From an uncultured Eubacteriales bacterium (GTDB lineage Bacteria > Bacillota > Clostridia > Christensenellales > Aristaeellaceae): 40,400 bases of DNA. Made by a program: the position numbers and the translations under genes. This document shows positions 1 to 40,400 of this stretch, one piece after another (within the stretch, counting starts at the first letter, position 1; every line of letters starts with the position of its first letter). A model generated the notes under the pieces. That model was given only the letters and a program-made list of their open reading frames with translations. It did not search any database and was not told the DNA's origin. Location of the stretch: NCBI GenBank assembly GCA_902765735.1, contig CACXBB010000021.1:1-40400 (forward strand). Direction: 5' to 3'.

Positions 1-102
1 ATTCTTCTTCTCTAATCTGAAATCGGTTCATCTTTCATCACCTTTTCCATTATACCATTCTTTTCCTGTTTTGTATAGATTTTAGAGCAGGATTAGTATA
101 AA

Positions 103-126
103 GGGGTGAACAATCCGTTCATCCCC
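103..126 (+). promoter_or_regulatory. Leader hairpin upstream of the sigma-like gene
   Basis: GGGGTGAAC at 103-111 can pair with GTTCATCCCC at 117-126, leaving one bulged A and a 5-base loop. It ends about 24 bases before the start codon at 150 and just before the AAGGAG ribosome site. It may tune translation of the mobile-element gene; no function is established. Confidence 0.35.
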
Positions 127-149
127 TGAAACCGGAAGGAGCGGGAACC

Positions 150-764
150 ATGGATTACACAAATCTGAACAACGAGGAACTGGTGAGAATCATTACCGAA
201 ACCTCTGCTAACGATGCCTACGACCAGCTCTTCAGGAACATCGCGCCGATCATCCTGCACGAGGCGGAAATGTACCGCGGCAAGATGATGACATACGATA
301 CAGAGGACTTCCTGCAGGAAGGGCAGATTGTTGCCTGGCAGATCATAGCGCGGGGGAACTTTAAGAACGGCAGGTTCGCGGCCTATTTCGGCAGCGCCAT
401 TCGCAAGCACCTGGTGAACATCTACCGGGACTACACGCTGAAAAACCTGATCTGTATTAGTGAACAGGAGGACTGCCGGGGCAACATCACGCGGACGATG
501 GTGGAAGCCGATTACGCCAAAGCCTACAGAGAAAAGCACCGCGCCCAGTGCAAAGCCTGGTATGAAAAGAAGAAGGCCAGCCTGCCGCCCAAAGAGAAAA
601 AGCCACCGATGACCAGGGAAGAGCGCATCCGGAAGGTTGTCGCCTACCAGAGAGAATACTACGCTGCGCACCCCGACAAATATGAGGAGCGCAAAGCGAG
701 GGAAAGAGAGCGCCAGCGCAGGAAGCAGGCTGAGCAGAAGGCTATGATGGCTGCAATGGCCTGA
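150..764 (+). CDS. Sigma-70 region-2-like protein of a mobile element
   Basis: A 204-aa soluble protein. Residues about 20-105 resemble region 2 of sigma-70 family factors (an acidic DTEDFLQEG stretch, then a GRFAAYFGSAIRKHLVNIYRD helix pair). There is no recognisable region 4. The C-terminal 90 residues are instead a highly charged Lys/Arg/Glu helix. Such sigma-like proteins are common in integrative elements of Firmicutes, where their role is mostly unknown; this one could bind RNA polymerase or simply nucleic acid. The ATG is preceded by AAGGAG at good spacing. A Rho-independent terminator follows at 828-849, so the gene is probably monocistronic. It lies beside an Rpn-type nuclease and a broken serine recombinase, which supports the mobile-element context. 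The exact function is not known. Confidence 0.7.
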   Translation: MDYTNLNNEELVRIITETSANDAYDQLFRNIAPIILHEAEMYRGKMMTYDTEDFLQEGQIVAWQIIARGNFKNGRFAAYFGSAIRKHLVNIYRDYTLKNLICISEQEDCRGNITRTMVEADYAKAYREKHRAQCKAWYEKKKASLPPKEKKPPMTREERIRKVVAYQREYYAAHPDKYEERKARERERQRRKQAEQKAMMAAMA

Positions 765-827
765 GAACGTAAACCGAATGATCGATCGAGGCACCCCGGA
801 AGGGGCTGTTCCTCGTTTATGGGAGAT

Positions 828-849
828 GTCGCCGATGGCGACTTTTTTT
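828..849 (+). terminator. Rho-independent terminator
   Basis: A perfect 6-bp stem GTCGCC/GGCGAC with loop GAT, followed by seven T residues. It lies 64 bases after the sigma-like gene. Confidence 0.75.
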
Positions 850-898
850 GTTGGCTTTTTTGTTGCCGAAATAGTTTGTAAATTTGGAATTACCACGA

Positions 899-927
899 TT
901 GAAAAACAGGCGCACTTATGATATGAT
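899..927 (+). promoter_or_regulatory. Sigma-A type promoter for the nuclease gene
   Basis: TTGAAA at 899-904, a 17-base spacer, and TATGAT at 922-927. Transcription should begin near 934, leaving a very short leader before the TTG start at 955. Confidence 0.6.
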
Positions 928-954
928 ACTAACAGGAGGACAGCATCCTCTCTA

Positions 955-1797
955 TTGTGGTACCATGAGGCGGTGGTTGCCTTGGCAGACATAGAATACC
1001 GTGTGCTTCGCACACGCGAAGAGCGGCTGGCTTTTGCCCGGAGCATGAATCTGTTCAGCACACCGTTTATGCGAGAGGTGTTTAAGGACGAAAAGGCCAC
1101 ACAGTATGTTTTGCGTATCCTGACTGGAAAGCCGGATTTGAGAATTGCCCAGAACTTGACGGAGTATCGAATCTCAAAGCTGGACAAGCGCGACGCCGTG
1201 CTTGATGTGATTGCTGTGGACGAAGAAGGAATACAATATCATATCGAGATTCAGCTTGCAGACAGCGATGACCACATTTTACGGGTGAGATTCTATTCAG
1301 CGATGGTGGATAGCGAGCTGCTGGAGAAGGGAACCAAGTATAAGGATCTCCCAAATACAATTATCTTCTATATCAGTATGAATGACTTCATGGATTTGGG
1401 AGAACCAATAGCCAAGGTAAACAGCAAGGTTGGATCGAAGAATAAGGATTACGACGACGGAAAGCATATCTTTTATGTGAATGCCGCTGTGGATGACGAT
1501 TCGGAGGTGGCGAGGCTGATGGAGTTCTTTAAGAGCGCAGACCCGAACGATGCAAGCCACGGGGAGCTATCCGACAGAGTCCACCTTTTGAAATGTGAAC
1601 AGGAAGGAGAGGATCCTATGTGCAAGATCACGCAGAGCTTCGTTGACGAAGGGAAAATCATTGGATACGTAGAATGTCAGAGAGAAGAATATCATATGCC
1701 GGATGAAAAGATCATTGAGAAGATCAAAGATCGCTTTCAGCTGAATGACTATCAGGCGCGCACATTTGTCTATCCGAAGGAAGCAGTAAACGCCTGA
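955..1797 (+). CDS. PD-(D/E)XK nuclease family (Rpn/transposase-type) protein
   Basis: A 280-aa protein matching the family annotated as PD-(D/E)XK nuclease family transposase or Rpn recombination-promoting nuclease. Visible hallmarks are the N-terminal MNLFSTPFMREVF motif, the catalytic-core pattern DAVLDVIAVD followed by HIEIQL (Asp, then Glu-x-Gln), the VRFYSAMVDSELL helix, and the late DDGKHIFYVNAA and SHGELSDRVHLLK motifs. Family members are intracellular DNA endonucleases that promote recombination or are mobile themselves. The frame opens with TTG at 955, 14 bases after AGGAGGA (934-940); GTG at 973 and TTG at 982 are alternatives, so the exact start is uncertain. AGGAGGA can pair with TCCTCTC just before the start, which could mask the ribosome site. 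The C-terminus past residue about 225 departs from the usual Gly-rich repeats of the family. Confidence 0.8.
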   Translation: MWYHEAVVALADIEYRVLRTREERLAFARSMNLFSTPFMREVFKDEKATQYVLRILTGKPDLRIAQNLTEYRISKLDKRDAVLDVIAVDEEGIQYHIEIQLADSDDHILRVRFYSAMVDSELLEKGTKYKDLPNTIIFYISMNDFMDLGEPIAKVNSKVGSKNKDYDDGKHIFYVNAAVDDDSEVARLMEFFKSADPNDASHGELSDRVHLLKCEQEGEDPMCKITQSFVDEGKIIGYVECQREEYHMPDEKIIEKIKDRFQLNDYQARTFVYPKEAVNA

Positions 1798-1822
1798 TGC
1801 TGATGCACGATAAGAATAACAC

Positions 1823-1876
1823 TAGCCCGGGTGGGCGGTATCCAAGACCGAAGATACTTCCCCTCCGGGCTACTTT
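1823..1876 (+). terminator. Possible terminator with a long loop
   Basis: TAGCCCGG at 1823-1830 pairs with CCGGGCTA at 1865-1872, followed by CTTTT. The 34-base loop is unusually long. The gap 1798-2066 also holds a 15-base palindrome, CCTTATATTATAAGG, at 1984-1998. I see no convincing gene in it. Confidence 0.35.
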
Positions 1877-2066
1877 TATGCCCGATTTGCCGCTGCCTGA
1901 CAACCACGGACAGGGGCTTTTTCTTTGTCAGAATCCGACAATTCCGGGGCCTGTTTTTCTCCGTTTTATTCGCCCAGACTGGCCCTTATATTATAAGGTA
2001 TAGACTTGCTTTTAGGCGGCAGTGACGGTAAGATGCCACTGACCAAGGACGGAAGGAGGACTCAAG

Positions 2067-3771
2067 ATGCCTGAGAGACAGATCAAAGTCGATCAGGATC
2101 GCACCCCAGGCAGGCCTCCGAACGGAGCTGGTTGAAGGCAAGCCGAAGACTACGGTCACTCCGCAGGCGCAGCCTCCGGTAAAGATTGCTGCCGCCTCTC
2201 CGGTGGAAGTGAAGAAGCTGCGTGTAGCCGGTTACTGCCGCGTCTCCACAGGCACAACCCAGCAGGAGACTTCTATTGTGGCGCAGCGGGAGCACTACGA
2301 GACTTACATCAAATCCCATCCCGACTGGGAGTTTGCAGGGGTCTACTGGGAAGCCGCTGTCTCCGGGACAAAGAAGGAAAACCGTCCGGAGCTGAAGCGC
2401 CTGATCGCGGCCTGCAAAGCGGGGATGGTGGACCTGATTTTGACAAAATCAATCAGCCGCTTCTCCCGCAACACAACGGACTGCCTGAAAATGGTGCGGA
2501 CACTGATGGCGCTCGGCGTGAACATCCTGTTTGAAAAGGAAAATATCCACACCGGTACGATGGAGTCGGAATTCCTGTTGACGCTGTTTTCGACCTTTGC
2601 GGAAGAGGAATCCAAATCCATCTCTGCCAACGAACTGTGGACAAAACATAAGCAGATTGAGAACGGTACCTTCCGGTACTCCACGGCCCCGTTTGGTTAC
2701 AACCTGGTGGACGGAACCTTTGAGGTCAATCCGGAGAGGGCGCCGATTGTGAGAGAAATCTTCGATGCGGTTCTCGCGGGAAAAGGCACGCCGACAATTG
2801 CGAAAGAGCTAAACGTCAGAGGAATCCCGACCGGGACCAAACGGAATGACGGTTCCCCCGGAGTCTGGACAGCCTACATGGTCGGTGGGATGATCAAGAA
2901 TGTCTCTTACATCGGAGATGTACTGAACCAGAAAACCTTTTTCGATCATTTCCACCTCAAGTACAACTACGGCGAAAGGAAGCAGTATCATGTATGGAAA
3001 GAAGGTACGGATGACCTGCCAGCGCGCCTTGTTTGGAAAGCTGGTCTGCGGAGAGTGCGGAGACCGCTACAAGCGGTATGCCTGCAGGGATGGCGTTCAT
3101 AGAAGCGCAATGCATGCAACGGCAGAGGCGTTACCGAAGAGGAAGTGCAGAAAGCTGTGGTTACGGCATTCAATACGTTGCCTGAGAAGAGGGAGGACCT
3201 GATCAGGATGCAGGAGCGCATCCTTTGGGGACCGCTTGACCGCATCAGCCGTGAGCTTGACGCCATCGACAGCAGGAAATCCGAATTGGAGAACAGCATC
3301 AGCGATTATGCCGCGACTGGCCGCCTTGACCGGCGCATCCTGTTCATCTTCAGCGATGATGGCGAGGAAATTGACGAGGAGACTGCCGTGGAGCGTATTA
3401 GCGCGGAGATTGATGAGCTGAACGAAAAGAGGGATGAGCTGCTCATCCAGAAGGGCGATCTTGGCATTCAGGAAGCGAATATTCAGACCTTGCTGAAGCT
3501 GACTAACGCCATCATGAAGCTTCCCGTCAAAGTGAAGACCACTTTAAAGACAGGAACGGATAACGGAACGGTGGAGGGAGAAAAGGTCGATCTTGCTGCC
3601 TGCTACGATCTTGCCGATTTCTATGAGCGCACCGATAGAATTACACAATGGGGACCGGTGAGAGCATTCGACGATAACCTGACGAAGCGTTTTATTGACA
3701 AGATTGTGGTTCAACAGGATGGCATAGAGGTTCAGTTCAAAGCAGGCATCGAGGTGAAAGTGCCTATGTAA
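2067..3771 (+). pseudogene. Large serine recombinase, broken by frameshifts and deletions
   Basis: A TnpX-like large serine recombinase in pieces. ATG at 2067 follows GGAAGGAGG and encodes MPERQIKV, then that frame stops near 2135. The body continues in the next frame (about 2115-2997) and holds the catalytic domain: AGYCRVST carries the nucleophile Ser, ISRFSRNT the conserved Arg/Ser helix, followed by ESEFLLTLFSTFAEEES. The recombinase domain follows (STAPFGYN, ERAPIVREIFD). Near 3000 the frame shifts again and the zinc-ribbon half LVCGECGDRYKR appears in another frame; the linker before it and the second Cys pair are missing. From about 3105 the original frame resumes (ACNGRGVTEEEVQKAV) with the coiled-coil C-terminus to 3771. 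An intact protein would be inactive without repair, so the element is probably immobile. It must once have driven integration of this element. Confidence 0.85.
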
Positions 3772-3784
3772 CCATAAATCCTTT

Positions 3785-3821
3785 GGGGAGTGCCGATGAT
3801 GGCGCTCCCCGTCTTTTTTTT
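3785..3821 (+). terminator. Rho-independent terminator after the recombinase
   Basis: GGGGAGTGCC and GGCGCTCCCC form a 10-bp stem with one G-T pair and loop GATGAT, followed by GTC and a run of eight T. It closely resembles the GCCGATGGC terminator at 828. Confidence 0.85.
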
Positions 3822-3991
3822 GCCTACAGGGCCAAATTGGCTGAAAAGTCAGACAATTTAGTTAATTGCTTGTGTTTTTAGCTATTTTGTGCTATTATTG
3901 GAAACGTAGAGATATCGTCATTTCGATCTTAAACAGGTGATTCACGCAATAAATATGCCCTTAGTCACCTTAAATTTGCCGAAATACAGAA
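3822..3991. other. AT-rich junction between mobile element and surface-protein fragment
   Basis: This stretch has no open gene and is distinctly AT-rich. An imperfect AGGTGA...TCACCT inverted pair lies around 3936-3971. The reading frame of the downstream Cna_B fragment is open only from 3974, after TAA at 3971-3973, so the element boundary or deletion endpoint should fall near 3974-3992. No certain attachment site can be read from one junction alone. Confidence 0.4.
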
Positions 3992-4300
3992 TTGGCCGGG
4001 GACGGTTATCACCTTGGCTACTACGAATCGCATGCATCCGGCGTGTACTTCATGGGCAGGCTGCCTTACGGGACGTACTACCTGGTGGAGACGCAAGTGC
4101 CGGCAGGATACACCGATAACGCCGGCAAGGTGTTCAAGCTGACGGTGGGGAAGGATACCACGGAGGGTGGAACCACTACGGCCGGAGTCACTGTGGACAA
4201 CGAGCATGAAGTGGTCAAGCTGAATAGGACAAGCAGCGAGGAAGTCATTGTCGAGGCATTCAGGCACTTCATGACCACAGGGGAGAACCCCGACGCATGA
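3992..4300 (+). pseudogene. 3' fragment of a Cna_B/SpaA-type surface protein
   Basis: About 102 codons in frame, without a credible start (the first in-frame initiator is TTG at 3992, with no ribosome site). Residues GRLPYGTYYLVETQVPAGYT are the signature of the last strands of a Cna_B/SpaA prealbumin-like domain, which in Gram-positive surface proteins and pilins forms internal isopeptide bonds. Only the end of one such domain remains, so the 5' part was probably lost when the mobile element upstream arrived. The C-terminus (about 30 residues, ending TTGENPDA) has no LPXTG sorting signal or membrane anchor. This is odd for a sortase substrate and suggests assembly with the prepilin-like proteins encoded immediately downstream. 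The stop codon overlaps an ATG (ATGA) in the frame of the next gene. Confidence 0.65.
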
Positions 4301-4350
4301 TGTGCGACGGACAGAAACCAACAATCTCAACACGCGGAGGCGATGGAACA

Positions 4351-5007
4351 GTGAATGCTGTGAAAAAGAAAATTGAATCGCAGAAAGGTGCTTCCATCAC
4401 CTTCGCGCTGCTGTTGTTCCTGGTGTGCTCGATGGTCAGCATCGTCGTGGTCACTGCGGGAACTGCGGCTGCCGGACGTATGAGCCAGAGAGCGGAGACG
4501 GATCAGCGGTATTACGCCGTAACCTCCGCGGTGGAATTGCTGATCGATGATTTCAAGGGTAAGACTGCGACGGTAGAGTATACGAAGGAGACTGCGGAAA
4601 CCGGTGTATCGGAAGACAGTATCACTGTGACAAAGATTGATGACTCTGAATCGACTGTGAGCGATTCCGGTATCGTTGCGAACGCATCAAAAAAATTGGT
4701 TGGCAAGATCGCCAATCCAACGACTTCAACCGGTCCTGACGACGAGCTGTCTTTAGTGGTTACAGGAGCGTTGGATTTTTCCGCCTTGAAATGTACGATC
4801 AGGGAGTACATCAAGAAGGACGGCCGCGTGATCTTTGAGGTGAGCAATGCGGTAGCTCCCGGTGCGGCAAAGTACACTTTACAGGTGGTGTTCGATGCGA
4901 GAATCACACAGTCCAAGTCGCAGTATACAGCTTCCGGGGTATCGATGGACAAGGTGACAACGACGCTGGAATGGTCGCTGAGTGGCATTGAGAAGGGCGT
5001 CGTGTGA
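4351..5007 (+). CDS. Prepilin-like (PilX/minor pseudopilin type) protein
   Basis: A 218-aa protein with a short basic leader (MNAVKKKIESQKG) followed at once by a hydrophobic helix of about 24 residues (ASITFALLLFLVC...). This is the arrangement of type III signal sequences cut by prepilin peptidase after Gly13. The usual Glu at mature position 5 is replaced by Phe, as in some PilX-like or tip pseudopilins. The rest is a Thr/Ser-rich globular domain. I chose GTG at 4351 because GGAGG lies 10 bases upstream; the frame is open from ATG 4297, which would give an 18-residue hydrophilic extension coupled to the preceding fragment. It heads four prepilin-like genes read in one direction. It is probably an exported minor subunit of a type IV pilus or pilus-like filament, but no assembly ATPase is in the window. 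Confidence 0.65.
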   Translation: MNAVKKKIESQKGASITFALLLFLVCSMVSIVVVTAGTAAAGRMSQRAETDQRYYAVTSAVELLIDDFKGKTATVEYTKETAETGVSEDSITVTKIDDSESTVSDSGIVANASKKLVGKIANPTTSTGPDDELSLVVTGALDFSALKCTIREYIKKDGRVIFEVSNAVAPGAAKYTLQVVFDARITQSKSQYTASGVSMDKVTTTLEWSLSGIEKGVV

Positions 5008-5013
5008 GGAGGC

Positions 5014-5361
5014 ATGAAAAGGGCAATGAAAAAAATAAAAAACCAACTGTGCCTAAAGCTCAGCAGCAATGCCGGCGAGTCTTTGGCGGAAACGTTGATC
5101 TCCACGCTGATCGCGGCCCTGGCGCTGGTGATGCTGGCCGGTGCCATCAGCGCGACGGCGAATATTATCAAAGTCAGCGATAAGCAAATGGGCAAATATT
5201 ATGATAGGGATGCGGCGCTTGTGGCCATGTCATCCCCAGAGAGCGACTCTTTGTCCATAAGCATTGAACGGGGTGGCACAGGAATAGAAGCCCGAAATGC
5301 GCGTTATTGCAAAAATGAGGCGTTCAGCAGTAAACCAGTGGTGGCTTATAAGGTGGGCTGA
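5014..5361 (+). CDS. Type IV prepilin-like protein, short
   Basis: A 115-aa protein whose basic leader ends in Gly21. The cleavage motif AG|ESLAETLIS puts Glu at mature position 5, as in true type IV pilins, and is followed by a hydrophobic helix (TLIAALALVMLAGAIS). The C-terminal domain has only about 60 residues, so it is a very small pseudopilin. The stop of the preceding gene is 4 bases upstream; GAGGAGG sits one base before ATG 5014, so ATG 5026 (MKKIKNQ...) may be the real start. The tail may have been shortened: the downstream frame is already open at 5297 and overlaps it. Likely role: a minor subunit in the same filament or secretion apparatus as its neighbours. Confidence 0.7.
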   Translation: MKRAMKKIKNQLCLKLSSNAGESLAETLISTLIAALALVMLAGAISATANIIKVSDKQMGKYYDRDAALVAMSSPESDSLSISIERGGTGIEARNARYCKNEAFSSKPVVAYKVG

Positions 5362-5461
5362 GTTGCAGAAGATCGATGACAATGATTGGGCGAGAGAGAT
5401 GAAAAGAAGAGCGTATGACAACAGAATAGATGAGAGGGCGCAATCGTCAAGGGCAGGAAAA

Positions 5462-6046
5462 ATGTCGCTCAAGCTGAAAAGTCGAAGGGGCTTCACTCTC
5501 GCGGAGACCCTTTTGGCTGTGCTTATACTGCTCCTGGTCTCCGCGATCGTTGCCACCGGCATGCCTGCCGCTACGAATGCCTACAATAAGATCGTGCTGG
5601 GCGCAAATGCGAAGGTGATGCTGTCCACGGCCATTACGGCGCTGCATGACGAGATCGGCACGGCGTGGAAGGTGGAGACGCCCTCTGAAACGACGACAGA
5701 ACTTGTCTATTTTAATGCGAGCACAGGGGCGAAATCGAAGATATCATTGGATACGACGGATCATAATGCAATCCAGGTTCAGGATTATCTGTCATTGTCG
5801 GGTGATCTTATCCATGATGTAGATTATAACAAAAGCACAACGCGCCATCTTGTAGCGGACTCAAACGCAGGTATGTATGTGACGTATACGGGAATAAGCT
5901 ATAATGCAGCGACGGGTATCGTATCCATCGAACATCTGAAGGTGTGCAAAAAGTCGAACGGCGCCACACTGGTGGAATTTGCAGGGGAGAACGGCGCTTC
6001 AAAGGACTTCACAATTCGCGTTATCTCGAATGATGCGGTTGAATAA
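5462..6046 (+). CDS. Type IV prepilin / pseudopilin
   Basis: A 194-aa protein with a textbook prepilin N-terminus: MSLKLKSRRG|FTLAETLLAVL has Gly10 at -1, Phe at +1 and Glu at +5, followed by a 20-residue hydrophobic helix. The remaining 160 residues form a soluble Ser/Thr-rich domain with no recognised family. Prepilin peptidase should cut and N-methylate it at the inner membrane face. ATG 5462 gives the usual short leader; ATG 5399 is an alternative that adds 21 hydrophilic residues (and follows GAGAGAG). It lies between two other prepilin genes, so it is best read as a minor pilin or pseudopilin of the same machine. Confidence 0.75.
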   Translation: MSLKLKSRRGFTLAETLLAVLILLLVSAIVATGMPAATNAYNKIVLGANAKVMLSTAITALHDEIGTAWKVETPSETTTELVYFNASTGAKSKISLDTTDHNAIQVQDYLSLSGDLIHDVDYNKSTTRHLVADSNAGMYVTYTGISYNAATGIVSIEHLKVCKKSNGATLVEFAGENGASKDFTIRVISNDAVE

Positions 6047-6063
6047 AAAAGCTACGAAAAACA

Positions 6064-8778
6064 ATGATCCTACCGAATAAAAAGCTGGTGAATGTGGTGA
6101 TAGATATGAAGGTAAGGAGCGCTGTGCGCAAGGACAATTATACAGAAAAAAAGAAGCGCCGCGGCAGGTGGAGCGTCGCTGGCTTTACAATGGCTGAATT
6201 GCTGATTGTGGTGGCGATTATAGGCGTTCTGTTTGGCGTCAGCTTTGTCGCCGTGCAAAGCCATCAGAAATCCCTGACCCAGGCGCAGTATGACGCTATT
6301 GCCAAGGAGATATTTGTCGCGGCGCAAAACCACCTGACGCTGGCGAAGAGTGAGAATTATGGTTTGACAGTAAGCATCAATTCTGCGAAAAAAGACACAA
6401 CTGCAAATTTCTTTGGGACAAAAGAAGACGCCACAACCGATACGGGTGATGACATCTATTACTTCTGCAGCAAGGATAACAATACATCAAAAGCGCTTGA
6501 ACAGATATTGCCCTTCGGCGCTGTGGAGCTTGTGAGCGGGGGAAGCTTCATCATACGGTACCAGCCAAACGCCGCGCAGGTTTTGGATGTATTTTACTGG
6601 ACGGATGGCACGGGGAAGTATGACGCCAATCTTGACAGCAGTAAATACAAAACGCTGATGGAAAGCTATACGGGGGACGATCATAAGAATTATACCGTCG
6701 GCATTCTCGGCTGGTGCGGCGGGGAAGCCCCAGTCAGCACAGGGGCATTTTTGAACACGCCGACCATTGAGGTGATAAACGCCGAGCGCTTGCTTGTGAA
6801 GGTTACCGACCCGAATATCAGCAGCACGGATGATTCCATCACAGCCCTGAATCCAAGGCTTAAACTGTTTGTTGAGGGAAAAACAAGCAATACGAAAGCG
6901 GCAATCTTATTGACGAATGTGGATGCTGAAGGAACCAGTGGATGGCTTGATGAGCCTATGCCGGATACCTCCAGGTTGAGCGACGTCGATAAGACCAACA
7001 GCATATATACCGTTGTATTGGATGATATTACGACGCAGAAGCTTCATTTTGCGCAACTGAACGAAGTGTCAGGAGATAGCATAGTTGATGGTACGCTTAG
7101 CATTAAACGGAATGGCACTGGATTCATTCCGGGAGAGAATATAGAGATTTATGCAGTGGCGTACAGTAACAGTGAGCTGTCGAACATTGCTTACAGCGGC
7201 AAATGGATCACCAATAGTCTGTTCGGGGAAGTGGTTGAGGACGTCACTACCTCGCCTGGTATTACAACAAGAACTGCAGAGAAGGTTTGCATCAGTAATA
7301 TCCGGCATTTGGAAAACCTGAGCGACGGGATTTCTGAGGTGTCTTATAACGATCGATACTTTAACAGTAGTATTAGTGCTGAACAAACGGTTGATTTGGA
7401 TTGGAAAGATTTTATAACGGGAGTCAACGCCTTGAAGGGTGTTAAGGCAACCAGTACAATCAATATCTACGATAAAAACGGGAAAAAGACAAAGGACAAT
7501 TGTTTCCTTCCTGTGACCGTTTCAGCAGAATATGCTCTAACCTTTGACGGGCAATCTTCTGTTTCAAACACAGAAATAGTGGGAGGTGAAGTTGCGCCGA
7601 GCACGATAACCGTAGCCGAAAATCACAGCATTACCGGGATTGTTGTGGATGATAGGGAGGCGACCGGCGAAGGGTTTGCTTCGCTGAGCTCTGCCGGTCT
7701 GTTCGGATCGCTCACAGGCGCCTCGATCAAGAATCTTACATTGATCAATACCAGCATTGCCCTTACATCCGGAAACGCCGGTGTACTGGCGGGATCGTTG
7801 ACAGGTTCCACGGTGGAAAATGTCCTGGCGTACAACAACGGGGATAATACCGCTGCGAATGTCACTGCGCTGAACGGCCACGCGGGAGGACTGATCGGTT
7901 CAATAAATGCAAGTACGGATTTGAAAAAGTGCGCGGCGGCTGTGACCGTAAGCAGTACCGGCGGAAATGCTGGAGGACTGGTAGGAACCGCCGTATCGAC
8001 TGAAGAAATAAAATGTTTCATTACTGGTTGCTATTCCGGAGGACATACGATGGATTCCTCGATTGCTGGAAGTAGTGCAGTAGTGTATAGCAATGAAAAC
8101 TACAATGTTACTGCAACAGCGGGTGCGAGCACGGGTGGCATTGCGGGCGGCTTGATTGGCGAAGCGCAAGCCACACAGATTAAGTACAGCTATTCCACAT
8201 GCTCTGCTAAAGGTACGACTGCCGGTGGATTGGTGGGAACTGGCAGTGGGGCGATTAAGTATTCCTATTGTACCGGATTGGTATCAGGGACAACTGAAGG
8301 CGCGTTTGCCGGTAATTATAGTGGTACATCGACAGAATGTATGTACTATGAGATCATTAACGAGAGAGAGGAGAAGGACGGGTCAGGCAATCCCACAGGC
8401 GGATATACCTATCTGTATCCGGTGAATGGCTCGGCGGAGGTGTCGGGTATTTCCGCCTTTGACGGGACCGCCTCGACCTTCAACGCATTCTCCGACCCCG
8501 GCACAAGCGGAGATGCCTGGCAGGCAGCCGTGCCGTACAATGCGACCTTGACGAAATACTATGGCGAGGGCAGCGGGACGAACAGAGTAGCCAGATATAA
8601 TCTGCGCACGGTAGAACAGTTATTGCTGCTTGATGGAAGCTATAATGCTGATGCAGTGGGCGCATTGGTCATCAATGATGCTGTGGATACGGAGACAGAG
8701 AAGTCTCCCGCTGACAGTGTGAAGGTCCACTACGGCGACTGGCCCGCGCCGGAGATCTTCGTGATCAACACAAAGTAA
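6064..8778 (+). CDS. Giant prepilin-like protein with GLUG-type repeats
   Basis: A 904-aa exported protein. A basic leader ends in AG|FTMAELLIVVAIIGVL (Gly40, Phe41, Glu at +5), the canonical type IV prepilin motif with its hydrophobic helix at residues about 41-65. Residues about 65-500 form an unassigned extracellular region. From about residue 520 there are repeated GLUG-like units: NAGVLAGSLTGS, HAGGLIGSI, NAGGLVGTA, GGIAGGLIGEA and TAGGLVGTGS, each followed by a short Tyr/Ser turn. GLUG repeats are known from large surface proteins and probably build a beta-solenoid. At 904 aa it is far above the usual 130-200 aa pilin, so it may be a tip adhesin. ATG 6064 lacks a clear ribosome site; in-frame GTG 6091 or ATG 6106 (weak GGTG upstream) may be used. 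A strong terminator follows at 8792, closing the cluster. Confidence 0.75.
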   Translation: MILPNKKLVNVVIDMKVRSAVRKDNYTEKKKRRGRWSVAGFTMAELLIVVAIIGVLFGVSFVAVQSHQKSLTQAQYDAIAKEIFVAAQNHLTLAKSENYGLTVSINSAKKDTTANFFGTKEDATTDTGDDIYYFCSKDNNTSKALEQILPFGAVELVSGGSFIIRYQPNAAQVLDVFYWTDGTGKYDANLDSSKYKTLMESYTGDDHKNYTVGILGWCGGEAPVSTGAFLNTPTIEVINAERLLVKVTDPNISSTDDSITALNPRLKLFVEGKTSNTKAAILLTNVDAEGTSGWLDEPMPDTSRLSDVDKTNSIYTVVLDDITTQKLHFAQLNEVSGDSIVDGTLSIKRNGTGFIPGENIEIYAVAYSNSELSNIAYSGKWITNSLFGEVVEDVTTSPGITTRTAEKVCISNIRHLENLSDGISEVSYNDRYFNSSISAEQTVDLDWKDFITGVNALKGVKATSTINIYDKNGKKTKDNCFLPVTVSAEYALTFDGQSSVSNTEIVGGEVAPSTITVAENHSITGIVVDDREATGEGFASLSSAGLFGSLTGASIKNLTLINTSIALTSGNAGVLAGSLTGSTVENVLAYNNGDNTAANVTALNGHAGGLIGSINASTDLKKCAAAVTVSSTGGNAGGLVGTAVSTEEIKCFITGCYSGGHTMDSSIAGSSAVVYSNENYNVTATAGASTGGIAGGLIGEAQATQIKYSYSTCSAKGTTAGGLVGTGSGAIKYSYCTGLVSGTTEGAFAGNYSGTSTECMYYEIINEREEKDGSGNPTGGYTYLYPVNGSAEVSGISAFDGTASTFNAFSDPGTSGDAWQAAVPYNATLTKYYGEGSGTNRVARYNLRTVEQLLLLDGSYNADAVGALVINDAVDTETEKSPADSVKVHYGDWPAPEIFVINTK

Positions 8779-8791
8779 TCGACATAATGCA

Positions 8792-8842
8792 ACAAAGGAC
8801 ACGGCCCGCGATCCCATTGGGAAAGCGGGCCATGTCCTTTGT
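8792..8842. terminator. Bidirectional terminator hairpin
   Basis: ACAAAGGACACGGCCCGC and GCGGGCCATGTCCTTTGT form an 18-bp stem with one mismatch around a 15-base loop. It separates the convergent prepilin cluster (plus) from the SH3-type gene (minus), and marks the change to a higher-GC backbone. Confidence 0.85.
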
Positions 8843-8857
8843 CATGCGCGGGATGGA

Positions 8858-9553
8858 TCAGTCCATGACCTTCGAGTACTTCGAGGAGACCCACGCCTCC
8901 GCATCTTCGTATTCCACCTTGTACCAATCGACGCCGCGCTCGTCGGTCTCGGTGGCGTCCAGGTACTTGAGGGTCGTGCCCTTCTGGATGGCGCCCAGCT
9001 CCTCATGATCCAGGCCGGGCCCCTTGCGGATGTGCACGCTGCCGGTGGCCTGCACCGCGGCGCCGACGATCAGGCTGTCCACCACCGCGCTGATCGCGTC
9101 GTCGCGCTTCATGGAGGTCTCCTCGTCGTCCAGCCGGTCCACGCCGATGCGCACGGTCAGCAGGGCGAGGGCGTTGTCGTCGAGGGTCACGGGGGCGATG
9201 TAATAGCTCTCGGTGAAGGCGTCGTCGTCCACGGTGTACATGATGACGTCCTCAAAGCCGTTCCATTCGCCCTGGGTGACCTCCTCGGGCATGTCCTTGA
9301 AATCCGCCGGGGTGGGGAACGCCTCGCCTTCGTCCAGACTGCGCAGGTGGATACGCACGAAGGCGTTGCCCCAGGCCTTGCTCTTCCCGGTCAGTATGAC
9401 CAGGTCCTCGGTGTCGGTGTGGTCGTCCATGGTGATGTCGAAGGCCTTCTTATCGTAGTCGAAGGTCAGCTCGTCCCTGTGATAGCCGGCCGCCAGGGCG
9501 GTGCCCGTCATCAACAGGGCGACGATCAGCATGAGCGCGAAAAATCTCTTCAT
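8858..9553 (-). CDS. Secreted protein with C-terminal bacterial SH3 domain
   Basis: A 231-aa protein with a Sec signal peptide (MKRFFALMLIVALLMTGTALA, cut after ALA), a unique beta-rich domain of about 130 residues, and a C-terminal SH3-like domain of about 60 residues. The SH3 part shows the usual pattern: TGSVHIRKGPGLDHEELGAI, then GTTLKYLD, then WYKVEYEDAEAWVSSKY. Bacterial SH3 domains generally bind peptidoglycan, so the protein is probably held at the cell wall. The first domain is not recognised. ATG 9553 follows AAGGAGGG at 8-base spacing; an upstream in-frame start would put 14 residues ahead of the signal peptide and is rejected. It is a single gene, convergent with the prepilin cluster. 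Confidence 0.75.
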   Translation of the reverse strand: MKRFFALMLIVALLMTGTALAAGYHRDELTFDYDKKAFDITMDDHTDTEDLVILTGKSKAWGNAFVRIHLRSLDEGEAFPTPADFKDMPEEVTQGEWNGFEDVIMYTVDDDAFTESYYIAPVTLDDNALALLTVRIGVDRLDDEETSMKRDDAISAVVDSLIVGAAVQATGSVHIRKGPGLDHEELGAIQKGTTLKYLDATETDERGVDWYKVEYEDAEAWVSSKYSKVMD

Positions 9554-9683
9554 GGGTATTCCCTCCTTGTATTCACTGTATGGTGAGACGCGCACTGGCG
9601 CAAAAAGTGCCAGAAAATGTGTAAAATGGAAATTAAGTTTTCATAGAACCTGCCATTCGCCTGTCTGGAGAAAGAACATGGGG

Positions 9684-9825
9684 GACGACCTCTTCCGTCT
9701 TAATGCCTGACGGCATTAATCCACCTTCCCCTGAAGGGGAAGGCTTTTGGATGCGCTACCCTATGCCTTCCCCTTGAGGGGAAGGTGGCGCGCCGCAGGC
9801 GTGACGGATGAGGTGCCTATCCCCC
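9684..9825. repeat. MITE-like inverted repeat (CCTTCCCC family)
   Basis: A 142-base imperfect inverted repeat. The left part reads GACGACCTCTTCCGTC, then a short stem, then CCACCTTCCCC/GGGGAAGG. The right part reads GCCTTCCCC/GGGGAAGGTGGC, a short stem, then TGACGGATGAGGTGCC. Related copies lie at 15270-15470 and 33309-33363. The small stems between the conserved blocks differ between copies. It has no coding capacity, so any movement would depend on enzymes elsewhere. It fills the gap between 9554 and the GH32 promoter. Confidence 0.65.
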
Positions 9826-9855
9826 AAGAAGACGTGAAGAGCCTTTTTATTATCG

Positions 9856-9884
9856 TTGACCATCGCCCCGCCGCATTGTATAAT
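9856..9884 (+). promoter_or_regulatory. Sigma-A promoter of the GH32 gene
   Basis: TTGACC at 9856-9861, a 17-base spacer, and TATAAT at 9879-9884. The start codon is at 9919, giving a leader of about 28 bases. No operator-like palindrome is visible. Confidence 0.75.
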
Positions 9885-9918
9885 AGTATCACAACAGACG
9901 CACCGAAGGAGAAGTACC

Positions 9919-11430
9919 ATGGCAAGCTATCGTCCGCACTATCATGTTTCCGTGCCCTTTGGCTGGGCGAACGATCCGAACGGAACGATCTTCTACAAGG
10001 GCAGGGCCCATCTCTTCTATCAGCACTACCCGCACAGGCCGGAGTGGGGGCCCATGCACTGGAACCACGTGGCCACGGAGGACTTCGTCCACTGGGAGCA
10101 GCGGCCCGTGGCGCTCTGCCCGGATCAGCCCTACGAACTGGTCTGCGGCTGCTGCTCCGGCTCCACGGTGGAGAAGGACGGCAAGCTGTACCTGATGTAC
10201 ACCGCCGCCCAGCCCATGATGCAGCGCCAGTGCATGGCGGTCTCGGAGGACGGCGACCGCTTTGTGAAGGACCCGGGCAACCCGATACTGACCTCGGAGA
10301 TGCTGTCGCCGGAGATCTACGAGGAGGACTTCCGGGACCCCCGCATCTTCCGGCACGGCGACGCCTTCTACCTGATCGCGGGCATACGCTACCTGGACGG
10401 CGGCTGGCGCGCTCAGCCCGCCCCGACGCATCAGCGGGAGACCACCAATCCCCGCCAGCCCGACCCGAGCCACAAGAAGGAGGGCTGGGGCAACCTGTGC
10501 CTGCTCAGAAGCGACGACCTGTACCGCTGGACCTACGTGGGGCACCTGCTCTATCCCCAGAGGGAATTCAGCCCGGAGTTTTACAGGCTCGACGGCGTCT
10601 ACGAGTGCCCGGACTACTTCGTGACCGATTCCGGCGCGGAGGTGCTGCTCACCAGCCCCCAGAACCTGCCCCGGGACGGCCACCGCTTCCAGAACATCCA
10701 CTCGGTGCTGTTCATGCTGGGACATCTGGACTTCGAAACCGGCCGCTTCGACGTGCAGACCATCGGCGAGGTGGACAGCGGCTTCGACTTCTACGCCGCC
10801 CAGACCCTGCGCATGCCGGACGGACGTGTGATCATGATCGCCTGGAAGGAGATGTGGGACCGCAGCTTCCCCTCCCGCGAGGAGGAGTGGGCGGGCACCT
10901 ACACACTGCCCCGGGAGCTGTCGGTGGAGGGGGACCGGCTGATCCAGCGGCCCGTCCGTGAGATCGAAGCCTGCCGCCGCAACCCGGTGCGCGTCGTATA
11001 TGCCGAAGTAAAGGACGACTCCGTCAGCCTGCCCGGCATATCGGGGAACGTGATCGAGCTGCGCTTCACGCTGACGCCCGGCGACGCGGCGCGCGCGGGG
11101 GTAAAGCTGTTCTGCGACGGGACGCACGAGACCCTGCTGTACTACGACCGCGCGGAGGGGCTTGTGGTGTTCGACCGCACCGACGCGGGGGTCCCGCTGA
11201 CCGGGCGCGAGGCGGACGTCAACAGCCGGGTGTGCGCGCTGGGGCCCCGGGACAGCATCGATTTCGACCTGTTCCTGGACGTGAGCTCCCTGGAGGCCTT
11301 CATCGACGGCGGCCGGCACACCATGACCGGCAACGTCTACCCCGACCCGGAAAAGGCGCTGGGCATCCGCTTCTTCGCGGAGGGGGGAAGCGCCGCCTTC
11401 AGCGCGGTGGAGAAGTTCGACATCGTGTGA
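9919..11430 (+). CDS. GH32 beta-fructosidase (sucrose-6-phosphate hydrolase/fructanase type)
   Basis: A 503-aa enzyme of glycoside hydrolase family 32, which hydrolyses terminal beta-fructosides such as sucrose, sucrose-6-phosphate or fructans. All three catalytic motifs are present: WANDPNG (nucleophile Asp19), FRDPRIF (Asp140, transition-state stabiliser) and YECPDYF (acid/base Glu229). The five-blade propeller is followed by the family beta-sandwich domain (about residues 350-503, with SLEAFIDGG near its end). There is no signal peptide, so it should act in the cytoplasm on an imported sugar. A hydrophilic insertion at about residues 160-190 lies between the second and third motifs. ATG 9919 follows AAGGAGAAGTACC. 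No sucrose PTS or fructan transporter is adjacent, so the substrate cannot be named. It ends 3 bases from the convergent FUSC gene with no terminator between. Confidence 0.9.
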   Translation: MASYRPHYHVSVPFGWANDPNGTIFYKGRAHLFYQHYPHRPEWGPMHWNHVATEDFVHWEQRPVALCPDQPYELVCGCCSGSTVEKDGKLYLMYTAAQPMMQRQCMAVSEDGDRFVKDPGNPILTSEMLSPEIYEEDFRDPRIFRHGDAFYLIAGIRYLDGGWRAQPAPTHQRETTNPRQPDPSHKKEGWGNLCLLRSDDLYRWTYVGHLLYPQREFSPEFYRLDGVYECPDYFVTDSGAEVLLTSPQNLPRDGHRFQNIHSVLFMLGHLDFETGRFDVQTIGEVDSGFDFYAAQTLRMPDGRVIMIAWKEMWDRSFPSREEEWAGTYTLPRELSVEGDRLIQRPVREIEACRRNPVRVVYAEVKDDSVSLPGISGNVIELRFTLTPGDAARAGVKLFCDGTHETLLYYDRAEGLVVFDRTDAGVPLTGREADVNSRVCALGPRDSIDFDLFLDVSSLEAFIDGGRHTMTGNVYPDPEKALGIRFFAEGGSAAFSAVEKFDIV

Positions 11431-11433
11431 GCG

Positions 11434-12744
11434 TCAGGTTTTTCCAAGGCCCTTTAACCACGTGGAGAGCACCGTCGGCTCGTAGGCGTTCTTGAGCCTT
11501 TTGAGCAGCCGGATGGCGTCGTGCTCGGTGAGGTAGGCCCTTTCCTCGATGATCTCGTGCATCTCGAGGTCGGGGTTTTCCTGCCGCAGCAGGTGCATCA
11601 GGTGCTCCCGGGCGTGCAACATGTCCGCGTGGATCGCATAGAAGTAGAGGCTGCAGCCCTCGTCCAGTCCCGCCTGGGGCCGGACGATGGAGCGCAGCTT
11701 CATCTTTTCGAGCATCGGCTCCAGCTCGCGCTGTATGCGGTCGGCCTCGTCGCCGGTGGTGACGATCTTGAGGTACACCACGTCCGACAGGGAGAAGTGG
11801 TCGTCGTCCAGGTAGTAGCGGTAGGGGGAGCGCTTCAATTGTTTGTACACCGTGCGCTCGAGGTCCGTCATCTCGCCGTGGTGGTAGATGCAGTTGCGGT
11901 CCCGGTGCACCGTGTAGACGAAGTAGCTGCAGTTCTCCAGCCGCTTCATCAGCCAGCGGCAGGAGGCGGGGCTTATGTTGGTGGTCGCGAGGTACACGTT
12001 TTCGTTGGCGTCGTAGATGGCCGCGCCGTCCATCACGATCATGGGCGCGGTGTATTTCACGTGGGTGAGCTGGGAGGCGTGAAAGGCCGGCGCGTGCTTG
12101 GACATCAGGCAGATGGCGGCGCCGTCCTGGAACAGCCGCTCCAGCCGGAAAAGCACCGGCGGCGAGAGCTGGGCAAACTGGTCGGTGGTCAGGTTCATCG
12201 TCGGCACGAAGAACACCCGGTTGCGCCGCCTGACGCGCGGCAGGCTCACGGCGTTGACCACGATGGCGATGGTCGTGCCCACCATCACCCCCAGGATGCG
12301 GTGAAACGCCTGGTCCAGCGGGTTCTCGATGTCCGGATAGGCGATCACCACGCAGATGAACACGATGGCCGCCAGCCCGGAGGTGTCCGCCCTGCGAATC
12401 AGCACGGCGGTGTGCATCGTGAAGAGCGTGCCCAGGCCCATCAGCAGGTACAGCACGAGGCGGTTTTTCCCGATGGCGGGGAAGGACATCATCAGCAGCA
12501 GAAACAGAAAGCCCCACACCGCGCCGATGATCGTGCCCGTAAAGCGGTTCAGACCGTTTTCGGTGGTGCGGTGCACGAAGGGCTGCATGCAGATGATGGC
12601 GGTGATCGCCGCCTCCCCGGGCATCGTCTCCCCCCAATACCCCCTAAGCATGTAGAAGATCAGGCACAGGGTCACCGCCACGCAGGTCTTCAGGATGCGC
12701 TGGCCGGGGAGGTGCCAGTCGAAGTATTTCGAGCATTTGTTCAT
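11434..12744 (-). CDS. FUSC-type membrane protein fused to a degenerate HAD-like domain
   Basis: A 436-aa protein. Residues about 18-170 hold six hydrophobic segments with the FUSC (aromatic acid exporter-like) pattern: GEAAITAIICMQP, the Arg/Gly-rich RFTGTIIGAVWGF, and the late HRILGVMVGTTIAIVVN. The remaining 265 residues are soluble. PPVLFRLERLFQDGAAICLMSK followed by APMIVMDGAAIYDANENVYL aligns by eye with the Cof-type HAD phosphatase pattern (helix, TGR segment, then ii-NGA-xi-d). The catalytic DxDGT box is replaced by MNLTTD and TGR by MSKHA, so this half is probably a non-catalytic ligand-binding or regulatory domain. ATG 12744 is chosen for its GGAG at 8 bases; GTG 12777 has no ribosome site. 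The fusion's substrate is unknown. Confidence 0.7.
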   Translation of the reverse strand: MNKCSKYFDWHLPGQRILKTCVAVTLCLIFYMLRGYWGETMPGEAAITAIICMQPFVHRTTENGLNRFTGTIIGAVWGFLFLLLMMSFPAIGKNRLVLYLLMGLGTLFTMHTAVLIRRADTSGLAAIVFICVVIAYPDIENPLDQAFHRILGVMVGTTIAIVVNAVSLPRVRRRNRVFFVPTMNLTTDQFAQLSPPVLFRLERLFQDGAAICLMSKHAPAFHASQLTHVKYTAPMIVMDGAAIYDANENVYLATTNISPASCRWLMKRLENCSYFVYTVHRDRNCIYHHGEMTDLERTVYKQLKRSPYRYYLDDDHFSLSDVVYLKIVTTGDEADRIQRELEPMLEKMKLRSIVRPQAGLDEGCSLYFYAIHADMLHAREHLMHLLRQENPDLEMHEIIEERAYLTEHDAIRLLKRLKNAYEPTVLSTWLKGLGKT

Positions 12745-12894
12745 GACATATTCTCCGAAGGAATCGTTCCAATTCACTTGGAATTATAGTTTTCGACTGT
12801 TACCGTTACAAGTCGGGACGCGCCCGGATGATGTCAATATACAAAAATGTCAACCCTTTGTCACAGAATCGCCGCGATGAACAAGCATGTTCTC

Positions 12895-12903
12895 TGGTAC
12901 AAT
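12895..12903 (+). promoter_or_regulatory. Extended -10 promoter
   Basis: TGGTACAAT matches the TGnTATAAT extended -10 pattern with one change. No good -35 is visible. Transcription should begin about 12910, shortly before the ribosome site AAGGAGG of the secreted-protein gene. Confidence 0.45.
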
Positions 12904-12936
12904 ATATGTGGATCAACCAACAAGGAGGAATGAACC

Positions 12937-13572
12937 ATGAAGAAAATCCTTGCACTGATATTGACCGCGCTTCTCTGCCTGACCGGCATCGCGGCGCTGG
13001 CGGAGCAGGCCGCGCCCGCGGACGACGGGGTCGTGAAGCCCATCCCCGTACAGATCGATCTGAACAACATCCCCGACGGCGAATACCCCGCCGAATTCGA
13101 TCCGGAGGAGCTGGAGGATGGCAAGCTCTTCCTCACGATACTGTCCGTGGATCATTACGCCGACGCGGACGTCAAGGGACTGGCCGTCGGCGACCAGATC
13201 CTGATCGACGGCGTGACCCTGACGATCAGTTCCGTGGGGACGGACGAATACGGCGACGTTCAGATCAACGGCGGCCTGGTCGAGGACGGCTATGACCTGA
13301 CCATGTACGACGGGGACGACGTCTGGACCGTCGCGGGCCTCGACGATTACCCCACCTGGACCGCGCTGGGCGAGACGACGCTTCCGCTGGACGACGCCGT
13401 GAGCCTCATCGACGGCTATAACGGGGACGATCACCCCATCACCGCCGACGGCTTGGAGGCGGTCACCAAGGCCATCGAGGCCTCGGAGGATGTGTACTTC
13501 GACGAATACAGCACCAAGGTGACCGTGAAATCCGGCAAGATCGTGCTGATCCACCGCATCTACACGCCGTAA
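12937..13572 (+). CDS. Small secreted acidic protein, unknown function
   Basis: A 211-aa protein with a clear Sec signal peptide (MKKILALILTALLCLTGIAALA, cut near ALA-EQ) and a strongly acidic mature part rich in Asp and Gly. I recognise no domain. The mature region is predicted to be mostly beta strands (DGKLFLTILSVDHY, GDQILIDGVTLTISSV, TKVTVKSGKIVLIHRIY), which could suggest a small barrel or binding fold. GGAGG lies 8 bases before ATG 12937. It is a monocistronic gene closed by a bidirectional terminator at 13589. The signal-peptide style is shared with the secreted protein at 8858. Confidence 0.75.
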   Translation: MKKILALILTALLCLTGIAALAEQAAPADDGVVKPIPVQIDLNNIPDGEYPAEFDPEELEDGKLFLTILSVDHYADADVKGLAVGDQILIDGVTLTISSVGTDEYGDVQINGGLVEDGYDLTMYDGDDVWTVAGLDDYPTWTALGETTLPLDDAVSLIDGYNGDDHPITADGLEAVTKAIEASEDVYFDEYSTKVTVKSGKIVLIHRIYTP

Positions 13573-13588
13573 ACGCGGTGACCGGTTT

Positions 13589-13627
13589 AACGATGTAAGG
13601 GCGTCCACTGGACGCCCTTACATCGTT
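13589..13627. terminator. Bidirectional terminator
   Basis: A perfect long hairpin: AACGATGTAAGGGCGTCC pairs with its complement GGACGCCCTTACATCGTT around a 3-base loop. It separates the convergent secreted-protein and lpdA genes. Confidence 0.85.
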
Positions 13628-13637
13628 ATACAAACCC

Positions 13638-15023
13638 TTACCTCTGCCGGTTCCTCGGCATGGCGTTGACGCACAGCCCCTCGGCGTCGTGCACCGCCTC
13701 CTTCACGATCTCGGACACCGTGGGGTGGGGGTGGATGACCGACGCGAGCTGCTCCACCGTGCCGCCGAGCTCCAGGACCGCCGCGATCTCCGCGATCATG
13801 TCCGTGGCCCGGGGCGCCATGATCGAGCAGCCGAGTATCCTGCCGCTGCCCCTCTCGGCGACCAGCTTGACGAGGCCCGCGGATTCGTTCATCACCATGC
13901 TCCGGCCGTTGGCGGCCACGTTGAAGCCGCCGACCACGGTCTCGATGCCCTGGGCCTTCGCGGCCTCCTCGGACAGGCCCACCCAGGCGATCTCGGGGGA
14001 GGTGTAGATGCACGCCGGCACCCGGTCGTAGCGCATGGTTTTGTCCTGACCGGCGCAGTTGGCGGCGGCCACCATGCCCTGGGCGCTGGCCACGTGGGCC
14101 AACTGGATCTTGCCGGTGATGTCGCCGATGGCGTACACGCCCTCGACGGACGTGCGCAGGCGGTCGTCCACCGCGATGAAGCCCCGCCGGTCGGTTTCGA
14201 GGCCGATGGTTTGAAGCCCGCAGTCCCGGGTCATGGGCCTGCGGCCCGCGCAGACGATGACCGTGGCGGAGGCGCGCTCCTCCACCTTCCCGTCCTTCTC
14301 GAAGCGCACGGCGCGGCCCTTGACGACCTCCACCACCTTCGCGCCGAGTATGAACTCCACGCCCCGCTTCTTCATGGCGGCCTTCAGCTTGGCGGTGATC
14401 TCCGGGATGCAGCCCGGCAGGATCTCCGGCATCATCTCGATGATGGTGACCTTCTTGCCCAGCGCCGAGAACAGCGTGGCGAACTCCATGCCGATCACGC
14501 CGCCGCCGATGATCACCGCGCCGCTGGGCAGCTGCGTGGCGGTGAGCACGTCGTCGCTGGTGTGGGCTGTCTCCATGCCGGGCACCGGCGGCCTCGCCGG
14601 GGCGCTGCCCATGGCCAGTACCAGCTTGTCGTAGGTGAGTTTGCGCCCGGCCACATCCATCTCATGGGGGCCGGTCAGCCTGCCGAAGCCCCGCACGACC
14701 TCGACGCCGTGGGCCTTCTCCAGCGCCTCGATGCCGCTGACCAGCTTTTTGACCTTCTCGTCCTTGTAGGCCGCCAGCCGGTCGTACTTGAGCGTCAGGC
14801 CGTGCGTGATCAGGCCGAAGTCGCCGCCGTGCCTGGCCTCCGCGTAGATCTCCGCGCCGTGCAGCAGCGCCTTGGTGGGGATGCAGCCCCGGTTCAGGCA
14901 GGTGCCGCCCAGCTCCCGCGCCTCGATCAGCGCCGTCTTCAATCCCAGTTGCGCGCAGCGGATCGCGCACTCGTAGCCGCCCGGGCCGCCGCCGAGCACC
15001 GCAACGTCATATTGATAGCCCAT
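13638..15023 (-). CDS. lpdA: Dihydrolipoyl dehydrogenase (E3)
   Basis: A 461-aa flavoprotein disulfide reductase of the dihydrolipoamide dehydrogenase type, which reoxidises lipoyl groups with NAD+. Visible features are the FAD-binding VLGGGPGGYECA (residues 9-20), the redox-active disulfide GGTCLNRGCIPTK (Cys42 and Cys47), the second Rossmann motif GGGVIGMEFATLF, the FAD-binding VYAIGDITG, and the C-terminal HPHPTVSE with the catalytic His-Glu pair. ATG 15023 has AGGAGG at 7 bases; the ATG two codons upstream would touch the ribosome site. The gene stands alone: no E1, E2, glycine cleavage or lipoate genes are near. It probably serves a complex encoded elsewhere. It is transcribed from a perfect consensus promoter at 15213-15241 through a leader that carries a 51-base tandem repeat. 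Confidence 0.92.
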   Translation of the reverse strand: MGYQYDVAVLGGGPGGYECAIRCAQLGLKTALIEARELGGTCLNRGCIPTKALLHGAEIYAEARHGGDFGLITHGLTLKYDRLAAYKDEKVKKLVSGIEALEKAHGVEVVRGFGRLTGPHEMDVAGRKLTYDKLVLAMGSAPARPPVPGMETAHTSDDVLTATQLPSGAVIIGGGVIGMEFATLFSALGKKVTIIEMMPEILPGCIPEITAKLKAAMKKRGVEFILGAKVVEVVKGRAVRFEKDGKVEERASATVIVCAGRRPMTRDCGLQTIGLETDRRGFIAVDDRLRTSVEGVYAIGDITGKIQLAHVASAQGMVAAANCAGQDKTMRYDRVPACIYTSPEIAWVGLSEEAAKAQGIETVVGGFNVAANGRSMVMNESAGLVKLVAERGSGRILGCSIMAPRATDMIAEIAAVLELGGTVEQLASVIHPHPTVSEIVKEAVHDAEGLCVNAMPRNRQR

Positions 15024-15096
15024 GTTCATACCTCCTGTGCAATGTCGAAAGCCCTGTTTGTACAGACGATGGTTCGTGCGTGTCGTTCGGTTCGGC

Positions 15097-15198
15097 GGGC
15101 GATGGGGGCAGGCGCAAGCGCGGAAGCGCCCCTGCGGGTGCGGGGTCGGGCGATGAGGGCAGGCGCAAGCGCGGAAGCGCCCTTACGGGTGCGGGGTT
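15097..15198. repeat. Two tandem copies of a 51-base repeat
   Basis: GGGCGATG...GGGTGCGGGGT occurs twice with a period of 51 bases (15097 and 15148), differing at a few positions. Each copy contains an inverted segment GGCGCAAGCGCGGAAGCGCC. It lies in the untranslated leader of lpdA. Confidence 0.75.
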
Positions 15199-15212
15199 GC
15201 TTGTCTGCTATC

Positions 15213-15241
15213 ATTATATTATGCCCGGATGAGGTTGTCAA
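15213..15241 (-). promoter_or_regulatory. Perfect sigma-A consensus promoter of lpdA
   Basis: On the minus strand, TTGACA (15241-15236), a 17-base spacer and TATAAT (15218-15213). Both hexamers match the consensus fully. The start should be near 15206, giving a leader of about 180 bases. Confidence 0.8.
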
Positions 15242-15269
15242 CAATGAGGCGCTTTACGGGAATTTGTGG

Positions 15270-15470
15270 GATGACGACTCCCTCCGTCTCGGCTGCGCCG
15301 AGCCACCTCCCTCGGGGAGGGAGGCTAACTCCCCACGTCAGCGCTGTGCGCTTCCACCTCCCTCGGAGAGGGAGGCTGGACGGGAGGCTATGGGTTCGCC
15401 GCCAAAAGCCTTCCCCTTGAGGGGAAGGTGGCAGCATCCTTTGATGCTGACGGATGAGGTGCCTATCCCA
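15270..15470. repeat. Composite copy of the CCTTCCCC/CCTCCCTC MITE-like repeat
   Basis: About 200 bases made of three hairpin units: two of the CCACCTCCCTC...GAGGGAGG type and one GCCTTCCCC/GGGGAAGGTGGC unit followed by TGACGGATGAGGTGCCTATCCC. The last block matches the right end of the repeat at 9684-9825 over most of its length. No gene is seen in 15242-15524. Confidence 0.65.
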
Positions 15471-15525
15471 CCATAACGTAAAGAACTCAAAAAACAACCA
15501 CCCCTATTCTAAATTTTACCCCCCT

Positions 15526-15553
15526 TTAACTTTATTGAACGCTATGCTATAAT
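15526..15553 (+). promoter_or_regulatory. Promoter of the sugar ABC operon
   Basis: TGCTATAAT at 15545-15553 is a perfect extended -10. TTAACT at 15526-15531 is a weak -35 with a 16-base spacer. The leader is about 40 bases and shows no clear operator. Confidence 0.6.
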
Positions 15554-15601
15554 ATAAATGCTGGACATAAGCGACATTCATCAGGAAAGACGGGTGAGAA
15601 A

Positions 15602-17122
15602 ATGGGCGAGAAGATCGTCTCCATGGAACATATAACGAAGGAATTTCCTGGTGTCAAGGCGCTGGACGACGTCCACTTTGAGCTGGAGGCCGGCGAGGTC
15701 ATGGCCCTGCTGGGGGAAAACGGCGCGGGCAAATCCACGCTGGTGAAGATATTGAGCGGGGTCTACACGCTGGATCACGGCAGCCTGAATATATTCGGAA
15801 AGGATTACAAGACCCTGACGCCCAACATGGCCCGGGAGGCGGGCGTGGCCATCATCCACCAGGAGCTTAACATGTGCCGCGACCTGACGGTGTGCCAGAA
15901 CATGTACCTGGGCCGGGAGATGAAGTCCGGGTTCGTGCTGAACAACGCGAAGATGGAGAAGGAGGCCCGCAAGTACCTGGACGAGCTGGGCGTGGACATC
16001 GACCCCCGCCAGGTGGTGGGGGACCTGCCGGTGTCCAAGCAGCAGATGATCGAGATCGCCAAGGCGCTGTCCATCAACGCGAAGATACTGATCATGGACG
16101 AGCCCACCTCGGCGCTGACCTCCCGCGAGATCGAGGAGCTGTTCCAGATCATCCACCGGCTGAAGAACCAGGGCTGCGGCATCGTGTACATCTCCCACCG
16201 GCTGGAGGAGCTGGCGCACATCGCGGACCGGGTGACCATCATGCGCGACGGCCGGTTCATCACCCAGGGCAATTACGCCGACTTCACCATGGACGAGATC
16301 ATCGCCAACATGGTGGGCCGCGAGATCAAGGAGAAGTTCCCGAAGGTGGTCTGCCCCAGGGGCGAAAAGGTATTCGAGGTCAAGGACCTCAACGCGGGCA
16401 GGCTGGTGCGGGACATCAGCTTCTCGCTGTACGCCGGCGAGATCGTCGGCGTGGCGGGGCTCATGGGCGCCGGGCGCACGGAGACCACCCGCGCGATATT
16501 CGGCGTCGATCCCAAGCAGAGCGGGCAGATCTTCCTGGACGGGAAGGAGATCACCATCAACGGCCCCATGGACGCCATACGCGCCGGCGTGGTGCTGGCC
16601 CCGGAGGACCGCAAGAAGGACGGCCTGTGCACCAAGCTGAGCATCCGGCAGAACATCGCGCTGCCGAACCTGGACGTCATCGGCGGCAAATCCGGCATCA
16701 TCAACAAAAAGACCGAGAACGATATGTGCGACAAGGCGGTCCGGGAGCTGGCTATCAAGACCCCGAACCTCGAGGTGGACGCCGCCACGCTCTCCGGCGG
16801 CAACCAGCAGAAGGTGGTCGTGGCGAAGTGGCTGGCCCGGAATTCCAGGGTCGTGATATTCGACGAGCCCACCCGCGGCATCGACGTCGGCGCGAAGGTG
16901 GAGATCTACCACCTGATGAACCAGCTCAAGCAGCAGGGCATCGCGGTGATGTTCGTCTCCTCCGAAATGCCGGAGGTCATGGGCGTGGCGGACCGGATCA
17001 TCGTGATGTGCGACGGCCGGATCACGGGCGAGCTCAAGGGGGGCGAGGCGACCCAGGAGGAGATCCTGAGGCTCGCCACCTCCTTTGAGAACAAAATGGC
17101 CAGGGAAGACGAGGAGGATTGA
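15602..17122 (+). CDS. Sugar ABC transporter ATPase (RbsA/MglA type)
   Basis: A 506-aa double ATP-binding cassette protein that powers monosaccharide import at the membrane. NBD1 is complete: Walker A GENGAGKST (38-46), Q-loop IIHQELN, signature region LPVSKQQMIEIAKAL, Walker B ILIMDEPTSALT, and H-loop YISHRLEEL. NBD2 has the modified P-loop GLMGAGRTE and the signature LSGGNQQK with FDEPTRGIDVGAK, exactly as in other RbsA-type proteins, where NBD2 is thought to be the weaker site. Length is normal for the family. It is the first gene of an operon with a permease (3-base gap), a binding protein and a D-lyxose isomerase, so the cargo is probably a pentose or related sugar. A degenerate paralogue is encoded at 23100-24617. 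Confidence 0.93.
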   Translation: MGEKIVSMEHITKEFPGVKALDDVHFELEAGEVMALLGENGAGKSTLVKILSGVYTLDHGSLNIFGKDYKTLTPNMAREAGVAIIHQELNMCRDLTVCQNMYLGREMKSGFVLNNAKMEKEARKYLDELGVDIDPRQVVGDLPVSKQQMIEIAKALSINAKILIMDEPTSALTSREIEELFQIIHRLKNQGCGIVYISHRLEELAHIADRVTIMRDGRFITQGNYADFTMDEIIANMVGREIKEKFPKVVCPRGEKVFEVKDLNAGRLVRDISFSLYAGEIVGVAGLMGAGRTETTRAIFGVDPKQSGQIFLDGKEITINGPMDAIRAGVVLAPEDRKKDGLCTKLSIRQNIALPNLDVIGGKSGIINKKTENDMCDKAVRELAIKTPNLEVDAATLSGGNQQKVVVAKWLARNSRVVIFDEPTRGIDVGAKVEIYHLMNQLKQQGIAVMFVSSEMPEVMGVADRIIVMCDGRITGELKGGEATQEEILRLATSFENKMAREDEED

Positions 17123-17125
17123 CCT

Positions 17126-18139
17126 ATGAAGAAAAAGGGCGCATTTGGACGGCTGCTGGCAATCAAGGGCGCGGGGTCCGTGCTGACGGCCTTTATCGGC
17201 CTCATCGTCATCTATGTGGCCTTTGGCATCATGAACCCCAAGGTGTTCTCCATCATGAACATCCAGAACCTCTTGAGGTCCATGTCCAAGTATCTGCTGA
17301 TCGGCATCGGGCAGAGCTTCGTGATGATCACCGGCAACATCGACCTGTCCATCGGCTCGGTGGTGGGCATGAGCGCCATGACCTCCGCCACGCTGATGAC
17401 CCGGGGCGTGAACCCCTTCCTGGCGATACTGCTGACCATACTCTGCGGCCTGATCGTGGGCGTGGTGAACGGCTTCCTGGTGGGCAAGTTCAAGCTGCCC
17501 CCCTTCATCGCCACGCTGGGCACCATGTTCGTGGCGCGCGGCATCGGCTACATCGTCAACGGCAACCGCAACACCGACAACATCGCCTCCGGCATCGGCA
17601 AGGAGGCCGGCGACGCCTTCCAGAACTTCTTCTACTACGGCAAGTTCGCCGGGGTGTTCAACACCTTCTGGATCGCGCTGGTGATCTTCCTGGTGTTTTT
17701 CTTCCTGCTGGCCAAGACCCGCACGGGCCGCCACATCTACGCCATCGGCTCCAATGTGGACGCGGCGCGGCTGTCGGGCGTGGACGTGATCCTCACCACC
17801 ACCAAGGCCTACCTGGTCAGCGCGTTCTGCTCCGTGGTGGTGGGCCTGATACTGGCCGCGCAGGCCGGCATGGGCAATATGGACGCCGGCAACACCTATG
17901 AGATGTACGGCGTGGCCGCGGGCGTCATCGGCGGCGTGTCGCCGCTGGGCGGCTCCGGCATACTGCTGGGCACCTTCGCCGGCGCCGGCGTGTGGCAGAT
18001 ATTGGAGAACGGCCTGAACATGGTGCACGCGCAGGTCGGCATACAGCGCATCGTCATCGGCGTGATCGTGGTGATGGCCGTGCTGCTGGATGTGGTGATG
18101 CGCACCAACGACAAGAAGGGCTTCAAGAAGAAGTCCTGA
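17126..18139 (+). CDS. Sugar ABC transporter permease (RbsC type)
   Basis: A 337-aa integral membrane protein of the RbsC/MglC/XylH group with eight to ten hydrophobic helices. Family motifs include IGIGQSFVMITGNIDLSIGSV near residue 75 (the conserved GGIDLSVG-like loop), GLIVGVVNGFLVGKFKLPPF, and ATLGTMFVARGIGY. A late cytoplasmic loop, DAARLSGVDV, should contact the ATPase. It probably works as a homodimer with the ATPase encoded 3 bases upstream. GAGGAGG inside the end of that gene serves as its ribosome site. A hairpin at 18150 separates it from the binding-protein gene. Confidence 0.92.
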   Translation: MKKKGAFGRLLAIKGAGSVLTAFIGLIVIYVAFGIMNPKVFSIMNIQNLLRSMSKYLLIGIGQSFVMITGNIDLSIGSVVGMSAMTSATLMTRGVNPFLAILLTILCGLIVGVVNGFLVGKFKLPPFIATLGTMFVARGIGYIVNGNRNTDNIASGIGKEAGDAFQNFFYYGKFAGVFNTFWIALVIFLVFFFLLAKTRTGRHIYAIGSNVDAARLSGVDVILTTTKAYLVSAFCSVVVGLILAAQAGMGNMDAGNTYEMYGVAAGVIGGVSPLGGSGILLGTFAGAGVWQILENGLNMVHAQVGIQRIVIGVIVVMAVLLDVVMRTNDKKGFKKKS

Positions 18140-18149
18140 CATCGATCGT

Positions 18150-18167
18150 AAAGCCCGAAGGGGCTTT
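18150..18167 (+). promoter_or_regulatory. Intercistronic hairpin between permease and binding protein
   Basis: AAAGCCC, loop GAAG, GGGCTTT, followed by ATAG and not by a T run. It is more likely an mRNA processing or stability element than a full terminator. Such elements usually let the binding protein be made in excess. Confidence 0.5.
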
Positions 18168-18199
18168 ATAGATAATCAAATTTAGGGAGGTTCCTGACT

Positions 18200-19129
18200 A
18201 TGAAGAGCAAGGTTTTAGCCATTCTGTGCTGCGTGGCAATGCTGGCGTGCATGATTGCGATGCCCGTATTCGCCGAGACCGTCACCGCCGACAAGCCCTA
18301 CAAGATCGCCCTGATCACCATGGACTCTGTCGACCAGCATTGGGTTTCCCTGAAGGAAGGCGCCGAGGCGGAAGCGAATGCCGACGGCGTGAGCGTGGAT
18401 TTCATGTCTCCCGACGTGAAGGACGACGCCAAGCAGATCGAGTGCATCAACAACGCCGTCGCGGGCGGCTATGACGCCCTGATCGTGGCGGCCAACAGCC
18501 AGGACGCCGTCTCCGGCGCGCTGAACGAGGCCGTGCAGTCCGGCATGAAGCTGATCTACGTCGACAGCCCCGCCAACGTCGAGGCCGAGGCCACCTTCTC
18601 CACCGACAACAAGGCCGCGGGCTACACCGCCGGCGAGCAGATGCTCAAGGCGCTGGAAGAGAAGGGCATCACCGAGGGCAGCATCGGCATCGTGAACATC
18701 AACACCTCCACCAACTCCACGCTGATGCGCGAGGAGGGCTTCCGCGAGGCGCTGGACGGCAAGGGCTTCGACATCCTGGAGACCCAGTACTGCGAGGGCG
18801 ACGCCGCCAAGGCCCAGACCATCGCTGAGAACTACCTGACCGAGGGCGTCGTGGGCATCTTCGGCGCCAACGAGGGCGCGGCCACCGGCACCGGCAACGC
18901 CATCAAGGCCTCCGGCAACGACCAGGTCGTGGGCGTTGGCTTCGACAAGTCCGACACCCTGCGCGGCCTGATTGCCGACGGCTATCTGTACTGCACCATG
19001 GCTCAGAACCCCGACGTGATGGGCAAGCTGGGCGTGCAGGCGGCCATCCGCGTCCTCAACGGCGAGGACCTGGGCGGCGCTGTGACCGACACCGGCGTCA
19101 GCGTGCTGACTGCCGAGAATGTGGGCTGA
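18200..19129 (+). CDS. Sugar ABC transporter substrate-binding protein (RbsB type)
   Basis: A 309-aa type I periplasmic-binding-protein fold (Peripla_BP_4 family). After a signal peptide (cut near VFA-ET at residue 25) come the typical KIALITMDSVDQHWVSLKEGAEAEA, AGGYDALIVAANSQDA, KLIYVDSP, and GIFGANEGAATGTGNAIK segments. It captures a sugar outside the membrane and delivers it to the permease. There is no lipobox cysteine in the usual position, which is unusual for a Gram-positive binding protein; it may be retained by an uncleaved signal helix or be released. GGGAGG lies 10 bases before ATG. It sits between two mRNA hairpins. Confidence 0.9.
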   Translation: MKSKVLAILCCVAMLACMIAMPVFAETVTADKPYKIALITMDSVDQHWVSLKEGAEAEANADGVSVDFMSPDVKDDAKQIECINNAVAGGYDALIVAANSQDAVSGALNEAVQSGMKLIYVDSPANVEAEATFSTDNKAAGYTAGEQMLKALEEKGITEGSIGIVNINTSTNSTLMREEGFREALDGKGFDILETQYCEGDAAKAQTIAENYLTEGVVGIFGANEGAATGTGNAIKASGNDQVVGVGFDKSDTLRGLIADGYLYCTMAQNPDVMGKLGVQAAIRVLNGEDLGGAVTDTGVSVLTAENVG

Positions 19130-19150
19130 TCGCAAATTTCCAACCATAGG

Positions 19151-19183
19151 GACAAGGCCGGACGCATTCCGTCCGGCCTTGTC
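19151..19183 (+). promoter_or_regulatory. Strong intercistronic hairpin before the isomerase gene
   Basis: GACAAGGCCGGACG and CGTCCGGCCTTGTC form a perfect 14-bp stem with a 5-base loop and no T run. It should protect the 3' end of the binding-protein message and reduce read-through to the isomerase. Confidence 0.65.
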
Positions 19184-19204
19184 AGCAAGGAGGTTTTTAA
19201 AGTC

Positions 19205-19897
19205 ATGAAGCGTTCCCAAATCAACGCGGCGCTCCGGGAGATGGAGCGCATGATCAACGACTATCGCTTCTCCCTGCCGAAGTTCTGCGGCTTTACGCCG
19301 GAGGAGTGGAAGACCAAGGGCCACGAGTGGGACGAGGTGCGCGACAACATGCTGGGCTGGGATATCACCGATTTCGGCCTGGGCAAGTTCGACGATGTGG
19401 GCTTCTCCCTCATCACCATCCGCAACGGCAACCAGCAGAACCGGGACAAGTATCCCAAGCCCTACGCGGAGAAGCTGCTGTACCTGAGGGACGGCCAGTA
19501 TTCGCTCAACCACTTCCACTGGTACAAGATGGAGGACATCATCAACCGCGGCGGCGGCAACCTGCTCATCCGCGTGTTCAACGCCCATGAGGACGAGACC
19601 GTGGACCGCGAAAGCGACGTCACCATCCACGTGGACGGCGAGACCCGTGTGGTGCCCGCCGGCACCCAGGTGAAGCTGGAGCCCGGCATGAGCCTGACCA
19701 TCACCCAGCGGCTCTACCACGATTTCAATGTGGAGCCCGGCACCGGCGCGGTGCTCATCGGCGAGGTCAGCCAGTGCAATGACGACAACACCGACAACCA
19801 CTTCGACCCGCCGGCCGGCCGCTTCCCCACCATCGAGGAGGATGAGCCCCCCTATCGCCTGCTGTGCAACGAGTATCCGCCGGCACCGGAAAAGTAA
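19205..19897 (+). CDS. D-lyxose isomerase (D-lyxose ketol-isomerase)
   Basis: A 230-aa cupin-type sugar isomerase that interconverts D-lyxose and D-xylulose, with known family activity on D-mannose/D-fructose. The whole family pattern is visible: MKRSQIN at the start, LGWDITDFGLGKF, YAEKLLYL, NHFHWYKMEDIINRGGGNL with metal ligands His103, His105 and Glu110, and LYHDF with His172. The C-terminal GEVSQCNDDNTDNHF and RFPTIEEDE also match. Length is typical. It is the last gene of the sugar ABC operon, after a strong hairpin, with AAGGAGG 11 bases before ATG. The context suggests that the imported sugar is D-lyxose or a close relative, with D-xylulose entering the pentose phosphate pathway; no xylulokinase is near, so a kinase from elsewhere is needed. 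Confidence 0.92.
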   Translation: MKRSQINAALREMERMINDYRFSLPKFCGFTPEEWKTKGHEWDEVRDNMLGWDITDFGLGKFDDVGFSLITIRNGNQQNRDKYPKPYAEKLLYLRDGQYSLNHFHWYKMEDIINRGGGNLLIRVFNAHEDETVDRESDVTIHVDGETRVVPAGTQVKLEPGMSLTITQRLYHDFNVEPGTGAVLIGEVSQCNDDNTDNHFDPPAGRFPTIEEDEPPYRLLCNEYPPAPEK

Positions 19898-19907
19898 GTC
19901 AATAGAA

Positions 19908-19943
19908 ATCGCCGGATGCCCTGTGACATCCGGCGATGCTTTT
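19908..19943 (+). terminator. Terminator of the sugar operon
   Basis: ATCGCCGGATG pairs with CATCCGGCGAT over 11 bp around an 8-base loop, followed by GC and TTTT. The T run overlaps the -35 of the next promoter. Confidence 0.75.
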
Positions 19944-19970
19944 GACATTGCGCATTGTTGGGGGTATAAT
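19942..19970 (+). promoter_or_regulatory. Perfect consensus promoter of the two-component operon
   Basis: TTGACA at 19942-19947, a 17-base spacer, and TATAAT at 19965-19970, both full matches. Transcription should begin near 19977 and run about 480 bases before the response regulator start at 20459. Confidence 0.75.
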
Positions 19971-20072
19971 CTAAGAGTCAGGAATTAGGAATGAGGAATT
20001 GGGGTTACGGATGATCTGTGACGGAGCTGTTGCGATAATGATAAGATGGACAAAACCATTGTGAAACAGTGC

Positions 20073-20189
20073 GGGCGATGAGGGCATCGCCCCTACACCA
20101 CGCACTGAGTGTGGGACTTTTCGCGTAAGAAAGAGGCTCAGAACATCTGAAATCTCCGCCTGCGCGTAGGGGCGATGCCCTCATCGCCC
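20073..20189. repeat. Pair of facing palindromic repeats (GGGCGATG/CATCGCCC family)
   Basis: GGGCGATGAGGGC...CCCCTAC at 20073-20096 and its reverse complement at 20166-20189 face each other over 69 bases. Each copy is itself a hairpin. Further members lie at 24798-24821, 35658-35681 and 35697-35720. Confidence 0.75.
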
Positions 20190-20256
20190 GGTTCCCGTTG
20201 TTTCATTTGCGCAGATTGCCCTTGGCACAACAGCCCCGCGAATACCGCGTTCTCCC

Positions 20257-20335
20257 GTAGGGGCGGCGATGCGCCGCCCGCTGGGTACAACATGACGCAT
20301 CGTTGCCAGGCGGGCGCCCAATGGGCGCCCCTACG
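20257..20335. repeat. GTAGGGGCG palindromic repeats in the leader
   Basis: GTAGGGGCGGCGATGC...GCCCG at 20257-20280 and CGGGCGCCCAATGGGCGCCCC at 20311-20331 form two hairpins bounded by GTAGGGG and CCCCTAC. They lie in the long leader of the two-component operon. The leader 19971-20458 shows no gene. Confidence 0.65.
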
Positions 20336-20378
20336 AGATCGTTCGTTACCGTTCATCTGTAATTCCTATCTCCTAACT

Positions 20379-20427
20379 CCTCATTCCTCATTCCTCATTC
20401 CTCATTCCTCATTCCTCATTCCTCATT
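20379..20427. repeat. Seven tandem copies of CCTCATT
   Basis: An exact 7-base unit repeated seven times (49 bases), ending 31 bases before the response regulator start. Such arrays vary in copy number by slippage. A related GGAATTAGGAATGAGGAATT stretch lies at 19979-20002, in the opposite sense. Confidence 0.85.
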
Positions 20428-20458
20428 CAACACGTGACCCCACAGGATGGAGCAAACC

Positions 20459-22045
20459 ATGATTAGAGTAGTGATCGCGGACGACGAGGAGCGCATCTGT
20501 CGGCTGATCATCGCCCTGGGCGAATGGGAGCGCCTGGGCGTGGAGGTGGCCGGCGTCGCCATGAACGGCCTGGAGGCGATGGCGCTGGTGAAGTCAACCG
20601 CCGCGGACATGCTGATCACCGACATCCGCATGCCCGGGTGCAGCGGGCTGGAGCTGATCGAGCAGGTCAGGAAGCAGTCGCCGAAGATCAAGATCATCAT
20701 CATCAGCGGCTACGCCAACTTCGAGTACGCCCAGCGGGCGCTGAAGGACGGCGTCAACGACTATCTGCTCAAGCCGATCAACAAGGTGGCGCTCAACGAG
20801 GCCGTGGAGCGCCTGGCGGGCATGATCCGGTCCGAGCGGCAGAACCGCGCCGCCATGGACGCCTCGGTGGAGCGCATGGAGTCCATCCACCGCCTGCGGA
20901 GCGCGCTGATCTCCGATCTCCTGTCGGTGAACCCGCCCCGGGCGGACCGGGCCGTGCTGGAGGAGAAGTACCACTTCGCCTGCGGCGCGGGGGTGTTCCA
21001 GACGCTGGTGCTCAAGCTGGACATCCCGCCCTCGCTGGAGGACGGCGTGATCATCACCGCCGTGCGGGAGAAGGCGCAGGCGCAGCTGCAGGAAGCGCTC
21101 GGGCAGTTCTGCGTCGATGCGGTGTGCCTGCCCCAGGAGACCTTTCTGTACGCGGTGTGCTGCTGCGAAGCGGAGGCGCTCAGGCCCCTGCGCAACACCC
21201 TGCGGGAGCTGCTGGGCCGCATGCAGGCGTGGAGCAATCTGTACGGGGACGTCAGCTTCTCGATCGCCCTGGGGCCGTGCTGCGACAGCCCCCGCGACCT
21301 GGTGGAATCGCTGGCGGAGGCGCGGCGCGTCGTGGCGGAGCGACTGATCGACGGCACCGGCAAGGTGCTGGAAAAGACCGTCTCCGGCCAGACGCCCCAG
21401 GTGAAGCGGCTGTCGGACGACTGCTTCCGCCAGTTAAACCGCGCCATCGACGAGTCCGACGCCGCCGGCGTCGCCCAGGCCATCGCGAAGCTCAGGCAGA
21501 GCGTGGGGGAGTGCCAGGGCGTCCACGGGTGGGAGATGCTGGAGATCGTGTACGAGGCCGGCAACCTGATGTTCACCCGGCTGGACCTCCCGGACAAGCG
21601 GGAGAAGCGGGACGCCTTCTACCGCGCCTGCGATTCCAGCAGGTCGGCAGAGGCGCTGTTCGACGTGTTGTCGGAGACCTCCCGCATGTGCATGGAGCGC
21701 ATGTGCGAGCTGGAGCGCGAGAACGTGACGCGCCCCGTGCGCCAGGCCTGCGAGTACATCCGGGCGCACTACGACGAGCAGATCACCCTGGAGGAGGTCA
21801 GCATGCACGTGGGTCTCAACCCGGCCTACCTGAGCGTGCTGTTCAAGAAGGAGATGGACGAGGGCTTCGCCCACTATCTGATGAGCGTCCGCATCGAGGA
21901 GGCCCGGGAGCTGCTTCGGGAGAGCAACGCCCCGGTGGCGGAGATTTGCCGCCGGGTGGGCTACAACGACATCAAGCACTTCACCCGCATCTTTGAAAAG
22001 AGCGTGGGCGTGAAGCCGGGAATCTACCGGAAGCTCTACGGTTGA
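20459..22045 (+). CDS. Response regulator with AraC-type DNA-binding domain (YesN type)
   Basis: A 528-aa cytoplasmic transcription factor. The receiver domain (1-120) has the acidic pocket IADDEE (Asp8, Asp9), phospho-acceptor Asp55 in MLITDIRMPG, the switch Ser in IIIISGYANFEYA, and Lys in YLLKP. A middle region of about 300 residues is unassigned. The C-terminal 100 residues are an AraC HTH pair: ITLEEVSMHVGLNPAYLSVLF, then APVAEICRRVGYNDIKHFTRIF and VGVKPGIYRKLYG. Such regulators act with YesM-type kinases on carbohydrate genes. ATG 20459 has GGAG at 6 bases; ATG 20447 lies too close to its AGG. The kinase gene begins 8 bases after the stop. The regulated promoter is unknown; the sugar operon upstream is the obvious candidate. 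Confidence 0.9.
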   Translation: MIRVVIADDEERICRLIIALGEWERLGVEVAGVAMNGLEAMALVKSTAADMLITDIRMPGCSGLELIEQVRKQSPKIKIIIISGYANFEYAQRALKDGVNDYLLKPINKVALNEAVERLAGMIRSERQNRAAMDASVERMESIHRLRSALISDLLSVNPPRADRAVLEEKYHFACGAGVFQTLVLKLDIPPSLEDGVIITAVREKAQAQLQEALGQFCVDAVCLPQETFLYAVCCCEAEALRPLRNTLRELLGRMQAWSNLYGDVSFSIALGPCCDSPRDLVESLAEARRVVAERLIDGTGKVLEKTVSGQTPQVKRLSDDCFRQLNRAIDESDAAGVAQAIAKLRQSVGECQGVHGWEMLEIVYEAGNLMFTRLDLPDKREKRDAFYRACDSSRSAEALFDVLSETSRMCMERMCELERENVTRPVRQACEYIRAHYDEQITLEEVSMHVGLNPAYLSVLFKKEMDEGFAHYLMSVRIEEARELLRESNAPVAEICRRVGYNDIKHFTRIFEKSVGVKPGIYRKLYG

Positions 22046-22053
22046 GGCATGCC

Positions 22054-23103
22054 ATGAAGGATGACAAGCACTATCTGTCGCGCCGTGTCGCCGCGTTCTG
22101 CCTGATCGCGCCCGCCTGGGCGGTGCTGCTGGCGCTGTTCGCCTATCTCACGGGGCGCTTTTCCGGGCGCTTCGGCTTTTGGGGCTGGGCGCTGGTGATC
22201 GTCACCGGCGCGAGCCTGCCCGCGCTGGCCTACTACTGGATCTACCGGCCCTACTGCCGCTGCCGGGACACCGTTCGCCGCTTCATCGAGGGCTACATCT
22301 CGGTGCACGAGCTGCGGGAGCTGACCTCCGCGGTGTCCCCGGAGACCGACCGGTTCATTGCCGTGATCGACGGCGCCATGGCCAGCATGCGCAACCTGGA
22401 CCTGTCCAAGAGGCAGGCCCAGTATCGCGCGCTGCAAAACCAGATCAACCCCCACTTTCTGTACAACACCCTGGAGGGCATCCGCAGCGAGGCGCTGATC
22501 GCCGGGCTGGACAGCCTCGCGGACATGACCGAAGCCCTGGCCACCTTCTTCCGCTACACCATCAGCAAGGTGGAGAACCTGGTGACGGTGGAGGAGGAGC
22601 TGGAGAACTGCCGCACCTACTTCAAGATCCAGCAGTACCGCTTCGGCAGCCGCCTGCGGATGCGCGTGCACATCGATCCCGAGGACGAGCGGGAGATACT
22701 GCGCTGCCTGATCCCTAAGCTGACCCTCCAGCCCATACTGGAAAACAGCATCATCCACGGCATCGAGCTCAAGCTGGGGGAGGGGCACATCGACATAGAG
22801 ATCAGCCGCAGTCAGCGCCGGCTGCTCATCAGCGTCAGGGATGACGGCGTCGGCATGGGCCGGGAGGCGCTTCGGCGGTTGAACGGGCGGCTGGGCTCCA
22901 AGGAGGAGGAGCTTCGGGACATGACCCACGAGGCGCAGGGCGGCATCGCCCTGACCAATGTGAACAACCGCATCCACCTGATCTTCGGCGAGGAATACGG
23001 CATGCACGTGTACTCGGTGGAGGGCGAGGAGACCACGGTGGAGCTCACCATCCCCGCGATGACGGAGGAAGGGCGCGCGGCGGGAGGCGAAGGCGGGGCA
23101 TGA
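22054..23103 (+). CDS. Sensor histidine kinase (YesM/LytS-type) lacking an external sensor domain
   Basis: A 349-aa membrane kinase. Two transmembrane helices (about 12-33 and 44-64) are separated by only about 10 residues, so almost nothing faces outside; YesM-type kinases normally have 200 or more extracellular residues here. A short linker leads to the His_kinase domain, with phospho-acceptor His134 in LQNQINPHFLYNTLEG, then the ATPase domain with N-box LQPILENSIIHGI, DDGVGMG and GGIALTNVNNRI. The kinase is therefore catalytically complete but has no obvious ligand-binding part. GAGG is 6 bases before ATG 22054. Its stop overlaps the next gene's start (ATGA). The likeliest input is a partner membrane or membrane-associated protein, such as a transporter. 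Confidence 0.88.
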   Translation: MKDDKHYLSRRVAAFCLIAPAWAVLLALFAYLTGRFSGRFGFWGWALVIVTGASLPALAYYWIYRPYCRCRDTVRRFIEGYISVHELRELTSAVSPETDRFIAVIDGAMASMRNLDLSKRQAQYRALQNQINPHFLYNTLEGIRSEALIAGLDSLADMTEALATFFRYTISKVENLVTVEEELENCRTYFKIQQYRFGSRLRMRVHIDPEDEREILRCLIPKLTLQPILENSIIHGIELKLGEGHIDIEISRSQRRLLISVRDDGVGMGREALRRLNGRLGSKEEELRDMTHEAQGGIALTNVNNRIHLIFGEEYGMHVYSVEGEETTVELTIPAMTEEGRAAGGEGGA

Positions 23104-24617
23104 AACAGGAGGTACTCCGATTGGAGCGCGTCACCTATCGCGCCGACGGCATCAACATACTGGACAATTTCTCCTTCCACATCGCCCGGGGGGAGATACT
23201 GGGCCTTCAACCCCTGGACAACGACGGCCTGGACGCGCTGATGGACATCATCCAGAACAACCCGCCGCTGTACTTCGGCTTCGTGTACTACATGGAGAAC
23301 TGCGTCAACACCTGGCGTGGCATCCACCGCACCAAGAACCGGGTGACCGTCATCGGCAGCGAGAGCTCGCTGGTCAAGGGCATGGACGTGGTCACCAACA
23401 TATTCGTGCTGCGCCCGGGCTTTCGGCAGGAGATGATCCACCGCTCGCTGCTGTCCCGCCAGCTTAAACCCTTTCTGGAGGACATCGGCGTCAGCATCGA
23501 CCCCGCCACGCCGGTGGATCACCTGTCCGCCTTCGAGCGCATGGTGGTGGAGATCCTGCGGGCGGTGGTGGCGGGGCACCATCTGATCATACTGCGGGAG
23601 ATCGGCTCCGTGGTCAGCGAAAACGACCTGGAGCAGCTGCACGGCATCATGCGCCACTACGCCGCCCGGGGGTTCTCGTTCCTCTACATCAGCCCCCACT
23701 ACGAGGAGATCCGGCAGGTCTGCACCCGCATGGTGCTCATGCAGGGCGCGGCCATACAGATGAGCCGCAGCGGGCGGGACATCCGGCAGGGCATCAGCGT
23801 CATGTATTACAGGGAGTATTACGACCACGTCACCCGGCGCATCCGCCGCCGGGAATGGATGGACCGCCGGAAAGCGCTTCTGGAGGCAAAAAACATCAGC
23901 GGCGAATACCTCGATCACTTTCGGTTCTCGCTTTATCAGGGGGAATGCCTGATCATCCAGAACCTGGACATGGCCATCCATCAGGAGCTGACCGCCATAC
24001 TGAGCGGCGACGACACAAAAAAACGCCCCGAGCTGGTGCTCGGCGGCAGGCAGATACGGGGGTTTGGGTCCCGGGAGGTGGCCTACGTGCGGGAGGATCC
24101 CGCCCGGACGATGATCTTCGAGGACATGAGCGCGCTGGAGAACATCTGCATCGCGCTGGACGGTCGGGTGCCCTCCGTGTGGCGGCGGCAGGGCGTCCAG
24201 AGGGCCGTCCGGGAGGAGTACGCGCGGCTGTTCGGGGATGATCTCATCGACAGGGAGGTCGGCGCGCTCACCCAGGCCGAGCGGATCAGGCTGGTCTATG
24301 CCCGCATCATGTTCCAGCATCCCCAGGTCGTGTTCCTCGAACAGCCCTACAAGAACGCCGACGTCAAGCTGCGCTTCCAGATTTACAGCCTGCAGGAGAT
24401 GCTTTTGAACCGGGGGTTGTCCATCGTCATACTCGCCGTCAACATCGCCGACGGGCTCACCCTGGCGGACCGGCTGGTGCGCGTGGGGCTCAATAACGGC
24501 CGCATCGAGACCCGGGAGTACCTGCGGCGGGACTTCGCCTCCCTGCCCATCAATATCCCCTGGGTGGACGTGTTCAGCGACATCCGAAAGGACCAGGCGG
24601 CGGAGGCGCGGGGGTAG
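23100..24617 (+). CDS. RbsA-like double ABC protein without ATP-binding motifs (pseudo-ATPase)
   Basis: A 505-aa protein with the length and layout of RbsA-type sugar ATPases but with the nucleotide-binding residues lost in both halves. Half 1: the P-loop position reads GLQPLDNDGLDA (36-47), without GxxxxGKS/T; the signature position is HLSAFERMVVEIL (141-153); Walker B is LIILREIG with Asp replaced by Arg; the H-loop His is lost (YISPHYEE). Half 2: GECLIIQNLDMAIHQ at the P-loop (281-295), LTQAERIRLVYAR at the signature (390-402), VVFLEQPY for LDEPT (410-417). The framework (ISGEY, EDMSALENICIAL, GLTLADRLVRVGLNNG) remains. The frame is intact over its full length and is start-stop coupled (ATGA) to the kinase gene, so this looks like selected loss of ATP binding and not decay. 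It probably works as a scaffold or signal adaptor. Confidence 0.8.
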   Translation: MKQEVLRLERVTYRADGINILDNFSFHIARGEILGLQPLDNDGLDALMDIIQNNPPLYFGFVYYMENCVNTWRGIHRTKNRVTVIGSESSLVKGMDVVTNIFVLRPGFRQEMIHRSLLSRQLKPFLEDIGVSIDPATPVDHLSAFERMVVEILRAVVAGHHLIILREIGSVVSENDLEQLHGIMRHYAARGFSFLYISPHYEEIRQVCTRMVLMQGAAIQMSRSGRDIRQGISVMYYREYYDHVTRRIRRREWMDRRKALLEAKNISGEYLDHFRFSLYQGECLIIQNLDMAIHQELTAILSGDDTKKRPELVLGGRQIRGFGSREVAYVREDPARTMIFEDMSALENICIALDGRVPSVWRRQGVQRAVREEYARLFGDDLIDREVGALTQAERIRLVYARIMFQHPQVVFLEQPYKNADVKLRFQIYSLQEMLLNRGLSIVILAVNIADGLTLADRLVRVGLNNGRIETREYLRRDFASLPINIPWVDVFSDIRKDQAAEARG

Positions 24618-24634
24618 ACAGATTTATGAAACAT

Positions 24635-24822
24635 GCGCAGGGGCGCCGATGCGGCGCCCGCCCAATCAGAATCCATGGTTTTCTGTCGGGCGGGCGGCGC
24701 ATCGCCGCCCCTACGCACAACGGGATTATTCCATCCGTAGGGACGCCATTCATGGCGTCCGCGGGCGGCATGAATGCCGCCCCTACGTCAGGGTTCCGGG
24801 CGATGAGGGCATCGCCCCTACT
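24635..24822. repeat. Cluster of four or more palindromic GTAGGGGCG-type repeats
   Basis: Successive hairpin units fill nearly the whole gap between the pseudo-ATPase and the permease: GGGGCGCCGATGCGGCGCCCG, GGGCGGCGCATCGCCGCCCC, GTAGGGACGCCATTCATGGC..., GGGCGGCATGAATGCCGCCCC and GGGCGATGAGGGCATCGCCCC. The last supplies the TAG stop codon of the convergent permease gene (24818-24820). Confidence 0.75.
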
Positions 24823-26443
24823 CCCCGTTCTCTTCCTTCTGCCTCTCTGCGTTCAGCCGCTCGTACATCTCATGCTTTTTGCGCATCAGACGCTGGATCA
24901 GCATCATGACGCACAACCCGATGAATATGACCAGCATCATCAGGGAGCCCTCGAAGTGCAGTATGTCACGCACGGCCTGCAGGCTGTTGGCAGCCATCAG
25001 GCGCTTGCCGAGCCACATCAGCACCGAATAGAGCAGCAGCGCGAACATCACCACGCTGGAGGCGGAGGTGCCGGTGGACACGCCGGCGCGCACCACCGTG
25101 CGCAGGTAGAACACGAAGCCCAGCAGGCACCACAGCGAGAGCACCAGGAAGGCCTCGCTGCCCATGGTCTCCAGCGCGGACAGCTTCGGGATCAGCTGCA
25201 CGATGAGCAGCACGGCGGAGATGACGGTGCCGATGGCGCCCGTCACGATGATTTTGCGATTGCCGACCTCCCGGGCGACCTTCCAGGCGGAGGCGGAGGA
25301 ATAGCCGAAGGCGACGATGGCGCCGAAGGAGGTCAGCGAGATGAAGCAGTTCAGCGCGTTTCTGCCGAATATGGAGATCACGATGGAGATCACCATGATG
25401 GTGAGTATGCTGTAAGTGGTGTTTGAGAACTTCTCCGAGAGTATGCGATCCTCCGCCATGGTGGAGAGTATGCGGGCCGTGGCGCGGTAGGCCGCGATCA
25501 TGCCCGTCAGTATGGCGGCGATGGCGGCCACGGCGACGATGAACAGCCCCACGTCGCCCATGATCGCCTTCGCGACGTAGAAGACGGGGATCGAGGCGAC
25601 CCCGTCCAGCGCACCCAGGTCCGAGATGTACGCGCTCCACGAGGCGTAGCCTTCCGGCGCCGCGCAGGTGCTCACGAGGGTCAGCAGTATGTAGACGAGG
25701 CCGCTTAAGAGGATGGAGGCGATGATGATCGCCTTCGACCAGTGGATCTTGAAGTCAAAGTGCGCCGTCTCCAGCGAGATCACCTCAAAGCCCACGAAGG
25801 CCCAGGGCGTCAGCATGACGATTGAGAACAGCGCGTGGAGCCGGTTCCCGCCCTGGGTGCCGAAGGCGGGCTGCAGGCTGCCCAGGTGCGGCAGGCAGAA
25901 GCCGGCGACGATCAGCACGCAGACCAGCAAAACCACCGCCATGATGGTGTGCAGCGTCTGGAGCAGGGGCTTTGCGTTGATGAACAGCATGCCCACGATG
26001 GCCAGCGCGACGATGGACGCCCCGACCTCGCCCATGAAGATCACGTTCCCGGCGATGTGGTAGTAGTAGAAGCCCACCTGGAGGCTGCGGCCGAACATCA
26101 TGCGGATGACGGTGAACAGGGAGGTGGCGTTCAGAAAGACGATGGTGAGGTACGAGAGGCAGAGGAACCAGGCGCACAGGAAGGCGTGATCCCTGCCGAG
26201 GGCGTCCTTCGTGTAGGCGTACACGCCGCCCGTGCCCGGATTGTTCTTCATCAGAAAGGAGAAGTTCCCGCCGATGATCAGCATGGCGGCCATGCCGATG
26301 ACCATGGCGATCACCGTGCCGATGGGCCCCGCCACGGGCAGGAAGGTGGTCCCGGGCATTGAGAAGGCGCCCCAGCCGATGGCGCAGCCGAAGGCGATCG
26401 CCAGCACGTCCAGCGGCGATAGGTATCTGTCGTACTCGTTCAT
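24818..26443 (-). CDS. APC-superfamily amino acid permease
   Basis: A 541-aa integral membrane transporter with about 12-13 hydrophobic helices. The N-terminal helix motif FGCAIGWGAFSMPGTTFLPVAGPIG resembles the unwound substrate-binding GxG segment of APC transporters, and NNPGTGGVYAYTKDALGRDHAF is the family's conserved first loop. A later ISLETAHFDFKIHWSKAI also fits. It probably carries an amino acid or polyamine by ion coupling or exchange; the substrate cannot be read. GGAGG lies 8 bases before ATG 26443. A TTGCCC-17-TAGAAT promoter lies upstream. The C-terminus is a charged tail ending in NGE, and its TAG stop lies inside a palindromic repeat. Confidence 0.85.
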   Translation of the reverse strand: MNEYDRYLSPLDVLAIAFGCAIGWGAFSMPGTTFLPVAGPIGTVIAMVIGMAAMLIIGGNFSFLMKNNPGTGGVYAYTKDALGRDHAFLCAWFLCLSYLTIVFLNATSLFTVIRMMFGRSLQVGFYYYHIAGNVIFMGEVGASIVALAIVGMLFINAKPLLQTLHTIMAVVLLVCVLIVAGFCLPHLGSLQPAFGTQGGNRLHALFSIVMLTPWAFVGFEVISLETAHFDFKIHWSKAIIIASILLSGLVYILLTLVSTCAAPEGYASWSAYISDLGALDGVASIPVFYVAKAIMGDVGLFIVAVAAIAAILTGMIAAYRATARILSTMAEDRILSEKFSNTTYSILTIMVISIVISIFGRNALNCFISLTSFGAIVAFGYSSASAWKVAREVGNRKIIVTGAIGTVISAVLLIVQLIPKLSALETMGSEAFLVLSLWCLLGFVFYLRTVVRAGVSTGTSASSVVMFALLLYSVLMWLGKRLMAANSLQAVRDILHFEGSLMMLVIFIGLCVMMLIQRLMRKKHEMYERLNAERQKEENGE

Positions 26444-26496
26444 GGTTTGTTCCTCCGTCCGTCTCTCCGGTGCTTGGTTGGAAAGTCTATGACCAT

Positions 26497-26525
26497 ATTC
26501 TACCACAACTCCCCGCCGCGGGCAA
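26497..26525 (-). promoter_or_regulatory. Promoter of the permease gene
   Basis: On the minus strand, TTGCCC (26525-26520), a 17-base spacer and TAGAAT (26502-26497). It points away from the plus-strand promoter at 26542. Confidence 0.6.
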
Positions 26526-26541
26526 CCTCAAAATCTTCCTC

Positions 26542-26570
26542 TTGCCCAGCTTCGCCGTCCCTGCTATAAT
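26542..26570 (+). promoter_or_regulatory. Promoter of the coiled-coil gene
   Basis: TTGCCC at 26542-26547, a 17-base spacer and TATAAT at 26565-26570, preceded by TGC (extended -10). It is divergent from the permease promoter. Confidence 0.7.
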
Positions 26571-26611
26571 AGAGACAGCATCAAGCGACACATACAGAAA
26601 GGAGCCGCACC

Positions 26612-27244
26612 ATGTTCGGAAAGAAACAGATTCAGGAGCTGGAGGCCCAGCTTCAGACCACCCGGGAGGAGCTTAACCAGGCCACCTCGGAGAACGCCTC
26701 CCTCAGGGAGCAGCTGGAGGCCGCCAACCGGCAGATCGCCGCGCTGAAGGACCAGCTTCACGACTTCGACCTGGAGAAGGAAAAGGAGACCGCCGCCGCG
26801 CTCAAGGCGGAGTACGAGGGTCTGCGGAATCTCTACAAGCAGAAGAACCAGGAGTTCGACGATTCCAGGGAGGAGAAGGAGCAGACCTTCGCTCGGGATC
26901 AGGCGATCCAGCGCCACAACCTGGAAAACGAGATCCGGGACAACCGGCAGGCCAACCAGGACTACGTGGCGAACACGGTGCGTACCTTCGGGGAGAGCTA
27001 CAATTACTACCTCAATCAGATCAAGGTGCTCATGGACGCGCTGGGCAACGTGGCCGCCCAGACCGGCGAGGCGCTGTTCTCCCAGGAGAACGCGGATCTC
27101 AAGGAGCGCTTCGACAGCCAGATGCGCGGCGCGCTTAAGTCCAGCAGCGTCGGGGCGCTGCAGAACGCCCGGGAGGACGCGGAAGGCGGCGACACCGTGG
27201 AGGCGGAGATCGTGCCCGAGCCGCCCGTGCCCGTCATGGAGTGA
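26612..27244 (+). CDS. Cytoplasmic coiled-coil protein, unknown function
   Basis: A 210-aa soluble protein without signal peptide or membrane helix. Residues about 5-60 have a clear heptad pattern (IQELEAQLQTTREELNQAT, SLREQLEAANRQIAALKDQL) and residues 60-115 continue as a charged helix. The middle (FGESYNYYLNQIKVLMDALGNVA) may be a second helical bundle, and the C-terminal 30 residues are acidic and Pro-rich (EIVPEPPVPVME). No family is recognised. AAGGAG lies upstream of ATG 26612. It is monocistronic between a good promoter and a strong bidirectional terminator. It could be a structural or scaffolding protein; nothing in the context identifies a partner. Confidence 0.75.
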   Translation: MFGKKQIQELEAQLQTTREELNQATSENASLREQLEAANRQIAALKDQLHDFDLEKEKETAAALKAEYEGLRNLYKQKNQEFDDSREEKEQTFARDQAIQRHNLENEIRDNRQANQDYVANTVRTFGESYNYYLNQIKVLMDALGNVAAQTGEALFSQENADLKERFDSQMRGALKSSSVGALQNAREDAEGGDTVEAEIVPEPPVPVME

Positions 27245-27255
27245 TGCCAATATAT

Positions 27256-27305
27256 AAAGAGGCCGTCCCGAAACGCATCGCGGTGCGTTTCGGGACGGCC
27301 TCTTT
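27256..27305. terminator. Bidirectional terminator
   Basis: AAAGAGGCCGTCCCGAAACG and its complement form a perfect stem of about 22 bp with a short loop, with A and T runs at the ends. It serves the coiled-coil gene (plus) and the nucleoside transporter operon (minus). Confidence 0.9.
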
Positions 27306-27314
27306 CGCGTTGGC

Positions 27315-28310
27315 CTACCGTTCCTCGCGGAAGTAGGGCGTTCCCAGGCTGGCCGGGGGCTGGCTCTCCCGCTTGTTGCGCATGCTGGTGATGATCAGCA
27401 CGATGATGGTGACCACATAGGGCAGCATCTTGTAGATCTCCTTGATGGCCAGGTTCATGCCGGAGGGGATGTACATATGGAGGATGTACAGCCCGCCGAA
27501 CAGCACCGACGCGATGACGCCCACGTTGGGCCGCCAGATGGTGAATATGACCAGCGCGATGGACAGCCAGCCGCGGTCGCCGAAGGCGTTGTTGGACCAG
27601 ATGCCGGAGGCGTAGTCCATCACGTAGTAGAGCCCGCCCAGGCCGGCGATCATGGAGCCGATGCATGTGGCCACGTACTTGTAGCGGCCCACGTTGATGC
27701 CGGCGGAGTCGGCGGTGGCGGGGTTTTCGCCCACGGACCGAAGGTGCAGGCCCACGCGGGTGCGCCTTAATACGTAGCCCGACACCAGCGCGATGATCAC
27801 CGCGGCGTAGGCCAGCCAGCCGTAGGAGAGGAACACCTTGCCGAACCAGCCGGTGGTGTCGCCGATGGACAGGTGCCGCCTGAAGCAGTTGCTGGTGGCG
27901 GACAGCGCCAGGTAGGGCATGTCGGAGCCCGCCAGCTTGATCAGCGAGCCGCCGAAGAAGTTGCCGAAGCCCACGCCGAAGGTGGTCAGCGCCAGGCCGG
28001 TGACGTTCTGGTTGGCGCGCAGGGTGACCGTCAGAAAGCAGTACAGAAGCCCCATCAGGAAGGCCCCCAGCAGGCAGGACAGCGTGGGGATCAGTATCGC
28101 CAGAAAGGGGTTCATCGCCTCGGGGGAGGGCAGGGAGGATTCATACAGAAACCCGCCGATGACACCGGAGATCGCGCCCACGTACATCGTGCCGGGGATA
28201 CCCAGGTTCAGGTTGCCGGACTTCTCCGTGAGCGTCTCGCCGGTGGAGCCCAGTAAAAGCGGTATGCCCTGCATGACCGCCCGGGGAATGAAGGACACAA
28301 AATCGAACAT
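27315..28310 (-). CDS. Nucleoside-type ABC transporter permease 2 (NupQ-like)
   Basis: A 331-aa membrane protein of the BPD_transp_2 family with about 8-10 helices. The N-terminal GIPLLLGSTGETLTEKSGNLNLGIPG is the signature of the second permease of BMP-type (purine nucleoside) transporters, such as NupQ of Bacillus subtilis. A cytoplasmic loop, GENPATADSAGINV, contacts the ATPase. It should form a heterodimer with the permease encoded 3 bases upstream. AAGGAGG lies 8 bases before ATG 28310. It is the last gene of the four-gene operon. Confidence 0.9.
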   Translation of the reverse strand: MFDFVSFIPRAVMQGIPLLLGSTGETLTEKSGNLNLGIPGTMYVGAISGVIGGFLYESSLPSPEAMNPFLAILIPTLSCLLGAFLMGLLYCFLTVTLRANQNVTGLALTTFGVGFGNFFGGSLIKLAGSDMPYLALSATSNCFRRHLSIGDTTGWFGKVFLSYGWLAYAAVIIALVSGYVLRRTRVGLHLRSVGENPATADSAGINVGRYKYVATCIGSMIAGLGGLYYVMDYASGIWSNNAFGDRGWLSIALVIFTIWRPNVGVIASVLFGGLYILHMYIPSGMNLAIKEIYKMLPYVVTIIVLIITSMRNKRESQPPASLGTPYFREER

Positions 28311-28313
28311 CGC

Positions 28314-29411
28314 TCAGGCCTCCTTCCTGGCGGCATGCCGGAAGTTGATTTTATAGTTGATGAAGAACTCGCTGCCGATGATGAAGAACAGTATGATGCC
28401 GGTGAGGATGTCCGAGAAGGACTGATCCAGCCCGAAGCTCGTCGAGATCTCACCCGCGCCGCGCTGCAAGAACACGATCAGGAAGCTGGTGAGCACCATC
28501 CAGATGGGGTTGAACTTCGCCAGCCACGACACCATGACCGCCGTGAAGCCGCGCCCCGCGGTGATGGTGGTGGTCAGGGTGTGATCGGTGCCGCCGACCA
28601 GCAGCATGCCCGCCACGCCGCACAGGCCGCCGGAGAGCAGCATCGTGCGCACGATGACCCTGTCCACCTTGATGCCCACGTAGCGGGCCGTGCGCTCGCT
28701 CTCGCCGACCACAGCGATCTCATAGCCGTGCTTGGAGAAGTTCAGGTACACGTACATCGCCAGGCAGATGGCCCCGACGATCAGTATGTTCAGCAGGTAC
28801 TTCTGCCCGGCGATCACCGGCAGCCAGCCGATCTCCGACTGCTGGTTGATGATGCCGATCTTGCCCGCGCCCTTGGGCACCTCCCAGACGATGATGAAGA
28901 ACGCGACCAGCTGGGTGGCGATGTAGTTCATCATCAGCGTGAACAGGGTCTCGTTGGTGCCCCACCGGGCCTTGAAAAAGGCGGGGATGCCGCCCCAGAC
29001 GGCCCCGGCGATGATCGAGGCCACGATCATGCACAGTATCACGCCCCAGTTGGGCAGCACGTCGCGCAGGCAGATCATGCAGGCCGTGGTGGCCAGGCCG
29101 CCGACCAGCATCTGGCCCTCGCCGCCGATGTTCCAGAACCGCATCCGGAAGGCCGGGGTGACGGCCAGCGACACGCACAGCAGTATGGCGATGTTCTGAA
29201 ACAACACCCAGGCGCGCCGGGGGCTTCCGAAGGAGCCGCTCCAGATGGTGGCGTAGATGCTGATGGGGTTCTCGCCGGTGACCAGCATGGTGACCACCGC
29301 GCAGGCGATCAGTGCCAGCAGCACCGCGCAGCCCCGCACCAGCCAGCCCTTGTACCAGGGCAGCTCTCCGCGCTTGGAGATGTGAAACAGGGGTTCCTTC
29401 GCGTTATTCAT
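28314..29411 (-). CDS. Nucleoside-type ABC transporter permease 1 (NupP-like)
   Basis: A 365-aa membrane protein of the same permease family. Its signature is FRMRFWNIGGEGQMLVGGLA, matching the first permease of BMP-type systems (NupP-like), and WGTNETLFTLMMNYIATQL. The later GESERTARYVGIKV loop should bind the ATPase. ATG 29411 lies 8 bases after GGAGG and overlaps the ATPase stop by 8 bases (ATGAATAA), so translation is likely coupled. A GTG at 29420 is too close to the ribosome site. Confidence 0.9.
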   Translation of the reverse strand: MNNAKEPLFHISKRGELPWYKGWLVRGCAVLLALIACAVVTMLVTGENPISIYATIWSGSFGSPRRAWVLFQNIAILLCVSLAVTPAFRMRFWNIGGEGQMLVGGLATTACMICLRDVLPNWGVILCMIVASIIAGAVWGGIPAFFKARWGTNETLFTLMMNYIATQLVAFFIIVWEVPKGAGKIGIINQQSEIGWLPVIAGQKYLLNILIVGAICLAMYVYLNFSKHGYEIAVVGESERTARYVGIKVDRVIVRTMLLSGGLCGVAGMLLVGGTDHTLTTTITAGRGFTAVMVSWLAKFNPIWMVLTSFLIVFLQRGAGEISTSFGLDQSFSDILTGIILFFIIGSEFFINYKINFRHAARKEA

Positions 29412-30939
29412 TGGAGCCACCTCCGATTCGCGTCATCATCAGGCCCAGCTCGCGCTTGTCGGTCGTCCGACCGTCCACGATGCCGCTGACCCTGCCGCCG
29501 CACAGCACCAGTATCCGGTCGCAGAGCTCCACCAGCACGTCCAGGTCCTCGCCCACGTAGACCACCGCGACCCCGGCGGCCTTCTGCCGGTTGATGAGGT
29601 CGTAGATGGTGTAGGAGGAGTTGATGTCCAGCCCGCGCACGGCGTAGGCGGTCAACAGCACCGACGGAGCCTGGGTGATCTCCCGGCCCACCAGCACCTT
29701 CTGAACGTTGCCGCCGGAGAGCCGCCTGACCGGGGTGGCCAGGTTGGGGGTGACCACGTCCAGCTCCTCCACCACGTTTTCCGCCACGCGATGGGGGGTC
29801 TTGCGGTCGGTGAACACCGATTTTCCCCGGCGGAAGGTGCGCAGCATCATGTTGTCGGACAGGTCCATGTTGCCCACCAGGCCCATGCCCAGCCGGTCCT
29901 CCGGCACGAAGGACAGCGTCACGCCCATATCGTGGATCTGCCGGGGGTCCTTGCCGATCAGGTTTTCCCGGGTGCCGTCGTCCCAGATGTACTCGATCTT
30001 GCCGCGCTCCATGGGCTGAAGCCCCGCGATGGCCTCCAGAAGCTCCTTCTGACCGGAGCCGGAGATGCCCGCGATGCCCAGTATCTCGCCGGAGTTGGCG
30101 GTGAAGGACACGCCGTCCAGCTTGAGGATGCCCTCCTCGCTGCGCACGGTCAGGTCGCTGATCTCCAGCCGGGGCCGCGGGTTGACGGGCTCGGGCCGGT
30201 CGATGTTGAGCGACACGGCGCGGCCCACCATCATGTTGGTCATCTCCTGGGCGTTGGTCTCGGCGGTGACCATGTCGCCGATGTAGTGGCCGCCGCGCAG
30301 CACCGCCACCCGGTCCGAGAGGCTCTCCACCTCGTGCATCTTGTGGGTGATGATGACGATGGCCTTGCCGTCGTCGCGCATGTTCCGAAGCACGTTGAAC
30401 AGCTTGTCGGACTCCTGCGGCGTCAGTACGGCGGTGGGCTCGTCCAGGATCAGTATGTCCGCGCCGCGGTAGAGTACCTTGACGATCTCCACCGTCTGCT
30501 TCTGGGACACCGACATGTCGTAGATCTTCTGCTTCGGGTCCACCTCGAAGCCGTACTGCTTGCAGATGGCGTTGATCTTTTCCGTCGCCCCCTGCAGGTC
30601 CAGCTTGCCCTTGATGCCCAGCACGATGTTCTCCGCAGCGGTCAGCACGTCCACCAGCTTGAAGTGCTGGTGGATCATGCCGATGCCCAGATCAAAGGCG
30701 TCCTTCGGCGAACTGATGACGACTTCCCTGCCATCGATGAGGATTTGTCCCTCGTCCGGAAAGTAGATGCCGGCGAGCACGTTCATCAGCGTGGTCTTGC
30801 CGGAGCCGTTTTCGCCCAGCAGCGCCAGTATTTCGCCCCGGCGAATATCGAGGGAAATGTCATCGTTGGCGACGATGCCCTTGAACCCGAACCGCTTCGT
30901 GATGTGCCTGAGTTCAACGGCGGGCACCTTGTTCTGCAT
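29404..30939 (-). CDS. Nucleoside-type ABC transporter ATPase (NupO-like)
   Basis: A 511-aa double ABC protein. NBD1 is complete: GENGSGKTT (42-50), IHQHFKLVDVLTAAENI (Q-loop with the His-Phe typical of this group), signature MSVSQKQTVEIVKVL, Walker B ILILDEPTAVLT and H-loop IITHKMHEV. NBD2 has GISGSGQKE in place of Walker A, signature LSGGNVQKVLVGREI, and a weak Walker B (VLLTAYAVRGLD), as is usual for nucleoside transporters of this group. It energises both permeases. ATG 30939 is preferred because AAGGGG lies 8 bases upstream; GTG 30948 would abut that site. A hairpin at 30969 separates it from the binding-protein gene. Confidence 0.92.
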   Translation of the reverse strand: MQNKVPAVELRHITKRFGFKGIVANDDISLDIRRGEILALLGENGSGKTTLMNVLAGIYFPDEGQILIDGREVVISSPKDAFDLGIGMIHQHFKLVDVLTAAENIVLGIKGKLDLQGATEKINAICKQYGFEVDPKQKIYDMSVSQKQTVEIVKVLYRGADILILDEPTAVLTPQESDKLFNVLRNMRDDGKAIVIITHKMHEVESLSDRVAVLRGGHYIGDMVTAETNAQEMTNMMVGRAVSLNIDRPEPVNPRPRLEISDLTVRSEEGILKLDGVSFTANSGEILGIAGISGSGQKELLEAIAGLQPMERGKIEYIWDDGTRENLIGKDPRQIHDMGVTLSFVPEDRLGMGLVGNMDLSDNMMLRTFRRGKSVFTDRKTPHRVAENVVEELDVVTPNLATPVRRLSGGNVQKVLVGREITQAPSVLLTAYAVRGLDINSSYTIYDLINRQKAAGVAVVYVGEDLDVLVELCDRILVLCGGRVSGIVDGRTTDKRELGLMMTRIGGGSNE

Positions 30940-30968
30940 ATGTTTCACCCCTTCGGATAGTTAACAGC

Positions 30969-30998
30969 AAAGGCCCGGATCGCGTGGGTCCGGGCCTT
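30969..30998 (-). promoter_or_regulatory. Intercistronic hairpin after the BMP gene
   Basis: AAGGCCCGGA and TCCGGGCCTT form a 10-bp stem with a loop of about 9 bases. On the transcribed strand no T run follows, so it probably protects the upstream message and lets some transcripts continue into the ATPase gene. Confidence 0.6.
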
Positions 30999-31014
30999 AA
31001 ATGTCAGTGGGAAA

Positions 31015-32199
31015 TCAGAACGCGGTATCCAGCAGGGTGATGCCGTCGATCTGGAGGTCGAAGTAGGGCGCGGAGCGGTACTCGGACTCGTGGAAGTAGC
31101 CGTCCGCGACGACCTCGGTGTCGCCGGTGTAGGCCTCGTCGGTATCGACGTCAGCCATGTAGCTCTCCAGAGCCGCGCCGTCCTTGGTGAAGGTGGCGGT
31201 GTCGAACACGTGCAGCTCGCCGGCCTTCATGGCGGCCTCGGCGGCCTCGATGGCCTCGGCGGTGCCGGGGGCGGCGGCCTGCTCGTTCAGGGTCAGCAGC
31301 TCGACGGAGCCGGTCTCCAGAGTGCCTGTCCAGTCGGCGGGAATGGCCTCGCCGTTCTGAACGGCGTTGATGATGAACTCGAAGTAGGGCTCCCAGTTGA
31401 TGCGGGATGCCACGATGTAGGTGTTGGGGCAGGCGTCAGTGGCGGAGCCGTTGTAGAACACGAAGGGGATATTGGCGGCCTCGCAGGCGGTGGGCACGCC
31501 CATGGAGTCGGCGTGCTCGGAGATCACGACGCAGTTGTCGGCGATCAGCTTGGCGGCGCCTTCCTTCTCCAGCGCCTCGTCATACCAGGAGCCGGTGAAG
31601 GTGACTTCCATCGTGGCGGCGGGGCACACGGAGCGGGCGCCCAGGAAGAAGGAGGTGTAGCCGGAGATGACCTCGGCGTAGGTGAACGCGCCGATGTAGC
31701 CCAGCTTGGCCTGATCCTCGGTGATGGCGCCGGACTCGATCAGCTCGTTGAGCTTCAGGCCCGCGGCGATGCCGCCCAGGTAGCGGCCCTCGTAGATGGA
31801 GGCGAAGGCATTGTGGTAGTTGCTCAGACCCTCGGTGTGGGCGCGGGTGCCGGTGGCGTGGCAGAACTCGACCTCGGGGCACTCCTTGGCGGCCTGGATC
31901 ATGTAGTCCTCATGGCCGAAGGAATCCGCGAACACGATGTTGCAGCCGGCGTCCACCAGGTCCAGGGCGGCCTCGTAGCACTCCTGGCCCTCGGGGATGT
32001 TGGTCTTCAGAATGGACTCGACGCCCAGCTTCTCGCAGGCTTCGGTGGCCGCGTTGATGAAGTTGAGGTCGTAGGTGGAGTTCTCGTTGTGCAGGAAGAT
32101 GAAGCCGACCTTCGGGGTCTTGCCCTCGGCCATCGCGGTGGCGGAGAACAGACAGACGATCATGGCGATCGTCATCAGGATGCTGACCAGTTTCTTCAT
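31015..32199 (-). CDS. BMP-family substrate-binding protein (NupN-like)
   Basis: A 394-aa member of the basic membrane protein family, which binds purine nucleosides in characterised cases. Signal peptide MKKLVSILMTIAMIVCLFSA, cut near AMA-EG; then VGFIFLHNENSTYDLNF, a variant of the family's N-terminal GGxxDxSFN segment, DLVDAGCNIVFADSFGHEDYM, and GRYLGGIAAG, all typical. The family is usually lipid-anchored, but the only early Cys (in IVCLFS) does not fit a lipobox. GGAGG precedes ATG 32199 at 9 bases. It is first in the operon (binding protein, ATPase, permease, permease: the nupNOPQ order), from the promoter at 32269-32296. The exact nucleoside cannot be told. Confidence 0.9.
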   Translation of the reverse strand: MKKLVSILMTIAMIVCLFSATAMAEGKTPKVGFIFLHNENSTYDLNFINAATEACEKLGVESILKTNIPEGQECYEAALDLVDAGCNIVFADSFGHEDYMIQAAKECPEVEFCHATGTRAHTEGLSNYHNAFASIYEGRYLGGIAAGLKLNELIESGAITEDQAKLGYIGAFTYAEVISGYTSFFLGARSVCPAATMEVTFTGSWYDEALEKEGAAKLIADNCVVISEHADSMGVPTACEAANIPFVFYNGSATDACPNTYIVASRINWEPYFEFIINAVQNGEAIPADWTGTLETGSVELLTLNEQAAAPGTAEAIEAAEAAMKAGELHVFDTATFTKDGAALESYMADVDTDEAYTGDTEVVADGYFHESEYRSAPYFDLQIDGITLLDTAF

Positions 32200-32268
32200 A
32201 CCAAATACCTCCTGTATTTGCCCGGCGGTTTGCACGGTCCGGGAATAATTCTATCATACATTTCCCGT

Positions 32269-32296
32269 ATAATATCGGAAAGCACTTTCGTGTAAA
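32269..32296 (-). promoter_or_regulatory. Promoter of the BMP transporter operon
   Basis: On the minus strand, TTTACA (32296-32291), a 16-base spacer and TATTAT (32274-32269). Each hexamer matches the consensus at 5 of 6 positions. The leader is about 60 bases. Confidence 0.65.
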
Positions 32297-32373
32297 GATT
32301 GACGTTTCCGCCCGCAAATATACGAAAAAACAACCTGCGCGGCGGTGATCTCCCCGCATTGATTTGACAGCGG

Positions 32374-32382
32374 TGCTATAAT
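32374..32382 (+). promoter_or_regulatory. Extended -10 promoter of the phosphodiesterase gene
   Basis: TGCTATAAT is a perfect extended -10. A TTGACA lies only 7 bases upstream of TATAAT and cannot be its -35. The start would be near 32389, which argues for translation from ATG 32427 and not ATG 32388. Confidence 0.55.
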
Positions 32383-32426
32383 GGCATATGGGAATCAAAA
32401 CATACAAACCAAAGCGGGTGTTCGAT

Positions 32427-33245
32427 ATGCGACTGACGGGCTGGCTGATCGTACTGATTGCGGCGGCGGCGCTGATCTATCTGACCGCGCCGAACCCGAG
32501 GCGCGCTCGCATGGCGCGCTGGCGGCACGAGGTGTTTGCCCACCGGGGGCTGCACGACGTGGACCGGGGCATTGTGGAGAACACGCTGCCGGCCTTCGCG
32601 GCGGCCTGTGAAAACGGCTACGGCATGGAGCTGGACATACAGTTTTCGAAGGACTTCGAGGTGGTGGTGTTCCACGACGACACCTTAAAGCGCCTGGCCG
32701 GGGACCCGCGCCGGGTGGACGCCTGCACCCTCGAGGAACTCCGGGCCTTCCGCCTCCACGGGGTGGCGGACGCCCGCATCCCCACGCTCAAAGAGGTGCT
32801 TCGACTGGTGGACGGCCGCACGCCGCTGCTGATTGAATTGAAGAGCGGCAGAAACAACGCCCGGCTGTGCCGGGCGCTGATGGAACTGCTCAGGGACTAT
32901 AAGGGCGAGTACATCGTGGAATCCTTTAACCCGCTGATCGTGGGCTGGTTCCGGTTAAACGCCCCCGGGGTGGTGCGCGGCCAGCTGGTGTGCCCCATGC
33001 GGGAGTACATCGCCCAGGCCAGCCGCATCAGCGCCTTCTTCATGTCCGGCCTGCTGCTCAACTGCGTGGGACGCCCCGACTTCGTGGCCTATAACGCCAA
33101 CGCCGCCCGCTTCTTCTCGCCCCACTTCCAGCGCTTCGTGTTCCATACCCCCATGGCCGCGTGGACGGTGCGGAGCGAGCCGTTGCAGGCGGTGGTCAGG
33201 AAGCGGGGGGAGATAAGCATATTTGAGAGAATGGGAAATGGGTAA
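32427..33245 (+). CDS. Membrane-anchored glycerophosphodiester phosphodiesterase
   Basis: A 272-aa enzyme that hydrolyses glycerophosphodiesters to an alcohol and glycerol-3-phosphate. One N-terminal helix (GWLIVLIAAAALIYLTA) is followed by the GDPD TIM barrel. Catalytic and metal motifs are FAHRGLHD (His), ENTLPAF (Glu), MELDIQFSKD (Glu-x-Asp) and VVVFHDDTLKRL (His). The later LIELKSG also fits, as does the C-terminal barrel half. ATG 32427 is preferred because the only plausible promoter puts the transcript start at the upstream in-frame ATG 32388. The final residues FERMGNG and the TAA stop are encoded by a GGGAAAT-type low-complexity repeat, so the native C-terminus may have been altered. 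Confidence 0.87.
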   Translation: MRLTGWLIVLIAAAALIYLTAPNPRRARMARWRHEVFAHRGLHDVDRGIVENTLPAFAAACENGYGMELDIQFSKDFEVVVFHDDTLKRLAGDPRRVDACTLEELRAFRLHGVADARIPTLKEVLRLVDGRTPLLIELKSGRNNARLCRALMELLRDYKGEYIVESFNPLIVGWFRLNAPGVVRGQLVCPMREYIAQASRISAFFMSGLLLNCVGRPDFVAYNANAARFFSPHFQRFVFHTPMAAWTVRSEPLQAVVRKRGEISIFERMGNG

Positions 33246-33261
33246 TGGGAAATGGGAAATG
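33231..33261. repeat. Low-complexity GGGAAAT repeat across a stop codon
   Basis: ATGGGAAATGGGTAATGGGAA and two further GGGAAAT-like units. The stop codon TAA (33243-33245) of the phosphodiesterase gene is part of it. Confidence 0.75.
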
Positions 33262-33266
33262 AAAAA

Positions 33267-33303
33267 GCCGCGTTTGTGTACAATCATTGTACCTAAACGC
33301 GGC
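33267..33303. terminator. Long hairpin, probable terminator
   Basis: GCCGCGTTT pairs with AAACGCGGC, and inside it GTACAAT pairs with ATTGTAC, with a 2-base mismatch between the stems. It follows the phosphodiesterase gene. There is no long T run, so termination strength is uncertain. Confidence 0.55.
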
Positions 33304-33308
33304 AGTAT

Positions 33309-33363
33309 AGCCTTCCCCATTCAGGGGAAGGTGGCATTTGCGAAGCAAATGACGGAAGAGGTC
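33309..33363. repeat. Half copy of the CCTTCCCC MITE-like repeat
   Basis: AGCCTTCCCC/GGGGAAGGTGGC, then a small stem (ATTTGC/GCAAAT), then TGACGGAAGAGGTCG. It matches the right half of the repeat at 9684-9825; the left half is absent. Confidence 0.65.
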
Positions 33364-33365
33364 GT

Positions 33366-33404
33366 AACTATAATTCCCAATTCCCCATTCCCAATTCCTA
33401 ATTC
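33366..33404. repeat. AATTAGGAATTGGG-type low-complexity repeat at the yhaM stop
   Basis: Read on the minus strand it is AATTAGGAATTGGGAATGGGG followed by AATTGGGAATT. The TAG (33400-33398) that ends the yhaM-like gene lies inside the first AATTAGG unit. Confidence 0.75.
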
Positions 33405-34354
33405 GTCTCTGCCCCTTCCTTCCTCCTGTACAGCTTCCTCTCCAGCGACCATATGCGCTCGGTGAAGCCTCCGGGCGGGGCGTTTTTGAGCTCGCGCTGC
33501 ATCTCGAACATGCGGGCGTCCAGCAGGTCGAGCACATGCAGCACCTCGGCCTCGGGGAACATGGGCGGCTTGGGGCTGCCGTACTCGGGCAGGTCGTGAT
33601 GGGAGAGTATCATGTGCTCCAGCATCATCAGAAGCTCCGGCCGCACCTTGAGCGCCCGGCCGCAGCGGTCCAGCTCCGCCACGCCTTGCACCAGGTGGCC
33701 GATCAGCATGCCCTGGGCGGTGTAGTCGGACACCACGCCGATCTGGTCGGCCTCCATCTCGGTGATCTTGCACAGGTCGTGGAGGATCACCCCGGCGGCG
33801 AGCAGGTCGGCGTCGAGGTTGGTATAGATTTCGCAGATGGCCGCCGCGCCGCGCAGCATGGTGCTGGTGTGGTGCAGAAGCCCGGCGCGCTCCGCATGGT
33901 GCAGCTTGGACGCCGCCGGGTAGTAGCTCAGCTTGTCGCCGCACTCCTCCAGCCGCATCAGCACCAGGTCCTTGAGCTCGTGGTCGGCGAAGGCGTCCAC
34001 CCGGTTGAGGATCTCGTCCAGCATCTCGCTGGCGGGCCGGGGCGCGCAGGGGGCCAGCGCCGACATGTCCACGTCGTCGCTCTCCACCGAGGGCCGCATC
34101 TTGTCCACCCGCAATTGAGGCCGGCCGTTGTACTCCAGCATCATGCCCCGCAGGCGGATCACCTGCGCGGCGGCGGGCGGCGCGGTGAGGCCGTCCCACA
34201 TCTTGGCGTTGACCTCGCCGGAGATGTCGCAGAGGGTCATGTCCAGGTACTTGCCGCCGTTGGAGCTGGTGCGCTGCTGGGCCTGCCGCACCAGCAGAAA
34301 GCCGTCGAATACCTGCCCCTTGATCATGCTGCCGAGCTGTGGCTGTTCGCGCAT
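33398..34354 (-). CDS. yhaM: YhaM-like 3'-5' exoribonuclease (OB-fold plus HD domain)
   Basis: A 318-aa cytoplasmic protein. Residues about 10-90 form the OB-fold (FDGFLLVRQAQQRTSSNGGKY, YLDMTLCDISGEVNAKMWD) and residues about 150-290 the HD phosphohydrolase domain, with metal-binding HHAERAGLLHHT, VILHDLCKI (His-Asp), then LIGHLVQG and LSHHDLPEYGSP. This is the architecture and length of Bacillus YhaM, which degrades RNA and possibly single-stranded DNA from the 3' end. GGGGGGTG lies upstream of ATG 34354. It has its own strong promoter and is divergent from the membrane-protein pair at 34495. The last codons run into a low-complexity repeat that supplies the stop. Confidence 0.9.
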   Translation of the reverse strand: MREQPQLGSMIKGQVFDGFLLVRQAQQRTSSNGGKYLDMTLCDISGEVNAKMWDGLTAPPAAAQVIRLRGMMLEYNGRPQLRVDKMRPSVESDDVDMSALAPCAPRPASEMLDEILNRVDAFADHELKDLVLMRLEECGDKLSYYPAASKLHHAERAGLLHHTSTMLRGAAAICEIYTNLDADLLAAGVILHDLCKITEMEADQIGVVSDYTAQGMLIGHLVQGVAELDRCGRALKVRPELLMMLEHMILSHHDLPEYGSPKPPMFPEAEVLHVLDLLDARMFEMQRELKNAPPGGFTERIWSLERKLYRRKEGAETN

Positions 34355-34401
34355 GAAACCGCACCCCCCGTTGAGTGATGGTGAACCCTGATTCCTACTC
34401 T

Positions 34402-34430
34402 ATAATAGTCTTTCCCCTCCGCGCTGTCAA
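34402..34430 (-). promoter_or_regulatory. Promoter of the yhaM-like gene
   Basis: On the minus strand, TTGACA (34430-34425), a 17-base spacer and TATTAT (34407-34402). The leader is about 40 bases. Confidence 0.75.
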
Positions 34431-34434
34431 GCCC

Positions 34435-34463
34435 TTGCGCATACGGATTATTTGGTCTATAAT
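34435..34463 (+). promoter_or_regulatory. Promoter of the membrane-protein pair
   Basis: TTGCGC at 34435-34440, a 17-base spacer and a full-match TATAAT at 34458-34463. It starts 5 bases from the divergent yhaM promoter, so the two could compete for polymerase. Confidence 0.6.
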
Positions 34464-34494
34464 AGGGATACTGATCTTATCGGAGGTTGACAAT

Positions 34495-35163
34495 ATGCCG
34501 GATACCGGGCTGACAGGGTACAATCTGAGGGAGCATCTGCGCAAGTTCGGCTTGATCTATGTGGTGATCATCGCGGTGACGCTGGTGCTGGGCAACCTTC
34601 TGTGGATCTCCACCGAGCCGCGGGTGCCGGAGAATCAGCGGATACTGATCTACATGGCGGACGAGTGGTCCAACCCGGAGCCGCTTACGGACATCGCTGC
34701 GGACATGCTCATAAAACTGCAATCAGAGGACGACACCCTGCGGGAGGTCGCCTTTGAGAGCCTGATGTTCGCCGACCCGGAGCGGGAGTACACCGGCGTG
34801 ATGGTGCTGATGACCCGGCTGGCGGTGGGCGAGGGCGACATCTTCCTGGCCAACAAAAACGCCATGGACGCGCTGGTGAATGCCGGGGCGTGCCTGCCGC
34901 TGGACGATCACTGGGCGGCGGGCTGGCTCAACGACAGCGGGCTTGAGCCCTACTACGCCACCGTCACCGACGGGGAGACCGGCGAGAGCGCCACGCTGCT
35001 GGCGGGGCTCAGGCTGGACAGCCTGACGGCGCTCAGGGAGATGGAGGCGTTCAACAACGAGGGCGCGTTCCTGGTGATCGCCGAAAACGGTGAAAACATC
35101 GAGGCCTCCCTGCGGGCGGCGGAATTCATGGTGGAGGACCTCAAGAAGGAGGCGGCGCGATGA
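34495..35163 (+). CDS. Membrane-anchored extracellular protein resembling part of a solute-binding protein
   Basis: A 222-aa protein with a short cytoplasmic start, one membrane helix (LIYVVIIAVTLVLGNLLWIS) and an external domain of about 180 residues. The external part shows a pattern known from type I extracellular solute-binding proteins: TGVMVLMTRLAVGEGDIFLANKNAMDALVNAGACLPLDDHW (a Gly-Asp-Ile-Phe strand, then a helix ending in a leucine-rich turn). It is shorter than a full binding protein, so one lobe seems to be missing. GGAGG lies 8 bases before ATG 34495. It overlaps the next gene by ATGA. Its function is unknown; it may sense a small molecule or be a remnant adapted to another role. 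Confidence 0.6.
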   Translation: MPDTGLTGYNLREHLRKFGLIYVVIIAVTLVLGNLLWISTEPRVPENQRILIYMADEWSNPEPLTDIAADMLIKLQSEDDTLREVAFESLMFADPEREYTGVMVLMTRLAVGEGDIFLANKNAMDALVNAGACLPLDDHWAAGWLNDSGLEPYYATVTDGETGESATLLAGLRLDSLTALREMEAFNNEGAFLVIAENGENIEASLRAAEFMVEDLKKEAAR

Positions 35164-35642
35164 TACAGCAGCGGGTGAGCCATCGCTCCCTGCAGGGCTG
35201 GCGCGGCGTGGCGCTCATCGCCGTGATCGCCCTGGGCGTGATCCTGGGCTCCAATCTGTTCTACTACCTGGGCCGGTGGATCGGCAACGCCGCCTCGTTT
35301 ATGTTCATACTCTTCGGCATGGGGGTGGCCTGGTTTCTTTTGAACCGGTACGTGATGAGCTTCGTGTACACCTGCGACGGAAGCTGCCTCCGGGTGCGCC
35401 GCGCCTACGGCCGCTACGAGCGCCAGATGGCCGACATCTGGGTAAACGGCATCCAGCGCTGCGGCACGCTCGAGGACGTGAAGCGCCGCTGCCCCGGCGC
35501 CCGGGTGCAGCGCGCCGTGAAGCCGGAGTGCCCCATCGAGCCCCTGGCCGTGGCCTACAACGACGCCGGAAGGATCGCCATCATGGTGTTGCAGCCGGAG
35601 GATGCGCTGAGGCAGGTAATTGTAAAGGCAGCGAAGAAATGA
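35160..35642 (+). CDS. Two-helix membrane protein with a PH-like cytoplasmic part, unknown function
   Basis: A 160-aa protein with two membrane helices (about 15-38 and 44-64) and a C-terminal soluble part of about 95 residues. The soluble part, LRVRRAYGRYERQMADIWVNGIQ and later PLAVAYNDAGRIAIMVLQP, resembles bacterial PH-like domains by eye (a beta-rich sheet with a final helix); this is tentative. Five Cys residues occur after the helices. Translation is coupled to the preceding gene through ATGA. The two products probably act together at the membrane. A palindromic repeat follows 16 bases after the stop. Confidence 0.6.
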   Translation: MIQQRVSHRSLQGWRGVALIAVIALGVILGSNLFYYLGRWIGNAASFMFILFGMGVAWFLLNRYVMSFVYTCDGSCLRVRRAYGRYERQMADIWVNGIQRCGTLEDVKRRCPGARVQRAVKPECPIEPLAVAYNDAGRIAIMVLQPEDALRQVIVKAAKK

Positions 35643-35657
35643 TCGAAAACGGCGGTC

Positions 35658-35720
35658 GGGCGATCAGGGGATCGCCCCTACGGATCGCACGCAGGCGTAG
35701 GAGCGATGCCCTCATCGCCC
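35658..35720. repeat. Two facing GGGCGAT palindromic repeats
   Basis: GGGCGATCAGGGGATCGCCC begins at 35658 and ends in CTAC near 35681. An inverted copy, GTAGGAGCGATGCCC..., runs 35697-35720. They match the pair at 20073-20189 but are 15 bases apart. Confidence 0.7.
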
Positions 35721-35739
35721 GCCGGACTGAAAAGGCACA

Positions 35740-35771
35740 AACGGCCCCGGGACGCGCGTCCCGGGGCCGTT
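35740..35771. terminator. Bidirectional terminator
   Basis: AACGGCCCCGGGACG and CGTCCCGGGGCCGTT form a 15-bp perfect stem around a very short loop. It lies between the membrane-protein pair and the convergent rubredoxin gene. Confidence 0.8.
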
Positions 35772-35781
35772 CGCATTGCGG

Positions 35782-35940
35782 TTATGCTTCGGAGAACATG
35801 TCCTTGCCGACGCCGCACAGCGGGCACTCAAAATCGTCGGGCAGGTCTTCAAACTTCGTGCCGGGGGCGATGCCGTTCTCGGGGCTGCCGAGGTCCTCGT
35901 CGTATTCCCAGCCGCAGGCGTCGCATACAAACTTTGCCAT
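35782..35940 (-). CDS. Rubredoxin
   Basis: A 52-aa iron protein with the two rubredoxin knuckles FVCDACGW (Cys6, Cys9) and [13 protein letters not shown] (Cys39, Cys42), which bind one Fe. It has the usual [18 protein letters not shown] linker. Rubredoxins carry single electrons in the cytoplasm, often to oxygen- or peroxide-reducing enzymes in anaerobes. GGAGGG precedes ATG 35940; a longer in-frame start at 35982 would read through the promoter region and is rejected. The promoter at 35974-36002 is close to consensus. No rubrerythrin or superoxide reductase gene is near. Confidence 0.95.
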
Positions 35941-35973
35941 GGTATAACCCTCCAAATTCATATTTGTAAAGAT

Positions 35974-36002
35974 ATTATACACGATTTAACAGGGTTTGGC
36001 AA
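35974..36002 (-). promoter_or_regulatory. Promoter of the rubredoxin gene
   Basis: On the minus strand, TTGCCA (36002-35997), a 17-base spacer and TATAAT (35979-35974). It lies 8 bases after the stop of the TtcA-like gene. Confidence 0.75.
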
Positions 36003-36010
36003 CCGTCAAA

Positions 36011-36835
36011 TCAATCATCTTCCAGATTTTCCAGAAAAGTGTGCGCCACGCCCTTATGCTTCCAGCCCACCAGGGTGTCCAGCTGCACGGTGTGGACGCT
36101 GTTGAATATGTTTTGGGAGACCTTGGGGTGGTCGGCGTCGAGGGTCTGTATGAGCAGCTTGACGTACTGCCGCCGGGAGTCCGCGCGCTTGCGGGTCACG
36201 CGGCAGGCGCACTGCAGAAACTCCAGGCCGCAGTCGTCCCGCCAGGCGACGATGTCCCGCTCCCGTATGGCGTACATGGGGCGTATGAGCCGCAGGCCGG
36301 GGAAGTTCCTGGCCTCCAGCATCGGCGGCATGGCCTGGATCTGCCCGCCGTAGAGCATGGCCATCAGGGTGGTCTCGGTCACGTCGTCGAAGTGGTGGCC
36401 CAGCGCCAGCTTGTTGCAGCCCAGCGCTTGGGCGTGGCGGTACAGGCAGCCCCGGCGCATCCGGGCGCACATGAAGCAGGGCCGCGCGTCCTGCGCCGCG
36501 GCGGCCTCGAACACGTCGGACTCGATGATCACGGGGTCGATACCCAGCCGCCGGACGTTTTCCTCGATCTGCCGCCGGTGTTCGGGGGCGTAGCCCGGGT
36601 CCATGACGAGGCTGACCGCCTCAAAGGGGATCTCGAAGTGCCTCTGCAGCATCCGCATCAGCACCGCCAGCAGCATGGAATCCTTGCCGCCGGAGACGCA
36701 CACCGCCACGCGGTCCCCGGGCTTTATCAGCCGGTATTCCCGGACGGCGCGGCAGAAGGGCCGCCACAGCGCCTTGCGCCGGCGGGTGAGTATGTCCCGC
36801 TCCATGCCCTCGATGAAGTTAAGCGCGCGCGCCAT
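36011..36835 (-). CDS. ttcA: TtcA-like PP-loop ATPase (tRNA 2-thiolation type)
   Basis: A 274-aa PP-loop ATPase. The P-loop is VAVCVSGGKDSM (SGGKDS at 48-53). CFMCARMRRG gives Cys120 and Cys123, and QCACRV gives Cys209 and Cys211; the first pair plus one of the second pair match the three Cys that hold the 4Fe-4S cluster of TtcA, which thiolates C32 of some tRNAs. GHHFDDVTETTLMAMLYGG is the family's conserved histidine loop. The reaction needs ATP, sulfide donor and the cluster. It starts one base after the stop of the HMA-like gene, so both are probably translated together. Related PP-loop enzymes can modify other substrates, so tRNA is likely but not proven. Confidence 0.8.
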   Translation of the reverse strand: MARALNFIEGMERDILTRRRKALWRPFCRAVREYRLIKPGDRVAVCVSGGKDSMLLAVLMRMLQRHFEIPFEAVSLVMDPGYAPEHRRQIEENVRRLGIDPVIIESDVFEAAAAQDARPCFMCARMRRGCLYRHAQALGCNKLALGHHFDDVTETTLMAMLYGGQIQAMPPMLEARNFPGLRLIRPMYAIRERDIVAWRDDCGLEFLQCACRVTRKRADSRRQYVKLLIQTLDADHPKVSQNIFNSVHTVQLDTLVGWKHKGVAHTFLENLEDD

Positions 36836-36836
36836 G

Positions 36837-37061
36837 TCAGCTCAGAAACACGCCGGCGGCGTCCAGCGCGTCCTCCAGCGCGGAAAGGTCGATGCCGTCG
36901 TGGGTGATCGTCAGCGCGCCTTCCCGCCGGTCCGCGCGGGCGTCCAGCACGCCGGGACGCTGCCTGAGCAGCGCCTCGATCTGCCCCTCGCACGTCCGGC
37001 AGTGGTTCTTCCCCACGCAGGACTCGCAGGGAAGGTAGCTGTAACGGTAGGTGGTGGTCAT
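36837..37061 (-). CDS. Small HMA-like protein with four cysteines
   Basis: A 74-aa protein too short to stand out on length alone, but preceded by GGGAGG at 7 bases (ATG 37061). CRTCEGQIEALLRQRPGVLDARAD fits the heavy-metal-associated (HMA, copper-chaperone-like) fold, in which CxxC binds a soft metal and the helix and GV strand follow. A second CxxC sits before it, so the order is Cys12-x2-Cys15-x5-Cys21-x2-Cys24. The second half (ALTITHDGIDLSALEDALDAAGVFL) completes the beta-alpha-beta pattern. It sits one base upstream of the TtcA-like gene. It could deliver metal, iron-sulfur or sulfur to that enzyme. Confidence 0.65.
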   Translation of the reverse strand: MTTTYRYSYLPCESCVGKNHCRTCEGQIEALLRQRPGVLDARADRREGALTITHDGIDLSALEDALDAAGVFLS

Positions 37062-37097
37062 CGCGTTGCCTCCCGGTGGTGCAGAGTGCAGAGTGCC

Positions 37098-37260
37098 GTA
37101 GGGACGCCATTCATGGCGTCCGCGAATACCGCTGGCCTCCGTAGGGGCGCCGATGCGGCGTCCGCGAATACCGCTGGCCTCCGTAGGGGCGCCGATGCGG
37201 CGCCCGCCCAATTCGCATCCATGGTTCCGCTCGGGCGGGCGGCGCATCGCCGCCCCTACG
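37098..37260. repeat. GTAGGGGCG palindromic repeat cluster with a 42-base tandem
   Basis: Units of GTAGGGGCGCCGATGCGGCG type. A 42-base segment, GCGTCCGCGAATACCGCTGG..., is repeated at 37116 and 37158, then a partial third unit. A facing GGGCGGCGCATCGCCGCCCC follows. This fills the leader of the HMA-like gene (start 37061). Confidence 0.75.
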
Positions 37261-37269
37261 ACGGCGTGA

Positions 37270-37290
37270 GATATTCTCATTCTCAATATC
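37270..37290 (-). promoter_or_regulatory. Candidate Fur-like operator
   Basis: On the minus strand this reads GATATT GAGAAT GAGAAT ATC, three hexamers close to the GATAAT units of Fur boxes, with a perfect outer GATATT/AATATC palindrome. It overlaps the -10 of the promoter at 37288-37316. The dipeptidase start is 88 bases away on the other side. Assignment to Fur is an inference from pattern only. Confidence 0.45.
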
Positions 37291-37316
37291 ATATCACTTC
37301 CGTGCGAACTGATCAA
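37288..37316 (-). promoter_or_regulatory. Promoter of the HMA-like/ttcA operon
   Basis: On the minus strand, TTGATC (37316-37311), a 17-base spacer and TATGAT (37293-37288). The leader is about 220 bases and carries the palindromic repeats. Confidence 0.55.
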
Positions 37317-37377
37317 GCAGGAAAAGCGAAAGGGAATGGAGAATATTAAAACATCATCAATGAGGAGTGATATCAAA

Positions 37378-38280
37378 ATGTTCATCGCTGACGCGCACTG
37401 CGACACCTTATATGAAATCGCCATCTGCCACACCCGGCCGGAGGACTGTGTGGTCACCCCGGACCGGCTTCGCCGGGGCGGCGTGGGCCTCCAGACCTTC
37501 GCGCTGTTCTGCGGCAAGCACGGCACCCAGGGCACGGCGTATCAGGACGGCATCGACATGCTGGGCGCCGTGCCCAGACTGGGCGTGCCGGTGCTGACGG
37601 GCGACCTGCCGGACGCGCCCCCGGAGGTCCCCACGGGCATACTGTCCTGCGAGGGCGGGGAGATGCTGGAGGGCTCCATCGAGCGGTTTAACGAGTTCAT
37701 GGCTTCGGCGCGGCTTCGCATGATCGCGCTGACCTGGAATTTTGAAAACGAGATCGGCTATCCCGCGGCGGGCGGGGAGAAGAAGGGCCTCAAGCCCTTC
37801 GGCTTCGAGCTGGTGCGGGCCATGGACGCCGCCGGGGTGCGCGCGGACGTGTCGCACCTGAACGAGGCGGGCTTCTGGGACCTGATGGACCACGCCGCGC
37901 TGGCCCCCATCGCCACCCACTCCGACTGCCGCTGGCTGTGCGACGTGCCCCGGAACCTGACCCGGGAGCAGGTGAAAGCCCTCATCGACCGAAAGGGCTT
38001 CATCGGCATCAATTTCTATTCAAACTTCCTCAAAGCCGACGGCCGGGCCACGCTGGACGACGTGGTGCGGCACATCGACGCCGTCTGCGAGATGGGCGGC
38101 GAGCACGTGCTGGGCTTCGGCTCCGATTTCGACGGCATCGAGGCCTGGCCCGACGGCCTGGGCGATCCCACCGGCTTCCCCGTCCTGCTGGACGCGCTGC
38201 GACAGCGCGGCTATTCCGAGGAGACGCTTCAAGGCATCGCGGGGCTCAATATGTGGCGGGTGCTGAAGGAGAGGGCATGA
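37378..38280 (+). CDS. Membrane-dipeptidase family metallopeptidase
   Basis: A 300-aa enzyme of the renal (membrane) dipeptidase family M19, which splits dipeptides, often with D-residues, using two zinc ions. Motifs: FIADAHCDTL (His-x-Asp metal pair), GILSCEGGEML (bridging Glu), DVSHLNEAG and IATHSDCR (further His ligands), and GFGSDFDGIE. Length is normal. There is no signal peptide, so it is cytoplasmic in this organism. ATG 37378 has GGAG 10 bases upstream. It overlaps the next gene's start by ATGA. In such bacteria it probably takes part in peptide catabolism; its link with a GTPase is not explained. Confidence 0.88.
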   Translation: MFIADAHCDTLYEIAICHTRPEDCVVTPDRLRRGGVGLQTFALFCGKHGTQGTAYQDGIDMLGAVPRLGVPVLTGDLPDAPPEVPTGILSCEGGEMLEGSIERFNEFMASARLRMIALTWNFENEIGYPAAGGEKKGLKPFGFELVRAMDAAGVRADVSHLNEAGFWDLMDHAALAPIATHSDCRWLCDVPRNLTREQVKALIDRKGFIGINFYSNFLKADGRATLDDVVRHIDAVCEMGGEHVLGFGSDFDGIEAWPDGLGDPTGFPVLLDALRQRGYSEETLQGIAGLNMWRVLKERA

Positions 38281-40226
38281 ACAACACCATCATCGGCATC
38301 CTTGCCCACGTGGACGCCGGCAAGACCACTTTTTCGGAGCAGATCCTGCGCCACGCGGGGGTGATCCGGACGGCGGGCCGCGTGGACCACGGCGACGCCT
38401 TCCTGGACGCCCACCCGCTGGAAAAACAGCGCGGCATCACCATATTCTCGGATCAGGCGACCTTCGAGCGCGGCGGGCGGCGGTTCTTCTGGGTGGACAC
38501 CCCCGGCCACGCCGACTTCGCCGCGGAGATGGAGCGCTCCGCCACGGTGCTGGACTATGCGGTGGTGATCGTGTCCGGGGCCGAGGGCGTGCAGAGCCAC
38601 ACCGAGACCGTCTGGGCGATGCTCAGGAGGCTTCAACTGCCGGCCTTCGTGTTCGTCAACAAGACGGACCGGGCGGGCTTCGACGCCGGGGCGAGCCTGT
38701 CGGACGTGAAGCGCCGCCTGTCCCCGGACTGCGTGGACATGCGGGGCTATACCGGCGGGAAGATGCCGGATCAGTTGATCGAGGCCGTGGCCGAGCGCGA
38801 CGAGGCGCTGCTGGACCGGCTGCTCTCGGGCGATTATGACGCCGACGCCTGGCTGACCGCCCTCAGAAGGCAGATCGGGCGCCGGGAGATCTTTCCGGTC
38901 TACTGGGGCTCCGCGCTCAACGACGCGGGCGTGCGGGAATTTCTGGACGCGCTGTGCCTGCTGACCGGCGACACCGCCTCCGATGATCAGCCCTTCGACG
39001 CGCTGGTGTACAAGGTGCGCCGGGACGCCCAGGGCAACCGGCTGACGTTTTTCAAGGTGCTTGCCGGGTCCGTCGCGGCGCGGGAGGAGGTGGCGCTGCC
39101 CTCCGGCGCGACGGCCAAGGTCAACGAGCTTCGGCTGTACTCCGGGGCGAAATACCGGCCCGCCGCCCGGGCGGAGAAGGGCATGCTGTGCGCCGCCGCG
39201 GGGCTTCCCGAGGCCCGGCCGGGGGATCATATCGGGCAAAGCGCCGGACGGCGCAACCGCTTCGAGGCCGAGCCGATGCTGGCCTCCACGGTGATGTGGG
39301 GGCCGGAGGTCCCCGCCGGGAAGGTGCTCGGGGCGCTTAAACAACTGGAGGAGGAGGACCCGGCGCTGAACGTCAGCGTGAACGCCGCCGGGGACGCCAT
39401 CGACGTCAACGTCATGGGTCCGATCCAGCTGGAGGTGTTGAAGCAGCTGATGCTGGACCGCTTCGGCATCCCGGTGGCGTTCGGCAGGCTCCGGGTGATG
39501 TACATGGAGACCATCGCCGCCCCCGCCGTCGGCATCGGCCACTACGAGCCCCTGCGCCACTACGCCGAGGTACAGCTTCGGCTGTCGCCGGGGCCCCGGG
39601 GCAGCGGCATCACCTTTGAATCGAAGTGCCACGTGGACGAGCTCAGCCTCAACTGGCAGCGGCTGATCGAGACCCACGTGTTTGAAAAGAAGCACAAGGG
39701 CGTGCTCACCGGCGCGCGGCTGACGGACGTGAAGGTGGAGCTGCTGCACGGGCGCAGCCATTTAAAGCACACCGAGGGCGGCGACTTCCGCCAGAGCACC
39801 TACCGCGCCATCCGCAACGCGCTGATGTACGCCGAATCCGTGCTGCTGGAGCCCGTCTGCCGGTTTGAGCTGCGCGTTCCCGCGGAGGATTACGGCCGGG
39901 TGATGGGGGATCTGACCCGCATGCAGACCGAACTGGAGCCCCCCGCGCCCGAGGGCGAAGGCTTCACCCTGCGGGGCGAGGCGGCGTTCAGGCTGTTCTC
40001 GGACTACATCGCCGACTTCATGGCCGCCACCCACGGGCGGGGGAGCCTGCGCTGCCGGCTGGATCACTACGCCCCCTGCCGGGACGCGGAGGCCGTCATC
40101 GCCGAGGCCGATTACAACCCCCTGGCCGACGATACCCCCGACAGCGTGTTCTGTTCCCACGGCGCGGGCTTCACCGTGCCGTGGGATCAGGTGCGTTCAT
40201 ATGCGCACACACCGCTGGAGAAGTAG
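38277..40226 (+). CDS. TetM/EF-G-like ribosome-binding GTPase
   Basis: A 649-aa translational GTPase with TetM length and layout. G1 is AHVDAGKTTFSEQ, G2 region LEKQRGITIFS, G3 WVDTPGHADF, G4 FVNKTDRAG and G5 YWGSAL. Domains II to V follow, with the TetM-family GPIQLEVLKQLMLDRFG and, near the end, ALMYAESVLLEPVCRFELRVPAEDYGRVMGDLTRM. It resembles the chromosomal TetM-like GTPases of Clostridia more than the acquired tet genes: the switch region between G1 and G2 (VDHGDAFLDAHPLEKQRG) differs from TetM. Tetracycline resistance therefore cannot be assumed; a housekeeping ribosome function is as likely. It is coupled to the dipeptidase gene by ATGA. Its TAG stop is followed at once by TAGGGTTGAGTTAGGAATTAGG-type low-complexity DNA. 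Confidence 0.88.
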   Translation: MNNTIIGILAHVDAGKTTFSEQILRHAGVIRTAGRVDHGDAFLDAHPLEKQRGITIFSDQATFERGGRRFFWVDTPGHADFAAEMERSATVLDYAVVIVSGAEGVQSHTETVWAMLRRLQLPAFVFVNKTDRAGFDAGASLSDVKRRLSPDCVDMRGYTGGKMPDQLIEAVAERDEALLDRLLSGDYDADAWLTALRRQIGRREIFPVYWGSALNDAGVREFLDALCLLTGDTASDDQPFDALVYKVRRDAQGNRLTFFKVLAGSVAAREEVALPSGATAKVNELRLYSGAKYRPAARAEKGMLCAAAGLPEARPGDHIGQSAGRRNRFEAEPMLASTVMWGPEVPAGKVLGALKQLEEEDPALNVSVNAAGDAIDVNVMGPIQLEVLKQLMLDRFGIPVAFGRLRVMYMETIAAPAVGIGHYEPLRHYAEVQLRLSPGPRGSGITFESKCHVDELSLNWQRLIETHVFEKKHKGVLTGARLTDVKVELLHGRSHLKHTEGGDFRQSTYRAIRNALMYAESVLLEPVCRFELRVPAEDYGRVMGDLTRMQTELEPPAPEGEGFTLRGEAAFRLFSDYIADFMAATHGRGSLRCRLDHYAPCRDAEAVIAEADYNPLADDTPDSVFCSHGAGFTVPWDQVRSYAHTPLEK

Positions 40227-40400
40227 GGTTGAGTTAGGAATTAGGAGTTAGGGATTAGAGTGTGTTTCTAAAATGCCTGAAGCGCATTTTCGGCGTCTTT
40301 GGCTGCATTTCTGCGTTGATTCCCCTTGACTTGTACGCACCGCCGCTACTCCGCTTTGCGGAAGCGGCGGCAGCGCCGGGCTGGCAGCCGGAGGCTGCGC
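40227..40400. repeat. Low-complexity and palindromic repeat region at the window end
   Basis: TTGAGTTAGGAATTAGGAG and further AGTTAGGGATTAGAG units run from the TAG stop to about 40260. The rest contains CTGAAGCGCATTTTCGGCGTC-type sequence and CGCCGCT/AGCGGCGG, which looks like another intergenic repeat. I see no gene. Confidence 0.5.

Follow-up and report, generated by a model that had tools for sequence, protein, structure and literature searches.

A conserved RbsA-like protein without a competent ATP site as a candidate input subunit of a two-component system beside a CUT2 sugar importer

Within the window (the whole 40,400-nucleotide stretch of DNA analysed here), we identified a two-component system whose kinase gene overlaps the gene of an RbsA-like double ABC protein. 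Judged by sequence, a sensor kinase without a sensor together with an RbsA without its ATP-handling parts is a conserved gene set in many Bacillota, and it suggests that a dead transporter subunit is now the cell's sugar sensor. We consider it probable (about 60%) that the two-component system, which would govern a ribose-type (CUT2) sugar importer, has this catalytically dead RbsA paralogue as its input subunit.

Three head-to-tail genes occupy positions 20459–24617 of the forward strand, which carries all the features described here, and they are coupled as the initial annotation had claimed. The first (20459–22045) encodes an AraC-type response regulator with Pfam Response_reg, GGDEF_2 and AraC HTH domains. 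It is followed after an 8-base gap by the ATG of a sensorless YesM-type histidine kinase (22054–23103; Pfam His_kinase and HATPase_c), whose stop codon overlaps the start of the third gene in an ATGA at 23100. The third gene (23100–24617) encodes the proposed signal-input subunit, here called pseudo-RbsA, a double ABC protein of 505 residues that lacks a competent ATP site. Start-stop coupling of kinase and pseudo-RbsA was found in the window and in several relatives. A His_kinase and HATPase_c kinase accompanied by an AraC-type receiver-HTH regulator identifies the pair as YesM/YesN; the large extracellular sensor domain that is usual for this class, though not strictly defining, is absent.

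An intact importer accompanies the triad in the genome. It comprises an RbsA ATPase with all five motifs present (15602–17122), an RbsC-like permease of the BPD_transp_2 family (17126–18139), which is the proposed docking partner, and an RbsB-like sugar-binding protein (18200–19129), followed by a D-lyxose/D-mannose isomerase (19205–19897). The window triad has one binding-protein gene beside it; in one relative (G041), a second binding protein (27%) is encoded downstream. A tandem CCCCT repeat (15501–15530), its copies spaced about two helical turns apart, lies upstream of the rbsA promoter and overlaps it; the repeat is a candidate site for the regulator. The likely importer promoter features a TATAAT (15548–15553) 17 bp after TTTAAC (15525–15530). 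The tandem repeat precedes the importer promoter in 14 of 24 loci and the regulator in only 1 of 26; it was missed at the importer promoter in the other 10 of 24, which counts against the input-subunit model.

Pseudo-RbsA shows double ABC homology over nearly its full length, as expected of a relative of RbsA-type importer ATPases. The best four NCBIfam models, for xylose, arabinose and ribose ATPases, span residues 1–471 of 505 with 114–145 bits, far under the model cut-offs of 689–745, and with Pfam ABC_tran it scores only 35 bits where the intact RbsA (15602) reaches 175. In our alignment, and according to PMC11466899, ordinary RbsA is already without the half-2 Walker A lysine and a canonical first signature; the telling losses are therefore those of Walker A1, Walker B1 and the LSGGQ of half 2, which form the one competent site. 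This site is kept in none of the 26 pseudo-RbsAs compared by alignment and motif counts, from which one protein split over contigs (G004) and one cut short (G487) were omitted. None of the 26 keeps any of the five ATPase motifs, whereas all 22 neighbouring importer RbsAs keep all of them; intact Walker motifs in most homologues, which would have spoken against the initial annotation, were thus not seen. All 26 lack the Walker B1 Asp, the signature-2 Gly-Gly and the H-loop 1 His, 21 of them lack the Walker A1 Ser/Thr, and the residues at the lost positions vary between members. In the window protein, the half-1 Walker B is RE, with the Asp gone and the Glu retained, so that the earlier description of lost ATP-site motifs holds and that of both Asp-Glu pairs as replaced was slightly overstated. 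The Walker B1 Glu position is acidic (E or D) in every one of the 26, the half-2 D-loop Asp is likewise retained throughout, and a Lys occupies the Walker A1 position in eight. These motif losses point to a loss of ATP binding; given the Lys in 8/26 and the acidic Walker B1 residue, some pseudo-RbsAs may bind nucleotide weakly. Structure prediction of pseudo-RbsA (4 rows) gave a mean pLDDT of 36.5.

The window kinase has two membrane helices, a short loop, and an intact His box and ATPase domain. The partner kinases are about 350 residues long, as against mostly near 600 in other YesM kinases, and an extracellular sensor was absent from all 27 type I kinases measured. The type I kinase of G039 carries a receiver fused in front. 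Structure prediction of the kinase (5 rows; mean pLDDT 41.8) reached fair confidence only in the first 70 residues, which form two long helices. Six more distant kinases likewise adjoin an extra RbsA-like protein and form a rough series in which greater ATPase erosion goes with a shorter external part of the kinase. Our kinase tree comprised 18 type I kinases, with most genera represented once; L099 was excluded, as were several ordinary kinases (His box outside the search pattern).

The recurrence of kinase-regulator-pseudo-ABC triads that had been predicted for other genomes was observed. Pseudo-RbsA relatives, with identity down to 28%, were found in 28 genomes with 12 family codes, in searches that scored just the best few candidates from a first look at each genome. 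Kinase and pseudo-RbsA adjoin in 27 of the 28, and 23 have an importer rbsA next to the triad. The pseudo-RbsA gene of G789 lies on a separate contig from the regulator, kinase and importer, which counts against the input-subunit model. In a sample of 391 genomes of the class, the kinase subfamily (E<1e-100) occurred in 14 genomes, all 14 of which have pseudo-RbsA; 13 of them are exactly the genomes of the pseudo-RbsA search and the 14th is on a cut contig. The importer permease was present in 8 of 100 relatives: seven are positive for pseudo-RbsA, and in the eighth the contig breaks off within the regulator gene. These co-occurrence figures count related genomes as independent. For the L095 protein, which belongs to the second class, a single-sequence query among 150 relatives of G041 returned only L095 itself at E<=1e-30; a 36% relative is encoded in G739.

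The pseudo-RbsA genes are under purifying selection. The near-full-length comparisons of pseudo-RbsA gave dN/dS values of 0.11, 0.17 and 0.28, and those of the kinase ranged over 0.10–0.29. Almost all relatives have an open frame, the exception being G005 with a stop near the end of the gene; random decay, the other outcome that would have opposed the initial proposal, was not seen. In two pairs at 79%, dN was about 0.13–0.16 for regulator, kinase and pseudo-RbsA versus 0.01–0.06 for rbsA, permease and binding protein. The triad thus evolves as a unit, quicker than the importer, and pseudo-RbsA keeps the pace of the kinase. Phylogenetic analysis separated pseudo-RbsA from every one of the 25 ordinary RbsAs included (97/89) and did not place it beside the adjacent rbsA, rejecting an origin as a recent copy of that neighbour; the intact RbsA at 15602 is not its direct ancestor.

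The segment after Q-loop 1 is a permease-contact zone in ABC importers and a presumed one here. A scan of 17 of the 26 pseudo-RbsAs and 14 of the 22 RbsAs, with near-identical ones dropped, located the best conserved 12-mer of the pseudo-RbsA family in this helical segment. Three observations run against the input-subunit model. In type I proteins the segment after Q-loop 2 has diverged from RbsA, yet it is conserved inside the family. Conservation that exceeds the average of the family also extends to the stretches of the first signature, Walker B and H-loop 1, where the residues are new, and this remodelled cleft may be relevant. Comparison of the contact segments with those of each importer's own RbsA gave mixed signs and no consistent extra likeness.

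We propose that pseudo-RbsA stands in for the extracellular sensor of ordinary YesM kinases, docking on the permease and/or the kinase and so reporting importer occupancy. It would take RbsA's place on the permease dimer; the predicted complex of B. subtilis has one double-ATPase subunit per two permeases. The resulting complex of binding protein, permease and pseudo-RbsA would not pump but would move when a sugar-loaded binding protein docks. This movement would pass via pseudo-RbsA to the kinase, the kinase would phosphorylate the regulator, and the regulator would bind the tandem repeats and switch the importer on. The signal-adaptor role suggested by the initial annotation, in which binding to the partners and flux sensing are still conjectural, gains strength from the kinase's lack of a sensor, from the co-occurrence of set and importer and from the repeats at the importer promoter. 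At slightly below even odds, the kinase-linked RbsA-like lineage arose once from a transporter ATPase and turned stepwise from motor into the signal input of YesM kinases, which lost their extracellular sensors in parallel; it would now serve several sugar importers across Bacillota, the receptor being an importer with a dead motor.

The input-subunit model is favoured by the ATPase motifs being absent in 26/26 versus present in 22/22, by the 27/28 adjacency and the 14/14 tie to the kinase, by the lack of an extracellular sensor in 27/27 kinases, by the co-occurrence with the importer permease and the repeats at the importer promoter, and by purifying selection, conservation after Q-loop 1 and the rough series in which kinases with a more eroded ATPase partner have less of an external part. 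Some of the same evidence could be read differently. Pseudo-RbsA might bind just the kinase and not the permease, sensing a cytoplasmic sugar phosphate or nucleotide in its remodelled cleft. No other sensor is present in the kinase, the triad outpaces the importer (dN about 0.13–0.16 against 0.01–0.06), the Walker B and H-loop 1 stretches of the cleft are conserved with new residues, and the gene lies away from the importer in G789; tight co-occurrence with one importer and the best conserved segment being the presumed permease contact nevertheless make this unlikely. Less likely again is a role in transport itself, in which pseudo-RbsA would dock on the permease as an assembly factor or as a brake incapable of hydrolysis and would share the operon for co-expression. 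Such a role would suit a paralogue of the importer ATPase with rbsA beside the triad in 23/28 genomes, but not a protein tied to the sensorless kinase itself (14/14), start-stop coupled to it and evolving at its pace.

That pseudo-RbsA is an unusual working ATPase with non-canonical motifs is very improbable: against the acidic Walker B1 residue in 26/26 and the Walker A1 Lys in 8/26 stand the universal loss of the Walker B1 Asp, H-loop 1 His and signature-2 Gly-Gly, the loss of the Walker A1 Ser/Thr in 21/26, and replacements that differ among members. An RbsA homologue with catalysis lost could also be a copy of the adjacent rbsA that is decaying, an explanation to which we give almost no credence in view of the nearly universal open frames (G005 has a stop close to the end), purifying selection, the spread over 12 family codes and the tree position.

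In the literature searched we found no description of a kinase/pseudo-RbsA system; the available portions of the literature on Clostridium phytofermentans hexose transport and of PMC8303734, PMC9601137 and PMC9045158 contain nothing on it. If the input-subunit model is true, it shows the bacterial conversion of a transporter motor into a sensor and accounts for the signal input of a group of short YesM-type kinases that lack a sensor. With its dead motor, live motor and single permease it would also be a clean setting in which to study how kinases learn of importer occupancy, a question still open. Pseudo-RbsA genes should not be annotated as sugar-importer ATPases.

Several known systems share parts of this arrangement. 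In PstSCAB-PhoU-PhoR a histidine kinase reads the state of a nutrient importer, as proposed here; to our knowledge that system has no dedicated pseudo-ATPase, and PhoU is unrelated to ABC proteins. XylFII-LytS-YesN is a clostridial two-component sugar system in which an extracellular binding protein forms the third part and binds a large sensor domain outside the cell. The SBP three-component system CuaDSR is described as another, with a third component drawn from an ABC importer, control of importer genes, and an extracellular binding protein acting on the large external sensor domain of CuaS, a protein of 627 aa (PMC10384115). In the present locus, by contrast, the third part is cytoplasmic and related to ATPases, and the kinase is without the external domain. 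With RbsA of CUT2 importers, pseudo-RbsA shares nearly full-length homology and two fused ATPase domains; ordinary RbsA is described as having one degenerate ATP site (PMC11466899), whereas in pseudo-RbsA the remaining competent site is also destroyed and replaced by family-specific sequence. The comparison with Bce modules made in the initial annotation is apt for a possible mode of action but not for kinship. In BceAB-BceS-BceR, a kinase without a dedicated sensing domain is described as receiving its signal via an ABC transporter and controlling the transporter genes, the signal being ATP-driven conformational cycling of BceAB, which is said to be without membrane transport capability (PMC10314905); BceAB also has a large outer loop (PMC3023708). 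The kinase of our locus is likewise without a sensor, but no BceAB-type transporter with a large extracytoplasmic loop accompanies it: the permease is BPD_transp_2, the ATPase is RbsA-like, and the system combines a CUT2 sugar importer and a YesM-type kinase with an added dead double ATPase.

The three-gene array described in the initial annotation was recovered as claimed: genes for an AraC-type response regulator (20459–22045), a YesM-type kinase (22054–23103) and a 505-aa ABC-like protein, here called pseudo-RbsA (23100–24617), follow one another, the first two with 8 bases between them and the last two overlapping by ATGA. This triad starts 2.3 kb past the permease and 0.56 kb past the isomerase of an upstream importer region, in which rbsA, permease, binding protein and D-lyxose isomerase genes start at 15602, 17126, 18200 and 19205, respectively. 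The window represents contig 21 of a 2.92 Mb genome that is 97% complete; among named relatives, those closest to it are MAGs, namely a goat-ileum Clostridia bacterium and “uncultured Clostridiales” of the RUG series, with 79–96% identity over larger pieces. A D-lyxose/mannose isomerase gene lies near the triad in four lineages (window 19205–19897, L049, L071 and L083), with identities of 69% and 73% in two lineages and 43% in G570, and its recurrence is a hint as to the identity of the sugar. An ATTCCTC tandem repeat of 9.6 copies (20362–20428) lies immediately 5′ of the regulator gene; it is shorter in G003 and was not seen in G001 or G005. The window also contains dispersed, REP-like CGTAGGGGCG repeats on both strands, mostly intergenic (20088–20335, 24636–24822, 35673–35705, 37097–37260 and others), with 22 matches at ≤1 mismatch versus 4.4 expected.

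Residues 1–471 of pseudo-RbsA align to RbsA-type models with scores far under the model cut-offs, and the RbsA-like proteins encoded in the window's genome share 20–24% identity with it. No member of an alignment of 26 pseudo-RbsAs had Walker A1, Walker B1, the LSGGNQQ signature, Walker A2 or Walker B2, whereas each of the 22 importer RbsAs taken from that locus set had all five. The replacements are family-specific, such as QPFxxADMYLR at Walker B2/D-loop in many members. Some catalytic details nevertheless persist: an acidic residue at the Walker B1 Glu position and the D-loop-2 Asp are kept in 26/26 pseudo-RbsAs, and in eight of the 26 the Walker A1 position holds a Lys. The reported loss of ATP-site motifs holds together with the gene set, and, judged by its motifs, the 505-aa protein is an RbsA relative predicted to have no competent ATP site. 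One ATP site is already degenerate in ordinary RbsA (PMC11466899); pseudo-RbsA, by contrast, appears to have lost the second as well.

The kinases partnered with pseudo-RbsA (type I) are, by sequence, predicted to be devoid of an extracellular sensor. Ahead of the His box, the 27 measured type I kinases have 120–157 residues, save for a fused protein in genome G039 (296). Hydropathy usually indicates two adjacent membrane helices joined by a short loop; at a few loci only one, or up to three, segments exceed the threshold. For the window kinase and two of its type I relatives, Pfam matches were restricted to kinase domains; L113, a 645-aa ordinary YesM kinase encoded in the same genome, additionally matched dCache (under cut-off) and HAMP. 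Each of 18 pseudo-RbsA genomes searched encodes exactly one kinase at E < 1e-100, with open frames of 337–398 (543 in G039); the next-best kinase in these genomes reached 1.7e-78, and most other kinases have open frames near 600. In a 391-genome class sample, this subfamily occurred in 14 genomes, 13 of which are exactly those where the profile found pseudo-RbsA, and the fourteenth (G487) carries the first 168 pseudo-RbsA residues at a contig end.

An eight-row pseudo-RbsA profile (E ≤ 1e-75) identified the protein in 4/396 genomes of the order, 13/391 of the class and 7/398 of the phylum, the window's genome included in each, and a single-protein query (E ≤ 1e-40) in 9/150 relatives. With G487 added, the total is 28 distinct genomes under 12 family codes, and full-length identity to the window protein ranges from 95% down to 28%. 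In comparisons with three congeners, pseudo-RbsA had dN/dS values of 0.11, 0.17 and 0.28 (0.02 in a fourth comparison, an 80-codon fragment), near those of the kinase (0.10–0.29); rbsA, permease and binding protein gave 0.02–0.15. The pseudo-RbsA family is old and conserved.

The kinase adjoins pseudo-RbsA in 27 of the 28 genomes. In the exception, G789, regulator, kinase, RbsA, permease and binding protein are united (L094:6370–12806), and the sole detected pseudo-RbsA, with an open frame and the family motifs kept, lies on a separate contig (L076:9115–10569) behind a gene that, judged from its first residues, is presumably ileS-like. In G039, a receiver is fused to the sensorless kinase (L048:67–1632), where the contig starts, and no AraC part was seen. 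Importer RbsA stands beside the triad in 23/28 genomes, although in G555 and G706 it is cut short where the contig stops; the remaining five are G789 and the short or cut contigs of G039, G094, G487 and G560, with G094 carrying an rbsA-permease pair on another contig that ends directly after the permease. The importer binding-protein frame contains two tandem binding-protein matches at L080:3565–5361 and L081:14260–15423, and at L071:5575–6755 (G243) this gene consists of two overlapping frames, reflecting a frameshift or an assembly error.

A permease orthologue (E ≤ 1e-120, at least 72% identity) was found in 8/100 relatives, seven of which also have pseudo-RbsA; in the eighth (G047) the contig terminates within the regulator gene. 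G039, whose pseudo-RbsA is on a 3.5-kb contig, gave no permease match. This co-occurrence has a one-sided Fisher p of 4e-9, with related genomes counted as independent. Upstream of rbsA lies a CCCCT tandem repeat with a period of ∼20–22 bp (window 15501–15530), followed by a promoter-like TATAAT (15548–15553). The repeat pattern, derived by eye from 14 of the rbsA upstream sequences, matched 14 of 24 such regions, several from near relatives, and missed ten; ahead of the regulator gene it matched in one region out of 26, at a low-complexity stretch, and its match rate was 0.4% in mononucleotide shuffles and 1.5% in random stretches. Among ten sequences not inspected beforehand (L072, L073, L074, L075, L080, L081, L083, L092, L093 and L094) there were five matches, including two near-relative pairs.

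Because a kinase without a sensor is operon-coupled to a presumably non-hydrolysing copy of the importer motor, we suggest that this copy is probably the kinase's input. Conservation within the family peaks in a 12-mer (residues 97–108, consensus VADNIFVLRRGF) directly after Q-loop 1, in a zone that contacts the permease in ABC importers. Conservation of Walker A1, Walker A2, Q-loop 1 and signature 2 is down to about the protein average; the H-loop 1, Walker B and signature 1 stretches show above-average conservation of new residues. Predicted Bacillus subtilis Rbs complexes contain one RbsA per two permeases (PMC11466899), so the dead copy could take the motor's place on some permeases, which would then become receptors. 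Since the contact segments of pseudo-RbsA showed no consistently closer likeness to the RbsA of their own importer than to other RbsAs, and type I proteins drift after Q-loop 2, we infer docking on the permease only tentatively; the main rival is that pseudo-RbsA binds the kinase directly. The adaptor role originally proposed, in which the pseudo-ATPase binds a sugar permease or the kinase and couples transport to control, is strengthened by our analysis, not proven.

Six kinases outside type I also adjoin an extra RbsA-like protein and lie near a different importer, with the RbsA-like gene after the kinase (L095, L099), before the regulator (L100, L101, L102) or on the opposite strand (L098). 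L095:9390–10814 and L099:3486–4895 form a second class (36% mutual identity) beside a different RbsA-permease importer; their Walker A is partly eroded and most other motifs are gone. The L098 protein is degenerate and that of L102 nearly intact, and L100 and L101 retain much of Walker A1 with other motifs gone; ATPase erosion gives these two no clear order. The span between predicted kinase membrane helices falls from ∼260 residues (L103, which is long and lacks an RbsA-like neighbour) through 133 (L102) and 104 (L100) to 15 (L101) and 12 (L098), and the L095 and L099 kinases have no room for such a stretch. Type I forms a single clade in the kinase tree (100/99), joining five of the six kinases, the long L103 and L111 (the latter with its own complete importer adjoining) and L121, a row with a long branch (94/92, narrowly below the program's star). 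In the RbsA tree, all 25 ordinary RbsAs included fall on one side (97/89) and all 21 kinase-linked proteins on the other, with L102 closest to the border. Both trees and the rough erosion and loop series fit one origin and stepwise conversion of the kinase-linked proteins. This reading is no more than suggestive, because L098, L100 and L101 have long branches, eight rows are of odd composition and there are just six examples outside type I.

No dead RbsA-like protein in a two-component operon was found among the results listed, 5–15 per search, from the open-access literature. Known arrangements include Bce modules, which pair an ABC transporter with a kinase without a sensing domain (PMC10314905), CuaDSR, where an extra binding protein is paired with a long histidine kinase (PMC10384115), and an amino-acid transport locus combining a binding protein with a two-component system (PMC7386598). 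We regard the system analysed here as a new form of kinase signalling coupled to a transporter, and there is a reasonable chance that it constitutes a separate class.
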